64,000 nt of DNA, from assembly GCF_001619985.1 (NCBI RefSeq), contig NW_017264202.1, positions 372,001 to 436,000 on the forward strand, in the 5' to 3' direction. Origin of the DNA: Xylona heveae TC161 (taxonomy: Eukaryota > Ascomycota > Xylonomycetes > Xylonales > Xylonaceae). The position numbers were made by a program, and so were the translations under genes. Below the pieces are notes generated by a model, which saw nothing but the letters and a program-made list of their open reading frames with translations, was not told the origin of the DNA and did not search any database. How positions within the stretch are numbered: position 1 is the first letter of the stretch; every line of letters begins with the position of its first letter. Shown piece by piece: positions 1-64,000 of this stretch.

Positions 1-809
1 AAGATCTTGCCAGAAGGTCGCTCCCGGAACTGTGAATAGTCCCGAAGAAATGACAAGATATCTCCAACTGTCAGAGCTTCCTTGATCAGATCCGACTCCA
101 ACTCATCACACTGATGCTGGCGCCTTAGTTCTCGAGGGAGCTTTCGTCGGAGATCATCACGGTGTTCATCTGATATATACGAGAGAGACGGAGCAGAGGA
201 TTTAGCACCATGCTCGTGGCTCGAAGAATCATCGAAACGAGCTTGTGAGGGCCTCGTACGATGGCCATGCGGAAGTTCTTCAAGTTCCATTGACTGACCA
301 GAGGCAACTGCTGTAGAGGAAGCCTTAGACTGCTTTGGGAGGCGCGAGAGTGACGGGAACTTATGGTGATGATGTCCCCGTCCGGCATACTCAGGATTTT
401 GCTTTGTGGAAGCAGTGTGCCCCCGTAGTTCTGACAGTCTCGAAGCTGGGATTGGGCGTATGGGGCTTGCAGTGTCTCTGTGGCTCAATAGAGGGAGCCC
501 TGATGATGATCGGAGAAGGCCAGGAGATGGTGAGTTGCAGCTGGAATTGTCATTCTCGCTGGATTGGGAATATTGTCTATAGGGGTATGAAGGCGACTGG
601 CTGTCGGAATCAAGCGGGCTTCCAGGTTGCCACGACGCAAATTGTGCAAAGCTGGACTCCCGCGACAACGTACGCATTGGATGGGCCGGCGTCGGATCCA
701 ATCCGATCATCTCTTCTTCCGACTGTAATTGGCCAGGAGATCGGCTTTGTACCTGCGAAGGCGGTTGACAAGAAGCGTCTATGATACCCAGAGGGTTTTT
801 TGGGTTCAT
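1..809 (-). CDS. Ser/Pro-rich protein of unknown function, N-terminal part only (runs off the window)
   Basis: A stop-free frame of 269 codons runs from an ATG at 809-807 to the left edge without a terminator, so the C-terminal part lies outside the window. An in-frame TGA lies shortly upstream, which makes this the first usable ATG. The start context is favourable (AAA before the ATG). The first ~200 residues are low complexity and rich in Ser, Pro and Gln, with a short His run. The last ~60 visible residues become charged and helical (DDLRRKLPREL, then LIKEALTVGDILSFLRDY), as if a folded domain begins there. I do not recognise the family. An intron inside the visible part is not needed, because the frame stays open throughout. 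Confidence 0.6.
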   Translation of the reverse strand, partial: MNPKNPLGIIDASCQPPSQVQSRSPGQLQSEEEMIGLDPTPAHPMRTLSRESSFAQFASWQPGSPLDSDSQSPSYPYRQYSQSSENDNSSCNSPSPGLLRSSSGLPLLSHRDTASPIRPIPASRLSELRGHTASTKQNPEYAGRGHHHHKFPSLSRLPKQSKASSTAVASGQSMELEELPHGHRTRPSQARFDDSSSHEHGAKSSAPSLSYISDEHRDDLRRKLPRELRRQHQCDELESDLIKEALTVGDILSFLRDYSQFRERPSGKI

Positions 810-1925
810 TTTGATGCTTGATTTTGGCTTCTGGTGCTCAAAAATTGCTTCCCGTTATATGGTCCGTAACACTTCTGCCAGTTGTGCCCCAAAAGAGATG
901 GCTTTAGAAAAGCAGATTTGGGTTGTTCAAAAGACTGAAACAAAAGTAGGCACAACTGAGCTAAGCAGAAGAAAGACAGAGGCAGACAAAAATCGTCAAA
1001 GGTCTATAAAGCAAAAGAATTGTCATCTGATCCTTCAGTCTCCAGACCCAGCTCCCAGCGGCGTGCCGTCACTGTGATTTTTAGGCGGAAATGAAGAATT
1101 CCGGGGATAAACAGAGCGATCTAGTGTACCAAATCGAGACCGCCATTAAATTTCCGGATGCCCTTCTACCGACTCGAATGGTGCCAGATTGATGCCATGA
1201 TCACTATGATGGAGATTGAACATATGCTGCCAGGTATTTGCTTTCCGGTGCGATTGGCAGTGAAACTTTCGTTATCAATACGTAGTGGGGGTTGACCTTG
1301 CGGCACAGGGCACCGCCAATCCGGCTCGCGTACTGGTTAGTTCAGCAACGAAGCGTCCTTTTCCCACTGCGCCCTACCAGTAACATCGCCAAGACTCGTG
1401 CTCGGGCTCTAAGCCACCCCGTTCCTGTTTCGTTACAACCCAAGTTTGTTACCGCTACGCAATAGTTTTTGCTGTTTAGAGTCGACAGATTTTGCGGGCA
1501 ATGTAGTTTCAATTTCAGTTTCGATTACAGTTATGAGTGTATAAACGAACAAGACTCTCTGCTGTTCGAATGTTGTTGCTTACTGTGTTGCCTGAGAAAA
1601 TGGTGGCAAAATTGGGACCACATTTGCAATTCTGATTGTATCAAGTGATAAGAAAAAGAGAGATCAGATCAAACTATATCTTGATTCTGATATCAACTTC
1701 GAAAGGCAGATATTCAGTGATTCAACAAAGTGTGAGAAGAAGAAACTTGGCCAAAGGGGATATTTGCTGCTAGTGCGGACAGGAGCCGCAGTACGCATAA
1801 GAAGGAAAAGAGACAAAATAGTGAAAAGGCAAACGATTGCCGAGAGAAGGAAAAAAACAAAATGGAAAATGCAAGATCCATCCATCATTATTCCATCGTG
1901 ACTCATCATGATTCTTGTCCATGAT
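810..1925. other. Intergenic, 1.1 kb
   Basis: This stretch lies between the start of the left-edge gene and the 3' end of the GLC8-like gene. It should hold the promoter of the former and the 3' UTR of the latter. No open frame with a recognisable product and no tRNA-like structure was seen. Confidence 0.5.
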
Positions 1926-2932
1926 TTATTTGGAAAGGGCTGGGACAGGGGGGACCCCTTGAGCGTCGTCGTCGTCGTCATCAGCATCATCCTCATCCAT
2001 TGCATCTAAATCCTCTGGGTGTCTGCAGCAATGCTCCCCCCGGTTAGCTTCCCGGATCCTTGCATTATACTTGTGGTAGTGGTGGTGGCTCAACGTACCC
2101 GAGGAGACCCTTAATGTCCTTCATCTCATAATGCTTCTTGCGCAGCTCCTCAAACTTCTTGTGCTTCTCTCGCTCCTCGGCGCTCCATCCGACGTCTTGC
2201 TCGCCATGTCCATGGAGGCCGTCATTATCCTTTGAATCGACAATGACCTGTTTCGAGCTGTCGTGCGTCCGAGGCACGGCTTCTTCGGGCTCGCCAAGCT
2301 CGAGACTGGGGATGTCGGATTCGCGTGCCTTGGTGCCGTTGACTTGGTCGAGCTCGTCCACGAGAATGTGATCGGTGTCGAGAGCGGGCAACTCTGGCTC
2401 CTCTTCCTCAACCTCTTGGTCAGGATCGTAACGTCGGACGTAGGGAGTCTTGGGCTCGTCAATCTTCATGGTCGCTGTCTTCTGTTGCTCGTTGAGGTAG
2501 AGATTGGCCTCGTCCCACTTGAGTCGTTGGTCGAGTTCATCCTGCTCGGCATCGCTGAGGCCTGCCGTACTCGACTGTCGACGCGAAAGAGACCTTGGGG
2601 CGTTGGAGGATGAGCGACGGCGACCGGCGTTTTGAAGAGTGTTGTGAATGGTGATTTCTTTTTCGGAGAGCTCTCGCTGGGGCTGCGGGCGGGAAGGCTG
2701 CTCGGTCGCTTCTGGCGACTGAGGCGAGAGAATGTGGGTCGGCGAGATTTGATCGTTGGGTGAGGAAAAGGATGAATGCTTGAGGATGCCTAGAAAAATA
2801 AAATTGAATTAGATTTCTCTCTTGATCTCCGCGGTCGGGGATTCTGTTGCAGCCTGCCATGGATAACTCACCCTTGGGACGCCTAGGAGCTTCGGACCCA
2901 GTGAGGGCGGGCGGAGAGTGCAGCGTCATCAT
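1926..2932 (-). CDS. GLC8: Protein phosphatase inhibitor 2 (IPP-2/GLC8 family), PP1 regulator
   Basis: The product regulates protein phosphatase 1 (Glc7). There are three exons: 2872-2932, 2099-2789 and 1926-2022. The introns 2790-2871 and 2023-2098 have GTGAGT/CTAG and GTACGT/GCAG borders, and the exons sum to 282 codons plus stop. Family motifs appear in order: KGILK at residues 20-24 (PP1 docking), [13 protein letters not shown] near 110-122, and [10 protein letters not shown] at about 131-140, whose Thr is the conserved regulatory phosphosite of the family. A C-terminal [15 protein letters not shown] segment is followed by an acidic tail ([10 protein letters not shown]). Splicing the last intron restores the GLLGHPE motif. 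Reading straight through gives a shorter, untypical end, so the spliced form is preferred. Two ATGs are adjacent at the start. Confidence 0.93.
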
Positions 2933-5900
2933 GAGGGCGATGGTTGCGTCGCAAACGACTGCGGAGATGGCAGTTGTGGTCGTAGTTGCAGGTAAAGGAG
3001 TCTCGGAGGGTTGTTTGTGAATCGATCGTCTGCTTCACAGGCTTTGAGAATATAGAGTCACCACGGATGATTCAGGGTCCTGGTCTTTTATTCTGCAGAT
3101 AAGGTCAGCGAGCTAGTCAGCGACGCCCATTCCCGTGACGAGGGTTCATCCGTGTTTCAGAGCTGCCTATATCTTGTCTTTAAATCGCCGTCTGTCATTC
3201 CTAGCAAGAAGAAAGCTGCCTTTGCCGAGAAACTTGGTCATGTCTCAAAACACCCTTGTAGACATTGGGTGGCTCTCTCTCTCAGTCATGAGCTATTCCA
3301 GTTTTTGTGAGGAATGACAGACAGCTCCAGACGCAGGGGAGTGTAGAATGAAGTGGGAAAGATTGCACATGAAATCTGTAATCATTTGAATAAATGACAA
3401 AGGGGACCATACCTTTTGTCAGTAATGTTTGTATTGTGTTGGGTTTTCAAGAAACACAAACACGAGGAACGGGGCACAATGGTGGATAAGGTGAGAAGAG
3501 GTCACTCGTCGCCAGCTCTTCTTTGGCTGGAGACAGCGAGACAACTTATCAACAACGTCACTGAAGTCCTTGGCGAGGGGCGGGATTGGCGGGGTTCAGT
3601 CAGTGGTCAGACACCAATAATAATACCTATTAGGTACAAAGTATATGGTTCATCTTTCAGCCCAAACAGCCCCCTGTCCTCTCGTTTCCCTCTCAACTGG
3701 TGTGTACTGTACACCTCATGTACTCGTAACTACTCCTCATCTGCAAAAAGCAATTCAAAAAAAAAAGGGTAGAAATTAAACTAGACGACAGGTGTACGAG
3801 TACACCATGGTTTATGGGTAAACGTCGGAGATGTTTCCGGTGGCGAAGGTGTACAGGGCTGATCCGGCAATTAAAATGACTGAGAGGAGAATGACGTTGC
3901 AACAGGTGGACCCTGGATCAGCGCGGATAGTTGTTTATTCCAGGAGCCACTTGAAGATGATCCTGATGATGCCACCACTCGGCAGCAGGGTGCACTCAAC
4001 CAGTAATTTTGGTGGAAAATCAAAAGGGGACGGGCCGAGTGAGAGGATATCAGGCACGAACAAGCAGCCTGTCAATGATAAGGAAGAGAGGGATCAGCAA
4101 TGATCTTCTGCTCACTATCGTTGTGTGGATGGATATATATGCAACAGTTCACAGACTGCTACCCTTCTAAAGTATATTGTAATTAGCCGCAGTAATATCG
4201 CTGTCGACGGGGCTGTGCTCGCCCGCTAATCATTTCCTTCACCTTACTCCGTAAATTATAATTGCACATCCCTAGGGAGAGAAGTATATTTTATTTTCAT
4301 TTTTTTCTATCTTTAGCCTCGTGTACTCGGTATTGTCTGATATACTGCTGCCCAGCGCCGGATTCACTCGTATCATGACGCAGGGGGAGGGCCGTCGTCT
4401 TTGTCCACCGCTTATCCACCATATTTCACTGCCCCACAGGCCGGCAGATCAGGTCCAACATTACCTGATTCTCACTTTATCACTATATGTATTAAACATC
4501 TTCTCAGCCTATTCTTCTCAAATCTTACTATATTTCTCACCAGTCATCATCTTTCAGGTACCTTACCTACCCCATATACGGTACCTATCTTATCTACTAC
4601 CAACCCTGCTATTCCAACTAACCTCACCATGATCACAATTCATACCCAACAACGACGTCAAAGATTCCTTCTTTCATTTCTCTATGAATAGTCAAATACT
4701 TCCTATTTGTTAATTCTTACTTTCCTACTCTATTACCTTTAAATAAGGCACATATCGGACTAGCGGCGATGCATAAAATACTGTATACGGATCAGGCGGC
4801 TATCGCGGCAAGTCTCTTCTCCCCTGACACTTTCCTTATATTTCACCAGTTACTCTGTACTCTGTACTCCCGTATTCTGTACTCCGTATTCTGTACCGTA
4901 GTCCCACTCTGTATACCTACCTTACCTCATCTCATCTCACCTTACCTTACCTTACCTCACCTTAGGTAGATCGTAGACTACGGTATAGGTAGGTATGTAT
5001 GTAAATACATGAACAACAACACGTGCAGGCTGCCGTGCATGTAAACCTTAATGTGATCAGTCAGATCCCAGCAACCATATTCCCTGAATGCTCCATATAT
5101 AGTATACTGTATTCCATTTAACTTAGTTATAGCACGCTCTTTATATTATAATATAAGTTAGACTGCCAAAAACTGTACTACGTATATCCCCACAGTCCAC
5201 CAGTGCCAGTGTGCCACCGCAACTCACAACTCACAACTCACAAACTCACAGTCCAATTTCTGAACAAACAATTGCACGTTTTCAAACGATAGGTCCAAAA
5301 TGAATCTAAAATGGGAGATAAGGGAAATAAGGGGGATACGGGGGATACGGGGGATAAAGAATAAGAAGATTAACAAGGATAAATAACTGCATGGTTGAGT
5401 CAGTGACTCAGCGTATACTATCTGACATAATACATGCATACTTCTACGAGTATCTAGCTCTAATACCAGCGATAAAGTGAGCGTATCTATAAAATGGAAA
5501 ATAATGTACTACAAAGCATAGTATAGCAGAATGTATGGGAGTATAGTTGACATATGATTCCAAGGCTTGGCGGTCGGCTTAAAGCGATCTACTCGGGAAG
5601 AATACATTATGTTGAAAAAAATAAAATAATAATAATAATAACAGTAATAATCATAATAAGAGTCGTAAGAAGAAAAGCAAAAGATAAAATGCATTAAAAA
5701 CAACAATTTATTATTATATATGCCGAATGAATAAATACATCAGATAGCCTCCGGGTATTAGAATGTGCAGATGAAACGCCACTGCTATGAGTCTGTGACC
5801 GATGCACGGTGTAATGTGTTATGCGATGATGATGGGCAGACGGGAAATATGAATGCCGAAATGGTTGGGGAAGGGAAGGGGATTTGGGGGGATGGTGATC

Positions 5901-6173
5901 GGGATAGGGGTAGTAGGAGGATGGGGAAAGGGCCAAGGAGTAAAAGATGGGAATAAGGACATGATGATAAAGCTGTCAGGGGAAAGGGTACTGCGAGATG
6001 AATAAGGGAATAAAGGTGGTTATAATGATACCATGGAGTTTGTTAAAAATAGAAAATTCGTAGCTCAGTCATGCAGTTCCTTGATGTGAGGCAACGATGA
6101 AGGCAAGTGAAATATCCTCAAACCGTTGACACATTGCCGCCAACACTTTAAGGGTATAAAAGAAAACTCACAT
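2933..6173. other. Gene-poor 3.2 kb spacer with simple-sequence tracts
   Basis: Only short, unconvincing open frames occur here. The stretch contains runs of related TCTGTAC-like repeats at about 4855-4905, a degenerate CTTACC/CTCATCT array at about 4918-4968, short CACAACT repeats near 5220-5250 and an AAT microsatellite near 5625-5645. I see no transposase, no RNA gene and no conserved coding signal. It also includes the upstream region of the GLC8-like gene. Confidence 0.55.
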
Positions 6174-9100
6174 CTAAGGACGGTCGTTAAATTCTTCACG
6201 CGCGCGAAGGTACTTGCGTGCCAATTTATCTCCGCCCTGTGATGATAATTCCATCCAGTGAAACGCCACGCACATAGTTTGAGGGTCTGACCGGATAGGA
6301 TCATCATGCCGGCGATATGTCATCTCCGCTTTGAATGTGTCCTTGGGCATAGTAAGCGGGAGCGTGGTTCGCAGCAAGAGATCAGGATGCGTGAGATAAA
6401 AGATGGCAAGTTCCCGCTCGGCCACAGGATCGCCTTCTTTGGCGGTAATGATCCACATCTTGCCCGCATCTTCCATGCTGAACCGAGCCATTTCGTCATC
6501 TTCCTCGGTGCGTTTCGTGGAGGAAGAAGAAGAAGATCCACGATTCTTTGTATGGTACCCGACAATATCGTCCGCAATCTCAACCATGGTACGGCACACA
6601 TCTTGCTTGAGCCCGAGCGCTGCAAGTCCAGCATCCCAGAACGCTTTGCCTCGCTCTGTCTTATCCAGGATTTGTGCAGGAACAAATGATGCGATATACT
6701 GCAGATCGCGGAAGAGTGTTTTTGGACATGCATCCGAGTCGCGGAAAAGACTTTGAAGTACATCGACAATCATATCAGTGCTAGGAACACCGACGGCGCT
6801 ATTGGAGCCGCCACCGCCTCCACTTGCGTACCGGTTTGGCGATGCGACATGGCCTCCAAAGGTAACGTTCTGAGACCGCCGTTCCTCACAATTGGCAATA
6901 GCCTCTTCCAGGTTCTTCGCCCGAGGGGTTTGCGAATGGTCCGCGACGGTCGCCTCCCGAGTTTGGAGCTCTTGCACTGAATCGAGTGGAGGAGAGGCGG
7001 CAATTGTTGGAAGCAAATCGCGACGACTGGCAAAAGACCGCCCTGATCGAGAGGCAAGAGATGCAACGATGAGGAGCTCTAGCTCATATAGCGCATGCAA
7101 CTTGGTATATGGATTGGGATGTGTTGAAAATTTGCGTAACAGTTGACGAAATGCAATATTGAACGGAAACTCCAGTAGACCTGCCTTTTTTGCTGCTGCC
7201 AGACCCGAAGATCTGGCTGTTGCATCACTTGATGACGTTGAAGCACCCTCTTCAGCAGAGACGGTGCCGTGAGCCGCATGTTCTAGGGTGGCTACTGGTG
7301 CAGCGGGCTGGCTTCGTTCGCCGCGACCTAAAGTATCCAGAGGCCCCGAACGATGCTCCGATTTGCGCATTGAGCGCATGCTCTTCTTCTTAGCGAGGGC
7401 CTTTCGTCGCTTGCGATCTTCCTCTTCCTTGCGCTGTCGGCACTCTTCGCCGAGATCGCCGGTGAACCAGGCATCTGTCTCGCTGCCCTTGCTCCAAACT
7501 AGGTTTCCAAGGTCGCTCAACAGGAGACCTGTCAGGGTCTGCTTGAGGTCAAGCAGAAACCGGTGCTTGTCCAGGTTTACCCGCTCAGAAGTGGCCAACA
7601 TGGCCGTGTCATTTGTGGAAGACCCCGCGCGCTGCCTGATGTTAGACCCGGTTGTCGCTGCAGAGTGCAATTGCGCTCTGAAAGGAGACCAAAAAGTGTT
7701 GGAGGAATCAATGCTGAGAACAGGGCTAGCATTCCCAAAATAGTCTTGCGAGTCCGTAAGATCGATTGGCCCGCTGCCTCTTCCAGTACTCCATCGACCT
7801 GAATCAAAGCTTTGTTGCGACGTGTTGCGAGCCGATATCGACCGAAGGTCTCGGGAGCTTGAACGGAGATCCAATCCAGGTAATTTGGAACGACCTGAAT
7901 CAACGACGTATTCTTCATCTCCAGCAATGCTCAAAGTTCCCACGCCCGTCAGGAAAAGATCGCCCTTCTGACGACCACTGTCAAGGATACGCTGATCGCG
8001 CGAAAACAGCTCGCTCGACCAAAGCACCGGGCCGTCCAAGATCCGCTCACCAACGAGTCTATCAACACACTTATCAACCTCGAGGCAGAAGCGATGTATC
8101 CTCTCCTCACCCTTGCAAAAGTTTTCGATGCCATACTTTGTAAGCCATTTGAGAGTCATTTCCGCTTGTTCGTCTGACAGCTTGTTCGGTCCGCCTTGGT
8201 CAGTTGAGGCTGTCATTAGGTCGAGGATTTGAGCTTCCGTCTTGAAGAGGAAATTGGTTGTAGACGATTTTGCAACGTGACGGAGCTTCGAGGGCGGAGT
8301 GGCCTTGGCTGCCGCAGGTTTCGCCGGCTGACCCATTGTTTTTAAGGCCAAAGCAATGTTCTTTGCTTCTTCATAACCTGCCGAATTTCTGACGTCCGTG
8401 ACGTACCACATCTTATCTCTCAGCTCCTTTAAACCTAGCATCATTTCCTCTATTGCAGCATCATGACGCTCCTGAGATTGTTTCAGCCAGACAAACCAAG
8501 CCTCAAATTCCTCAATCGCGCTGGCGGACTTGCCAAGGGAATCTCTTGGTCCTCGCGAGATATAATTCAACAATGCAGCGTAGCCATTCTTCTTGAGGGA
8601 CGGGACAGGTAATCGTCGGAGTTGCTGGAGGGTCTTCCAATACAAGTGTGCAGCTATGAAGTCTGCCCGGGCCCGGCATTGATTGGTAGCTGCCTCGAGC
8701 ATGGTAAGGAGCACGGATGGAGACTCGCGGCCACCGTCTCTAGAACTTAAGCTGGCGCTCCGCCCTTGACTAATTGGACGAGAGCGTTCTGGTAGAGCGG
8801 GATGGTGGCCAGCAATCATGGCAGAAAGCTGGCTTTGGGCATGATATGGATTCCTCGAAATACGGGCCTCGACTGGGATTGCGCTCTCTTGTCGAGGTGT
8901 GCTTGGCTTATGCGCTAGTTTGCCCAGATGAGTCGTGCGGTTACTGAATATTTTGGATTCGCTGTCCGGAGTAAGCTCCTTTGGAATCTCATATTCTTCG
9001 ACGAGACGAGTGATGGCGTGCTTCAGTTGGTGATAATCCCGTTCCAAATCCCCACGATCACCCGTTCCTTCATCCTCGCTATCACTATCAAAAGAGTCTT

Positions 9101-11805
9101 CCTCTTCTTCGTCGTCATCCATAGAATCCTTGCGCATTCGAAGATTCAAGACTTTCCCGTCGCCGGAGACAAAAAGAATCGCCCACTTCTCTGCACAAGG
9201 ATGGCAGACACCAGCAGTAGCTTCCAAGCCAAGAATTTGGGTCATTTCAGAACAAACCAATCGTAACTGCTGCCCATACTCCTCAGTGGATAAAGGACGG
9301 TCGAGGCTTCGAGGATCCTCGCGAGCATCTAGGGACGACAGCGAAATCTTCTGCCCGAAAGATTCGAGTAAAGGTTCCCGAGAAGTCACATCACTTGTCA
9401 CAGAGGAGCTGCTATTACTCAAGATTGAAACAGATTCAGGCCCTCCGAAGGAGTTGGCTGGCGTTGACAGAGGTACTGATATCCCTGAGATAGAGGATGT
9501 GGTCGAGTGCAAAGTCTTACGTTGCATTTCCTTTTCTAGGGAGCGGGAAGCTAAACGGCGTTCAGGAAACAGCGTGTTGACCAGAGTCACAATGTCGGAT
9601 GGACAAATAACGAGATAAGGCTGGATTTCTACGGTTTCGCGGGGAGAAGTAATGGCCTTTGCCGGGTGTAGCATAGGCTTAGCTGAACGTGTAGACTTGG
9701 AACCTCGGAATCTCAAAAGAATACTCTCAATGTGAGCCCGGATTTCGGGATGGATGGGAACAGCCTGCTTCCTATGAGGAACGTTAGCATTGCAGGAGAC
9801 CAAACTCGAGTGTTGTAACATTCGTACCAATTATAAGTCATATCAAGAACTTGCTTTTGGGCGCGAATGGCAATCTCTTTCAAAATTCTTTGGCGCGCGT
9901 ATTCGCTGATATGATGGCCTGTCATAATTCCATGACTCTTTATAATAGTTAGCATGACATGAGCATTCTATTATTTTGCAGCCGGATGACTCGCCTCTGG
10001 GTGAATAACAGCATTCAGAAGATAAATGGAAAAAAACCAGCGGGATACGATGAAGGTTTGGGCGGCACGCTGCTTTTTTGGCTCATCCAGCTTCTTGATA
10101 ATGGCATTGCCAATTTCTAGTACTCCTTCAGGAATCCCGCCAGCACTAGGTTCATCATCAATAACTTCGAAGAAAGATCGGATCGCCATGTCAAAGAATT
10201 CTTCTGCTGCAATCAAGTCCTTGGAGCTTCGTCCTTCAGGCTGAGTCCGAGTTCCATTTTGTTGCTCGTCGGCCTTGTCCAGGAGAAATGCTCCTTCTTG
10301 GAGCATCTTCATCAGATAAAGTTCCAGATTGGTTTTTCCAGGCCATTCACGCATGGCAGCCCACGCGTTGAGAACACTGCAAATAAACTGGCCACTACCA
10401 CTGCGACCGTCTGTTATTAGACGTGCGCAAGTGGTAGCCCATATTTCAGTACGACGCAGATCCTCGGCTGAATCAGGCCCAGAGGAATTTGCAAAGACAG
10501 TGTACAAAAGAGCGGAGAGAGGATCGTGACGTTGGAAGGAGAGTAAACGTCCAACCGGGGAGGCAGGATGCCCATTGCCACGATTGCTACTCGACCCGGC
10601 TGGTTTTCCACGTGCAGAAATTGGCATTACCGATTCGATAGGGTCCAAGGCTTGATGAAAGGCGGTGAGTGAGGACAGCTCCGAAGAGGAGAGGCTGGCT
10701 ATACGACCGGCAAGAAAGTCAGGATCGGTTCGGATTTTTGAAAGGAAGCCCGTGATCTCCTCGCGATTACGAGAAGGGAGCTCGTGCATGAATGTAGACA
10801 AGGCCCTTGACTTCTCTGCTCGTCTTGCGTTCATAGAACGGCCCGGCTCTATTTCAGGCTCCAAAAGGGCGTAACGGCGAAGGGCATCACAGGAGCTCCG
10901 GACATCGTGTATTGCATTGTATAAGGCCGCAAACCCCTTTTTGTCATCCGAGCGGAAATTCTCAATCAAGGACCGATGCGCAAGCTCACCGCCACGCTCA
11001 AGACGAGCCGACAGCGCGCTAGACACGAGCCAACGGTGTAGACGCACGCGGGACTGTGCCCGTCGTTGTTCCTGGTAATTTTGTAACTTGACGAGATGTG
11101 CAAGCTCGGCGAGAGAAGTCGACGAAGCTGTCACGGCCACGCTGGGCATGCTTTCTTCAGCATACTGGGAGATGTCTTGCAATGGCAGTCGAGGAATCTG
11201 GCCTACCGGCGCCGAAGCAGAAGGCACCATCGGAGGTCGCGATGGCAGCGCAGTCATGTTCACGATGTTGTCGCTCATGCTAGCCCCATCATCATCACCT
11301 GTCCTGCCATGACGACCGCCCATCTTGGCGGGCTGCGACACCTGGGCCGGCGAGCGGACAGGACTCTGATGGCGAGAAGAAGGATCTTGTAGGGTCTCAT
11401 GAGAGTCGCGCGGGGACGGAGTCGGACTTCTTGATGAGACCTGGGTAACGGTCGGCGAGACGGCTTCATATCGAAGGAATGGTTAGCGGGCACTCTCTCC
11501 AAGTTCTGCCAGCTCACCGCACAGTACGCGATGTGATGCATGCAGGCACGCGCAACGCGATTGGCAGAGAGACTCGGCGAGCATAAGAAACGACGGCCAG
11601 TAGGGAACATACGCGGGGAGGAATACGCCGGCCCCGGCGGCGACGAGGAGTGCATCGTGTTCATCTCGCCATTTGGCCAACCCGACCAGATCTCGAGTGA
11701 ACGGACTCGAGATGCACGGGCAAAGGATTCTTGGCCACAAAACTCCTTCTCGTCGGACACTTTCGAAGCCAGATCAAGATGTCGATCTGCCGATCGGAGA
11801 GGGTT
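6174..11805 (-). CDS. Large (~1,800 residue) conserved fungal protein with a RasGAP-like helical region; 5' end unresolved
   Basis: Exons I can support are 6174-9770/9771, 9828-9937, 9995-11463, 11518-11705 and, less surely, about 11761-11805. Reading phase is kept across all joins (1,787 codons from 11705). The N-terminal third is helical and includes FIVSRWFFSIYLLNAVIHPE followed by HISEYARQRILKEIA. This resembles the end of a Ras GTPase-activating fold, as in GAPVD1-like proteins. The middle is Ser-rich and disordered with acidic and Lys/Arg stretches. The C-terminus has a compact conserved-looking block (MWIITAKEGDPVAERELAIFYLTHP) reminiscent of a Sel1-like helix pair. One intron (9938-9994) uses a GC donor. 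No ATG is found in frame upstream of the 11518-11705 exon, so the first exon is missing from this model. The RasGAP assignment is inference; a family-specific scaffold is equally possible. Confidence 0.6.
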
Positions 11806-14296
11806 TCAAACGCAGCGTGTCAAATTTACCGTAGTAAGATTGACGTTGAACCACAGCGAGCGTTAAATGCTGTCCGCAAAACGATGGTCGGACAGCGCTG
11901 CCGCCACTTGCGCTCTAACGTAGTCGGGGCCTGCCGACTTTCTGGAGAGTCTCAAAGATCTGGGGCACGATAATCGTATCGCTGGCGGCGAGTTATGGTA
12001 CACACCTGCAGCAACAGTAGTGTGTGGACGGTCGAGATTGGACGTTCAGAGAGATGATCGTTGCAGGAGGGGCGAATGCTTTGGTCCAAACTCGAGTTTG
12101 GACGAGTGTTTTGGCAGGATGAGAATGGTCTGAAAGGGAATGACTTGCAGATTCAGGTGTCTACCATTGTCAACGAGTAACAGCAACAGCGTGGCTGTCC
12201 AAAGCTATCAAAAGCTATCTCCACCGCACCAATACCAATCGATACCGTGACCATCATGGTAAGCCCTGGGGGTGGGTGGCCAGCGAATGAATGTGTCGAT
12301 CGCGACCAGCCATTTCATCCATTCACGTTGTGACGGGTGGACGACGAGAACAAAGCTGGCTCAGAGCACGGACGAATCAGAAAGTCAAGGGGACATGTTG
12401 TCTGCGGAGGAGGGCGGGACGGCGGATCAAAGCGATCAGGGATGCGACCGGGATCCAGTCCTCTTGTCGTCCTTGGGACGGCACGGCCCAGCGAACATGA
12501 CAGGTCGAAACGCGCAGCGAACCTTAGCCGTAGCAGTTAAACCGAGTCGGGCATCGCATATATCAGCTGGTTAAGGCTCAAGCGGCTCTCCTTTTCTCCT
12601 TCGCGTTACCCCGTTCAGCTTGCTTGCATGACTTTAGGCCCCATATCACCAACACCATCTTTTGGTTCTTTTCCCCATTTTCTCGCTCAACGCTGAGGAA
12701 TTCTGCAACTGGACGAAACACCCTCACCATTGTAATCTCTTGTCACTGGGGATGCCAGATTCCTTTCATGTGTAGCTGTGCAGATTGCCATCTTGTTGAT
12801 CTCTTACACTTAGGGTTCGCCCAGCTGCGCTGTCATCAGGCCTCACAAAATCGATTCCAGATCAATTTGGTTAAAGGGCTTGTTGGGCATTCGTCAGGTA
12901 GTAAACAAGCTTTTTCTCATCACAAATTGCCAGAAGCAGCACCTTCCGGTCTCATCTTGGACTTTTGAGAATCGTTCGCTCGTCGAATCAACCTACTTTG
13001 CCTGCACCCCGCTTCGCAAGTGTCAACCGAGACAAGTAAGCTTCTCACTGTAAGGTGCGACATAGCGAAAGAGCTGCACAGTAGCCACGAATAGATTGAG
13101 ACCTGATGAAGTGGCCGCTTTTGTGGCCCTGTTGACCGCTCAAGCTTTTCATCTAAAAGAGATTGGAACAATATCAGTGGTAATGTGAAAGGCTGATTTG
13201 CGGGTCTAGGCCGCGTTTTGGACTTCCATGCCATGGAGCAATTATTGCCGTGATGAGTTGGCCATGCATTGCGTCTCACATTATGATAGGATTGGAGTGC
13301 TCTCTCCTCGCCGCATTGGCTTGTCCAACGAAGCGCTGTCGATTTTCTCCCGCAAGCTTGCCGCTTTTTAGCGGAGGGGTACCGCTGAACATAGACCCAC
13401 TGGTTCTTTAAAAAAATTTCAATCTAATAGCGCAGCAAATATGACTCGACTAATCCCACCAACACATGGTTGGAAACCTAAGGTAAATACCTAAATTCGG
13501 GTCAGAATCCACAAATGATGTATTATATTAGCCTCCGTTCTCTCATGCAGATGTTGTGATAGATACTTAGCATATGGATTTGGCAATGTTTGACCAAGAA
13601 CTCGACCTCAGGTTGTATTTGAGTTGAATGAGAACGTGCCCCAAGAAGATCCGGTGCTCCTACCGTCGATAGGTGTACTTGAACGTAACTCGATCGTGCA
13701 CATTCTCGAATTGCTCTTCTTCCCTAGCGGGGAATTTGATGATAGGCGGTCAGACTATTGCCTGTCGACGACGAGGACACTGAAGAATAATATCACGAAA
13801 ATTAACCTTATATATCCACAAAGACTTGTTCCACTGACCGTGATCGTTCCATTAAGGTTCAATAGAATCTACGAGAGTGATAGCAAGACATTCTCTGCCA
13901 CCTAAATCAACATTCATCTATCACTTTTATCGATCAAAATGAAGAAACCCGATATCAAATTGAAGAGCGCTATGTACCAGTAATGAAATTCAGAAAAATT
14001 CCCCTGAAATGATTAATAAATGGATCATTCAGAATCATCACCGTAGAGAAGGCTTATGAGCGTATTCGGACAACGGCAGACATTCCTGTGGCGGCTGCTT
14101 CGGCGGAACTAAAAGATCCGATCCGGCAGTCGGCATGCTCTCCACCATCACATTGCTGATGCCTACGAGCACCCTTTCAGTAATATTTTATAGCTATTTT
14201 ATGCCCCTTTTGATAATACAATGGCGATTTTCCAATCATTATCTTACTCAAACTAATCTCCTCGTCTCTGCACCATGAACCCTCGAAATATTTTGA
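11806..14296. other. Intergenic, 2.5 kb
   Basis: This lies between the 5' end of the large RasGAP-like gene (-) and the aftiphilin-like gene (+), so it is a divergent spacer. It probably contains the missing first exon and promoter of the former. Short plus-strand frames near 12.3 and 12.6 kb show no family resemblance. A small perfect hairpin (CCGCT, 4-nt loop, AGCGG) occurs near 13360. Nothing else is supported. Confidence 0.45.
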
Positions 14297-16576
14297 ATGA
14301 TGGACGACTGGGGCTCTGTCTGGGGCGAGGAACTGCCCAAACCACTCGCGGGTCTTTCAACGGCGCCAAATATAGCAGAATTCAAGAATCGTACTGCTGG
14401 AATACACGGATTTGATCCATTAAATGGTAATTCGCCGTGGACAAATGATGATGTCCCATCAGTCAATGGCCCAGACGACAAGCCGAGGAGATCACGTGTC
14501 GACATCGATGACCTTGATGCTCACATTCTCTCGGAGCAGCAAACAGTTAAAGAAGAAGAAGATGATGACTATGGAGATTTTGTATGGGGTGAAGAGCAAG
14601 GACAAGAGCATGAAGCCGATAGGGAAGCGAACGCAATCTCCTTTTCGAGGTCGTTAACCCCCAAAATATCAAAACCGAGGAGTCTGCTCAACGAAACCTC
14701 ACAAAATAACGAGAGCTATCCGGAAGAGACCGAAGAAGATTCTTCTGAATTTCCTGAGCCGAAACAAATGGTTGATACAGATGAATTGGTGACAAACTTG
14801 CCCGAGGACGTTGTGTTTGAGTCGAAAGAATCTCGAACTCCTCCGAACTCTGGCAATGACACCTACCTTGAGTCTGCATCATCGTCCATAGACGGAGGCG
14901 CAGTTGGATCAGTTGACGCTCACTTGTCAGACGTGAGAGGAGCCCAAGATTCTAATCACAATGATTCTATATTTAAGACGGAAGAAGACGATGATTTTGG
15001 AGAATTCGAGGATACAGAAGAGCCGCAAATCGCTGGATTCATTGTTGACCTACCAAAAGTAACTTCATTTGGGGACGCACAGCCTCTACAGAATGACGAC
15101 TTCAAATCGAAGCCGAGATTCTCTGTAGATCTGTCACATATTAACCAGATCTTCCCAGTGACAAGCGATGAGCAAACTCCTCTCAGCGACATTCCGGATG
15201 AAACGATCTCGAGTACATCAAATCGCAAAGTCTGGTACCGCATCACGCGTAAAGAGACCATGCGAGAAGAGAATTTTGCTGATGAGAGCAATTACGTTAA
15301 AATTAGATGGAATGACTCCAAAGTTCGAAGAGACGTCAACAAGAGAGTAGAGAAATGGATTGGCGAAGACAGGTCACTCAGGGGCTTCGGTTTCGGCTTT
15401 GGTTTACACAGCGGAGCAAGAGCGAGGAATATTTTTAAATGGTCGGAGAATTCGAAAGATGTCAGCTCTGGAATGGGAAGATCCAGGTCTCAAACAACCG
15501 CATCAGGTCCTGCTCCGCTGCTCCTTGGTTCACGACATCGCCATCACCAATCATTAGCTCCTGGCCATTTCCCTCCTCCTGAGAGCATTAAACCTCCTCA
15601 GTCTTTTCCACGGAATCTAGGGTCGTCATCAAGTAATAATACGAACCTTCGTATGGATCAGCAACCCAGATCATCTGATAATATCAACGGGCGCACGGGC
15701 GAAATGGCGGCTTCAAAAAGAGACTCTAGCACAACCCCGGATCGCCATTCCCAATCGCCATTCATACCAGAAAACTCTGGTTCTCAAATTCAATCTCCTT
15801 TACGAGCACCTGCAAACCATGGTAGAGCTACATCTGTTGGTCTCAGAAAGAGCATGCCTTTCCACTCTAAGCAAGGGCGCACTACTCAAAGTGTGGATCT
15901 TTCTGCATTGCAACCATTACGTGCTGCAACAGCTCAAGACCGAGCTCCAAGCCCACTTTTAGAGTCTACTTTGGGCCGCCCGTCGCTAGGAAGATTGCCT
16001 CCACCGTCGAGGCCAAGTATACCACATCTTACTTCCCAGAACCTTGTCACGAAGACGCAAGACAGCCCCGTGTACCACTCAGAGATATCCTCGGTTCTGC
16101 CAAACGAGCAAATTCGTCACCTAAGAGGCCCTTCAATACAACTGTTAACATCGCTAGAAGACAAATTTCAAGGACTGCCACGAGAGACATCAACCGCTGG
16201 TCGGCCATCTTCAGACTTGGCAGAGTTAGTAGAATCGCCGATCACTGCGACGACGGAACAGAGCAACTCTTCTCACATATCACCTCCGAATTCTCCAATG
16301 ACTTCTCTGCCATCTACGTCATCCCCTGTCAGTTTTGTTGAGACCGGATCCAACGGTAATATGAAACCGGTTCCACACAATCTTGTTCTATCAAGAGGGC
16401 CAGACGGCAAATCCAAAAAAGCCCTAAGCCCTATCGGACAGACTGCTGAACATCCAAGATCTTCATTTTCAACAGAAAACAGAGCCACGGAGAAGACAAG
16501 AAGGGACGAAGAAGAGGATCGAATAGTACGAAGCATAATTGCAGGTCTCCCGGACTTGTCTTACATGCTCAAGTAA
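14297..16576 (+). CDS. Acidic disordered protein, possibly an aftiphilin/Laa2-like AP-1 accessory factor
   Basis: A single exon encodes 759 residues and starts with two adjacent ATG codons. The N-terminal ~270 residues are strongly acidic and repeat short Trp/Phe motifs: DDWGSVWGEE at 3-12, DDYGDFVWGEE near 90-100 and DDDFGEFED near 230-240. Such [DE]FG-type motifs are used by clathrin-adaptor accessory proteins to bind AP-1/GGA ear domains. A central conserved-looking block (WYRITRKETMREE, then VKIRWNDSKVRRDV, then GFGFGFG) at about 315-385 is the only part that looks folded. The remainder is Ser/Pro-rich, and the protein ends with a helical DRIVRSIIAGLPDLSYML. The trafficking role is inferred from these motifs alone. 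The gene model itself is firm. Confidence 0.6.
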   Translation: MMDDWGSVWGEELPKPLAGLSTAPNIAEFKNRTAGIHGFDPLNGNSPWTNDDVPSVNGPDDKPRRSRVDIDDLDAHILSEQQTVKEEEDDDYGDFVWGEEQGQEHEADREANAISFSRSLTPKISKPRSLLNETSQNNESYPEETEEDSSEFPEPKQMVDTDELVTNLPEDVVFESKESRTPPNSGNDTYLESASSSIDGGAVGSVDAHLSDVRGAQDSNHNDSIFKTEEDDDFGEFEDTEEPQIAGFIVDLPKVTSFGDAQPLQNDDFKSKPRFSVDLSHINQIFPVTSDEQTPLSDIPDETISSTSNRKVWYRITRKETMREENFADESNYVKIRWNDSKVRRDVNKRVEKWIGEDRSLRGFGFGFGLHSGARARNIFKWSENSKDVSSGMGRSRSQTTASGPAPLLLGSRHRHHQSLAPGHFPPPESIKPPQSFPRNLGSSSSNNTNLRMDQQPRSSDNINGRTGEMAASKRDSSTTPDRHSQSPFIPENSGSQIQSPLRAPANHGRATSVGLRKSMPFHSKQGRTTQSVDLSALQPLRAATAQDRAPSPLLESTLGRPSLGRLPPPSRPSIPHLTSQNLVTKTQDSPVYHSEISSVLPNEQIRHLRGPSIQLLTSLEDKFQGLPRETSTAGRPSSDLAELVESPITATTEQSNSSHISPPNSPMTSLPSTSSPVSFVETGSNGNMKPVPHNLVLSRGPDGKSKKALSPIGQTAEHPRSSFSTENRATEKTRRDEEEDRIVRSIIAGLPDLSYMLK

Positions 16577-16841
16577 ATAGCGCACCATGTACCGGACAGC
16601 ACATAACGAACGCATTTGAAGGTGTTTTGAGGCATTCAATTTGGTCACTTTGGTCCAGCCTTTTTTATTTTATTTTATTCAAGATGCGGCTGATTCATTC
16701 ATTATATACATTGTTACAAATATTCCCAATGTACATTATACACCAATCACGCCATGCAGCATAAAAGACCTATCAGCGTCCCTGCTTCCCTAGTCCAATC
16801 CACTGCAGCATCCGTGAGTCTATGGTACCACGCACATCCAT

Positions 16842-17765
16842 CTAAGCACCTACAGTCTTCTGGAAGAAGTCTGCGAACTTAGGAAGAGCCTCCGATGCGT
16901 CATCGTACAGATCGACATGTGTCTTTCCGTCAACGATGTACAACTCTTTGGGCTCCTTGGCACGCTCAATTGCCAATTCGCTGAAATACTTTGACTCTGC
17001 CAAGCTTCCGACGATCATAAGGAGGGGACGAGGCGAGATCAGGTCATTAAACGTATACGCGGAGAAGTTGGCAAGGAGATCAACGCTGCGAGCCAGCATC
17101 CTATTAGGAGCGCGGGGATGCTGACCCCTTGGGGTTCGATAGTATTCACTGCCTTCTCTGAAGAGAGTCGGCGTTCCATCAGGAATGGTATTCGGGTCAT
17201 CCGAAACAAGGGGGCCATGCACTGGTGCTTCTCCCTTTGCTTCTGCCGTTCGGAGCCTGCCCGCCGCCGTGAGAGTACCGACAAGATTCTCCTTCGACAC
17301 AACGCCAGCAGTGTTTTGCAGTCCTTCGCGGACCAAGGCGCCAAAGTCAACAGCACTCAATGTCGCAACCGCCTTGATACGCTGGTCCGTCTGTGCCGCG
17401 AATGGGACATATGCTCCTGATGCGCAAATGCCCAAGGCTCCGATCCGCTCGGGATCCACATCATCCCGAGTTGTCAGGTACGTCACGGCAGATCGTACAT
17501 CCTCTGCGCGTTGCTGTGGGTTCTCAAGCCCACGTGGCTCTCCCTCGCTTTCGCCCTGGAATGCAGCATCAAAAGCGAGAGTGATGAAGCCTTTCTCCGA
17601 GAGAAGTCTTGCATAAAGACCGGCCGTTTGCTCCTTGACGCCGCCACCGGGATGGCTTACGACAATCGCTGCGCGCTTCTGATCAGGCGCGCCCGGGGGA
17701 GGAAAGTAAAGGTCGCCGACGACCTTAATTCCATTGCTGGGGAAATTGACCTTGACAGGAGACAT
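16842..17765 (-). CDS. Alpha/beta hydrolase with cysteine nucleophile elbow (dienelactone hydrolase-like)
   Basis: A single exon encodes 307 residues from the ATG at 17765. An in-frame ATG 23 codons further upstream (17834) would add a basic extension. I prefer the shorter form because it starts directly at the conserved first strand (KVNFPSNGIKVVGDLYFP). Core features are HPGGG at 38-42 (oxyanion region), GICASG at 112-117 (nucleophile elbow with Cys114 instead of Ser) and DGKTHVDLYD at 279-288 with His283 as the likely catalytic base. This layout matches fungal homologues of bacterial DltD-type/dienelactone hydrolases of unknown substrate. It has no signal peptide or membrane segment and is likely cytosolic. 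It is convergent with the upstream plus-strand gene (265 bp between stops). Confidence 0.85.
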   Translation of the reverse strand: MSPVKVNFPSNGIKVVGDLYFPPPGAPDQKRAAIVVSHPGGGVKEQTAGLYARLLSEKGFITLAFDAAFQGESEGEPRGLENPQQRAEDVRSAVTYLTTRDDVDPERIGALGICASGAYVPFAAQTDQRIKAVATLSAVDFGALVREGLQNTAGVVSKENLVGTLTAAGRLRTAEAKGEAPVHGPLVSDDPNTIPDGTPTLFREGSEYYRTPRGQHPRAPNRMLARSVDLLANFSAYTFNDLISPRPLLMIVGSLAESKYFSELAIERAKEPKELYIVDGKTHVDLYDDASEALPKFADFFQKTVGA

Positions 17766-17834
17766 GGTTGCTAGGAGGCGATGTTCCGACGAGATAGGCG
17801 GTCTATTTCTGAGAGATTTTTGGTCGAACTTCAA

Positions 17835-19438
17835 AAGAGAAGATTATGGGCAAGTGTATTGCAATTATGGTAGAGAGATGATATTTGCTTGATGATCAGA
17901 TGGATTCAATTAAAAGGGTTTCTAGCTACTCTTATATCACGCGTCAGGGGCAATTATTCATGTTTTTTTGGACCCTATTGCGGCACGCGGCTTCCAATGA
18001 AAAAAGTGTGCTCATTTATCGTATCACCGGTAGCCCCGCAGCAATCCAAGGGTTCAGGAGGGTTCGTCAGCCTCACCTGCTACTACGGGTTGAAGCACCG
18101 ATCTACGTTACTATGAAAGATCGAAGCTGGAAGGTTTTGGCAGTAATCTAGAAAAGGCTGGATTTACATCCCAAGTAGTTTAGCTCCGGCCGAGCTAACG
18201 GTAAACAGAAGTAGCGTTCAAACCTTATGCAAGTCGATGACAGAAATGACGATCTACTTACCATTTTGGGCCTTAGCGACCAAATCTTAAATCCAGATTC
18301 GGAGATAAAATTCACGGCTTACTCGAGATTAGATGCGGCCCGGCGGCCGCACCCGCACGTTGTAAATTCACCGCGCGCACGAAACATTTCATTATCACCA
18401 TTCTCCGTCACTGAAGCACGCCTGCGAGCAAAATACCATCGCAGTGGTTCATTTTGCCAGTTGTCAGCTATCACTGAAGATTTTAATGTATCAGAAGCAC
18501 ATTCTGGTTTAAAACGAGTCTTGTATAAATGGAAAGTTATTGTTTTGTTTTATGTTAATCTTCTAGTTTTTCGCTGTCCGTTTGTTCTTTCTTTCCTTCT
18601 TCCAATTGATGTTCTTATAGTTCACTGCAATGTGCAGATACTGTTTGGTCTGTGCATCAGAATCTACACTCGTGGAAAAACACGCAGCTAATTTTTGATA
18701 CACAGCATATTTTGCACACCTGCCGACTGCACAACATGTCAATGGTGTATACATTCTCTCACTTGAACTCCTCAATGCAAAACTTTACAGAAATACTTAG
18801 TCACATTGCATTGTACTGCTGTTCAATCTCCTCAGGGCTCACGTCACAACTCTGATGCCGGTTGAATGCATGAACAGTGACCATGCAACAGAGCAAGAGG
18901 TCTACCGTCTCCGGCAATCCAGTCATATCATAAACAGCCAGCTAGTCCCAGGCACCAGCTACTTGACTTCTGCGACTGATTGCTCTCTCAACTATATCTT
19001 CTTCGCTCACTCTGAAGTCTGCTGAGAACCCAATGGTATTCACTCTGTTGCTGGCGGCCATGGCCCGTAGCCCAGGGAAACCCACAGTCCTCACCTCTCT
19101 GGAGACCGCAGTCTGGAACCATCTCCGACTCTGCTCCAGAATCTCAACATCAACAACACCGGCTTTCATCAGCCATCCATCACCACTACGCTTTTTACGA
19201 TCTTTCTTCTCTTTGAAACAATCTTAAGCCAGCCTTAGCATTTCTTCCACATATCCTACGAGGCTCGGCATCAAAGTCTCAACTTCATACTATCATACAT
19301 CGGCTTCTCACAAGTCGAGATCCCACGAGTCTCAAGCCTCAAGTCACAAGTCTCGAGCTCTCATCCAGTCAAGCTCTACTCACGGTCTACCCTCAGCTGC
19401 ATCTCTCTAGTGCAAATTGCAAATTGCAAATTGCAGCA
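17835..19438. other. Intergenic, 1.6 kb
   Basis: This divergent spacer lies between the hydrolase (-) and the first small-family gene (+). No convincing open frame is present. Just upstream of the 19439 start there is a short tandem AAATTGC repeat and pyrimidine-rich leader sequence. Confidence 0.5.
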
Positions 19439-20257
19439 ATGCCCAACCCACCACCTCCTCCGCTCATCTACACTGTCCTCCGCGGCGGACGATACCACCC
19501 TCCGCCTCCGCCTCACGCTCCCTTTCCTCCTCTCTCTAACACTGTCGGCCATGCTGGCATCAATGGCGACCAACCCACCTATTCCAGAACCAAAAGCATG
19601 CTCAGCCACGCTCTGTCCACCGGCAAATCCGTCATCGAAATCGAAGCCAACCAAGTCGTCTTCTTGCCCTGGGCCTCGCTCAGCGCCGACCGTCTCATCG
19701 GGGGCAGCAACTTATTCGGCGAAACTCTCTTCATCATCACGGGTGTCGAGGGCGCCATCGTTGCAATCTTGCCTTCGCCCGTGGACCACGACTTGGCATT
19801 CGCGAACCCGGCGTGCTCCTCGGCGCGGATCCGCGAGATGACCGATCAAGTTATTCAGCTTTTCTATCAGCACTTTGACATCGGGTACGAGAACATTGAA
19901 GAGGATCGCAAAGTCACTACGGTGGCGGTAGTCGTTCCGAAAATGTATGATTCGTTGTGGGCCCCGGGACAGATGTATTTCCTTGACAGGCTGATTTCGA
20001 TGATCGGTCTGAGGCCGATGATTTGGGGGTATGATTTGGAGAATCCGAATCGAGGTACTTCACGTCGGCGGAATGGGCACGGTGATGGAGACGACGAAGA
20101 GTACGGATATGGTAATCCGGGAAGGTTCACGTTTTTGATACGTGGAAATGCGCCGGAGAATGGAGTCAAGAGCGAGATCTACGTGGAGGACTACCTGGTG
20201 GAGCCGATTCCGGGGGTGACTGTCGGACTGTATCTCGAGTTGCCGCTGACTGGGTAG
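19439..20257 (+). CDS. Member 1 of a small CheD-like protein family, lacking the putative catalytic residues
   Basis: A single exon encodes 272 residues, starting at the first true ATG (19439). The N-terminus is unique and Pro-rich (poly-Pro at 4-8 and 21-25). From about residue 64 the protein aligns with the products at 22804 and 25759: GGSNLFGETLFIITG (88-102), AIVAILPSP (107-115), a helix with MTDQVIQLFYQHF, then PGQMYFLDRLISMIGLRP and a final GRFTFLIRG...EIYVEDYLVE. The alignment around the motif needs no gaps. Glu95 stands where the relatives have Cys, Ile110 where they have His, and Gly89 where they have Thr. It also carries a charged insertion (about 203-222, RRRNGHGDGDDEEYGYG). It is probably a non-catalytic paralogue. 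The function of the family is unknown to me. Confidence 0.75.
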   Translation: MPNPPPPPLIYTVLRGGRYHPPPPPHAPFPPLSNTVGHAGINGDQPTYSRTKSMLSHALSTGKSVIEIEANQVVFLPWASLSADRLIGGSNLFGETLFIITGVEGAIVAILPSPVDHDLAFANPACSSARIREMTDQVIQLFYQHFDIGYENIEEDRKVTTVAVVVPKMYDSLWAPGQMYFLDRLISMIGLRPMIWGYDLENPNRGTSRRRNGHGDGDDEEYGYGNPGRFTFLIRGNAPENGVKSEIYVEDYLVEPIPGVTVGLYLELPLTG

Positions 20258-20858
20258 TTGTCGGCCAGGAGGCGCAGTATTTGTCTGTGAGGCTGGTGTA
20301 TTTAAAGGCCCGGCAGGGAAGCAGGACTTTCAAGGCTTGAGCGGATGAGGGTATGGTTGTCGAAGGCGCTCTGGGACGTTGCGCTTTTCATGTCTCCAAG
20401 ACTGGTATTATGGATATTACCAGATCATGTTTTTCTTTTCTTCTTTTATAGGTGTGAAAGGATAAGGGTCTCGTCAATGTAACATTCTCCTCTCTGCCTG
20501 ACATTCGAGCTGGTTATGTGATGTAGAGACCAATGGAAAAAACAAAGTGATACAGAGCAATGAAGGAAATGGTTGTCCACTGATTTGGCTTCAAGGTATG
20601 GGAAATGGAACTGCCAATTCTAGTCCAGCCGTATAAGATATAGTTATCCATCCCGCGCACAATTTTCTACTGCTTTATATTTGTAATGCAGTGTTTCATC
20701 TTTTCCTATTGCATATCCTGTATAGAAAAGCGTGCGTAATAAACACTGGAAAACGCATCAAAGGCCCAAGAAGAAACAAGTGTGATGAACACTACAAGAT
20801 TGACCCAATAAAAACCCCGATCGCGGGGTTGAGCAGGCTGCAGAGCACAAAGTCCGAT
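20258..20858. other. Convergent 3' spacer, 0.6 kb
   Basis: This holds the 3' regions of the family-member-1 gene (+) and the first ankyrin gene (-). No coding signal was seen. Confidence 0.5.
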
Positions 20859-22229
20859 TCAATCATCATCATTATCATCATCGTCATAATTATCATCTCC
20901 TTCTTCCCGAATTTCAACATAAGGCTCGTGTTCCTGCTGGGGACCAGAATTGCCTTCTGGCTGAGAGCTTGAGTTTCCACCATTTCCTTCGGGAGCTGTT
21001 GAACTGGCACCTTCATCATCGATCGTACTCAAACTATGGACAAGCTCTGGCGTCGAAGTACTTAATAGCTCCGCTATTTTTGCATATCCCAATGCCTTGG
21101 CAGCGTCAGAGGCATGAGTACCATTCAAACTCTTGATATCAGGATCTGCGCCGCGTTCAAGCAAATGTCTTACTGCAGCGATATTGCCTAGGCAGGCCGC
21201 AAGGTAGAGTGGCGTTGCATGACTGGCGCCCTCAAGACTTGCGTGCATACTGGAAGTTGTCTCGTCAAGCCTATAGTTGATATTGGCTCCCCATGCAAGC
21301 AGATAATCTATGAGATGCAAGCAGTCGCTCTCGGTCCGTAAAAAGGTATGGGGTAGTGCGAGTTGCGCAAGTTCTGGGATCCCTTCCACTGACCCATACA
21401 GCCCGCGATACATAACATTGTGCAATAAATGGCCCTTGCGGATATCAGCGTAGCCTCTCTCGAAACATACGTGTACCATGCTCGGCACTGCCCAGTGCAC
21501 AACTGCAGATAATGGCGTGTAGTCGATATCTTCTTGCACTCTGTTGTTTATCGAAGCGCCGCTGTATAAGAGCCACCTGAAAAGCATCTCGTCTCCCAGT
21601 GCAAGACTGCAGTCCGGTGTTAATACTTGTTTTTNNNNNNNNNNNNNNNNNNNNNNNNNNNNNNNNNNNNNNNNCGGGATGACATTTGTGATGAAATGTG
21701 GTCGAATATAATCACATATCTATGGGACCTCAATGACAAGAGTCTAGAGGAGACTTATAGATATTGAGAGTGGGGTTTTGAGGAAAGTAGAATTGGAGGG
21801 AAAGACTTACCTGATCGGCGGAGAAGTTACAAAGCCAAAGTCTAAAGATGCATTCATGTCCCACCCATGTCTCCGAATCAACTTGAGAATGTCAAACGAT
21901 CTGCTTCTCATGGCTGCAATGATATGATCCGGTGTTATCCGCGGTTTGAACGGCCCTTGATCGAATAGGAATTCGGAAATGTGAAAGTTATATCGTTCAA
22001 TTGCATGCATAAACGCTTCGCTGAAGTACTTCGATGTTTCTTCGATAGTTATACTTGTATGTGGAAACTCCAGGATAGGGATGAGAAATTCGCGCATATT
22101 TGTAAGACTCCCTTGATAGCTAGCTATGACAAAGCCTTCTAGCATCATTCGAATACCATCAGGCAGTCTGCGATGATTCATGATTTGAAAAGCGTTCGGC
22201 CCTGAAGGTATAACACGCCCGGGATCCAT
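20859..22229 (-). CDS. Ankyrin-repeat protein 1 with acidic tail (paralogue of the gene at 23614-25043)
   Basis: Two exons (21811-22229 and 20859-21606) give 388 residues. The intron has AG/GTAAGT and CTGCAG borders and contains a 40-bp assembly gap. Ankyrin-type helix pairs are recognisable: LALGDEMLFRWLLYSGASIN (141-160), ESDCLHLIDYLLAWGANIN near 232-250, and the canonical ATPLYLAACLGN (270-281) with AVRHLLERGADPD. The N-terminal 130 residues are helical and diverged. The C-terminus is low complexity (Gly/Ser/Gln) and ends in an Asp/Asn-rich acidic tail, encoded by an ATC/ATT-rich microsatellite. Exon structure and intron phase match the second ankyrin gene, so the two are tandem duplicates. 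It is head to head with the small-family gene at 22804 across about 570 bp, which suggests shared control. The binding partner is unknown. Confidence 0.85.
21635..21674. other. Assembly gap (40 N) inside the intron of ankyrin gene 1
   Basis: Forty N characters lie inside the intron (21607-21810). Both splice sites are intact and outside the gap, so the coding model does not depend on the missing bases. The true intron length is unknown. Confidence 0.99.
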
Positions 22230-22803
22230 GGCCTCAGCAATTTCTAAGGGAAGTAAGTAAAGTTTTCAGGGAATAGTTCAGGATCCGGATAAGTATTTAC
22301 ATTGATTGCCAGCCTATGATCCATGCTGATGAAAAGCATCTTTGAAAGTAGAAAAGACATATCTTTCCCTCAAAAAGATAAAAAATGGGAAAGAGCGACA
22401 CTGCCGTGAGATCTTTGTTGTTTTTGGCAGTCCCGTAGAAGTATGCTTGATAGGAATCCAGTTTCGCCGGAAACAGTTCAGTTGTTGCGTTAAGAACTGG
22501 TCGCACCGTTGGTCCCTCCTCAATCCAATGCGTTCCTGCCTGATATATTCAGCGGTGACTGCCCAACAAACCATCAATGACATCCATATACCAACAGGTT
22601 TATTCTCCTGTTTTCTCTCCACAGTATCCACGCCACATTTATTGAATCTTCTCAATCTGCGGAGTCTTCTTTCAAGAGCGTAAGCCAATTCTAGTGATAA
22701 GCCGCGAACCTTTGGATTAGATTGACTCTTATAACTTCATTTTTTTAGGTAAAATCTCTCGACACAAAGTCGATTCGAGGTCAAAATATAAGGACTGGCA
22801 GAA
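22230..22803. promoter_or_regulatory. Shared divergent spacer of ankyrin gene 1 (-) and small-family gene 2 (+)
   Basis: The 574 bp between the two start codons have no other gene. This is long enough for two promoters, but the equivalent arrangement at 25044-25758 makes co-regulation a reasonable inference. No specific binding motif was identified. Confidence 0.45.
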
Positions 22804-23346
22804 ATGACAATAATGAACATTTTTGCTGAAGCAGTTGCCAACGGGGATGCTGTTAAAGTTAAACCCGATCAACAACGCATTATCAATTTCATCGAGAGAG
22901 ACACAAGTCTATGCATCGGCACTTCCGATCTCACCGGTTGTACCGTGATTGCCATCGTTTCCGATCGGGCAGCCATTGTCGGCCATATCAATAAACACCC
23001 AGCTCGGAACGGCAAGGACTTGAATGAGCTTCAAGCTGCGGCCCGTATCTATGAGAAAAGAGTCAATAATGTGCTGGATCTATTTCTCGAAAATGAAAAG
23101 TTCTTCCCAATTAGGGATTCACAAACGAAAATCATCATTGCTATATATGAAGGCAAACAATCCGCTCCTTTTCTAAGGGACATGATCGACAATTGCCTGG
23201 AGACCACGGTTTTGGAATATGCAAACATCGCTTATATTCAGCCAGGTTCCGGCCACTACGGTGATAACATCGAGAAGGTATTTTTCGTGGACGGACGTGG
23301 CGAAAAGCCAATTGTATTCGTCGAAGAAAGAGAGGTCCGTCTCTAG
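22804..23346 (+). CDS. Member 2 of a small CheD-like family with Thr-Cys-His triad pattern
   Basis: A single exon encodes 180 residues, with no signal peptide or membrane segment. The distinctive motif is Thr40-x5-Cys46-x14-His61, in GTSDLTGCTVIAIVSDRAAIVGHI. The bacterial chemoreceptor deamidase CheD has T-LGLGS-C...AH in the corresponding place. After the motif come a long amphipathic helix, a strand (TKIIIAIYEG), a helix (PFLRDMIDNCLE), a strand (NIAYIQPG) and a closing hairpin (KVFFVDGRGEKPIVFVEE). CheD shows the same order of elements. The deamidase idea is inference from this pattern. The family is otherwise known to me only as hypothetical proteins of Pezizomycotina. It is divergent from ankyrin gene 1 and convergent with ankyrin gene 2 (267 bp between stops). 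Confidence 0.8.
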   Translation: MTIMNIFAEAVANGDAVKVKPDQQRIINFIERDTSLCIGTSDLTGCTVIAIVSDRAAIVGHINKHPARNGKDLNELQAAARIYEKRVNNVLDLFLENEKFFPIRDSQTKIIIAIYEGKQSAPFLRDMIDNCLETTVLEYANIAYIQPGSGHYGDNIEKVFFVDGRGEKPIVFVEEREVRL

Positions 23347-23613
23347 ATGAATGCGGTTAAATTCCAACGTCCAATGGCTCGGGGCTCAAGTGTTTTTGCA
23401 AGTGTATTTGCATTTCTATGAAGCCATCGATATCACTAGGGCCTTGCTTGTCGCTCGCAAGAAGTGGACATTAAAGGAATTTTTACTTCGATCATGGCAG
23501 CTTTGTTGGTCTTTTCCAGAGTTTATCATATCCGTGTTGTGGCCAAAGCCTAGCCCATCCCAAGTATTTGATAGAATACATCAAGGACACAGTGGATTTC
23601 GCAGTAATTTTTT

Positions 23614-25043
23614 TCATGTTGGGACGCTCGGCGACCGAGTCGACATAATCCAAAGCATGACTGGAAACAGAGCTAAATTGGCAAAAACCAAGAGTCTGGA
23701 TGAGGTAGATGGAGGGATGAATATGGCTCCAGAGTGTTGAGCTTCGTCTGGTTTGTGTCCAATATGGCCGCTGTATGGTCCAATCTTCTCCGCAACGTCC
23801 CCCTTCAATGCCCGCAGAACCTTGACGATGGCCAGATGCCCAAAATATTCAGCCCTTTCATAAGCAAGTTGGCCTCTGGTATTCTTCACGTTCGGGTCGG
23901 CACCACGAATAAGCAGATGTTCCACTGCAGTGAGGTTCCCCACTTCTGCGGCCACATGGAGGGGTGTTCCTAGGCCAAATGCTTGGTGCTGAAAGAAAGT
24001 CTTCGCATCATTCTGGTATTTGATGCCATCGACATTTGCCCCTTTAGAGAGTAAATAGTCTATAACTGGTAGGCATTCATCTTCTGTCATTGAACGCGGC
24101 ACGGCTTTTGTGGATGCAACATTTCTTGCCCCTGGTGGCCCCATCGCGCCTCTCCCCACGGCGCAATGGAGCAATTGGCCGCGGTGCACGTCCCCACCAC
24201 CTCGCTCAAAAAGTATTTTTATGGTAGCAAAAGACCCGTGCGCAACGGCAAGGGAAAGTACCGTGAAATCGTCCTCTTCAAAAATGGTGGTGTTGGGATC
24301 AGCACCGTGGGCGAGAAACCAGCGCAGAAGTGGCTCGTCATTCAGTGCCAGCCTGCAGAACTCTTATTAGATCGGTCTTCACAACTGTCAGTGGAAGCCT
24401 GCTTTCAAACAAGCTCTTCATTGACAGGTAACAGAATAGAAAGAAAGATTTGAGGCTAGTGGGGAGATATCCATAGGCTTCGCAATACAGGTGGACATCA
24501 CGGAATTATACAATCGATAAAGAGGACGAGGGAGTCAATAAATATGATCAGGTAAGAGAGAAAGAGAGAGATGAACGAGCGCATTCTGTATATAAGCCTT
24601 AAGGAGCAATAATATTAAAGTACCTACGTTAATGGCGGCCCCTCGCGCCATCCCATGGGATGATTAATATCCCATCCATGCTCTATGAAGAGCTTCAGCA
24701 TCACGAAGCTCCTTTTTTGAGCTGCAAGAACAAAGTCGTTTGCGTAAATTGATATGCCCTGGTCCAGCAGATATAAAACAATATGTGTATGGTTGCGTTC
24801 CACTGCCCTTTCCAGGGCAACATGGAGCGGAGTCAAGTCTCCTTCTTCACTAGCAGGTTCATTTTTCCCAATTCGGGACAAAGCGCTCTTGCATGTCGCA
24901 AATCTGGCCTGCACAGCATCGAGATCCCCTCGCTCACTGGCTGCAACAATGCCCTGTATATTCTCCTCTGCATCTATCAGGATATCCGGAGGACCAATTT
25001 TTGATATATGTTGAGACGAAGCTGGATGAGAGTCCGGGTCCAT
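23614..25043 (-). CDS. Ankyrin-repeat protein 2 with hydrophobic C-terminal segment
   Basis: Two exons (24628-25043 and 23614-24352) are separated by an unusually long 275-bp intron (GTAGGT...CTGCAG) and give 384 residues. The intron lies at the same place and phase as in ankyrin gene 1. Ankyrin features are DLTPLHVALERAV near 69-81 and HIVLYLLDQGISI, then LALNDEPLLRWFLAHGADPN (140-159), VIDYLLSKGANVD and GTPLHVAAEVGNLTAVEHL (about 267-285) with IRGADPNVKN. The C-terminus differs from its paralogue: instead of an acidic tail it has a hydrophobic stretch (SSRLLVFANLALFPVMLWIM, about 354-373). That could be a tail anchor. It is head to head with the small-family gene at 25759. Its role is unknown; a scaffold or partner for the adjacent family product is an inference from synteny. 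Confidence 0.87.
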
Positions 25044-25758
25044 GGTCTATTTTCCAACGCTCTGAATGCTGCGGCTCATGGTCGAAGGAAAAGAGGGGGA
25101 AAGTTTCAGAAAAGGGGCATAAAATTAGACCTAGAATTTTTGAAAACTGAGAGGGGGAAGAATAGAATGTCTGCTAGTAACAGAATGCTACTCTCGTTGT
25201 TTGCACACAGTCCGGGAGATCTACCCAACCGCCGGGCGTCTATTCGTTTAGGCTCATTGGCTGATTCTGGGGCGAGGGGGGGTAATTAAACCGCCCATTT
25301 ATACCAGCCTCGCTTCCAGGCGCCTGATGCCTCCAAAATAACCTCATTTTTACGCGCTCAAACCACAGTTCAAGGGAACTGATACGACAGGGAAAAACAA
25401 GGAACCCCGTCATGACCACTGAGTCCTCGAGCATTGAATTTTATGAATATCTTGTGGGAGTTTCCAAGGATCCGCCCCCAGAAGGGTCGGATTCGGGGCG
25501 GAAGACGACACGGATATATATTAAATTTTGCGAAGATGATTCCAAATATAAATCGGTACTATATCCGCAATATTAATCATATATTTAATTTACTGCTTTA
25601 AATTCCTTCCTCTATCCTACTCTTGGATTTTTTTTCGGTTTTCTGCTCAGAGCTTGTCCCGTATATATTCCCTGAAATTCCAATTGCTTAATTTTTATTC
25701 TCATGTTGTGCATGAAAGTTTTATTCTTCAATCAATCGCCATATTCGAGAAAAGTTCA
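25044..25758. promoter_or_regulatory. Shared divergent spacer of ankyrin gene 2 (-) and small-family gene 3 (+)
   Basis: The 715 bp between the two start codons are AT-rich in the half next to the plus-strand gene (25480-25700). The codons just upstream of 25759 are open but contain no ATG. No sequence similarity to the 22230-22803 spacer was visible by eye. Confidence 0.45.
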
Positions 25759-26286
25759 ATGGGAGGGCTGCTCGCAGAAGCTCTGTCACTCAATCAAGCT
25801 TATGAAGTTTATATGGACGAAGTGAAATTTGTCTTATTCGACCCAACCGGTCCAAAGCGAAGTGTTGGAACTGCGGGGTTGAACGGGTGCAGCGTGGTGA
25901 CCATTATCTCTCCCTTGGCCGCGATCCTGGCCCATTTGCCTCCGCATCCAGGACGTGATTGGCATGATCCATATGCGGCCGACAGGCATGTGGAAGCGAA
26001 AATGAACGAATTAATAAATCTATATCGGCATGTCCGGGAGTATTTTCGACCTGAAAATACAACTTGGGTAATAAGTGCAATGTTTGATGGACAGGTCGCA
26101 TTGCCTGACCAGCGAGAAATCATTGAGAACAAGCTCAGGGAAGCTGGCTTGACGTCCACGAGATCCACATATATGGTTGTCGACGCAACACTTTTTCAAG
26201 GTCCTGGTCAAGGAACTGTCTTTGTTGATGCGAGAGGAGGTCCTTCAATTGTTTATGTTGGTGATCGAGCATTGCATTTACCATAG
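25759..26286 (+). CDS. Member 3 of a small CheD-like family with Thr-Cys-His triad pattern
   Basis: A single exon encodes 175 residues from the first ATG in the open frame (MGGLLAEALS). Thr38-x5-Cys44-x14-His59 lies in GTAGLNGCSVVTII and AAILAHLPP. This is closer to CheD's TLGLGSC...AH..LP than the copy at 22804. Downstream elements in order are AKMNELINLYRHVREYF (helix), TTWVISAMFDGQ (strand), LPDQREIIENKLREAGL (helix, parallel to the IGERN helix of CheD), STYMVVD (strand) and GQGTVFVDARGGPSIVYVGDR (hairpin). It is probably soluble and intracellular. The enzyme proposal rests on motif spacing and order of elements only. The gene is the outer partner of ankyrin gene 2. Confidence 0.8.
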   Translation: MGGLLAEALSLNQAYEVYMDEVKFVLFDPTGPKRSVGTAGLNGCSVVTIISPLAAILAHLPPHPGRDWHDPYAADRHVEAKMNELINLYRHVREYFRPENTTWVISAMFDGQVALPDQREIIENKLREAGLTSTRSTYMVVDATLFQGPGQGTVFVDARGGPSIVYVGDRALHLP

Positions 26287-26839
26287 AATGGAGTCGAGTA
26301 GAGCCCAGGAGAATTGATAGCTGGGTACCAACAACAGCCTCTTTGATATTTTCCTTCTCGGAATGGAGACCAACTGTGTTAATATAGATCAGTATGTCAT
26401 TTTATTGGCCTCTTTCACCATTGCATATAGCAATACAGCATGTGTTTCTTCGCTGATCCTCTCCATCGATGCTTCTAAGGGCGAACGGTATCGAAATATG
26501 ACATACTTCATAGATATCCATTCAGAGAATTCAACAATGAACAAAATTTCTTCCCATGGTTTTAACATGAAATGCTTGAATTTAAACACTCTGTGAAAAT
26601 CTCGATATAGAGGATCTGAACCCTATGTACCCATGATGTCCGCGCAGGAAAAAAATCTCTTCAATGACGCCAAACACTCCAAACTCAAAATCTTCCAACA
26701 CAAATTCATGACCATAAGTCTTCGTACAGTTCACTTGGCTTTTCCCAAACACAATTCCCAATAAGGGCATAACTATTCAGACCATGCAGAGCTCGAAGGT
26801 ATTCTCCTTCCATGATCTAGACACCCACTTCAACTTCAA
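26287..26839. other. Convergent 3' spacer, 0.55 kb
   Basis: This lies between the stop of small-family gene 3 (+) and the stop of the coiled-coil gene (-). No gene is supported here. Confidence 0.5.
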
Positions 26840-29800
26840 CTATCGCTCAACATCCTTCTGTCTGAGTTTTTCCCGCTGCTCCTTGCCTTTTTCCGTACGC
26901 ATGACATACTGATATTTATACTTTTGCAAGGGATCTGTCTCACCGACCTCCATCTTTCCCCATTGTTGCATCAGAACTTTTGCCATATCACGCTTATCCT
27001 TCTCAAGTACATCCAATCTGCGATGCCATTCTCGCTCTTTTGCGCGCCACTTCTCTGCTAATTTGCGTTCCAAAGCTCGGTTGATTTCATCGTTGTCGTT
27101 CTTGGTGGCCTGAATTTCAGCTTTGGCCTCTTTGGCCTCTGCTGCCAACCTGGCATACTCTGTTTGTGCCAGCTTGGCTTCAGTCTGTGACGCGTTAAGC
27201 TTTTTTGAAAGAATAGACACAGCTTGGCGAAGTTCTGAGAGGCTAGATGACTCGTCGTGCGGCTTAGGTTTGGAGTCTGCCCTTTCAATGTTCAATTGTG
27301 TGGTTTCTTCTGCAGAATCGAAATTAATGTCATTGTCACTCTCTTCACTGTCCCCTGCTGTGCGGGCTTTTGAACTCTTGGCGTTCCTCGCGTTTTGCGT
27401 AGAAGACTTTTGCCCTTTCGTTTTCAAGTTACTGCGAGAGGTTCTCGCTGCAGGAGGTCCTAGAAGACTCATATCCGTCTCATCTTCGTGTCGCGTGTGG
27501 TCGTGGTCAACGTCGGACTCATTGTCACTGCTTTCATCCTCGAAGCGGACTTTCTGTTTTCTGGCCTTGGTATCTGCCTTGCGTTTTGATGGCACATCCC
27601 TTTTGACCTTGGCCAAAGCTTCTTCGCTTTCGGCTAGTGCCTCTTCATTTTGCGCAAGCGCAATTTCAAGGGATCGAATTTGGTCTTCTCGAACTTCAAT
27701 CTCCTTGGCATGCTCGCTCGTGAGTCGGGACTCGCGATTCTTCATGCCCTCTCCGGCCTTGAGAAGAAGGTCCTTCAGTTTGCTTACCTCCTCATCGTGC
27801 TTTTGGCCAAGATGCTCGATTGTTCGTCGGTTCTCCTCTTTCAGCTCCTCAATGTGCCGTTGATTTCTTATTTCGAACTCATCGGCGGAGTCTTGATCTA
27901 TATTTGTTCGAGAGAGGTTAGATTCTGGCAAAAGCGACTGCTCTGAACGCTCCTTTCTCAAGACCTCGAGCTGAGAACCGAGCTCTTTGAGCTCCCGACT
28001 ATATTGGTCAAGCAGGTCCTGTCTTTCCAGGCTTTCACGCTCGTACTTGCTAATCGTCAGATTGAGAGATTTAATCTCACTGGCTTGGGATTCGATCAGC
28101 CGGGAATGCGCATCGGAGTCTTTTTCGGTAGACTGAAGTAATCGGTTGGTCTCATCAAGATCTCGCTGAATGCTTCGGATCTGCAATTTCAGAGATTCGA
28201 TATGCGTTGTAGAGTCGTATTTGATCGATGTGACTTCAGCTTCGAGCGCGGCGATTTTAAGACCGGTTTCGGTCTTGGACCTATCCATGTCCGTTGTGAC
28301 AACCTTCATCTCCGAGGCCACCTTCGCGCCCTGAGCCGTTGCCTCAACTCGAGCGTCAGACGCTTCTTGTCTGGTGGACTCGAGCGCATTTTCGAGGGCG
28401 CTAATTCGAGAAAGAGCTTCACTCTTCCACGTATCCGCCTGGACCTTAATAAAAGCGATATCTTGCTGTGTTCCACTGACATCAATCTTGATTCCATCAA
28501 CACTGGTTTCAAGATGTCGAACAGAGGCGATATCGCCAGCCCTGTTTGCTGCAGTATGCTGCTGCAGGGCCTTGAGCTCAGCCTCAAGGATCTTTATCTT
28601 CGACTCTGATTCAGGCCACAGCCCCTCGTAGTCCACTCCTGGTAAACTAAACCGAGTTTTCTTAGGGCTATTCACCGAGCCTGTTGGCGTGCGTACAGAT
28701 TCAGTCTGAGCAAGCTTTGACCGTAACTGCTGCACTTCCTTCCGCAGATCATCGATCTCTTTGAGGTTAGGCGCCTGATTTGGGTCAGAAACCGGCCTTG
28801 GCTGCACAGTCCGCAGTTCCTGTAGCTTCGCCAACTCATCATGAATCTCCTTCTTTGCAGCATCCAGTTCTTCTTTGAACTTGGCCAGCTCTTCATCCTT
28901 GTTTTTGAGTCTCTGCTCTTGCGCTTTTCCCTTCTCTTCCGTTAAAGCTTTCAGCTTGCTAAGCTCCTCGTCCTTGTCTCTGAGCTTTTCTTCCTGTAGC
29001 TCTGTGATCCGTTCTACCATGTCTTGAATCTTTAGAATCTCCGCATCCTTGTCTTTAAGTCTCCTCTCTTGTGCGGCTGCCACAGTCTCGGCTCGTTCTT
29101 TGGCCCTTTGAATATCCAGGGCAGATTTATGCAAGCTTTCCACTTGCTGCAAGAGATTGGAAATCTGAACTTTCAGCTCCTCACGTTCCTCATCGATATC
29201 ATGTGTCACTGGCTCCTCTGCCCTAGCTTGTGTCGCAGCTGGAGGTTGAGCGGATTGGGAAGACATATTCGATCGCTTCGACTCGTTTGATAATCGTCGC
29301 TCGGCCTTGGGATCAGGTGTAGATGCATCCACTGGGTAAAAGGAGCTCCCCTCTCGCGTATTTACTCTTGCCCGCTCATTGCTCTGGTCATCTGGGATCT
29401 CCTCGGGAACTACATCATCCTCATTATTGTAAATCTCGTCACCGGTACTGCCAATATCGCGCTCGATCGTATCTCGCATCCATCGCTCCATATTTTGTGT
29501 AAAATCGCTTGGTCCATCATTGGCTTCCTTCATAGTGTGATGCGTGCTACCCTCACTGCGATCGTCGGGATAATGCTGTTTCCTCGGCGGCATAGAAAGC
29601 GAATCCTTCCCTTGATGCAGAGTTTTATCCAGGTTCACGTTTCCATTAACGTATTCTTCGAGATTTGCCGTGAAATCTGTCATGCTTTCGTCGTCGGCAT
29701 CCGCGGCCGAAGATCCGCTACGTGTGGCTTGCCTTGTCCTGAGGCAGATTCATTAGGCCATAAGTCAACGACAAAAGTAGTGAGGCTGTTGAATACTAAC

Positions 29801-29901
29801 CTGAGGGCATCTAGCCTGGCCTCTGGTGTTGAATTGGTCATTGAAGAGGCAATGGAAAGGTTTCCGTCTGGTGAAACAGATCTCGGAGTGAGAGCCTCCA
29901 T
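26840..29901 (-). CDS. Long coiled-coil protein, possibly Cut12-like spindle pole body component
   Basis: Two exons (29801-29901 and 26840-29738; 62-bp intron AG/GTTAGT...CTCAG) give 999 residues. The ATG at 29901 starts MEALTPRSVSPDGN, and splicing joins ARLDALR to TRQATRSGSS. Residues ~180-310 are heptad-rich, with repeated LKDKDAEIL/LRDKDEELSKLK/LKNKDEELAKFK units, and coiled coil continues at ~380-720. A Pro-flanked block (KKTRFSLPGVDYEGLWP) sits near residue 365. A basic/acidic linker (DESSDNESDVDHDHT) precedes a second C-terminal coiled coil with EREWHRRLDVLEKDKRDMAK and QKYKYQYVMR. The general plan fits fungal proteins annotated as spindle pole body-associated (Cut12 type), but I cannot separate this from other centrosomal coiled-coil families by eye. 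Confidence 0.75.
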
Positions 29902-30579
29902 TTTGCTTAAAAACTGATATTGTAGGCCTGGCCTTACACATCAATTTGAATATGATCAGATGCTGAAAATGGACCTTTCATGCGGTGTAGAATCAGATAC
30001 TGTCATGAGATTCTAGCCGCTCATTTTTGTGGTTGTTGTTGTTGTTGTTGTTGCTTCCAAATAACTTTGTCGATAGGGTGTAGCTCGAGGGTGGTTTGTT
30101 TACTTTCGGCGCATCCGCGCTTGGAGAGATTCGCTTAACAACACGGTTCCCACTGACGCGACGGCTAGGAGTATATCGTCCGAAAAGGAAACATCTAAAC
30201 ATGTGCTTTCCATGATAGGTCAACTACCTTACATAAATGATGACCAAAGCCATTGTTGAATTTGATGTGCAAAAGCCTTGAATATGACGAGTATATTCAC
30301 CATGCGAACATATCAATCACACTCTCACGGCATTTGCAATGGACTCCAATAGCAGTGCCTAGGCAGGTGAATATTGCCCGTCAATTGTATTGATTAAAAA
30401 GTTATAGATTAGATATTGCACTCCCCGCTGTCGATTGGGGAGACTGATGCAGCAAGAATGTATCCAAAGAGCCATTTGCAGCCAGATTATTGAAGCAATA
30501 AACACCAGTCAACGCCTGAGCCTACCGTAAGCCTACCGTAAGCCTCCCGAATGGTATACATAAGCATATCAAAAACAAA
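29902..30579. other. Intergenic, 0.68 kb, between two minus-strand genes
   Basis: This holds the promoter of the coiled-coil gene and the 3' UTR of RTT109. It contains a (TTG)n microsatellite at about 30031-30053 and an exact tandem pair of an 11-bp unit at 30521-30542. Confidence 0.5.
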
Positions 30580-32310
30580 TCATCCCGCTTTTGGTTTTTT
30601 CCTGATCATACTTCCACTGAGGACTGTCGGTGAGCTTTCAGAAAGAGCCGTCGCCGTCGTATCAGCCGTGGGCTCGCCAACTTTAGGCTTCTTTCGGACA
30701 AATCCTGCCGATAGCACGTTTGCATCTCCTGCGCCCACATCCGTTCGGCCAGACTCGCTCGCTTCCGGAGCGTCTTTCCTCTTCTTACGAACCATTGGTG
30801 TGACAGTTGCAGAGGGACTTGCAGCAGGCTGGCTGACCGGGGTTTCTACTGGCAGTATGCGTTCACCGACGACAATCTCACCCCAGGAAGGTTTCAAGCC
30901 CGCAGCGACAGCCGCTTCTCCGATCCATTTTTTGGTACTAGCTTGAGTCGTATTTTCATCGGCAAAGTCCAGTCGATGCAGCTTTTCGGTCAGACGCTTG
31001 TACTCAATCTCATCAAGGAGCGCCTGACCGCGACTGGTGACTGGCCAGGAATAATATCTGGTGTGTTCGGGCATTGAGTTGAATTTTGCACCAAGTGCCT
31101 TTTTAATTCGCGGTTGCCGCGGAATTATGCGACCAGAGAGTTTTCGCGCCTTGGAAGCAGAGGATACTGGCCCCTGCATGGCGTCGTGCATCAGTTTGGG
31201 AGGGCGACGAGATGGAGAGTCAGGCACCTGCGCCTCCGAGAATTGCGATGGAGTGTGTATCGAAGAAGGCGTTTCAGCGTTCAAGTATTCTTCAGCTTCG
31301 TCTTGCTCCGCGGGATTGAAAACAACCCATATAAACCCGACTAGTCTGCCCGATGAGCATTCTTGACGGAATGCCATCATCTCCCAGAATTGTTCCAGGG
31401 TCTTAACGCTTTTCCATTTTCCGCTTCCACCCTTGGATGGGCTATCCGTCATATGCGCTGCCTTGGCGTCTGGAATTTCTTCGTCCAATTCGTCCAGAAA
31501 CCGAGACTTGGGATCGTCTGGGAAGTGGGGTATCAAGCATCGTGGCGGCGCAGATGGATGTTGGGAAAGTTGACGTAGTGGGTGCGCATTAACCCATCGT
31601 TTCCGGTTTTGGGGATCTGACCGTGCTGTTGGGGGAAAGAAGGACGCAGTTTCATACTGATCGAAACCCGGTACAATCAGGTAACTCTTGGCCGTAGTTC
31701 CTCTCGCTTGTCGACCGCAGGCAGCTTCCTCGTCGCTCTCTTCGGCATTGTATTCTCGCAATACTGGATCCAACACGCGACACCACCATTTTACCAACTG
31801 TTTGTCGTCTAGTACGTGTTTCTTTGAATTTTCAACGCTGCCTGGGAAAAGGTACTGAGCTTGAGCCCTGGCGAAAAGTGCCACGACTAACGGCACATTC
31901 GGACGTTGTCTTGCCTCGACTAAGAATGAAAGGAACTCGGTCGATATCAGGCGCAGCAGTGACGGTGTGTGAGAGGGAAGTTCAAGAAGGTGCAGGTATC
32001 CGGTCGAATCTGCCTTGGAGACAAATACCGTGGTAAGGTGCGCAGTGGTGTAGATGAGGATTTCCATCGCGTAGAGAAGGAGACCTTGAGGATGTTGGTC
32101 ATTTCTTTGAGTCGACACGGTCAAAAAATGACTCTCGCAATACGTCCTTTCCGGTTTCTGGCCAGGAGGAGCATTGAAGATAGCCACGCATCGCGTGGGA
32201 GGAGTCGAGATATGATGAACTTTGAATGAAACGCCCTGAGGTAGGACCTTGGCCAGCCTCGCTGTAAACAAGCGACTGAAAGGCAGAGAGCCTAGGTCAG
32301 AAAGATCCAT
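30580..32310 (-). CDS. RTT109: Histone acetyltransferase Rtt109 (KAT11)
   Basis: A single exon encodes 576 residues. Rtt109 acetylates newly made histone H3 (Lys56, and N-terminal lysines with Vps75/Asf1) in the nucleus during replication-coupled chromatin assembly. Family landmarks are the N-terminal LAKVLPQGVSFKVHHISTPP and the CoA/substrate region EILIYTTAHLTTVFVSKADSTGY (about 83-105). The autoacetylation/active-site area includes DDKQLVKWWCRVLDPVL near 165-181, and RFLDELDEE and VKTLEQFWEMMAFRQECSSGRLVGFIWVVF lie near 270-330. The C-terminal ~170 residues are disordered and basic (several RKKPK), typical of fungal members and likely carrying nuclear localisation signals. It is divergent from MRPL15 with 305 bp between start codons. 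Confidence 0.95.
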   Translation of the reverse strand: MDLSDLGSLPFSRLFTARLAKVLPQGVSFKVHHISTPPTRCVAIFNAPPGQKPERTYCESHFLTVSTQRNDQHPQGLLLYAMEILIYTTAHLTTVFVSKADSTGYLHLLELPSHTPSLLRLISTEFLSFLVEARQRPNVPLVVALFARAQAQYLFPGSVENSKKHVLDDKQLVKWWCRVLDPVLREYNAEESDEEAACGRQARGTTAKSYLIVPGFDQYETASFFPPTARSDPQNRKRWVNAHPLRQLSQHPSAPPRCLIPHFPDDPKSRFLDELDEEIPDAKAAHMTDSPSKGGSGKWKSVKTLEQFWEMMAFRQECSSGRLVGFIWVVFNPAEQDEAEEYLNAETPSSIHTPSQFSEAQVPDSPSRRPPKLMHDAMQGPVSSASKARKLSGRIIPRQPRIKKALGAKFNSMPEHTRYYSWPVTSRGQALLDEIEYKRLTEKLHRLDFADENTTQASTKKWIGEAAVAAGLKPSWGEIVVGERILPVETPVSQPAASPSATVTPMVRKKRKDAPEASESGRTDVGAGDANVLSAGFVRKKPKVGEPTADTTATALSESSPTVLSGSMIRKKPKAG

Positions 32311-32615
32311 TGAAACGAAAACAAAATATTAAAAAATTTCAAAAATTAAGGAAAGTAAGAAAGATTAACGGGATCCAGAGCTGCGCGTGTCGTGTTGGTT
32401 TCGTGACGATCGAGGGCGGACATGATGATGCTTCTCCTTTGGGTTTAGCGTCCTATGTTTTCCCGACTCCCAAACTGAATCGAACGGGAGAAAACACACG
32501 GGCGACAGTTGAAATCGATCACCATCATCATCGAATTCCCTCACGACTATTCCACGCCAGTCCTCCAAGCCATTGCTCCTTGCCTCGACGCTGCAAAATA
32601 TTTGCAGCTGTTGCA
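32311..32615. promoter_or_regulatory. Bidirectional promoter RTT109 / MRPL15
   Basis: Only 305 bp separate the two start codons, so both promoters must overlap here. A run of A and AAAAT precedes RTT109. No defined element was identified. Confidence 0.55.
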
Positions 32616-33558
32616 ATGGCTTCGCATTTTCCTATTAGGCCAATGGCCAATGTAGCCAACTTTGCGCGCCGACAGGCGGCCTCAAGGCCTGCGTCTTTCT
32701 TCTTCACTCAAAGATCGGCTTCCCAGGCCCGCTATCTTTCCGCCTCCCCTGCATGCCAGCAAGATCCTCCTGCGCCGGAGGCGCCGCGCTGGATGGCGAC
32801 GCCAAGAGCTATGGTTGCGCCTGTACGATCACGACCGCGGCCCCGCAGGGAGTGGCTGTCCAACGAAGATCCGGAGAAACTGAACCGGTTCTATGTCCGT
32901 ATATTAGGAAACCGCGGAGATCAGATGCTCAGCGAGGAGGTCAAGTGGCTTGCCGTCACGCATAAGAGCTTTGACCACGGCAGAAGAGGATTCAACGACC
33001 GACTGGCTTTCTTAGGTATGGATATAATAGATGAAGGGCCAAATAAACGGAGCTGGGGCATCAATAAGGCTGACTGAGGATTTTCTTGAATCATTAGGAA
33101 AACGGATAATCGAGTTGCAAGCAAATCTCGCTACGGTGCAGTCACCGCTGAGTACGCAACAATCGCTCGCCGCAGCGGATGCTGAGAAGGACGAGTATGG
33201 CCGCGTTCCGTTCAAACATCCCGCCCTTGAAGGTCTCGAGAACACGACCGATCGCTCGCGCAATTTGGTGGTGGACAAGAAGAGGTTGGCTCAGCTGGCT
33301 AGTTCGTATGGCCTTAACAGGGTCCTTCGATGGAAGCCTAAGAACGTGAGTACCGCTTAGACACGCTACAATAATCATCGGCGGTGCTAACTTGTAATTC
33401 TGCTTTAGGCTGAAAGCCTCTCGGGATCCGGTATCGACACTGTTCTTGCGCACAGCATGTATGCCATTGTCGGCGCTGTTGCCCTGCAGAGAGGCGGCGA
33501 GGCCGCTAACACACTCACAAGAGAGAAGATTCTGGCCCCTCTCGGTGTCACAGCTTAA
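32616..33558 (+). CDS. MRPL15: Mitochondrial large ribosomal subunit protein mL57 (yeast Mrpl15), RNase III-like fold
   Basis: Three exons (32616-33015, 33098-33345, 33409-33558) sum to 265 codons plus stop. Donors are GTATGG and GTGAGT; acceptors are ATTAG and CTTTAG. The first ~60 residues are rich in Arg/Ser/Ala with few acids, as expected for a mitochondrial presequence. The mature part carries the RNase III-like domain: LSEEVKWLAVTHKSFDHGRRGFNDRLAFLGKRIIELQ across the first splice, then LNRVLRWKP and DTVLAHSMYAIVGAVALQRGGEAAN. This is the non-catalytic ribosomal member; the acidic catalytic cluster of true RNase III (E/D in ERLEFLGD) is not kept. The yeast homologue is a structural subunit of the 54S particle. 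Confidence 0.92.
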
Positions 33559-34290
33559 AGATGGACATTTAGGATTTTGTACGATACCGGCGTCTCATAT
33601 TACGTGATGTATATTATATTTTCTTTCTATTGGCTATTTGTATATATGGTGCATATAAAAGCATGTTCTCTCCCCTGAGTGTCCTGGTTCATAACTTCTC
33701 GTGGTCCTCAATCCGAAGAAGTTGATAAATTTCGTATCCTCGCACATGGTTCAGTTTCTACTTGGATGCGGCCATTACAATCCATTTTCCTGTAGGTTTA
33801 TTCTAAACCTAGTTTACGAGTGAAAATATATAAAGTGATAAGCACAGTCAAAAGATGTGAATGATGGTGACTGTTTACCGCAAAGTTCCTTTTAATTACT
33901 ACGGCAATTCGAATCTGAAATTAGCCAATCACAGTGTGTATGCACATTTTAATGGAAGCAACCCTGAATTTTGTATTGTCTCATTCAAAGGGAATAGCTT
34001 ATTGTACTATACATAAATCAGAAAGCAATGAGTTAGCTATCCTAACGGACGATCAATAGCCGAGAGCGGTAGCCGTTAGTTAAACGCGGGCGTCTATTGT
34101 CGCCTAACTCCATTGTATCCTTAGCGGCAATCTCCATTCAAGCTCATCGCGCTCTCAAGCCCTCTCTAAATCACTTCGACTTCGCAGTTGGTCTTGAGAT
34201 AAATTAGCTGAGGATATCCCTCAGTATCAGCTCAAGTCAAAGCGATACTTCCTTTTTGATTCATTGACGCGTTTCGAAGCGGAGAACAAA
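33559..34290. other. Intergenic, 0.73 kb, with nested short inverted repeats
   Basis: This lies between MRPL15 and TAF11, both on the plus strand. It contains nested inverted repeats at 34030-34110 (GAGTTAG/CTAACTC outer, CTAACGG/CCGTTAG inner) upstream of TAF11. No gene was seen. Confidence 0.45.
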
Positions 34291-37041
34291 ATGTCGTCAC
34301 CACCGCATCTACCGACATCGCCGCCATACATCTCCTCCGGCGCACAAGGATCCAGGAAACGGCCATCAATCGCTGGACCTGGCTCAGCTCCCAAACGTCG
34401 CAAAGCTTCCCTTGCCACTTCAACGACTAGTACTCATCCCCTCAGGCAGACGTCGTTTCCTCCGGAGGAAGACGAGTCTCAATATGGGGCGCGTTCGCCA
34501 AGTGTCGAGAGCTCAACCATGTCGATGGGCGGAGGAAGAGGTGGAGGTGGCCCAGGGCGCAAGAAGCGAGGGCGCGGTAAAGATGCAGACACACGGAGTG
34601 TGCGCAGTGCAAAGACGACTGGAACAGGAACGGCGAGCGTCTCAGGCGGTCGAGGAGGTGCAGCGGGCGAAGACGAGCGCGGCGATGAAGAAGATGAAGA
34701 TGACGTTGGTGGAGACGACGCCGTCATGGAAGCTGATGGAGAGAAGGTCGATGAGGCGCAGGAAAAATACAAGCTCTCGTACGTTACTTTACGCCTCCGG
34801 ATGGGACTTGATCATCCGGTGCAGAAGGGATGTGTTTGGCTGAGCTAATAATTTGGCAGAGTCCTCGTTGAAGCTATGACCCCAGACCAAGTTGATCGAT
34901 ACACTCTATTTCGACGAGCGAGGCTACGAAAGGAGACTGTCCGAAAGGTACGTGTTCCGACCAGATCTGGCATTGTGGATGGAAATACTCCACACTCTAA
35001 TCTACCCTTCGGCGCAATTCTGACAATAAAGCAGATTACCAACCAGACCCTCTCACAATCCGTCCCACCCTCCGTCATTACCACAATTAACGGCTATACC
35101 AAAGTCTTTATCGGCGAATTGATTGAAAAAGCACGAGAAGTTCAGCGGCAGGAGATTCTCGCAGCCAAGCGCGCTCGCTGGGAACGCAAGCAACAGAGAA
35201 AGGCAGAAAAGGCCGAGAAGGCAGCAAAAGAAAACGCGGAAGCGGAAGCGGAAGCTACAAAGAAAGCCGAGACTAATTGCGATGACAAAAAGGCCAATGG
35301 CACCGGTGAAGCCTCTACCAACGGCACCAGCGGGGGAAAATCCACTGAAAATGCTCAGTCTTCTAGAAAGCCAAATGGAGTGAACGGCACTGCGACATCA
35401 TCAGCCCCGAACATTCAGTCACCCGCATCTACTACTGGTCCAGGCTCAGCAACGAATTCCCCGGCTCCAGGGCAGACCATCAGCACCAGCCCAGCCACAA
35501 TAGGCTCTGGGAACCAAGCTACAGCAAACGCCAACACTCATGCGAACATCAACCCAAGCCAAAGCGCACATACCATACCAAATCCCACGGCAATTCCAAA
35601 TCCAAACAACAACAATAACAACAACAACACCCTAAATACTCAGACCAATCATCACTCCCCTGCAGCAAACGCACCCGCCGCCACTGGGCCAAGCAGCGCA
35701 CCTAGCACAGCAAATGCCACGCCCCACTTATCTCCGAACCCTTACGCCGGCGTTGGACCTAGCTCAGGAACAGGATCTCAAGCCAGCACGCCCGGCTCAA
35801 TCCCCGCTGCCGCTGGTCCTCGGCCTTCTATCCCAGCAGCAACCACTGCGAACCCCAACCCCAACCCCAACCCCTCAAACACAACAAACGCTACTCAACA
35901 ACCCGCAACTCAATCTCCCAACCCGAACCCATCTCAGCCTTCAACGCCAACCCAGCCACCCGCCCCCTACAACCCTCAACGTCCCCCTTCATCAAACACC
36001 AACCTCAGCCTCAACACCAACGTCAACGTCAACATCAACGCCGCTCAATACAGCCAAAGCGCCCGCCTCACACCTACAACCGGTCAAGCACAGCAAAGAC
36101 ATACCTCCCCTTATCCCCAGAACCCCGCGGGCCGCTCCTCGCCGTACCCGCAGACACATAATCAGAGCACGACTCTTCATTCGTCGCCTTATTCTACTAC
36201 CACTACTACCAACCCATCCGGCCACTCTTCTCCGTACACGACCACCACACACGCATCCCCTTACGGCCCCAAGTCCCCATACTCGGCCGCTCATTCGCCC
36301 TACTCTGCGCCTGCACCTGCGTCTAATCCACCACCCAACCCCTCCGTTGCTGGAGCTGCAACCGCCACAGGTGTTGTTCCCAATCCCGCTTATCCGAATA
36401 CCTCACCCTACGCAGCCGCGTCTGTCTCGTCGCCGTATCGCACGACTAATCCCCCAACTCCTTCAATCCATTCTTCTTCTATTCCTTCTGCCGGTCCTTC
36501 TTCCATTCCTTCGACTGGTCCTTCCTCTATCCCTTCCGCTGGTCCCATGAACCCCGTTCATCCCATTCATCCCGCTCACTCCACAGCTCCCCTCGGTCCT
36601 TCTGCTGGTTCTGGCCCTGGCTCTGGCCCCGGGACTCCCAGACCGCAGTACGCTGCTGCTAGCGCATCCGGCGTCGGACTCGGCATCGGCGTCAACGGAG
36701 CATCGGGCGGAGTTGGAGTTGGAGGTGGAGTCGGCGGCGCAGGCGGGCCTACAGCCGGGAACGCGCCTCATATCGCAGCGCCCAAAAAAGAGCGCTCAGC
36801 ATCCGACTCCGACAACGACAACGACAGCGACTCCAACTCCGACGACAATGACAACGAAGATTTCGATCCGGATTCGTTCCGCGAAGAAGAGCGCGGTCCG
36901 TTACTCCCAGACCATCTGCGAGAAGCGCTGCGACGGTACAAAAAGGAGCGAGAAGGCGGGAGTGCGGGCTTCCGAGGACTGAGTCTGACGGGAGTGGAGA
37001 ATACTGCGTCGCGCACGAGAGGGAAGAGACTGTTTCGCTGA
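34291..37041 (+). CDS. TAF11: TFIID subunit TAF11 with very long low-complexity C-terminal extension
   Basis: Three exons (34291-34778, 34860-34947, 35035-37041) give 860 residues. TAF11 pairs with TAF13 through a histone fold in TFIID. The domain is rebuilt by splicing: VLVEAMTPDQVDRYTLFRRARLRKETVRK (164-192) joins directly to ITNQTLSQSVPPSVITTINGYTKVFIGELIEKAREVQ (193-229). The second intron (34948-35034, 87 nt) has no in-frame stop, so retention would insert 29 residues into the histone fold. The N-terminus is Gly/Ser-rich and acidic. Residues ~250-790 are extremely low complexity (Asn, Pro, Ser, Thr, repeated SPY and IPSAGPSS units), and the C-terminus returns to a conserved-looking acidic block (DNEDFDPDSFREEE and LPDHLREALRRYKKERE). 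The usual length of the family is a few hundred residues. The identification rests on the histone fold. Confidence 0.9.
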
Positions 37042-37878
37042 GATTGTTTTTTTCTTTGACGTGCGTCTTTGACGGGTTTTGTTCTATTGAAACTTCCTCC
37101 TTTGTCTTTTCATCTCTTTCTCCATCGTCCTAAATGAACGTCTTTATTCTAATTCGTAGTCGGCTGCCGGCTTCATCGTATCCTTAACCCGGGAAATGGG
37201 GGTGGGGAGGGGTTTCATCGATTTTAATTGAATCCAATCTGCGTTACGGGGTGGGATATATTTGTCGTATCATCTTTTCTGAATTTCAAAAATGCGGAGT
37301 TATGGAAGGGCGTTTTCAGGGTGTAAATACTCGCATCCTACGATCGAACTAAAATTCAATGAACATTTTATTATCACTTAATATGTAATTCATGTCATTT
37401 CACTTGATATTGAAAGTGCACAGTGGACAAGACTAGGAATTGAGGACAATTAAAAATTCAAATACGTTGCAATTCATGAGCGTAGAGAATGCTAGAGTAA
37501 CGGGCTAGAAACTAACGACAAATAACAGAGCGAAATCGCAAGTTGCCACGATAAACGGGCAATCATTATGCAGGGTCGAACATTAAAAATGGGACAAAAA
37601 GTACCAGCTAACGATGAGATAAGGACAGGAACGTCGTACATGATATAAACGCATGACGGAGTGCTTCGTGATGAGCACGTGTAGCAGAGAAAGACACAAA
37701 GGGTAGTTGAAACTGCAAAAGAAAGAATCATTTGCCGAGTGACTAAAATGAGTGGAGACATGCTTGAATCAGCCCGTGGAAAATAATTCAGGCGAAAAAT
37801 TAAACGCAGCCCGCGGCAAAGCGAACCGCAAAGAGGCCAACGACGATTTGATCAGATTTGGATAACCATGTGACCAGT
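37042..37878. other. Convergent 3' spacer, 0.84 kb
   Basis: This holds the 3' regions of TAF11 (+) and SPE2 (-). No coding signal was seen. Confidence 0.5.
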
Positions 37879-39591
37879 CTACAAGTTGATCTCACCCAAA
37901 CGGGGAGCACCTCCCTTCCAATCGTTCCGCTCATAGTAGCGGAAGATTAGATCATAGTCATCCAGGTCGTGCACGATCCGGTCAACTCGACGGTATCCCT
38001 TGATGGTGTCCATGCGAGAGTGACGACGAGCAGCAGCACGCTCGAGCGCCTTGATCTCTTGAATGGGGTCCTTGGGTCCAGTCGTCTCATCAACAACTGG
38101 CTTGGCCTCGAACAGAGTAACGGTGAATCGGCCCGGCTTGAAGATGTCAACAACATGTTCAACAATCTCGGCGGTCTCACGGCCAGTCTGGCGGCTAGGC
38201 ACGTTGGTCTCGAAGGAAGCGTACGAGCAGTGAGGCTCCGGGGTGACGTGCACAGTGAAATAGTGAGTCTGGCCACCGGCGTTGATGCTCCGATCGGGTG
38301 CCGGGATAACACCATTGGCCGAGAAGCCGCAAGGCGTAAAGAGATATGCATCAATGCGCGCGTCCGGGTACTTGCTGACGGGGTAAACGTCGGAAAGACC
38401 AGAGACATCGCTCACAACGGTTCCCAGGGCGTGACCCTCCGTAGTAAGCTCTTCGGGGAACGCCTCCTCGCGCGAAGAGAATTCTCCATTCTCAGAAGAC
38501 GTATTGCTAAACACATCAAAGCCCTCATCGTGGTGCATGTAGCCGCCGTTTCCGTTGATGGCAGCATGTCCATTCAAGCCGTTGGCGCCATTGCTGAGGA
38601 ATCCCAGGCTGTCATGCGCGTTCTGGCGGGCCTCACGAGCTTGCTGAAGGTACCGACCTTCCGCGACCGCACTCGCGTGTTCGAGATAGAACTGCTTTGC
38701 GTTCTCCTCGTCCAAGTCGGTCATCAGCACCTCGAGGGTCTCGTCCTCCGCGTGTCCTCCCTTGACGCCAGCTCGGTCAATGGCCTCCATCTCACCTGGT
38801 ACTTGAATCACCTTGGTCTCCGTGCGCAGCGAAGGGAACTTTTCGTGCTCTGGCGTGGACGGCGGGGTAAGCATGGTGCCTGGGCCAGTAATATAGAGGT
38901 ACCAGTGCTCGCCGTTCATCTTGCCCACCATGTACGCGCTGCCTCCCTGGAACATGTTATCCAGGTACTTGACCTCGTTGCGCCAGCTGCGGTGAGGTCC
39001 GCGCTGCTTGTCCGGGAACAAAAAGTTCTTCCGGCTATAGAACACTCTGTAAGGAGTGGCAGCCGCGGGAATGCCCTTGAGCGGATTGGCAGCAACGTGG
39101 GGGAAACCGGCGGTGAGCGCGGCAATCTCGAGCATACGAGGTAGACCGCAGAGCAGAGTTGTGGTTCCACACGTCTTGAGAATGAGTTTGTGCGGAAAGA
39201 CAAACATGCTCGACTCGGAGAGCAGGTAGGCATCCATGTCCTGCGATTCCACCACGGATAGTACTTTGCAGTTGACGAGGTCGAGCATCTCAGTCCAGGT
39301 TTCAAAGGGGACAGATTTGAGGCCGTTAAGGGCGGCAGACGCCGGAATGGCATCCGCAGAGGGGCTGAACCATACTTCTAAGAGCTTCTCGGGACCTGGG
39401 AAAAAAAAATTGTCAACATCAGGACCCCAAAAAGCAAAATGGAAAAAAGGCATCGTGAAAGCAGACGTACCCTCAAAAGCATTGGTTGAGTCAAGGTCAA
39501 TAGTTGCATCGCGATTGATTGTCAAATGCGGCGTCCCACTAAAAGAGGAGGGAGACGCAGTATAATGCTTGGGAATACTCAAGTTGACCAT
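37879..39591 (-). CDS. SPE2: S-adenosylmethionine decarboxylase proenzyme (polyamine synthesis)
   Basis: The enzyme decarboxylates AdoMet to supply aminopropyl groups for spermidine and spermine. Two exons (39471-39591, 37879-39395) give 545 residues. The 75-nt intron (GTACGT...CCCAG) is in frame and stop-free, but splicing restores the family sequence STNAFEGPEKLLEVWF (36-50). The autocatalytic site is YLLSESSMFVFP (97-108); cleavage before Ser102 creates the pyruvoyl cofactor. KTCGTTTLL (Cys116 as the proton donor equivalent) and DAYLFTPCGFSANG with a following THYFTVHVTPE are the other active-site segments. A fungal-type insertion of about 100 residues (Asn/Gly-rich) interrupts the second half, so the protein is longer than the ~330-400 usual in animals and yeast. 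The start is the first ATG after a leader that has no ATG for about 600 nt. Confidence 0.95.
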   Translation of the reverse strand: MVNLSIPKHYTASPSSFSGTPHLTINRDATIDLDSTNAFEGTSAFTMPFFHFAFWGPDVDNFFFPGPEKLLEVWFSPSADAIPASAALNGLKSVPFETWTEMLDLVNCKVLSVVESQDMDAYLLSESSMFVFPHKLILKTCGTTTLLCGLPRMLEIAALTAGFPHVAANPLKGIPAAATPYRVFYSRKNFLFPDKQRGPHRSWRNEVKYLDNMFQGGSAYMVGKMNGEHWYLYITGPGTMLTPPSTPEHEKFPSLRTETKVIQVPGEMEAIDRAGVKGGHAEDETLEVLMTDLDEENAKQFYLEHASAVAEGRYLQQAREARQNAHDSLGFLSNGANGLNGHAAINGNGGYMHHDEGFDVFSNTSSENGEFSSREEAFPEELTTEGHALGTVVSDVSGLSDVYPVSKYPDARIDAYLFTPCGFSANGVIPAPDRSINAGGQTHYFTVHVTPEPHCSYASFETNVPSRQTGRETAEIVEHVVDIFKPGRFTVTLFEAKPVVDETTGPKDPIQEIKALERAAARRHSRMDTIKGYRRVDRIVHDLDDYDLIFRYYERNDWKGGAPRLGEINL

Positions 39592-41615
39592 CTCCAAGTT
39601 GTCGTGTCCGTTCGGGAACGGATCTTTTTGTTTGACGCTGGGAAGTCGCTATAAGGCGTTGCTACTTGTTGACCACGTATGTCGGATCGGAGGAGAGATT
39701 ATGGGCAGTGAAGCACAATCTGCCACCCAGACGAATGATGCGGAATCCGTCTGAGAAGAGAAGGCCCACGAAAAAGTGGGAAAGACTCAAACGCTGGCGT
39801 CACCAGCAGCAGTGTAGGTTAAAATATGGCAACGACCTTAAAAGGACGTTATGGAGGTCGAGCGGAAAGGGGAATAAAAGAGGCTTTGCGCCGCGAAATG
39901 ATGGATATCGCTGTGGATCCTCGATCTGACAGATTCCGATACCCCTGGGAAAGTATCGGGTCTAGCAGAGGAGGATGACTTCTCTGGCTAAAATAAGGAG
40001 ATTATAAAGAGGAGGAGGATGCAGGTAGCTCGTGTTATCTGGGCCTGTCAAAGTAATCACGCGTCAGTGAAGTCTTCTCGTCAATTGACAGTCACCGATT
40101 GTGTTTTTTTTCGTGAAGAGCGTTTATTATTCAACGCTGAGATTGATGCAAGCACACACTGACCGGAGAAAGGGACAGAAAAAGATGAGACATGACAGCA
40201 GATTCACTCACTTTGCAGGCTTGGACAAGAATCGCAGTAGGTCCTTCCGGCTCATGAAGATCACAAGGACTTTGTGGGATGGAGTATTTTCACGGTGGCT
40301 GCTCAGAGCCTAGCCGTTGAGAAGGCACGCAAATGTAGTTTTGCCAGCGTGGCAGTCACCCCGTGCAGTGGCAGACTTGCCAGATGCTGCTTTTCTTGAG
40401 GCAGCAGCGACTGAGTAGCAATTGAAAAGTTAACGCGATGGCGTCGAGGGAATTCGTTGGATGGGGCAAGTTGATCGTTTGGGTTGCAAAAGTGAAATGG
40501 TGTCGCTTCTAGTGGAACTGTTAGGCCCACCAAGGTCAAAGAGCCCTACTAGGGGTGGCAGTGTTTCAACGAGAATATTGCACTGTACCTCGAAAAGAAG
40601 CAAAACGAATTATTGCGAATCACAGGGAGGGTGAATATCTTCAATATCACACAGGAAAGTTGTCAAAATGTATAGTGATGAGGCAAAAGTGGAAATTTTC
40701 AAAATGGCAACGGCTCACGAGACGTTGATCGTCGGTGTGTCTGTAACCAACAGAGCGCCGGAAAGAGGCAGTAAATTTACCCCAGTTAATTACCTAAGGT
40801 AAGATGGGGGGAAGGGCATGTCATTTTTATTCTTGCTCGAGCTCTGGGTCGTGTGCGTGTGGAATTTTCTCTCCTCTCTTACACTCTCTACCTCTCTCCT
40901 CTCAGTTCTCCTGTTTTTGTTCGCTGCGTGCGGGACTTTTTTTTCGCCCGACTTAATTTTAGCTCGACCAGGGGTTTAGTGAGAGTACTTTCCACATCAT
41001 ACGTTATATAGTGTTGATAAAAGTCACTCTCGGTTCCTGACTTGCGACTGGCGGCGAAAGCCGGCGCCGTTGCAGAGCACGAGAGAGGGGAACTCTGGTA
41101 CAAGGGGGAAGTTCTTTACGTCAACCTGGGGAAATTTACCCTGTAGGTGATTCTCACTTCGATGCATTATAAACAAATACAATATAATGATTCTACATTT
41201 TTGCTTTTTGCATTTTGCAGTTTCCAATTTCCCAATTTAAATCCATCTTTTTCTCCTAAAAGGGTCTCAGATATGATAAGACAAGATGCTGATTAATATC
41301 TTAGTCATTTATCTTCGGGAAATAGTTGATCCGGTCCACCAATCGGAGAGCTTCCTTCACGTGCTGACTTGTGAAAGACGTCAGTGCAGCCCAAACATTC
41401 CTCTTTGGGGACCCCAAACAAAGAACATCTCCAACCCTCGAGCCCCCCGGGAACATACTTATGGGGTCTTTGATCCAGCCTTCTTTTGAAACATTCATCC
41501 TTTGGTGATTCCATCTTCAATATTTTTGAAACATTTAAATAACCATCTATCGGAGTCTGTTTTATTGGTGAAATCTTGCCTAGCCGGTGCAGCGCACCAT
41601 ACACATTTTCTAAAA
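39592..41615. promoter_or_regulatory. Divergent spacer SPE2 / PhoD, 2.0 kb
   Basis: The half next to SPE2 (39592-40190) contains no ATG on the SPE2 strand, consistent with a long 5' leader kept free of upstream starts. The rest shows no recognisable gene. A poly-T/CTCTCT stretch lies near 40880-40910. Confidence 0.5.
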
Positions 41616-43712
41616 ATGCCATTCTTAATCAATAGCCTCACGACGCTGAGTTCCCTGAGCCTCAGGCTCATCGCCTATGTATTTCTAAGATGGGTTCGTT
41701 TTTTTCTTTGCTTTTGCGATTATTTCTAATCTTCACATTCTTCTATAACGTAACTAACATTCTCGATAGATTCCCGGACATGTATGTATCATGTGACGCA
41801 CGGTGACTTCTTTGCTGTTTCAAACCTAAACATGCATTTGATAGTGGGGCCCAGTTGCCGTATTCTCTCTCCTATCCGTCTATGTTCCATCCTTTATTAC
41901 AAGCCTTCTCTCAACTCCGTCCGAAGAACTTGTCGCTGCTGAAGTTGACGTTACCGTGTCCGAACAAACTGGCCGGTCGAAACCTCCAAACAAGGCTTCC
42001 TCGGCCTCGCATTCCACGAACCTGAGGAACGACAAGAAGCCTCCGCCACAGACCCGGGAAGAAATTTCAATTTATGAAACCCTCTTACTGGCCCAGTCCG
42101 ATCCGCGCATAATCCGCACCCTACTCACCGGCCTGCCGAGCCCAGCATCAACGTTATGGAGCTGCCTGACATTCATGATCAACGTCCTCCTTGCGCTTAT
42201 GGTTGCCGATCTGACCTATCACGCTCCCGTGCTTTACCCTGGTCATGACCTCTCCTTTGCACGCGTAGGCTTTGTGTCTGACACATCTGCCAAAATCCTC
42301 GTGCGAGAGCCCAACAACACCCTTCTTCCGCTGTATGTCTCCTACCGAGTCGACGACTACACTGGCGATCGATGGAAGCCCGGCGGAACAATTTATTTCC
42401 TCGACAACTTCACCGACTTTACCAGCACCGTCACAATCTCCCGTCTCAAGCCTGACACTCCCTACCAATGGTCCGTCTCAAACGACCACAAGGGAAAGTT
42501 CCGGACCGCCCCATCGCCAGGACATACCACCAATTCCGACATTTCTCCATTTACATTTCTCACAAGCAGCTGCATCAAACCACGCTTTCCTTACAATCCT
42601 CTAGAGCACCCACTGGGCTTTCCCGGGTTCCGGAAGATGGCCAAAGTTGTCGAAAAAATGTTTCCCCCACCTCAATTCATGCTCTTCCTCGGCGACTTCA
42701 TTTATATTGACGTGCCACGGCGGTTCGGCATTGACCGCGAGACCTACCGCTCCGAATACCGTCGGGTATACTCGTCTCCCGACTGGCCACGTGCGTCCAA
42801 GACGTTGCCTTGGATTCACGTATACGATGACCATGAAATCTCCAACGACTGGGACCAGAACACCACCGGCGTCTACCAAGCCGCCGCCGACCCCTGGAAC
42901 CTCTACCACGTGGCAGCGAACCCAACACCCGCTGAGAAAGGAGCGACATACTTTTCTTTCATTCAGGGGCCCGCGGCATTTTTCCTACTCGACACACGGC
43001 GGTATCGCTCACCAGAATTCGACCTACCGAACAATAGCTCAGGAAAGACTATGCTTGGCACCGCCCAGCGTAAGGCCTTTATCAAATGGATCCGCGAGCC
43101 TGTGCCCAAAGGCGTCAAGTGGAAGATTGTGGTGACCAGTGTCCCCTTTACCAAGAACTGGCGATTCGGCGGAGAAGATACCTGGGCCGGGTACGTCTTT
43201 GAGCGCAACGAGCTTCTCGAAGCCATGTGGGACGTGAGCACCAGGACAGGAGTTGGATTCATTGTGCTCAGCGGTGACAGACACGAATTTGCTGCAACTC
43301 AATTTCCTCCGCCTCGAGGAAGCAAGTACGGTCTCAACGCGGCGGTTCACGAGTTTAGTGTCTCTCCACTAAGCATGTTTTACTTGCCTGTCCGGACTTA
43401 TGAGCAGCGTGATGACGAGGACGTGTGTCTGAAGTGAGTACTTTTTCCCACTTTCCCTCCGGGCTCTCCTGTCGCCCCATTCTCTCTATGTCCATGATGT
43501 GTGAATGTAGTGGACTAGTCGGCTGATCATGAATTCCCACTTTTAGGTATCTCCCAGATGGAAACTCCAAATTCGGTGCCATCGAGATATATCCTCACAA
43601 ACCGCCAAACGAACAAGCGTTGCTCAAGTATCGACTCTTCATTGACGGCAAAGAAGCATGGAATTATGTAGTCACTTCGCCGCCCTCAGGAGGTGGTGGG
43701 AGATGGCAGTAG
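41616..43712 (+). CDS. PhoD-like phosphatase/phosphodiesterase with N-terminal membrane segments
   Basis: Four exons (41616-41693, 41770-41781, 41845-43433, 43547-43712) give 614 residues. The second exon is only 12 nt and encodes IPGH; joining gives the fluent membrane segment YVFLRWIPGHWGPVAVFSLL. No ATG exists in the long exon before residue ~140, so the upstream exons are needed to start the protein. Membrane segments lie at about 5-50 and 134-151. The metallophosphatase core follows: LGDFIYID (312-319), VYDDHEISNDWD (356-367) and LSGDRHEFAAT (505-515) supply the metal-binding Asp/His/Asn set of the PhoD family, with SCIKPRFPYNP before it. The active domain is expected on the lumenal or outer side of a membrane. 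The substrate is not evident. It is convergent with CFD1. Confidence 0.9.
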
Positions 43713-44010
43713 ACTCCTTTCTTTTTTCTTAATTTGCAATCTATTTTCTTGATTATACTCTGGGTGGCATCAGCTGTAGTTGCATTCCAATATTTTCAGT
43801 CCGAATGAAGCAGAAATCTCTTATATCGTAATAATAATCATCATCATCATCGTCATCATTCTTCCCTCTGAATACAAAAATCTCGCGCTCGCTCCTTTAC
43901 ATAAACCCAAAAACGCCTACAATGCGCCAGTAATGCGCCCAGAGATGCAATATGCCGAACATAAAAGTTGTAACTACACCCCGCAGACATTCGCAGACAA
44001 AGACCGTCCT

Positions 44011-45135
44011 TCATCCCGAAACGCTGCCAACCAGCTCTTTCGTGATATCCTCGAAAATCGGAAACAGCGAACAACTCTTATACTTGTGCGCCAGCGTTTC
44101 CGCCGTCCTACTCTGTTCTGCTTCTTCTGACAACACCTCCTCTTCCTTCTCCTCCTCCCCTTCACCACCACCTTCACCCTTACCAACCACCCCTTTCGCT
44201 TCCCCTCCAACCGCCACCGTCGTTCCAGCAGGATACACCGGCCGTCTCCCCTCCTCTATGAGGGCCCCGAACTGGGGATCCAGCGGGACGCTGCCCAAAA
44301 ACCTGACCCCAAACTCCTGCGCCATCACATGCCCGCCCCCGGAGCTAAACACATTCGTGCACTCCGAGCAGCTCGGACACACGAAGCCGGACATATTCTC
44401 GACCACGCCGAGCACTGCAATCCCCGTCTTCGCGCAGAAATTCAGCTCCTTGCGCACATCCGCCGTCGCCACCGCCTGGGGCGTCGTCACCACCACTGCG
44501 CCCCGCACCAACCCTTGGCCCGTCCGCAACAGCGTCTCCGCCAGCGCAATGTGCTCGTCCGACGTGCCCGGCGGCGTATCGATCAGGAGATAGTCCGTGG
44601 CGCCCCACCGCACGTCCGACAGGAACTGGCGCACCATGGCGGTCTTCTTGGGCCCGCGCCACACGACGGCGTCTCCGCGACCCCGGAGGAGAAAACCGAG
44701 CGACATGGCGCGTAGTAGGCCCGTGTTGGTGCGCGGGTTGGCCGGGTGCACGACGACGGGGCTCCAGCCGCCGGGCAGCTGTGTGACTTTGGCGTTTTCA
44801 ATGTTGAAGAGCCGTGGGATCGAGGGCCCGGTGAGGTCGATGTCGAGAACGCCGACGGAGTGGCCCGCCAGACTGAGGGAGAGGGCGAGTTGGGTTGTCA
44901 CGGAGGATTTGCCGACGCCGCCTTTGCCGGAGAGGACCTGTTATGTGGTTAGTTTGGGGTCGGTGGAAGATACAGAGGAGAATTCTGGAGGTAAGTAATT
45001 TGGTTGGGTGGGAACGATGAGAGGGGATTAAAGGAATTGAAGGTCCTGGCGGCGTAGCTTGGGGCTGGAGAGGAGGAGGGGGAAAGGAAAATGTTGACGT
45101 ACGAGGATAATGTTTTTGACGCCGTCGAGTGACAT
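44011..45135 (-). CDS. CFD1: Cytosolic Fe-S cluster assembly scaffold Cfd1 (Mrp/NBP35 P-loop ATPase)
   Basis: Cfd1 forms a complex with Nbp35 that builds 4Fe-4S clusters for cytosolic and nuclear proteins. Two exons (45103-45135, 44011-44937) give 319 residues; the first exon encodes only [11 protein letters not shown] and ends at GTACGT. The deviant Walker [10 protein letters not shown] is at 15-23, and switch/Walker B segments are [10 protein letters not shown] and [15 protein letters not shown]. The C-terminal cluster-bridging motif is CPSCSEC (Cys198, 201, 204). There is no N-terminal four-Cys ferredoxin-like extension, which separates Cfd1 from Nbp35. A Gly/Glu-rich insertion near 260-285 ([16 protein letters not shown]) is unusual. 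The gene codon composition is GC-rich relative to its neighbours. Confidence 0.95.
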
Positions 45136-45795
45136 TTTGGCAGATAGCCGTGCAGTGAGACTAAGCAATGAATCGAAAGGCTGGCCTCCCTAGGTGGTTT
45201 TATGAGTGCTAAGGAGTCGCGCAGATTAAGAGGAGAGGAAAAGGCTTGAACGGCAGGGAGAGGTTTTCGAGGGTGGAAGGGAGTTATTGTATTAATCGCA
45301 TGCGACGTCGCGAAACTGACATCGGAATTATTAATTGGAGGGGCCGATTTGCGGAGGTCGAGGGGCAACTGATTACATATTGCGTGCAGTTAACTAAGGC
45401 GCAGCTCGGAGGTTAATCCGCGGAAAACGCTAGACGAGACATGACGGATGGCCCGCACACTCCGGTATTTGGTTAAACTATACCGAGTAGAGAACCATGC
45501 TTCTGGACGGATGAGTTCGCATAGAGTCAAATTTCACAATGGCCAACTGCAACGGATATTAAAGAAAATATCATGGGCTTCTTCGATCATAATGCTCATC
45601 AGAGTAAAGTTTCTAACAGCCAACACACTTGATATTCAGTCATCTCGGAAGAGGCAATCTGGTCGTCATTTTTCGTGACATAAAGTAGCTAGTCTAACCG
45701 TCGCTGCGCACCGATGCAAATATGCTACGTCGAGCACCAGTCTCGTCTCGTCCTTAAGGAAGCCCATAAATGAAAAATTGACAATCAAATTTCCT
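45136..45795. other. Intergenic, 0.66 kb, between two minus-strand genes
   Basis: This holds the promoter of CFD1 and the 3' UTR of the SHP1-like gene. No gene was seen. Confidence 0.5.
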
Positions 45796-47191
45796 CTACT
45801 GCCACTTTTGCACAACCACTCCGCCGCGCTTAAACTCGGGCAGCTCTCCAAGCACCTGGCTCTTGTCCGATAACTCCTTGCTCGGGAAAGTCGTCATGAG
45901 TACCCAGGCTCTTGCAGCACTCGAAGGGCTAGAAGCAGCCACAAAGTTGTACACATCGCCAATCGTATGAGTCGTGTTAAATCTCGAAGGGAGCCTTGTA
46001 CCGTCGCCTAGACGGATTTGAAGGCTAATTACCGGCTGGGAGTCGTCGACATTGACTGTGGCAGCAGTTGGCTGAGATGAAGCCCCGCTAGTTGGGCCCG
46101 TAGACCGTGCAGGTGGTGGGGTGAACGTGCCGCTCACACCGGGTGTTGGGCTACCCAAACGCTGGCCAGACCCAGAGAACGGCTTATATGCCTTCTTCGG
46201 TTTCACATAGTTGGTCTCATGAGGTTGCACTTCAACGTTGACTGGCTCATCGGGCGCAACGTCTAGCAAATCTGGTGGCACCCGACCGGAGTCGATAAGC
46301 GCAAGGCGCATCTTATTGGCCGGATCGTCAAATCGGTACAGATCGCCGTCATCCATGGAGAAACCGTCCCGCCAGAGATGGAGAATGTGTCTCTGTGGCT
46401 CACGACGCTCAGGCTGAGTAGGATGAGGATCGGCAATAACCTCGCTTGGAGCGTCATCACCACCGAGCGTTCGGGCAGTGCCGCGGAAATTTGAAGGTCG
46501 AGGAGGCTGATCGTCCTCAATTGGGGAGACCGGTCTATTTGCATCAGTAACTTGTGAAAATGCTAATATAAAAATACACCCTATTTACTCACCTCTTCGC
46601 TTTTGATATGATACTCTTTATCCGCTCCATGGGATCGTTGGGGTTCTGCACCGCGAGGCCGGACTTTTCTCCACCAGCGAAGAAGTCTTGGTTCTCTTCC
46701 TCGTCGTCATCATCGTCGTGAGCATGACCGCGGCTTGGTCCACCTTCCTCGCGTTTTAAATCTCCAAGTGTAGCAAACTTCGACCTTTGGGGTTGTCTAG
46801 AGGTTGAGGATGATGATGATGATGATGGTCCAGCGGCAGGAGGGGCAGTTGGGACTGCTTGGGATGGAACACCCTCTCCGCCTAAAGTTCGGCCACCAAG
46901 AGCAGAAGCGCCACTTGATGGAGCAGGAGCAGAGTAAAGCTCATCTTCGGCTGTGTCTGCCTGGGAATCGGCCTGGGAACCCTGTTCTTCCTGTGCTGTG
47001 TAGTATTCTGCGGCAGCGGCGCTGATGTCCCAGGCATTCGTGGCGAGATATTGCTCCGCCTGCAAAGACAGTTAATCTCGATACATTAAACAGATTGGCA
47101 AAAAAAGACAGCTCACCTCTGTTGGAGCTGCACCTGTGAGGCTGCAAAATTGAGAAATTAGACCGTCGCGGTCCGTTCGGGGGTCCGCCAT
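45796..47191 (-). CDS. SHP1: Cdc48/p97 cofactor Shp1/p47 (UBA-SEP-UBX)
   Basis: This is an adaptor that recruits Cdc48/p97 to ubiquitylated substrates, membrane fusion and protein phosphatase 1 regulation. Three exons (47117-47191, 46593-47059, 45796-46534) give 426 residues in phase. The UBA domain is split by the first intron: MADPRTDRDGLISQFCSLTG then EAEQYLATNAWDISAAAAEYY (1-46). A Ser/Glu-rich linker follows, with QPQRSKFATLGDL and ERIKSIISKAKR. The SEP domain starts near 195 (FRGTARTLGGDDAPSE) and includes LHLWRDGFSMDDGDLYRFDDP and ALIDSGRVPPDLL. The UBX domain occupies about 345-426 (PVISLQIRLGDGTRLPSRFN) and ends at the C-terminus, as is usual. It is divergent from MIM1. Confidence 0.95.
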
Positions 47192-47652
47192 GATTCAATT
47201 AAACAACTGCCCAGGAAAGCTTCTGTTTCAGTGCGGATGAGGCAATGATAGCTTCAAAGATTTGAGAATCAAACGGCACTAGAAATACTCCTCACGCGAG
47301 ATTCGTGCCAGTCCCGATAGTTCTAGTTGAGAAGACAAAAGTGATCCTTGATGTCAAACGTAGATGTGTTTCGTTTCCAAGCAACCTGTTAGTTATCTGC
47401 TAAGTGTCCGTGACGAGGCGCGTCATTGCCTAGATTGGATGACTAAGCATAGCTATTCCCCACCAAACCTTCAGCCACATTGAGGCTGGTGTCCTTGACC
47501 TTTCCCCAGTGGAGTGGATAGTATCAGGGTGACCCTGCTACGATCAGAAAGTTGCTCGACTCCCTTCACAAGCTACGAAGCAATCGATAAATCGGTCTTG
47601 ATACACCAGTCACACCTTTGGTTCCACCTCCTGCGCGTTTCACCTCCTCATC
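47192..47652. promoter_or_regulatory. Bidirectional promoter SHP1 / MIM1
   Basis: The 461 bp between divergent start codons hold no other gene. No defined element was recognised. Confidence 0.5.
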
Positions 47653-48198
47653 ATGGCTTCACCCTCCGATGATGCCCGCGCGGAGCTGTACGACTCCTCC
47701 ATGACGATCCCTTCCGACAGTGAGAATTACTCCGCCAATAATGAGATGTCATCCTCGCCTCCTTCATCTTCTAGCTCTCCTCTGGTGCTCTACTCTCCTC
47801 CGACAATTTGGGGCTTGCTAAGAGGAGCTGCCATCAATCTCATTCTTCCTTTTGTGAATGGCTTGATGCTGGGTTTTGGAGAGCTTTTGGCACACGAAGC
47901 CGCCTTCCGCTTAGGCTGGTCTGGTACAAAGGTATTTATACTATTACAACAGCTTGAAGGGTTACGGACTGGTCATTCCAATTCACATAGACATCTTTCT
48001 CGATCAATGGATTATCCGTCTTTATATCTTGCCTGAAGCCTTGGGATATCCAGTGCTAATGCCAACTTTCAGATCTTTCCGAGTCATCGTAACAGAAATG
48101 CGCGACCAATTGGGCCTGGCATCGAAGTGCGAGATGACCGGTCGCAGCGGCGGAGCAGAGGTCAGGCCGAGTTGCAAGACCTGGCTACGCTCGAGTAA
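47653..48198 (+). CDS. MIM1: Mitochondrial import protein Mim1 (TOM13)
   Basis: Mim1 is a small outer-membrane protein that inserts alpha-helical proteins into the mitochondrial outer membrane and helps TOM assembly. Two exons (47653-47931, 48073-48198) give 134 residues; reading through the intron would add an unrelated tail and stop. The N-terminal 45 residues are acidic and Ser-rich and face the cytosol. The conserved membrane region is TIWGLLRGAAINLILPFVNGLMLGFGELLAHE (51-82), with the Gly-rich face typical of the family. The remainder, GWSGTKIFPSHRNRNARP, is basic and conserved-looking at the splice junction. It lies 470 bp upstream of OXA1 on the same strand. Confidence 0.92.
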
Positions 48199-48669
48199 CA
48201 TAATTTGAAGGAAGCATGTGGCAACAGAAGATCGTTTCAATAACATGATTTGTATATAGAAGTTACCGGAAGGGGTGGTTTTTCTGACTTTATACAAAGG
48301 AATTGCGACTATAAAAGAGGAGTTTGGTTATACATAGCTGGAAGAGTCGAGTATTTTACAGTTTCATATGGCTGATCTAATGGAAAATGAAATTCAAGCC
48401 AAAAAGTCTCTTTGAGTCTGATTATCCCGTTATGTATATCCATTCGGAGTCTCCAGCTGGTATCAATTCGAATCTGAATCCTCAGCCTTGTGTTGTTCTT
48501 CTTCATGATACCAATCATCAAGCACCTGAGTGTTGTGCCATCAGCACGTTATGGGGTGTCCGGAGAGGGGTATTGCGGAAATTGCCGTTGTCGCGGACCC
48601 TGCCTCCGTACATTCTGAACTTGCGCCGGCCGAAAGCTGTTTCCATCAGGAACCGCAGAACCGGTCGAG
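48199..48669. other. Spacer MIM1-OXA1, 0.47 kb
   Basis: This holds the MIM1 3' UTR and the OXA1 promoter. No gene was seen. Confidence 0.5.
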
Positions 48670-50333
48670 ATGATTCCCAGCAGAGGGCTGCAGACGTCCA
48701 GCCGGACTGTCACGGCCAGCTTCAGCCGGTTGGTGTCTTCTGTAGGCCCATCAAGACAAGTAAGTGAAAGTTCTGCATCCAGCATCCCCTGCACATTCTC
48801 ACTGTGAATATAGTTTTCTTCCGGTCCAGCGTCAATATTCAATGGACGCATAAACGTCTCCCGCGGCCTTTCAGGAACCTATTGCGCACCATGGGCCGCG
48901 CTTAGATCAAAGTCGGCGTTGCCAATCGCTTCATCACGATCCATCCGTCATAACACAACCGCCGCAGGCTCCCATGCGCAGGGCACCAGTGACGGGTTTG
49001 TCACAAGTTCCCTAGACGCGGCGAGCGATTTATCTACCGGCAGCCTTTCAAGCGTTACCCCTCATATTGGCTATTTTAAAGAGCTAGGGCTTGACTATGG
49101 CTGGGGCCCTACTTCCATGGTCCAATGGGCTCTCGAACATATCCACGTCTATTGCGGTACGCCATGGTGGGCGTCCCTTCTCCTTGTCACTGCGGGCTTG
49201 CGTCTGGCAATGCTCAAACCCACCATCGCTGCTGCCGTGACGAGTGCTCGTTTAGCCATTATCAGCCCTGTTACACAGCCTATAAGAGACAAGATGATGG
49301 CCGCGAGCAAATTGAAGAACAACACAGAAATGATTATGACTCGAAATGAATTGATGCAGATTCATAAAAGAGCAAATATCCAGACCTGGAAAGCTTTCCT
49401 CCCCATGCTCCAGGTTCCATTTGGTTATGGTATCTTCCGATTGACCCGTGGTATGGCGTCACTGCCAGTGCCTGGCTTTGAGAATGGCGGGTTTGCATGG
49501 ATAACTGATCTTACCCTTCATGATCCCCTCTTTCTTTTGCCCATTGGAACGGCGGCTGCGGTCTACTTTTCTTTGAAGGTCAGTAATGTCCACTTCCGAC
49601 GTGACTCCGCGCAAACAATTGAGCTATATGTCGGAAATGAAAACTAACTGGTATTTTCTTGGTCAAACAGAGAGGAGTCGAGACGAATTCAATGATGAGT
49701 CCTGCTGTGCACAAAGTCTTGACCACTGTATTCCCCCTAATGGCTGGAGGCTTCATGGTCTATTGGCCTGCTGCGCTTCAATTATCATTCTTCTTCTCGT
49801 CCGTATTTGGTCTTCTCCAGGCATTCCTCCTTAAGAATCCCACTTTTCGGGCAATGGTTGGCATCCCCCCAACCCCGCCGCCCCAGTCTGGTTCAACACC
49901 GGGGCCTGCATCAACTAGCCCTATTGGCCCTAAGTCTCCATTAGCCGGGCGGATTACCATTTCTCCCAATTATCAGCCTCCGACAGCGCAGTCCACCATT
50001 GCAGCAGCGTCGGAGGCGGCTGATGCGAAGTCAGAGCAACCCAAGGAGAAGAAGAACTTCATCAACAGCACGATTTCAGACGTAAAGGGCATGTCCAACG
50101 AGATGATGAAATCCGCGAGGAAATACATGGGTACCGAGGCATCGGCGCCCGGTGAACGCTCGGTTGTGGAAAAGCGTCAGAACAAGGCTTACGAGGAGCG
50201 CCGTCGCCGTGAGATTGAGAGCGAAAACCAGGATCTGGAAGATGAACGCCGTGCAAGATGGCATCAGCGCAAGCTTGAACAGCAGGAGCGTCGCCTACGC
50301 CAATCTGACCGTGACCAGAACAAGTCGGCCTAA
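48670..50333 (+). CDS. OXA1: Mitochondrial inner-membrane insertase Oxa1
   Basis: Oxa1 inserts mitochondrially made and some imported proteins into the inner membrane. Three exons (48670-48759, 48814-49578, 49671-50333) give 505 residues. Exon 1 encodes a basic presequence (MIPSRGLQTSSRTVTASFSR). The YidC/Oxa1 core begins at about residue 110: GYFKELGLDYGWGPTSMVQW, then segments around WWASLLLVTAGLRL, PMLQVPFGYGIFRLTRGMA, DPLFLLPIGTAAAVYFSL, VFPLMAGGFMVYWPAALQLSF and FGLLQAFLL. The positively charged C-terminal matrix tail (EKRQNKAYEERRRREIE and RRARWHQRKLEQQERRLR) is predicted coiled coil and fits the ribosome-binding tail of Oxa1. The start was chosen because upstream exon 1 gives an ATG and a targeting sequence. 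Confidence 0.95.
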
Positions 50334-50930
50334 AGAGAGGTTTGATCTTGAGGTGCTCTCCTTTTCCGCTGCTGTTCCTCTGCTTGTTACTTTTGTTACG
50401 TCACTGTGACATTGAGCAAACAGCAGCATGTAGAAGCAATGTACATTAAGTGGACTGTATAAAGACTGGCGTTTGTGTATAATATTGAAAGCATATTTGG
50501 TAGACATAAAAGTTGGCAATCTCAACATGTAAATTTGACATTCAATTTTGACTAAGATTGAAATTATATATCTTGATGTATTCCTGCAATTTTTGCTGTT
50601 TAACATTTCTTATTCTGGATCTTTCCCATCAACAGTAAAAGAAATACGCAGCTCCTCCATGTAGGGGTCATTAGGCGCTTTGACTGATTATTACTCTGTT
50701 ACACATGGTTCGTGGCGGAAGTTATGCGTCTAGTTCGGCACCGGCGCCGAGCGCCCGAGGACCCCGGACCGGCCATTTGATAAGGAATATGTGATGAAAT
50801 ACCCGGTGTTTCCCCCTCTGAATGCTCTGTAGTAGTATTTTCCAACAAGTTCAAAGCGACGTGAGAAACTATTGTGCCGGTGCAGCTCAGAAATGTGCAA
50901 TGCACTGTCACTAATTAAAAATAATTTCAT
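50334..50930. other. Intergenic, 0.6 kb
   Basis: This is the OXA1 3' region and the upstream region of the Zn2Cys6 gene. A CG-rich patch (CGGCACCGGCGCCGAGCG) lies at about 50733-50750. No gene was seen. Confidence 0.5.
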
Positions 50931-53619
50931 ATGATTGGAAAAGCAAGTCCTACACTGCGGAATCCACGAAGGGTACCAAAGGAGAATCGAAGAAGAGCAT
51001 ATCGAGCGTATGTTCTTGTATTATTGAAGATAAATCTATCCATTGGCCCTTGCTAATATACTATGCCATTGTCCAGATGTCGTCTTTGCCGAAACAGAAA
51101 GAGTCGGTGCATCCCAACCGACTCTGGACCTTGTTGGAGATGCCGCCGTCGGGGCGCGCATTGCATTTATGAAGATATCTTGCAGGCTGATGAAGTATCA
51201 AGGTAAGTAGCCCTTTTACTATCCATTTAATTGGGTCTAACTCTCAAAAGGGCATCACCGAGCAACGCAACACCAGTGGCATCTCCCGGATCAATTGGTA
51301 CTGCGTCTCAGGGCGGTTCCTGTAGAGCCCAGATGAACTCGACCAGTACCCCATTGCAGTCTCCAGAGAGGCAGCAAAATCCAATGCCCGAGCCACATTC
51401 GCGTTTACGTGCGGCTGGGCCTACAGAAGCATGTAAGTATCTCGATCAATTTATCTGCAATACCACCTCATTCGATTAACCACGCTCAAGTCTATTCTGC
51501 TACCACATCCAACGAACTCTTCCTCGCAAGGATCAGAGAGTCAATGTTTATGGGGCCATCACACCACACGTATAGTGAAAAGTCTCCAACGCTAAATGTA
51601 CTTGCATTTTTCTCTTCTTCTTCCTCTTCTTCTTCTTCTATATGAATTTCCTGGATGTAAGCCCTAACAGATTGCAGGACCACACTGTGCTCCAACTAGA
51701 TCCATCTGATCGGCAACTAGTCAGTGATGCCCTGGCTCAATTTCCGCCACGAAATATTTCAAACTTTTTGCTTTCAATATATTTTCATTATGCAGAAGAT
51801 AGCTACTTCTATTTCCATCAACCAGCATTCCGAAGCAGATTAGATGAACTATATAACAGCTCGGCTGCGAGGGCAGTGACTGATCCTGCATTTGTCTGTT
51901 CTGTTCTTATGGTATTCGCATTGGGTAGCCAATTTACACAATTTAGATCCCCCAATGCAACTGCAACTCCCGAACCAGGGGACTTTCGGGAGGACCCAGG
52001 TTCGATATTCTATCGAAGGGCACGAATGCTTCTCCCTGCGGTCATCTCGAGGTGCACGATTGAGGCCATTCAAGCGTGTACAGCAATGGCAACGTATTGT
52101 CTTCCCTCACGTCCACGCGATTTGGGATATTTCTACCTTGGCCTGGCGCTTAAAATAGCAGTTGCAAGCGGTCTCCATAGAAGGGCCAATGAGTCGGGTC
52201 TTAGTGCGCCTGTACTGGAGATACGCAATAGACTTTGGTGGAGTATTTATTCCCTGGAACGGTAATTGAAATCAGTCTCGCATAAAGTTGACTTTAATAA
52301 GCTAACATTTCTTCCTATGGTCTCTAGCGTGTTGAGTATCAAAATGGGCAGACCCGAGTCGATCAGAGAAGAAGATATAGACGTTCCATTGCCTGCGCCT
52401 TGCTCAGAGCTTGATTTCCCCGAGGCTCAATCCAATATATTCCATCAGATGGCAAATGTCAGCTTGACGAGAATTCTGAACCGAATTGTTAGACGAGTGT
52501 AGGCGGCCTTTGCTTCCCCCTCATATCAATGGACCTAACAATTACGTGTTCAGATCTTACATTTTCAGTAGTTCTGCCGAAGTTGTCAAGTCAGAAACTG
52601 ATAAGCTAAAGAGAGACCTTAAAGCATGGAAACGGGCTCTTCCAGATTTTCTACGACTTCAGAATGGCAGACCAGAACAAAAAGGTTTCAGGGCAGTGAT
52701 CCATCTTTACATGAACTATTACCATGCTTGGATTATCATGTGCCGAATCCCATTATTAATATTGGTGCGCGAAAAACTTAAACAATCATTTCAAGGATCA
52801 CAGTCCGAGACAAACATAGATGAACAGACTCAGCTCCTGGCGCAAAGCTGTGTCAAGGCGGCGAACAAAATGCTTTCCCTTTTTGAGATACTTACAGAAT
52901 GTGAGCAGCTTGCGAGGTTTTCGTTCACCGACTTTCAGGGATGCAGTACCTCCACTATCATTATCTTGCTTCACGGCATTCTGAAAAGGGATTCTACCTA
53001 CGAGTCAAAAACGGAGTTTGCATTCAACACGCTTCGATTCATGTCCTTTGGATCAGAGACTGCTGAGATAGGTTTGCAACTGGTCGAAAGCTTTCAAAGG
53101 CTCGCCGATGAAGCTGTCGAAAGACTAGATTCAATATCAACCGCAAAGAGTTCAGATACAAACAATGTAGTAGGATACGAGGACTGGGCGCAGTGGTTAT
53201 CTAAAGAAACTCGGACCATATCCCCCGGGGCAACAGAAAGCTCTGCGCAAAGTTTTCCATTCTCGTTAGATCGAGAAATGGGAAAGAACAGCTCTTCAGG
53301 AGATGCTTTAACAGCTGGCATGCCTGAAGATAATATCGCAACGGCTAGACCATTAGACACTAATTTTCTACTCGATCAAGGCGCCACAAAACAGCAAATT
53401 GAGACTTCATCTACTCCGAGACCAGAAAACTATCAAAGCGAAGGTTCACATCGGCGTGATCATGAACTAGGCTCATCGAACAACTTTGACGAGATGACAG
53501 CACAAGTGCCGGATCATGTTGAAGACTTTTTCATGCTCGGATTCACGGGCCTCGACTTGTTCAATTTCTCTGTACATGACGATGAAATGGCTGGCGACTG
53601 GAATGGTAATCTCACTTGA
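50931..53619 (+). CDS. Zn2Cys6 transcription factor with fungal-specific regulatory domain
   Basis: Seven exons (50931-51007, 51077-51202, 51251-51432, 51491-51597, 51678-52261, 52328-52498, 52554-53619) sum to 770 codons plus stop. The binuclear zinc cluster is completed by the first splice: Cys27-x2-Cys30-x6-Cys37-x7-Cys45-x2-Cys48-x6-Cys55, preceded by Arg-rich KENRRRAYRA. The middle-homology (Fungal_trans) domain spans about 190-420: LLSIYFHYAEDSYFYFHQPAF, RRARMLLPAVISRCTIEAIQACTAMATYC, and WWSIYSLER with the spliced VLSIKMGRPESI. The exon 4/5 junction is the least certain, because the intervening intron contains a TTC-rich microsatellite and an alternative acceptor. Synteny with an amidohydrolase and a Dal5-type permease suggests a pathway-specific activator; the target is not known. 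Confidence 0.9.
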
Positions 53620-54249
53620 TGCTAGACTGCGGAAAGGGTAGGCTTTTAGGGGTTCGGGTGCAATCTACTTGGTGCATAGCAGCATCTGGTAATTCTTTTC
53701 TTTACTCCTTTCTTTTTCATCTCAACAGGAATGGCATCATTTACATTTCGCAGATACAACTTGCTATGAGTTGAAAGAAAAAGCTGAAATCGGACAGGAG
53801 AAGAGGCGGATCACGGGTCGGTTAAGTTCTGCTCCAGTTGCAAAAGGAAAATCAATCAAGTCAACAAGGAGAATGAGATTAAAATTATATTTTGATTGGT
53901 CTTGATCATGTATTTTCTTTATAGCCATCTTCCCATTTATCTACCGCTGAGCCATGTCATTCGCCTTTTATACCCCAGAAAAGTCATGAGTATTGAGAAT
54001 TGGAGACCCAACATGGGAAGCTTGTTTATTTGCTAAACGAGTAAGGATTCGTGATTCATTTTCTGACTCTCTGAGACATGACTGCAAGTCAAGCTTAATA
54101 CAGTCGCGAAAAGGGGCATAAAGTATTGCCAATGCAGAGACAAACGAGCAGCTGGCTGAGTCTGAAGCTCAACGATGCGAGCTCAAAGCAGGAGAGTCGG
54201 AGAATTCCCTCCCTGAAGTAACAGTAAAATTTCCAGTTGAGAATATTCT
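53620..54249. other. Convergent 3' spacer, 0.63 kb
   Basis: This lies between the Zn2Cys6 gene (+) and the amidohydrolase (-). No coding signal was seen. Confidence 0.5.
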
Positions 54250-55590
54250 TTATTCAATAAATGACTGCCGCTTTAACACATCCTCGGGAAGTTTTGACCA
54301 TCGGCTCACATGGACACGTCCTTCTTTGAGCACTGCCAGCAGATGCTCGTCCGGTGCATCAAAGATTTTGATATTCTCAAGAGGGTTGGCGTTAAGAATG
54401 AGAATGTCAGCGACAAATCCCGGAGCAATTTGCCCCAACTTTTCTTCTTGCTTCATCATCTTTGCCGGGGTAACGGTTGCGCTTTTCAACAATGCATCCG
54501 CCGACAGGACCTGAGACCGCAAAGCAAATTCATGAGTTTGCAGTATACCCATCGGTCCAAGAAGATCGGTTCCAAAACAGATGTTGACGCCCGCGTCGAA
54601 AGCCATCTTTAATGATTTGACTCCTGCGTCAAGTACTTGAACATTTTTCTCGGCTGATTCTGGGGGCAGGAAACTCTTGAACTCCGGGCTATTCATGGCC
54701 GAGTAAGTGATCAGCGTAGGAGTCAGATATACGCCTTTTGCTGCCATGTATTTGGCCGTTTCCGGGTCAATTAGATTGCCATGCTCAATACCCATGACAC
54801 CATTATCAACAGCCTGACGAATCGCTTGAGGAGTGTAGGCGTGAGCAGTAACGTAGGTGCCGTTATTTCTCGCAACAGTCGTGATCGCCCGGACTTCTTC
54901 GGGAGTAAACTGGATATTCTCGAGTTTATCGGTCGGGCTGGCAACACCGCCGCCTCCCATGATCTTGATGAAGTCTGCCCCGGTGCGCAGTTCTTCTCGT
55001 GTGCCTCGGATGCATTCTGGGACGCCGTCGCATACTCGTCCAAGAGCCGAGATAGTGCCACCGCAGCACTGTGTATGATCGTAAGGGCCACGCAAGTCCG
55101 CGTGGCCGCCTGTTTGACTGATGGCGAGACCTGCTCTGAAAATGCGCGGCCCTTGAAGCACCATATCCTCCACCGCTTCCTTAAGCGCCAACGGGCAGCC
55201 GCCACAGTCCCGAATGGTAGTGAAGCCACGCCTCAGCATCTGTAGGCAAGTATACGGCACACGCATGGCGGCCATGGTCGAATCCAAATTGAACAGCTTC
55301 CCCAGATCCTTTTCACCCGTGACTGCGCACAGATGAACATGGGAGTCAATGAGGCCAGGGCACAGATATTTCCCTGTTACGTCGATAATTGTTGCGTCCT
55401 CTGCCACATCATCCTCATCACCATCAGTTATACTCGCGATTTTTCCTCCAGCGAGTTTGACGGTGCAATTTCGTCGGACAGATCCAGACATTGTATCTAC
55501 CACGTTCGCGCCTCGCAGGACATAGCGCTTTTGCGGACCGGGCTTCCATGGTTTAACCGCTGACTCGGGAGGCGCCATGACGGTGACCAT
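54250..55590 (-). CDS. Metal-dependent amidohydrolase (imidazolonepropionase/ochratoxinase-like)
   Basis: A single exon encodes 446 residues; a second in-frame ATG at codon 5 is a possible alternative start. The complete binuclear metal-site set of the amidohydrolase superfamily is visible: His84 and His86 (LIDSHVHL), Lys209 (DFIKIMG, expected to be carbamylated), His250 (TAHAY), His270 (IEHGN) and Asp342 (CFGTDLLG). The same set occurs in fungal ochratoxinase and in prolidase-like amidohydrolases acting on N-acyl amino acids. The substrate here cannot be told from sequence. It has no signal peptide, so it is likely cytosolic. The gene is head to head with the permease across 833 bp rich in GATA sites, which fits use of a nitrogen-containing substrate imported by that permease. 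Confidence 0.9.
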   Translation of the reverse strand: MVTVMAPPESAVKPWKPGPQKRYVLRGANVVDTMSGSVRRNCTVKLAGGKIASITDGDEDDVAEDATIIDVTGKYLCPGLIDSHVHLCAVTGEKDLGKLFNLDSTMAAMRVPYTCLQMLRRGFTTIRDCGGCPLALKEAVEDMVLQGPRIFRAGLAISQTGGHADLRGPYDHTQCCGGTISALGRVCDGVPECIRGTREELRTGADFIKIMGGGGVASPTDKLENIQFTPEEVRAITTVARNNGTYVTAHAYTPQAIRQAVDNGVMGIEHGNLIDPETAKYMAAKGVYLTPTLITYSAMNSPEFKSFLPPESAEKNVQVLDAGVKSLKMAFDAGVNICFGTDLLGPMGILQTHEFALRSQVLSADALLKSATVTPAKMMKQEEKLGQIAPGFVADILILNANPLENIKIFDAPDEHLLAVLKEGRVHVSRWSKLPEDVLKRQSFIE

Positions 55591-56423
55591 ATTGCGAACA
55601 GGATTGGATTTGCGATTTTAGGTAGCCAAAGGTATCCCTGATTGACCAGCAAGGCTTTTTCTCGTCAATGCGTCAACAATTCGTATGGAATAGAGATTCT
55701 ATAGAAAGTAATAGAGTCGAGGTTGCACAGCGGATATATAACCGTATGAAAGCAGAAATCTCGGATCTTTTCCCTCTTCTTATCAAAAAGGGCCGCGAAC
55801 TACATTAAGGGTCCTCCGCATCAGAGGCAAGGGCTCTTTTGCCCCACATATACTATATTGGATGTTGAGAGACTGTTTACATGCGACCGGCAGGGCTTAT
55901 CGGGTTTATCGACAACTTCCCGATGGCGGGGACGGCGTTTAGCGACGCATCCCGACCTAAGGGAAGACCATCGGCAACTTGCCGACGCCAAAGAGAGAAT
56001 CTTATCAGCAACGTCGGTTGCAGGTATCCGACCCTCCATCGTCCTATCTTGACTTTTTGTTTATCAGCTTGACCACTTGGACCTGATTGCTCAATGCCAT
56101 TAGGAATGCCGCTTTGGACCCTGATGAATCGAGGAACGGGTCACTTGCCCACGAGGGAGTGCCTGTGCGTCCCCCATCTACGGGGAGAAAAAACCACGGC
56201 CGAGACTGATAAGGATCATGGCATGAGTCGATATTGACTTACTTCCCTTCCAAAGGATCTATTTAGAAACCGACGTCCCCCAGAATCAATTGGCACGATG
56301 GGCCCATATCAAAGTTCCTGAATAGAACAAAAGCTTTTCGATTTCTCCTTTCTTTTTGGACTTTGGCCAATTCGCAAATCTGATTTTTGAAATTTATTTA
56401 CTTGCTCATTGCGACCTCCAAAC
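55591..56423. promoter_or_regulatory. Divergent promoter amidohydrolase / permease with six GATA-factor sites
   Basis: Six matches to the AreA/Nit2-type site HGATAR occur in about 430 bp. Five are on the minus strand (read as TTATC-N on the plus strand) at 55780-55785, 55897-55902, 55906-55911, 56002-56007 and 56061-56066; one is on the plus strand (TGATAA) at 56207-56212. The pair at 55897/55906 is 9 bp apart. GATA factors switch on permease and catabolic genes when preferred nitrogen is scarce. The sites are seen; regulation by nitrogen is inferred. Confidence 0.55.
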
Positions 56424-58491
56424 ATGAGTGACATCAAGAAAGCAGACGAGAGCGTTGCCCTGCCCGCTGAGGAAGCGGTTGGTGAGGTCATGACCAGTCC
56501 TATTGATCCTCAGGAAGAGAAGCGCGTGTTGCGAAAGATTGACTGTGTCATTCTTCCCATTGTATGTGATTCCATGTGTTGGCTTTGAAGAGCATTTCAT
56601 CATTTGTTCTTTTTGAAAAAAAGAAAAAAGATACTAACATATGGTTCGTTCTACCATTTTTAGATGTGCATGACCTTTTTCTTCCAGTGTAAGTAGCCGA
56701 CCAGTTTGATTGATTCTACTTCAAGTAAGATCGTGGTTGCTAATTACTTTATTAGACCTCGATAAGCAAAGTCTGAGTTACGCCTCGGTGTTTGGTCTTA
56801 TTGAGGACCTCGACCTCAAAGGGACCGAGTATTCGTGGTGTAGTTCTATTTTCTATATTGGTAACCTTTCTATCAGCCTAACCCTATTGTCACGTAAAAC
56901 ATTCTTACTTATTCATTAAATTTCTCTAGGCCAACTTGTCGCCGAATACCCATTTATCTATCTGATGAGCAGGCTTCCTCTAATGAAATTTGTCGGCGCT
57001 ACCATGTGAGTTAATCCGACTCCGTATGGAAGGCTCAGACTTTGCACTCTGAGTCTAAAAGTCTACTTTTAGAAAGGGGCACGAGCTGACAGGACGCAAA
57101 GTATTATCTGGGGAGGCATTTGCATGTGCCTTGCTGCACCTTACAATTTCACAGGATTTGCTGCTGTTCGATTTATGCTTGGATTTTCTGAGGGCGCCGT
57201 TTCTCCTGCGTTTGTCACCATCACCGGTATTTGGTACCGCAAAAATGAGCATGCCATGCGAACTGGGTCAGTTTGATTCTTTTCTCCTTTTGACACGACT
57301 GTTTCCATACTGACGAGTATCTTTCTTGTTACAGCATGTGGGTTACCATGAACGGACTCGCCCAAGTCATTGGTTCCCTCCTCATGTACGGTATCGGCAA
57401 GAACCATGCTCTGAGCCTGGCTGCTTGGCGTGTCATGTTTCTGATCTGTGGCGCTCTCACGGCGCTCTCAGGTGTTATCTTCTTTTTCGCCATGCCGTCC
57501 GGCCCGGAGCAGGCATGGTTCTTGAATGAAAGGGAAAAGGTGGTTGCAGCTCAACGTCTAGCCGCCAGCCACGATGGCGGTGACAAGACCAATTTCTCTT
57601 GGTCTCAACTTCGTGAAGCTCTACTTGATCCGAAATCTTGGCTTGTTTTCTGTTTTGGTTTGTTTTTGACCCTGAACTCTCCTGTATTGACGGTAAGTAG
57701 ACCATTCAAAAATTTCTTCTTTGCCCCTCATGTCTACGGCCTACCTTTTATCGCTTGCTAATGAGTTTCCCCGATAGTTTGCTTCCCTCGTGATCAAGAA
57801 CCTCGGATACAATAAATACGACACTTTGCTTTACACCTCTCCTTCTGGTGCAATTCAGATCGTTTTTATTTGGATTGCTGTTATAGGATGCCTCATCTTT
57901 CCTCGTAAACGATGCATGGTCGCCCTGGCTCTGTGCATCCCTCCGCTGGTCGGCAATATTTTGTTGCTGAAACTCTCTCTCGACTCTGGCTGGGGAATGA
58001 TTGCCGCGTCTTGGCTGGTAGGTCTCCTCTCGTTGTCGCTTGCAAATATCTGCTCCTATAAAAAGCCCCTATTTTCTCCATTGAACAATAATTTTTGAAG
58101 AGGTTCGTCGTAGCTAATCTGATCGGATTCGATGCAGGCTTCGATTATCTCAGACGTCATGGTCATCTCGCTCAGTCTAGGCGCCTCCAACGTCAAGGGC
58201 AACACCAAAAAGGCCGTGGTCAATACTTTCTTCTTTATCGGTTACTGTGTCGGCTGCATCGGCGGACCACAGCTCTGGAAATCCGGAGCTGCTCCTCGAT
58301 ACAAGCAAGGCCTTATACTCGCAATTGTCTCATGGATTCTCTTTGCTCTTTCTATTGCAGCTTATTGGGCCATTGCGCGCTGGGAAAATATCTCCCGCGA
58401 CAAGCTCGAGCAAGAGAAGGACGTCCGCCAGTTCCATGCCGGTGAGGATATCACTGATAAAGAAGACAAGACTTTTAGATATATCTATTAG
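56424..58491 (+). CDS. Major facilitator permease, Dal5/allantoate (anion:cation symporter) family
   Basis: Eight exons (56424-56561, 56664-56688, 56756-56860, 56930-57005, 57102-57266, 57335-57692, 57778-58017, 58138-58491) sum to 486 codons plus stop. Exon 2 is only 25 nt. Family sequence appears in order: RVLRKIDCVILPIMCMTFFFQYLDKQSLSYASVFGL (TM1), EYSWCSSIFYIGQLVAEYPFIYLMSRLP, VRFMLGFSEGAVSPAFVTITGIWYRKNEHAMR (the typical WY...E...R motif of the allantoate permease group), AWRVMFLICGALTALSGVIFFFAMP, KNLGYNKYDTLLYTSPSGAIQ and NVKGNTKKAVVNTFFFIGYCVG. Twelve membrane segments are expected at the plasma membrane. Substrates of this family include allantoate, ureidosuccinate, nicotinate, biotin precursors and dipeptides. 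The neighbour suggests a product or substrate of the amidohydrolase. Confidence 0.92.
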
Positions 58492-59590
58492 ATTATCTGA
58501 ATGCCTTTTTTCTTTTCTTTTCCCCTGTTTTGTTGTCGACGATTTTTACCCATGTCGTTCCTCAACTTTATATAGACCTTTTTTTCTGATACCACTCTAA
58601 CTCATACTGTCATACATCTCTACTTTTGACGTTTGGGGCGCTGGCTTGTATATTTTGCTTTATTATCTATTCATTCATTCATTTATTCTTATCTAATTTC
58701 TGGCCCTTTCTTGTTAATTAAGAGCGACTGTATCGCCATGTTATTGGCCAATTGACGGATTTAACCGCATCGTTCAATTGCTTCGACAAGTGGAAATGAC
58801 TATGTGGACTTGATCAGCTCTAAACACCCTCTAACTTATCATAAGTATGCAGCTACGCTAATTCACACTATCTAAGTGCATAGGGAGTGCGTGTTTGAAG
58901 ATTTCGCAATGATAAAAGTTCAAGAGAACAGAATCAAAGTATTTATCCCAGAGGATAGAATTTTGGAAACTGCTAACATCGAGCAGAAAAAAGAGGACCA
59001 GAATATTGCTTCCAACCCCAGGAAGACTAAATAACCGATACAAAACGATCTCCAACCTTTTCCATCTCAGTCAACAGATGTTCCATCAGCGCCAGTAAAA
59101 GATAATGTAACGATGCTAAACGAATACTAAGTCCGCTAGTAAACAGTGTAGGGCTGTAGACGGCAATTGACACAACTCCACGGCAGGTCAGTTGAAAATT
59201 AAAACATGCCCGTAAAGTTCTGAGTCTCTGGTACACCAGGAATCCAGGATTTGCATCTACAACCAACAGAAAGAAGAAAAACGTGGGGAGAAGAAAATTG
59301 GCTCCCATCCAGACAGATACAGGTAAGATAAAAGACACAAACCCATCTGCGTCCAAAGACAAAATGGAACAGGTTTTCAGAAAGAAGATTCACCCAAAGC
59401 ATCAGTGAACGTGAAATGGCCAAGCAAGGCAGCTCAGCGGGGAATCGATGTGGCCCTTTCGGTTTCCTGCGAGCACACGAGAGCTCAAACACAGAAACAG
59501 AAAAGGCCAAGTCGACTCAACCCGCGAGACACGGTCCCTTTTCGACTCGGTCAGGTCACGGGCTTTGGCAGGTTTTCAGGCTTTCAGAAT
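58492..59590. other. Convergent 3' spacer, 1.1 kb
   Basis: This holds the 3' regions of the permease (+) and RCC1 (-). Open frames are short and unconvincing. Confidence 0.5.
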
Positions 59591-61400
59591 CTAGTTGGGC
59601 ACAGCAGGAGCTGGTGCAACTGGCGAAGTCGGGAAAGAAGGGACAACACCAAGAACAGAGAACTGCCCTCCACAGCCAGCCCAAATGACCTTCTGGTCTC
59701 GAATTGCCTTGCCGTTCAATAGCGCTGGCTCTTCAACATCGTCCTCGGTGCCTACGCCCACTTGCCCCATGGTGTTGAAGCCCCACCCGAAGACGTGGCC
59801 ATCCTTTCTCACGGCTAGGCAGTGGTCCGAGCCTGCACCAGCTGCGACAATGTCCGTCAAACCGGGGACAATTGTCGGCGCCGAAATTATTCGGGCACGA
59901 CCACCCTCATCTCGAACAATGTTTGCTTCGTCGACGCCTGCAGAGCTATGGTCTGCCTGCATCACAGACTCATCCCACATCACAATATCCGAGTCCTCAG
60001 GGTTGTCCCGAGCCCAGAGCGGCATTGAGACCCTCGGCTTGGGCGTGGCAGTGGCACTTGGCGCAGGTGGTACCCGGAGTCCACAGGCCATCGAATCCGC
60101 TCGGCCCCAAGTCAGGCAGGAGCCGGCCTCCGTGAGGGCAAGAGAATGGTGGTTCCCTCCAGTGATGAGGGTAACTTTTCCTGCAGTTCCGTCGAAGCTG
60201 CTGATGATGGTTGGGCGAAGGACAGACTCCTCTCTGTTTCCGTTCTTGTCTTGAACACCCGTTTGGCCAAAGCCGTTGGCACCCCATGACCAGACTTTTC
60301 CTTTAGCATCAACGGCAAAGGAGTGTTCGCTTCCAGTGCCAATGTCTTGAATGTTTTTGAGGCCAACAGACTGAGGGATCAAGCTCTTGTGGGCGTGACG
60401 TGCAAGGATCCTTCTTGCCAATCGTCCTTGTTCGCCACAGCCCCAGGAAAAGACGCGACCAGACAAATCCAGAGCCAGCACGTGGTTGGAGCCACAGGCA
60501 AGTTTTGTCACCCGTTTCAGGCCCGAGATTTGAATAGGCGTCTTTTGGATACGGGTCGAAGGAGAGAAGCCAATAATGCCATCGGCGCCCTTGAATTCTG
60601 TCAGTTGATTCGTATATGAAATTTGTCTGAAGAGATACTTACCCGAAAGGTACCCCAACCAAATACGACTCCCTTCTCGGTGACGGCAAAAGTTGCGCTG
60701 TCGCTAGCAGCAACGTGCACAAAGCTCGTATTCGGTGGGAAATGGTGCTCGTCAATAGGCGTCGGCGTGGCTTCCAGCGGATTCAGGTCGCCGTCGGTGC
60801 TATCAGCGTCACTACCCGCATCTCGCAGGCCTTCAGTCCAAGTGGTGTCACGCCCCAGAGCAAAGTTATCGTTGACTCCCCACGTCAAGATCTTGTTGTT
60901 TGCAGTGAGGGCCGCACAGTGCATTCCTCCGACTGCCATGTTAATGATCCCGCCATATGCGGTGCGTTCTGCGAGTTCCTTCAAATGCCGCGGCCTCAGC
61001 ACAGACCCAGCCGAAGACTTTCCTCCGAGGCCCAGTTCTCCGTTGTCGTTCAAGCCACAGGCATACAGGTGCATCGCCGATGCTGCCGGCATAGCATTGA
61101 TCGGGCCGTTTTCCTTGAGCAGTTTTTTGCGCTGAGCGGAATGCGGGAGGTCGCCTGCTCCTTGTCAGCTGTGCGTGTCACTTTGAATAATATCGAAGGT
61201 ATATGGGGGAAATGGTTCGTACCAGACTTTCTTTTGGTTTGGGCTTGAGGGGGAGCGACCACGGGGACATTATTGCCTGGCTTGACTCCCCGACGACGGG
61301 TGCCAGTGGCCTTGAGAATCTTGCGCGCAGCAATTCGAGAGGCAGTGCCAGGAGTATAAGTCTGAAGATTGCCAAATTGCTTTCCAATCCTTCCACCTCG
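59591..61400 (-). CDS. Ran guanine nucleotide exchange factor RCC1 (yeast Srm1/Pim1); start unresolved
   Basis: RCC1 loads GTP on Ran at chromatin and so drives nuclear transport and spindle assembly. Supported exons are 61223-61400, 60643-61160 and 59591-60589; joins are SG/AGDLPHSAQ and GWGTFR/GADGIIGF, all in phase. The N-terminal tail is basic (TYTPGTASRIAARKILKATGTRRRG), as needed for nucleosome and DNA contact. Seven-bladed propeller repeats follow: YACGLNDNGELGLGG, ILTWGVNDNFALGRD, VVFGWGTFR, VFSWGCGEQGRLARR, VWSWGANGFGQTG, CLTWGRADSMACG and VFGWGFNTMGQVGVG. The open frame ends upstream at a TGA (61401-61403) with no in-frame ATG. The nearest ATG, at 61428, is in a frame that would need a one-base shift to join. 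A short upstream exon or a sequence error are both possible. Confidence 0.88.
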
Positions 61401-63099
61401 TCATTTTCAGCAGGCTTTGAGAAGACATTTTGATTTTTAAAACGCGTCACAGAAGAGCGCGGAAGAGCGAGAAGTGTCTAGGAGTGACTGTGGATTCGAT
61501 GTCAGTGCGAACCTGCAAGGTATAATGTGAAAAGTCCGACATGGCAAAGGAACCATGAGACAGGCAGCAGGCTTCTTGACCGATGTGATGGGGATAAAGA
61601 CAAGGAGCTCGCTGTTTTCAGATGCAGGGAAGCAGGAGGACATGGGAAATGTTACCAAGTTATAAGGTTTGTTTGTTTGATTCATAAGTGGTATCCGCAT
61701 TTTGTTTATCTGATTTGAAAGTGATGTTCGCAATTGTTCGTATGTTTCGCACAGCGGTATTTGCAGTATGTTTGTATGACTGTTCGAAAAGAGGTATTTG
61801 CAAAACTTTGAATGTTTCAATCAGTTTCACTCACGCGCAAAGGCAAATTCAAGAGGGATCTTGAAAGAGCTGTCTGCGCAGTGCTGTTTTGGTGAAAAAG
61901 TGAAGGAAAAAGAAGAGGAAAAGAGATTCCGGGACAGCAAAGTGAATTTTATACTATGGGGTCACTGCGCTGGATCTCTCGCGATTCGTCAAAATGGGGC
62001 CGCCTACGGGGTACATGGTCAAGGTATTTTTTTTTTCTTCTAAAAAAGGGTACCTAGATACAAGCGCGTTGTTCTGTGCTTCTAATTTCATGCGTGTCAT
62101 TATTTTGTTGTTATTGTTTGGCGTGCTAGCTTTGTTCGCGACGTATTGTTATGGTGTTGATAATTTTTAGTTATAGAAGGAACGATTTAGGCTACGTCAA
62201 AGCGGCATTGGCGGGACGAACAGGCGGGGACGGAGGGGTGCCGACGCCACAAGCGACGCCTTGGCCGTCTTTTGCCCCGAGCCCTGTCAACTGTCAACTG
62301 TCAAGTGTCTTGCAGCCACCAATGCAAGCCTCAAACTGTAATTGTCAGAACTCGGTATTCCAGTCGACGGTAACGTTTACAATCAATTCCCAGGAAGGAG
62401 TCATCACAGCTGGCTCAGTCATCAATATCCTAATTACCACGTCCGTCTTGCATCATTCTCGGCAGCATGCTTCACGTACTACGGTACGTTGCTTCATTCA
62501 GATGCTCCAGCGCTTGTTAAATACCAATGGCCCACTTTGTTCTTGGTAATTATATAGTCGACAACGGGGATTTTATTTTAAGCAGATATCGAGATACGTA
62601 ATGTGACAAAAATTTGTCAGATATCACGATAGTATTTTGACACTTATTTTACTTTTATTTTTATTTTCAAAAATTTTTGGATAATTTTATTACCCAAGCA
62701 AGATTCTTTTGAATTGAAGTAATATATATCTATTTTGGTTTTCGCACCCCCCCTTTCTGCCTCCTTCCCTCCGGCATACTTTCTTTATTTTACTAACATT
62801 TATCTTGTCATTCTCTAGCGGAGGGGAAATTGGGACGGCGACCAGGCAGGGCACGAGCAAAGCGAAAAGCGAAGTCAATGGCGGCTGATGCCCGGGGAGA
62901 AAGCAAGTATCGCATCTAGGGTGTCCGTTGGGGGCGGTGGCAACCGGTGGTCTTTGGTCTTTCTCATAAAAAGACCAGACCAACAGTGGAATTTTGCATC
63001 TGGGACCAGACCAACTTGGGTCGGTCTTTTTCGTGGTCCACTGCTGGTCCTCCATCCTTGATTTGTTTCTATATTTAGGCCATTTTGTTTCTTTTTATA
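61401..63099. other. Intergenic, 1.7 kb, AT-rich, with GGTC/GACC repeats near the right end
   Basis: No gene was recognised. Poly-T/poly-A runs occur near 62026-62050 and 62635-62690. An exact 12-bp direct repeat (GACCAGACCAAC) is at 62973-62984 and 63004-63015, within a stretch dense in GGTC and GACC (62945-63055). Confidence 0.45.
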
Positions 63100-63898
63100 A
63101 TGGTAACTACAGTGGTAACTACAGTTTGTACATGGTGACACCTAGATTTCAAACTTTATACTATAGGTGATACTAATGCTTTATTGTAACTTTTTTACAT
63201 TTAATGAACTATATATAGAACTATCTATTCTTCATTCACTGCTTTTGAGAATTTTGATGCTGAGATACTTGAGGTTAAGCTTGCTACTTCTTATTTGGTG
63301 GTAGAATTGTAATGTTTTCCAGAGCTGGTAAGCTGGATTCAGGTAGATCTCTACTAACAACAATTTTATCAAGCTCTTTGCTAGTTCTAGCATTAGAATT
63401 GCTTGAAATTAATTGAGGTTTAGAGACACTACTTAAATTATCTAAATCTACAATTTTATTACCTGATGTCAAATCACTACCATGAACTTCACCATTACTT
63501 TCACCATTAACATCATATAAGTCCTCCTCTGTATCACTTATAATGGCATTCTCAGTCTGTTTTCCAAGAACTTCATCATCATGAAGGGCAAATAAGGTGG
63601 TTTCATCATCCCAGTCCTCCTCTACTAAATGCTTGGCAAGAAGGTACTTGTGATCATAATGTTAGACCATTATAGTTAAGTAGATGGTTTCAGCACTCAG
63701 CTGATTTTGCTCAAATGATATTAGCTGCCTTGTAGTACTAAAGCATTGCTTACTACCAACCCCCAAGATTGGAATGGCAAGAAAGTCTTTTGCCATCTAC
63801 TTCAAGCCTGTGTACTGGTTATGTAGCATATTTTTCCATACCTAAATAATTAGCAGGCTGTTCTGGAATAGCATGGTAGTTACCAATGTAGTTACCAT
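63100..63898 (-). mobile_element. Decayed, internally deleted hAT DNA transposon bounded by 23-bp inverted repeats
   Basis: Positions 63100-63122 and the reverse complement of 63876-63898 match at 22 of 23 bases. Each arm is built from two copies of a TGGTAACTAC decamer. Between them lies the C-terminal part of a hAT transposase on the minus strand. No catalytic RNase H-like region is visible, so the element is either internally deleted or the right arm is an inner repeat of a longer element cut by the window edge. No clear 8-bp target duplication was found. The CAGTGG at 63110 resembles the usual hAT terminus. Confidence 0.55.
63284..63802 (-). pseudogene. hAT transposase C-terminal (dimerisation) region, broken
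   Basis: The minus-strand translation reads MAKDFLAIPILGVGSK, then STTRQLISFEQNQLSAETI. This matches the hAT family C-terminal dimerisation domain (consensus MA+D+LAIP...S.ER.FS..+.li...R..L.pe.i). Upstream of MAKDF the same frame gives WKNMLHNQYTGLK, which also fits the family but is followed by a stop. A second in-frame stop follows the domain after TIMV. The frame then continues through an acidic Ser/Asn-rich tail (EEDWDDETTLFALHDDEV) to a stop at 63284. It is not functional as it stands. The family assignment is good; autonomous ancestry is inferred. Confidence 0.7.
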
Positions 63899-64000
63899 AC
63901 TTACCCTTAATACATCCTGTGATTCAATACAAGGTTTATTAAGATATTAATTTGCACTGTCCATATTAGTTGTTTTTTACTTTTGCTAAGCAGCATATTA

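Follow-up and report, generated by a model that had tools for sequence, protein, structure and literature searches.

Two Xylona heveae genes of an unannotated fungal family with a predicted CheD/NTAN1-like fold lie head to head with ankyrin genes

Does a three-residue pattern shared by two small fungal reading frames mark a protein deamidase? The window analyzed here, a 64,000-nucleotide stretch of the genome of the ascomycete Xylona heveae TC161 (Xylonomycetes), holds two open reading frames in which a preliminary description had recognized a Thr-Cys-His arrangement resembling that of the bacterial deamidase CheD. The coordinates given there for these frames proved exact, and both are uninterrupted. 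We call them copies 1 and 2, with their triads placed by column conservation as follows:

22804-23346, plus strand: copy 1, candidate CheD/NTAN1-like cysteine hydrolase; single open frame, 180 aa
22921-22986, plus strand: copy 1 triad codons, Thr40 (22921-22923), Cys46 (22939-22941) and His61 (22984-22986)
25759-26286, plus strand: copy 2, candidate CheD/NTAN1-like cysteine hydrolase; single open frame, 175 aa
25870-25935, plus strand: copy 2 triad codons, Thr38 (25870-25872), Cys44 (25888-25890) and His59 (25933-25935)

A protein search of the whole X. heveae genome brought the total to three copies. The third lies on contig C9 (559128-559628) and is identical to L228DRAFT_284646 of strain TC161; neither it nor the ankyrin genes beside the copies figured in the preliminary description. 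Copies 2 and 3 are the closest pair (46% identity), while copy 1 shares 30% with copy 2 over 171 aligned residues and 28% with copy 3. Both window frames are open and both yield confident structural models, and we rejected a pseudogene pair on these grounds.

Used alone as a protein-search query, copy 2 matched nothing besides itself. A profile built from the three copies gathered 68 proteins and a wider profile ten more, giving a family of at least 78 members, some of metagenomic origin. The 26 that carry an organism name belong to genera that we take to be ascomycete throughout, among them Aspergillus, Verticillium, Coniochaeta, Psora, Trematosphaeria, Septoria, Cercospora and Friedmanniomyces. 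Pfam scans of the 68 proteins and five of the ten later ones returned no deamidase family, and even at E <= 10 none of the 68 matched CheD or N_Asn_amidohyd. The three Xylona copies gave nothing above NCBIfam cut-offs, and searching PDB sequences with copy 2 or the family alignment gave nothing relevant. Three chance matches (best E 8) were all that tblastn found in phages, and pattern scans picked out 19 stretches in viral contigs and 38 in prokaryote genomes that included no relatives, for the prokaryotes at the sensitivity of that scan. Within open-licence papers, we found no description of a fungal CheD/CNF1-fold family or of its pairing with ankyrin genes. We conclude that both reading frames are members of a fungal small-protein family that lacks annotation.

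The spacing Thr-x5-Cys-x14-His occurs in copy 1 and copy 2 alike, as first described; the histidine motif, given earlier as A-x-[AG]-H, in fact reads A-x2-[AG]-H (AIVGH and AILAH). An alignment of fungal homologues without conserved cysteine and histidine had been named as grounds for refutation; both residues are invariant in all rows that cover them. In the first 68 proteins, Cys is present in 64 of 64 (4 gaps), His in 66 of 66 (2 gaps) and Thr in 63 of 65 (3 gaps), with Ala replacing Thr in P0007 and Ile replacing it in P0051. Adding the ten later members and removing three fragments with less than 70% coverage (P0062, P0064, P0065) left 75 well-covered rows, in which Cys44 is kept in 73/73, His59 in 75/75 and Thr38 in 72/74. 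This column conservation rules out a chance spacing of the triad. The family also conserves Pro62, Pro64, Phe96, Tyr138 and Gly152, and a Leu-Pro-Asp-Gln motif opens the second helix, its Gln118 present in 62 of 75 rows; copy 1 lacks the motif and has Leu at the Gln position.

AlphaFold models of the window copies, which cover the fold only (175 aa for copy 2, 177 aa for copy 1), reached pLDDT values of 94 and 86, respectively. Downstream of the triad, the copy 2 model contains a helix (73-91), a strand (101-109), a second helix (116-128), a further strand (133-139) and a pair of strands (154-157 and 164-167), reproducing the order of helix, strand, helix, strand and closing hairpin that had been guessed from the sequence. 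The predicted models have the alpha-beta-beta sandwich of the CNF1/YfiH-like superfamily, and the family columns supply the Cys and His that are conserved across it, here with Thr in the third place, which in the superfamily belongs to Ser/Thr or a carbonyl. CheD and human NTAN1 tie for the best Z score with both copies (12.1 and 11.2 for copy 2; 11.2 and 11.7 for copy 1). Foldseek placed CheD at the top for copy 2 (E 1.1e-7); for copy 1, the best match is human NTAN1, and CheD is absent from the best 50 Foldseek matches listed but is listed by VIA-align. CheD or a related deamidase fold had been expected to head the structural matches, and CheD and NTAN1 do lead for both copies. A predicted fold unrelated to CheD, the other ground named for refutation, is not what the models show.

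Judged from these models, the closest relatives of the family are CheD and the catalytic core of NTAN1, and a CNF1/YfiH-like fold with a Cys-His-Thr triad is well supported. "CheD-like" is therefore to be read as a CheD/NTAN1-like fold, and the family is a member of neither CheD nor NTAN1 proper. The original interpretation as a CheD-like deamidase holds for the fold and the triad residues, but CheD is not singled out and the family is not CheD itself. A eukaryotic deamidase of this fold is not new in itself, human NTAN1 being equally close. If the reading is correct, a Thr-Cys-His spacing read from raw sequence has led to a fold undetected by Pfam profiles.

CheD, which deamidates glutamine in chemoreceptors (Pfam PF03975; 2F9Z is the T. 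maritima structure), resembles the fungal family in predicted fold and differs from it in spacing, with Cys-x16-His against Cys-x14-His. Sequence comparison drew on a small CheD alignment (T. maritima CheD plus plasmid records, 13 rows) and a large, heavily proteobacterial one (92 rows retained after 80 genome loci had joined). Profile comparison gave P 0.15 and a probability of 0.4% untrimmed and P 0.017 trimmed, when 4 of 273 column-shuffled profiles scored equally high; with the larger CheD set the match grew weaker, not stronger (P 0.044, 12 of 300 shuffles as good). Five of eight alignment settings paired Thr38, Cys44 and His59 with CheD Thr21, Cys27 and His44. Among the other three, one alignment ended before the His, one placed it off by two and one global alignment failed. 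The near-invariant CheD residues Gly88-Gly89, Asn104 and Arg130 found no consistent counterpart in mutually disagreeing alignments: Gly89 falls on Pro98 or Gly111 (Gly in 58/74), Asn104 on Gln118 or a gap, and Arg130 on Gly152, Ala143 or outside. The LGSC motif, invariant in CheD, occurs in 22 of 75 members, the others having LNGC, LAGC, LNSC and more, with Cys and His kept. The profile similarity is thus only suggestive, so the link to CheD rests on predicted structure and conserved residues rather than on sequence significance.

The CheD triad had been described as Cys, His and Thr, with Thr six residues before Cys. This agrees with T. maritima CheD, for which an excerpt of PMC7022378 gives Cys27, His44 and Thr21. 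In the 92 heavily proteobacterial CheD rows, a Thr lies six residues before the Cys in only 14 and five before in 89. The Pfam CheD profile found no match in the X. heveae genome and was positive in five control genomes. The fungal copies adjoin ankyrin genes, and the chemotaxis operon setting of CheD is absent at their loci; the fungus is not known to have chemoreceptors. On the evidence of Pfam, profile comparison and gene neighbors, we rejected a CheD orthologue.

In solved relatives of this fold, as an excerpt of PMC7022378 sets out, the amide carbon is attacked by a Cys that His activates, and His is oriented by Ser or Thr; the same excerpt reports that NTAN1 loses its activity when Cys or His is mutated and is about 5-fold less active when Ser is. 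These three residues recur, in unchanged order, in the fungal proteins. By analogy, Thr38 would orient His59, which would activate Cys44 for attack on the amide group of a partner protein's Gln or Asn side chain. Two backbone amides, one of residue 42 and one of Cys44, would hold the oxyanion, as an excerpt of PMC8960835 describes for the toxin BLF1, where the amides of Cys94 and of Ser92, two residues before it, play this part. Ammonia would then leave, and water would release Glu or Asp. Protein side-chain deamidation is the likely enzyme class.

Fold alone is no proof of deamidation, since YfiH has the same fold and other chemistry. We considered whether these proteins could instead act as a transglutaminase, an isopeptidase or peptidase, a small-molecule amidase or a YfiH-like nucleosidase, and we regard this as unlikely. 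CheD and NTAN1 score clearly higher; CNF-type and BLF1 deamidase toxins and YfiH/YlmD are more distant, and no secretion or delivery parts were found in the fungal family. The zinc site of YfiH consists of two His and one Cys, whereas the 75 rows contain a single invariant His column, the next-best reaching 33/75 and 24/75. We rejected a YfiH-type zinc enzyme on account of this missing second His, and Cu-oxidase_4 has no match in the X. heveae genome.

The gene neighborhood offers a clue to a possible partner. Each window copy faces an ankyrin gene on the opposite strand, ankyrin A upstream of copy 1 and ankyrin B between the two reading frames:

20859-21590, minus strand, upstream limit approximate: ankyrin gene A, second exon; Ank PF00023, E 4e-10; same subfamily as B and C
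21807-22229, minus strand: first exon (ORF) of ankyrin gene A, which faces copy 1 head to head; by itself only a weak Ank_2 match (E 0.23); alignable with its counterparts in B, C and D
22230-22803, no strand: 574-bp distance from the ankyrin A start codon to the copy 1 start codon
23614-24365, minus strand, upstream limit approximate: ankyrin gene B, second exon; Ank PF00023, E 6e-11 for 23614-24141; frame open further upstream
24624-25043, minus strand: first exon (ORF) of ankyrin gene B, which faces copy 2 head to head; Ank PF00023, E 9.7e-7
25044-25758, no strand: 715-bp distance from the ankyrin B start codon to the copy 2 start codon

On contig C9, ankyrin C stands head to head with copy 3, the start codons 739 bp apart. 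All three enzyme copies of the X. heveae genome are thus paired in this way with one ankyrin subfamily, a new finding beyond the preliminary description. A genome search with the second exon of ankyrin C returned four loci: A, B, C and a fourth member of the subfamily, D, on contig C6, which has no enzyme copy nearby and a transposase with Tc3-type helix-turn-helix and DDE_3 domains upstream. Ank_2 matches number 40 genome-wide, forming at least 27 loci after grouping (ankyrin A is missed), and three of three pairings are therefore unlikely to have arisen by chance. The two window pairs may derive from one tandem duplication. Second-exon identities are 40% between ankyrins A and B and 39% between B and C, so enzyme and ankyrin identities are not fully congruent. 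We infer a shared promoter region in the 574-bp and 715-bp gaps; a scan of the upstream gap for bacterial promoters and terminators, which is not meaningful for a fungus, gave nothing useful above shuffles.

The head-to-head arrangement suggests an enzyme-partner pair, in which the ankyrin protein is probably a dedicated partner: a substrate, a targeting adaptor or a regulator. It is from gene order alone that we cast it as substrate, adaptor or brake. Considering fold, triad and neighborhood together, we think it on balance probable that the copies are small fungal cysteine amidohydrolases of CNF1/YfiH-like fold, working inside the cell as protein side-chain deamidases with an ankyrin partner. 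If so, ascomycete proteins now called hypothetical become a predicted protein-modifying enzyme family, a fungal branch of a fold known from CheD, bacterial toxins and the animal and plant N-degron enzyme NTAN1. The ankyrin protein would be a concrete first candidate for substrate or regulator, usually the missing piece for deamidases. A more specific version is tentative, and we would sooner doubt than expect it: a eukaryotic two-gene module in which the ankyrin-repeat protein is the dedicated substrate or brake of a CheD-like deamidase, and Gln or Asn conversion on its helical repeats switches ankyrin binding. Such a module would parallel, in a fungus, the action of CheD on chemoreceptors, which are likewise helical, and would have been duplicated and diversified as a pair.

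The same arrangement could also reflect conflict, with a free deamidase-like protein harming the cell or a rival and the ankyrin protein neutralizing the harm. Head-to-head pairs, divergent copies and the patchy named sources are consistent with this, and the lone C6 ankyrin with its upstream transposase is compatible with a former pair that lost its enzyme. Bacterial polymorphic toxin systems, according to an excerpt of PMC3482391, have ankyrin repeats among immunity proteins and a CNF1/YfiH-fold domain among toxins, though not together. We nevertheless judge such a conflict role improbable: Pfam scans of family members revealed no fusion with trafficking domains, the pairing is known from one genome, and toxicity is not in evidence.

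Might the family instead serve a fungal N-degron pathway in the manner of NTAN1? This protein N-terminal asparagine amidohydrolase (Pfam PF14736; human 6A0E/6A0F) equals CheD in Z score and heads the matches of copy 1. Its Cys and His match those of the fungal proteins, and a Ser or Thr lies six residues before the Cys (PMC7022378, excerpt), so the fungal family shares the Cys/His/Ser(Thr) triad of NTAN1. Moreover, N_Asn_amidohyd has no match in the X. heveae genome, so NTAN1 itself does not visibly fill the role. However, the excerpt assigns recognition of the N-terminus to Thr73, Thr74, Ser254, Thr255 and Glu260, several of them in an appended C-terminal region, and the window copies, which end at 175-180 aa, lack both that region and Thr73-Thr74. 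At the equivalent positions, those preceding the Cys, the family has mostly Asn/Gly and Gly/Ser, with Thr in 1/73 and 0/73 rows. In yeast, according to the same excerpt, a nitrilase-fold enzyme serves as N-terminal amidohydrolase. Patchy copies beside ankyrin genes are unlike a housekeeping enzyme. We consider an NTAN1-like role quite improbable. Because the window copies lack the region that gives NTAN1 its N-terminus specificity, an internal Gln or Asn of an intracellular protein appears, by analogy, the likelier target of the favored deamidase than an N-terminal residue. The N-terminal helix forms part of the predicted fold, and a simple hydropathy scan, which is not a signal-peptide predictor, found no strongly hydrophobic stretch at the copy starts; the proteins are therefore probably intracellular.

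A non-catalytic binding protein that retains the fold is very improbable: Thr is missing in 2/74 rows, but Cys in 73/73 and His in 75/75, among members down to about 20-30% identity to a window copy, are hard to explain without catalysis.

In many family members, though in neither window copy, the C-terminus is extended by a stretch with abundant Trp and Tyr. Two members, both partial Verticillium records, contain an Asp/Glu racemase domain, and one contains a choline-binding repeat. Outside the fungi, a BFVD structure search gave five matches with E <= 0.001 (4.5e-7 to 5.3e-4), all of them giant-virus proteins. These proteins of CNF1/YfiH-like fold, from Tupanvirus, Mimiviridae sp. ChoanoV1, Moumouvirus (named "CheD chemotaxis protein") and Fadolivirus, are longer than the fungal copies and share 11-14% identity with them over aligned columns.

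The third member of the CheD triad may shift within that family of bacterial glutamine deamidases. In our alignment of 92 CheD rows, mostly proteobacterial, a threonine lies five residues before the cysteine in 89 and six before it in 14. Most proteobacterial rows thus place it at five rather than six, and it is on this basis that we consider such a shift.

When the model of copy 2 was searched by fold against viral structures, all five matches with E ≤ 0.001 were giant-virus proteins, among them a Moumouvirus protein already named CheD chemotaxis protein. Judged from the model, these matches form a predicted eukaryotic-virus branch of the fold.

Among homologues of the window copies, Trp/Tyr motifs recur in C-terminal extensions, for example in the family members P0003, P0013, P0010, P0022, P0070 and P0074, and the C9 copy of Xylona heveae carries such an extension too. 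Two predicted proteins, P0059 and P0061, combine an Asp/Glu racemase domain (PF01177, best E 7.7e-24) with the deamidase-like domain. Both are partial Verticillium longisporum records, and the combination may reflect either a gene fusion or an error in the gene models.

Two further features lie in the window:

21635-21674, 40 consecutive N in the stretch that separates the first and second exons of ankyrin gene A (sequence)
26840-29683, minus strand, downstream of copy 2, an ORF of 947 aa with coiled-coil-like character

The N run is either an assembly gap or a masked stretch. The sole Pfam match of the ORF is sub-threshold, to a CEP152-binding coiled coil (E 0.02).

A fourth ankyrin gene of the subfamily lies on contig C6 (locus L022):

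3863-5209, plus strand, transposase with Tc3-type HTH and DDE_3 domains
5492-6464, plus strand, ankyrin gene

Unlike ankyrin genes A, B and C, it has no enzyme partner in its neighbourhood on this contig. The transposase sits immediately upstream, at the site where the partner enzyme would be expected.
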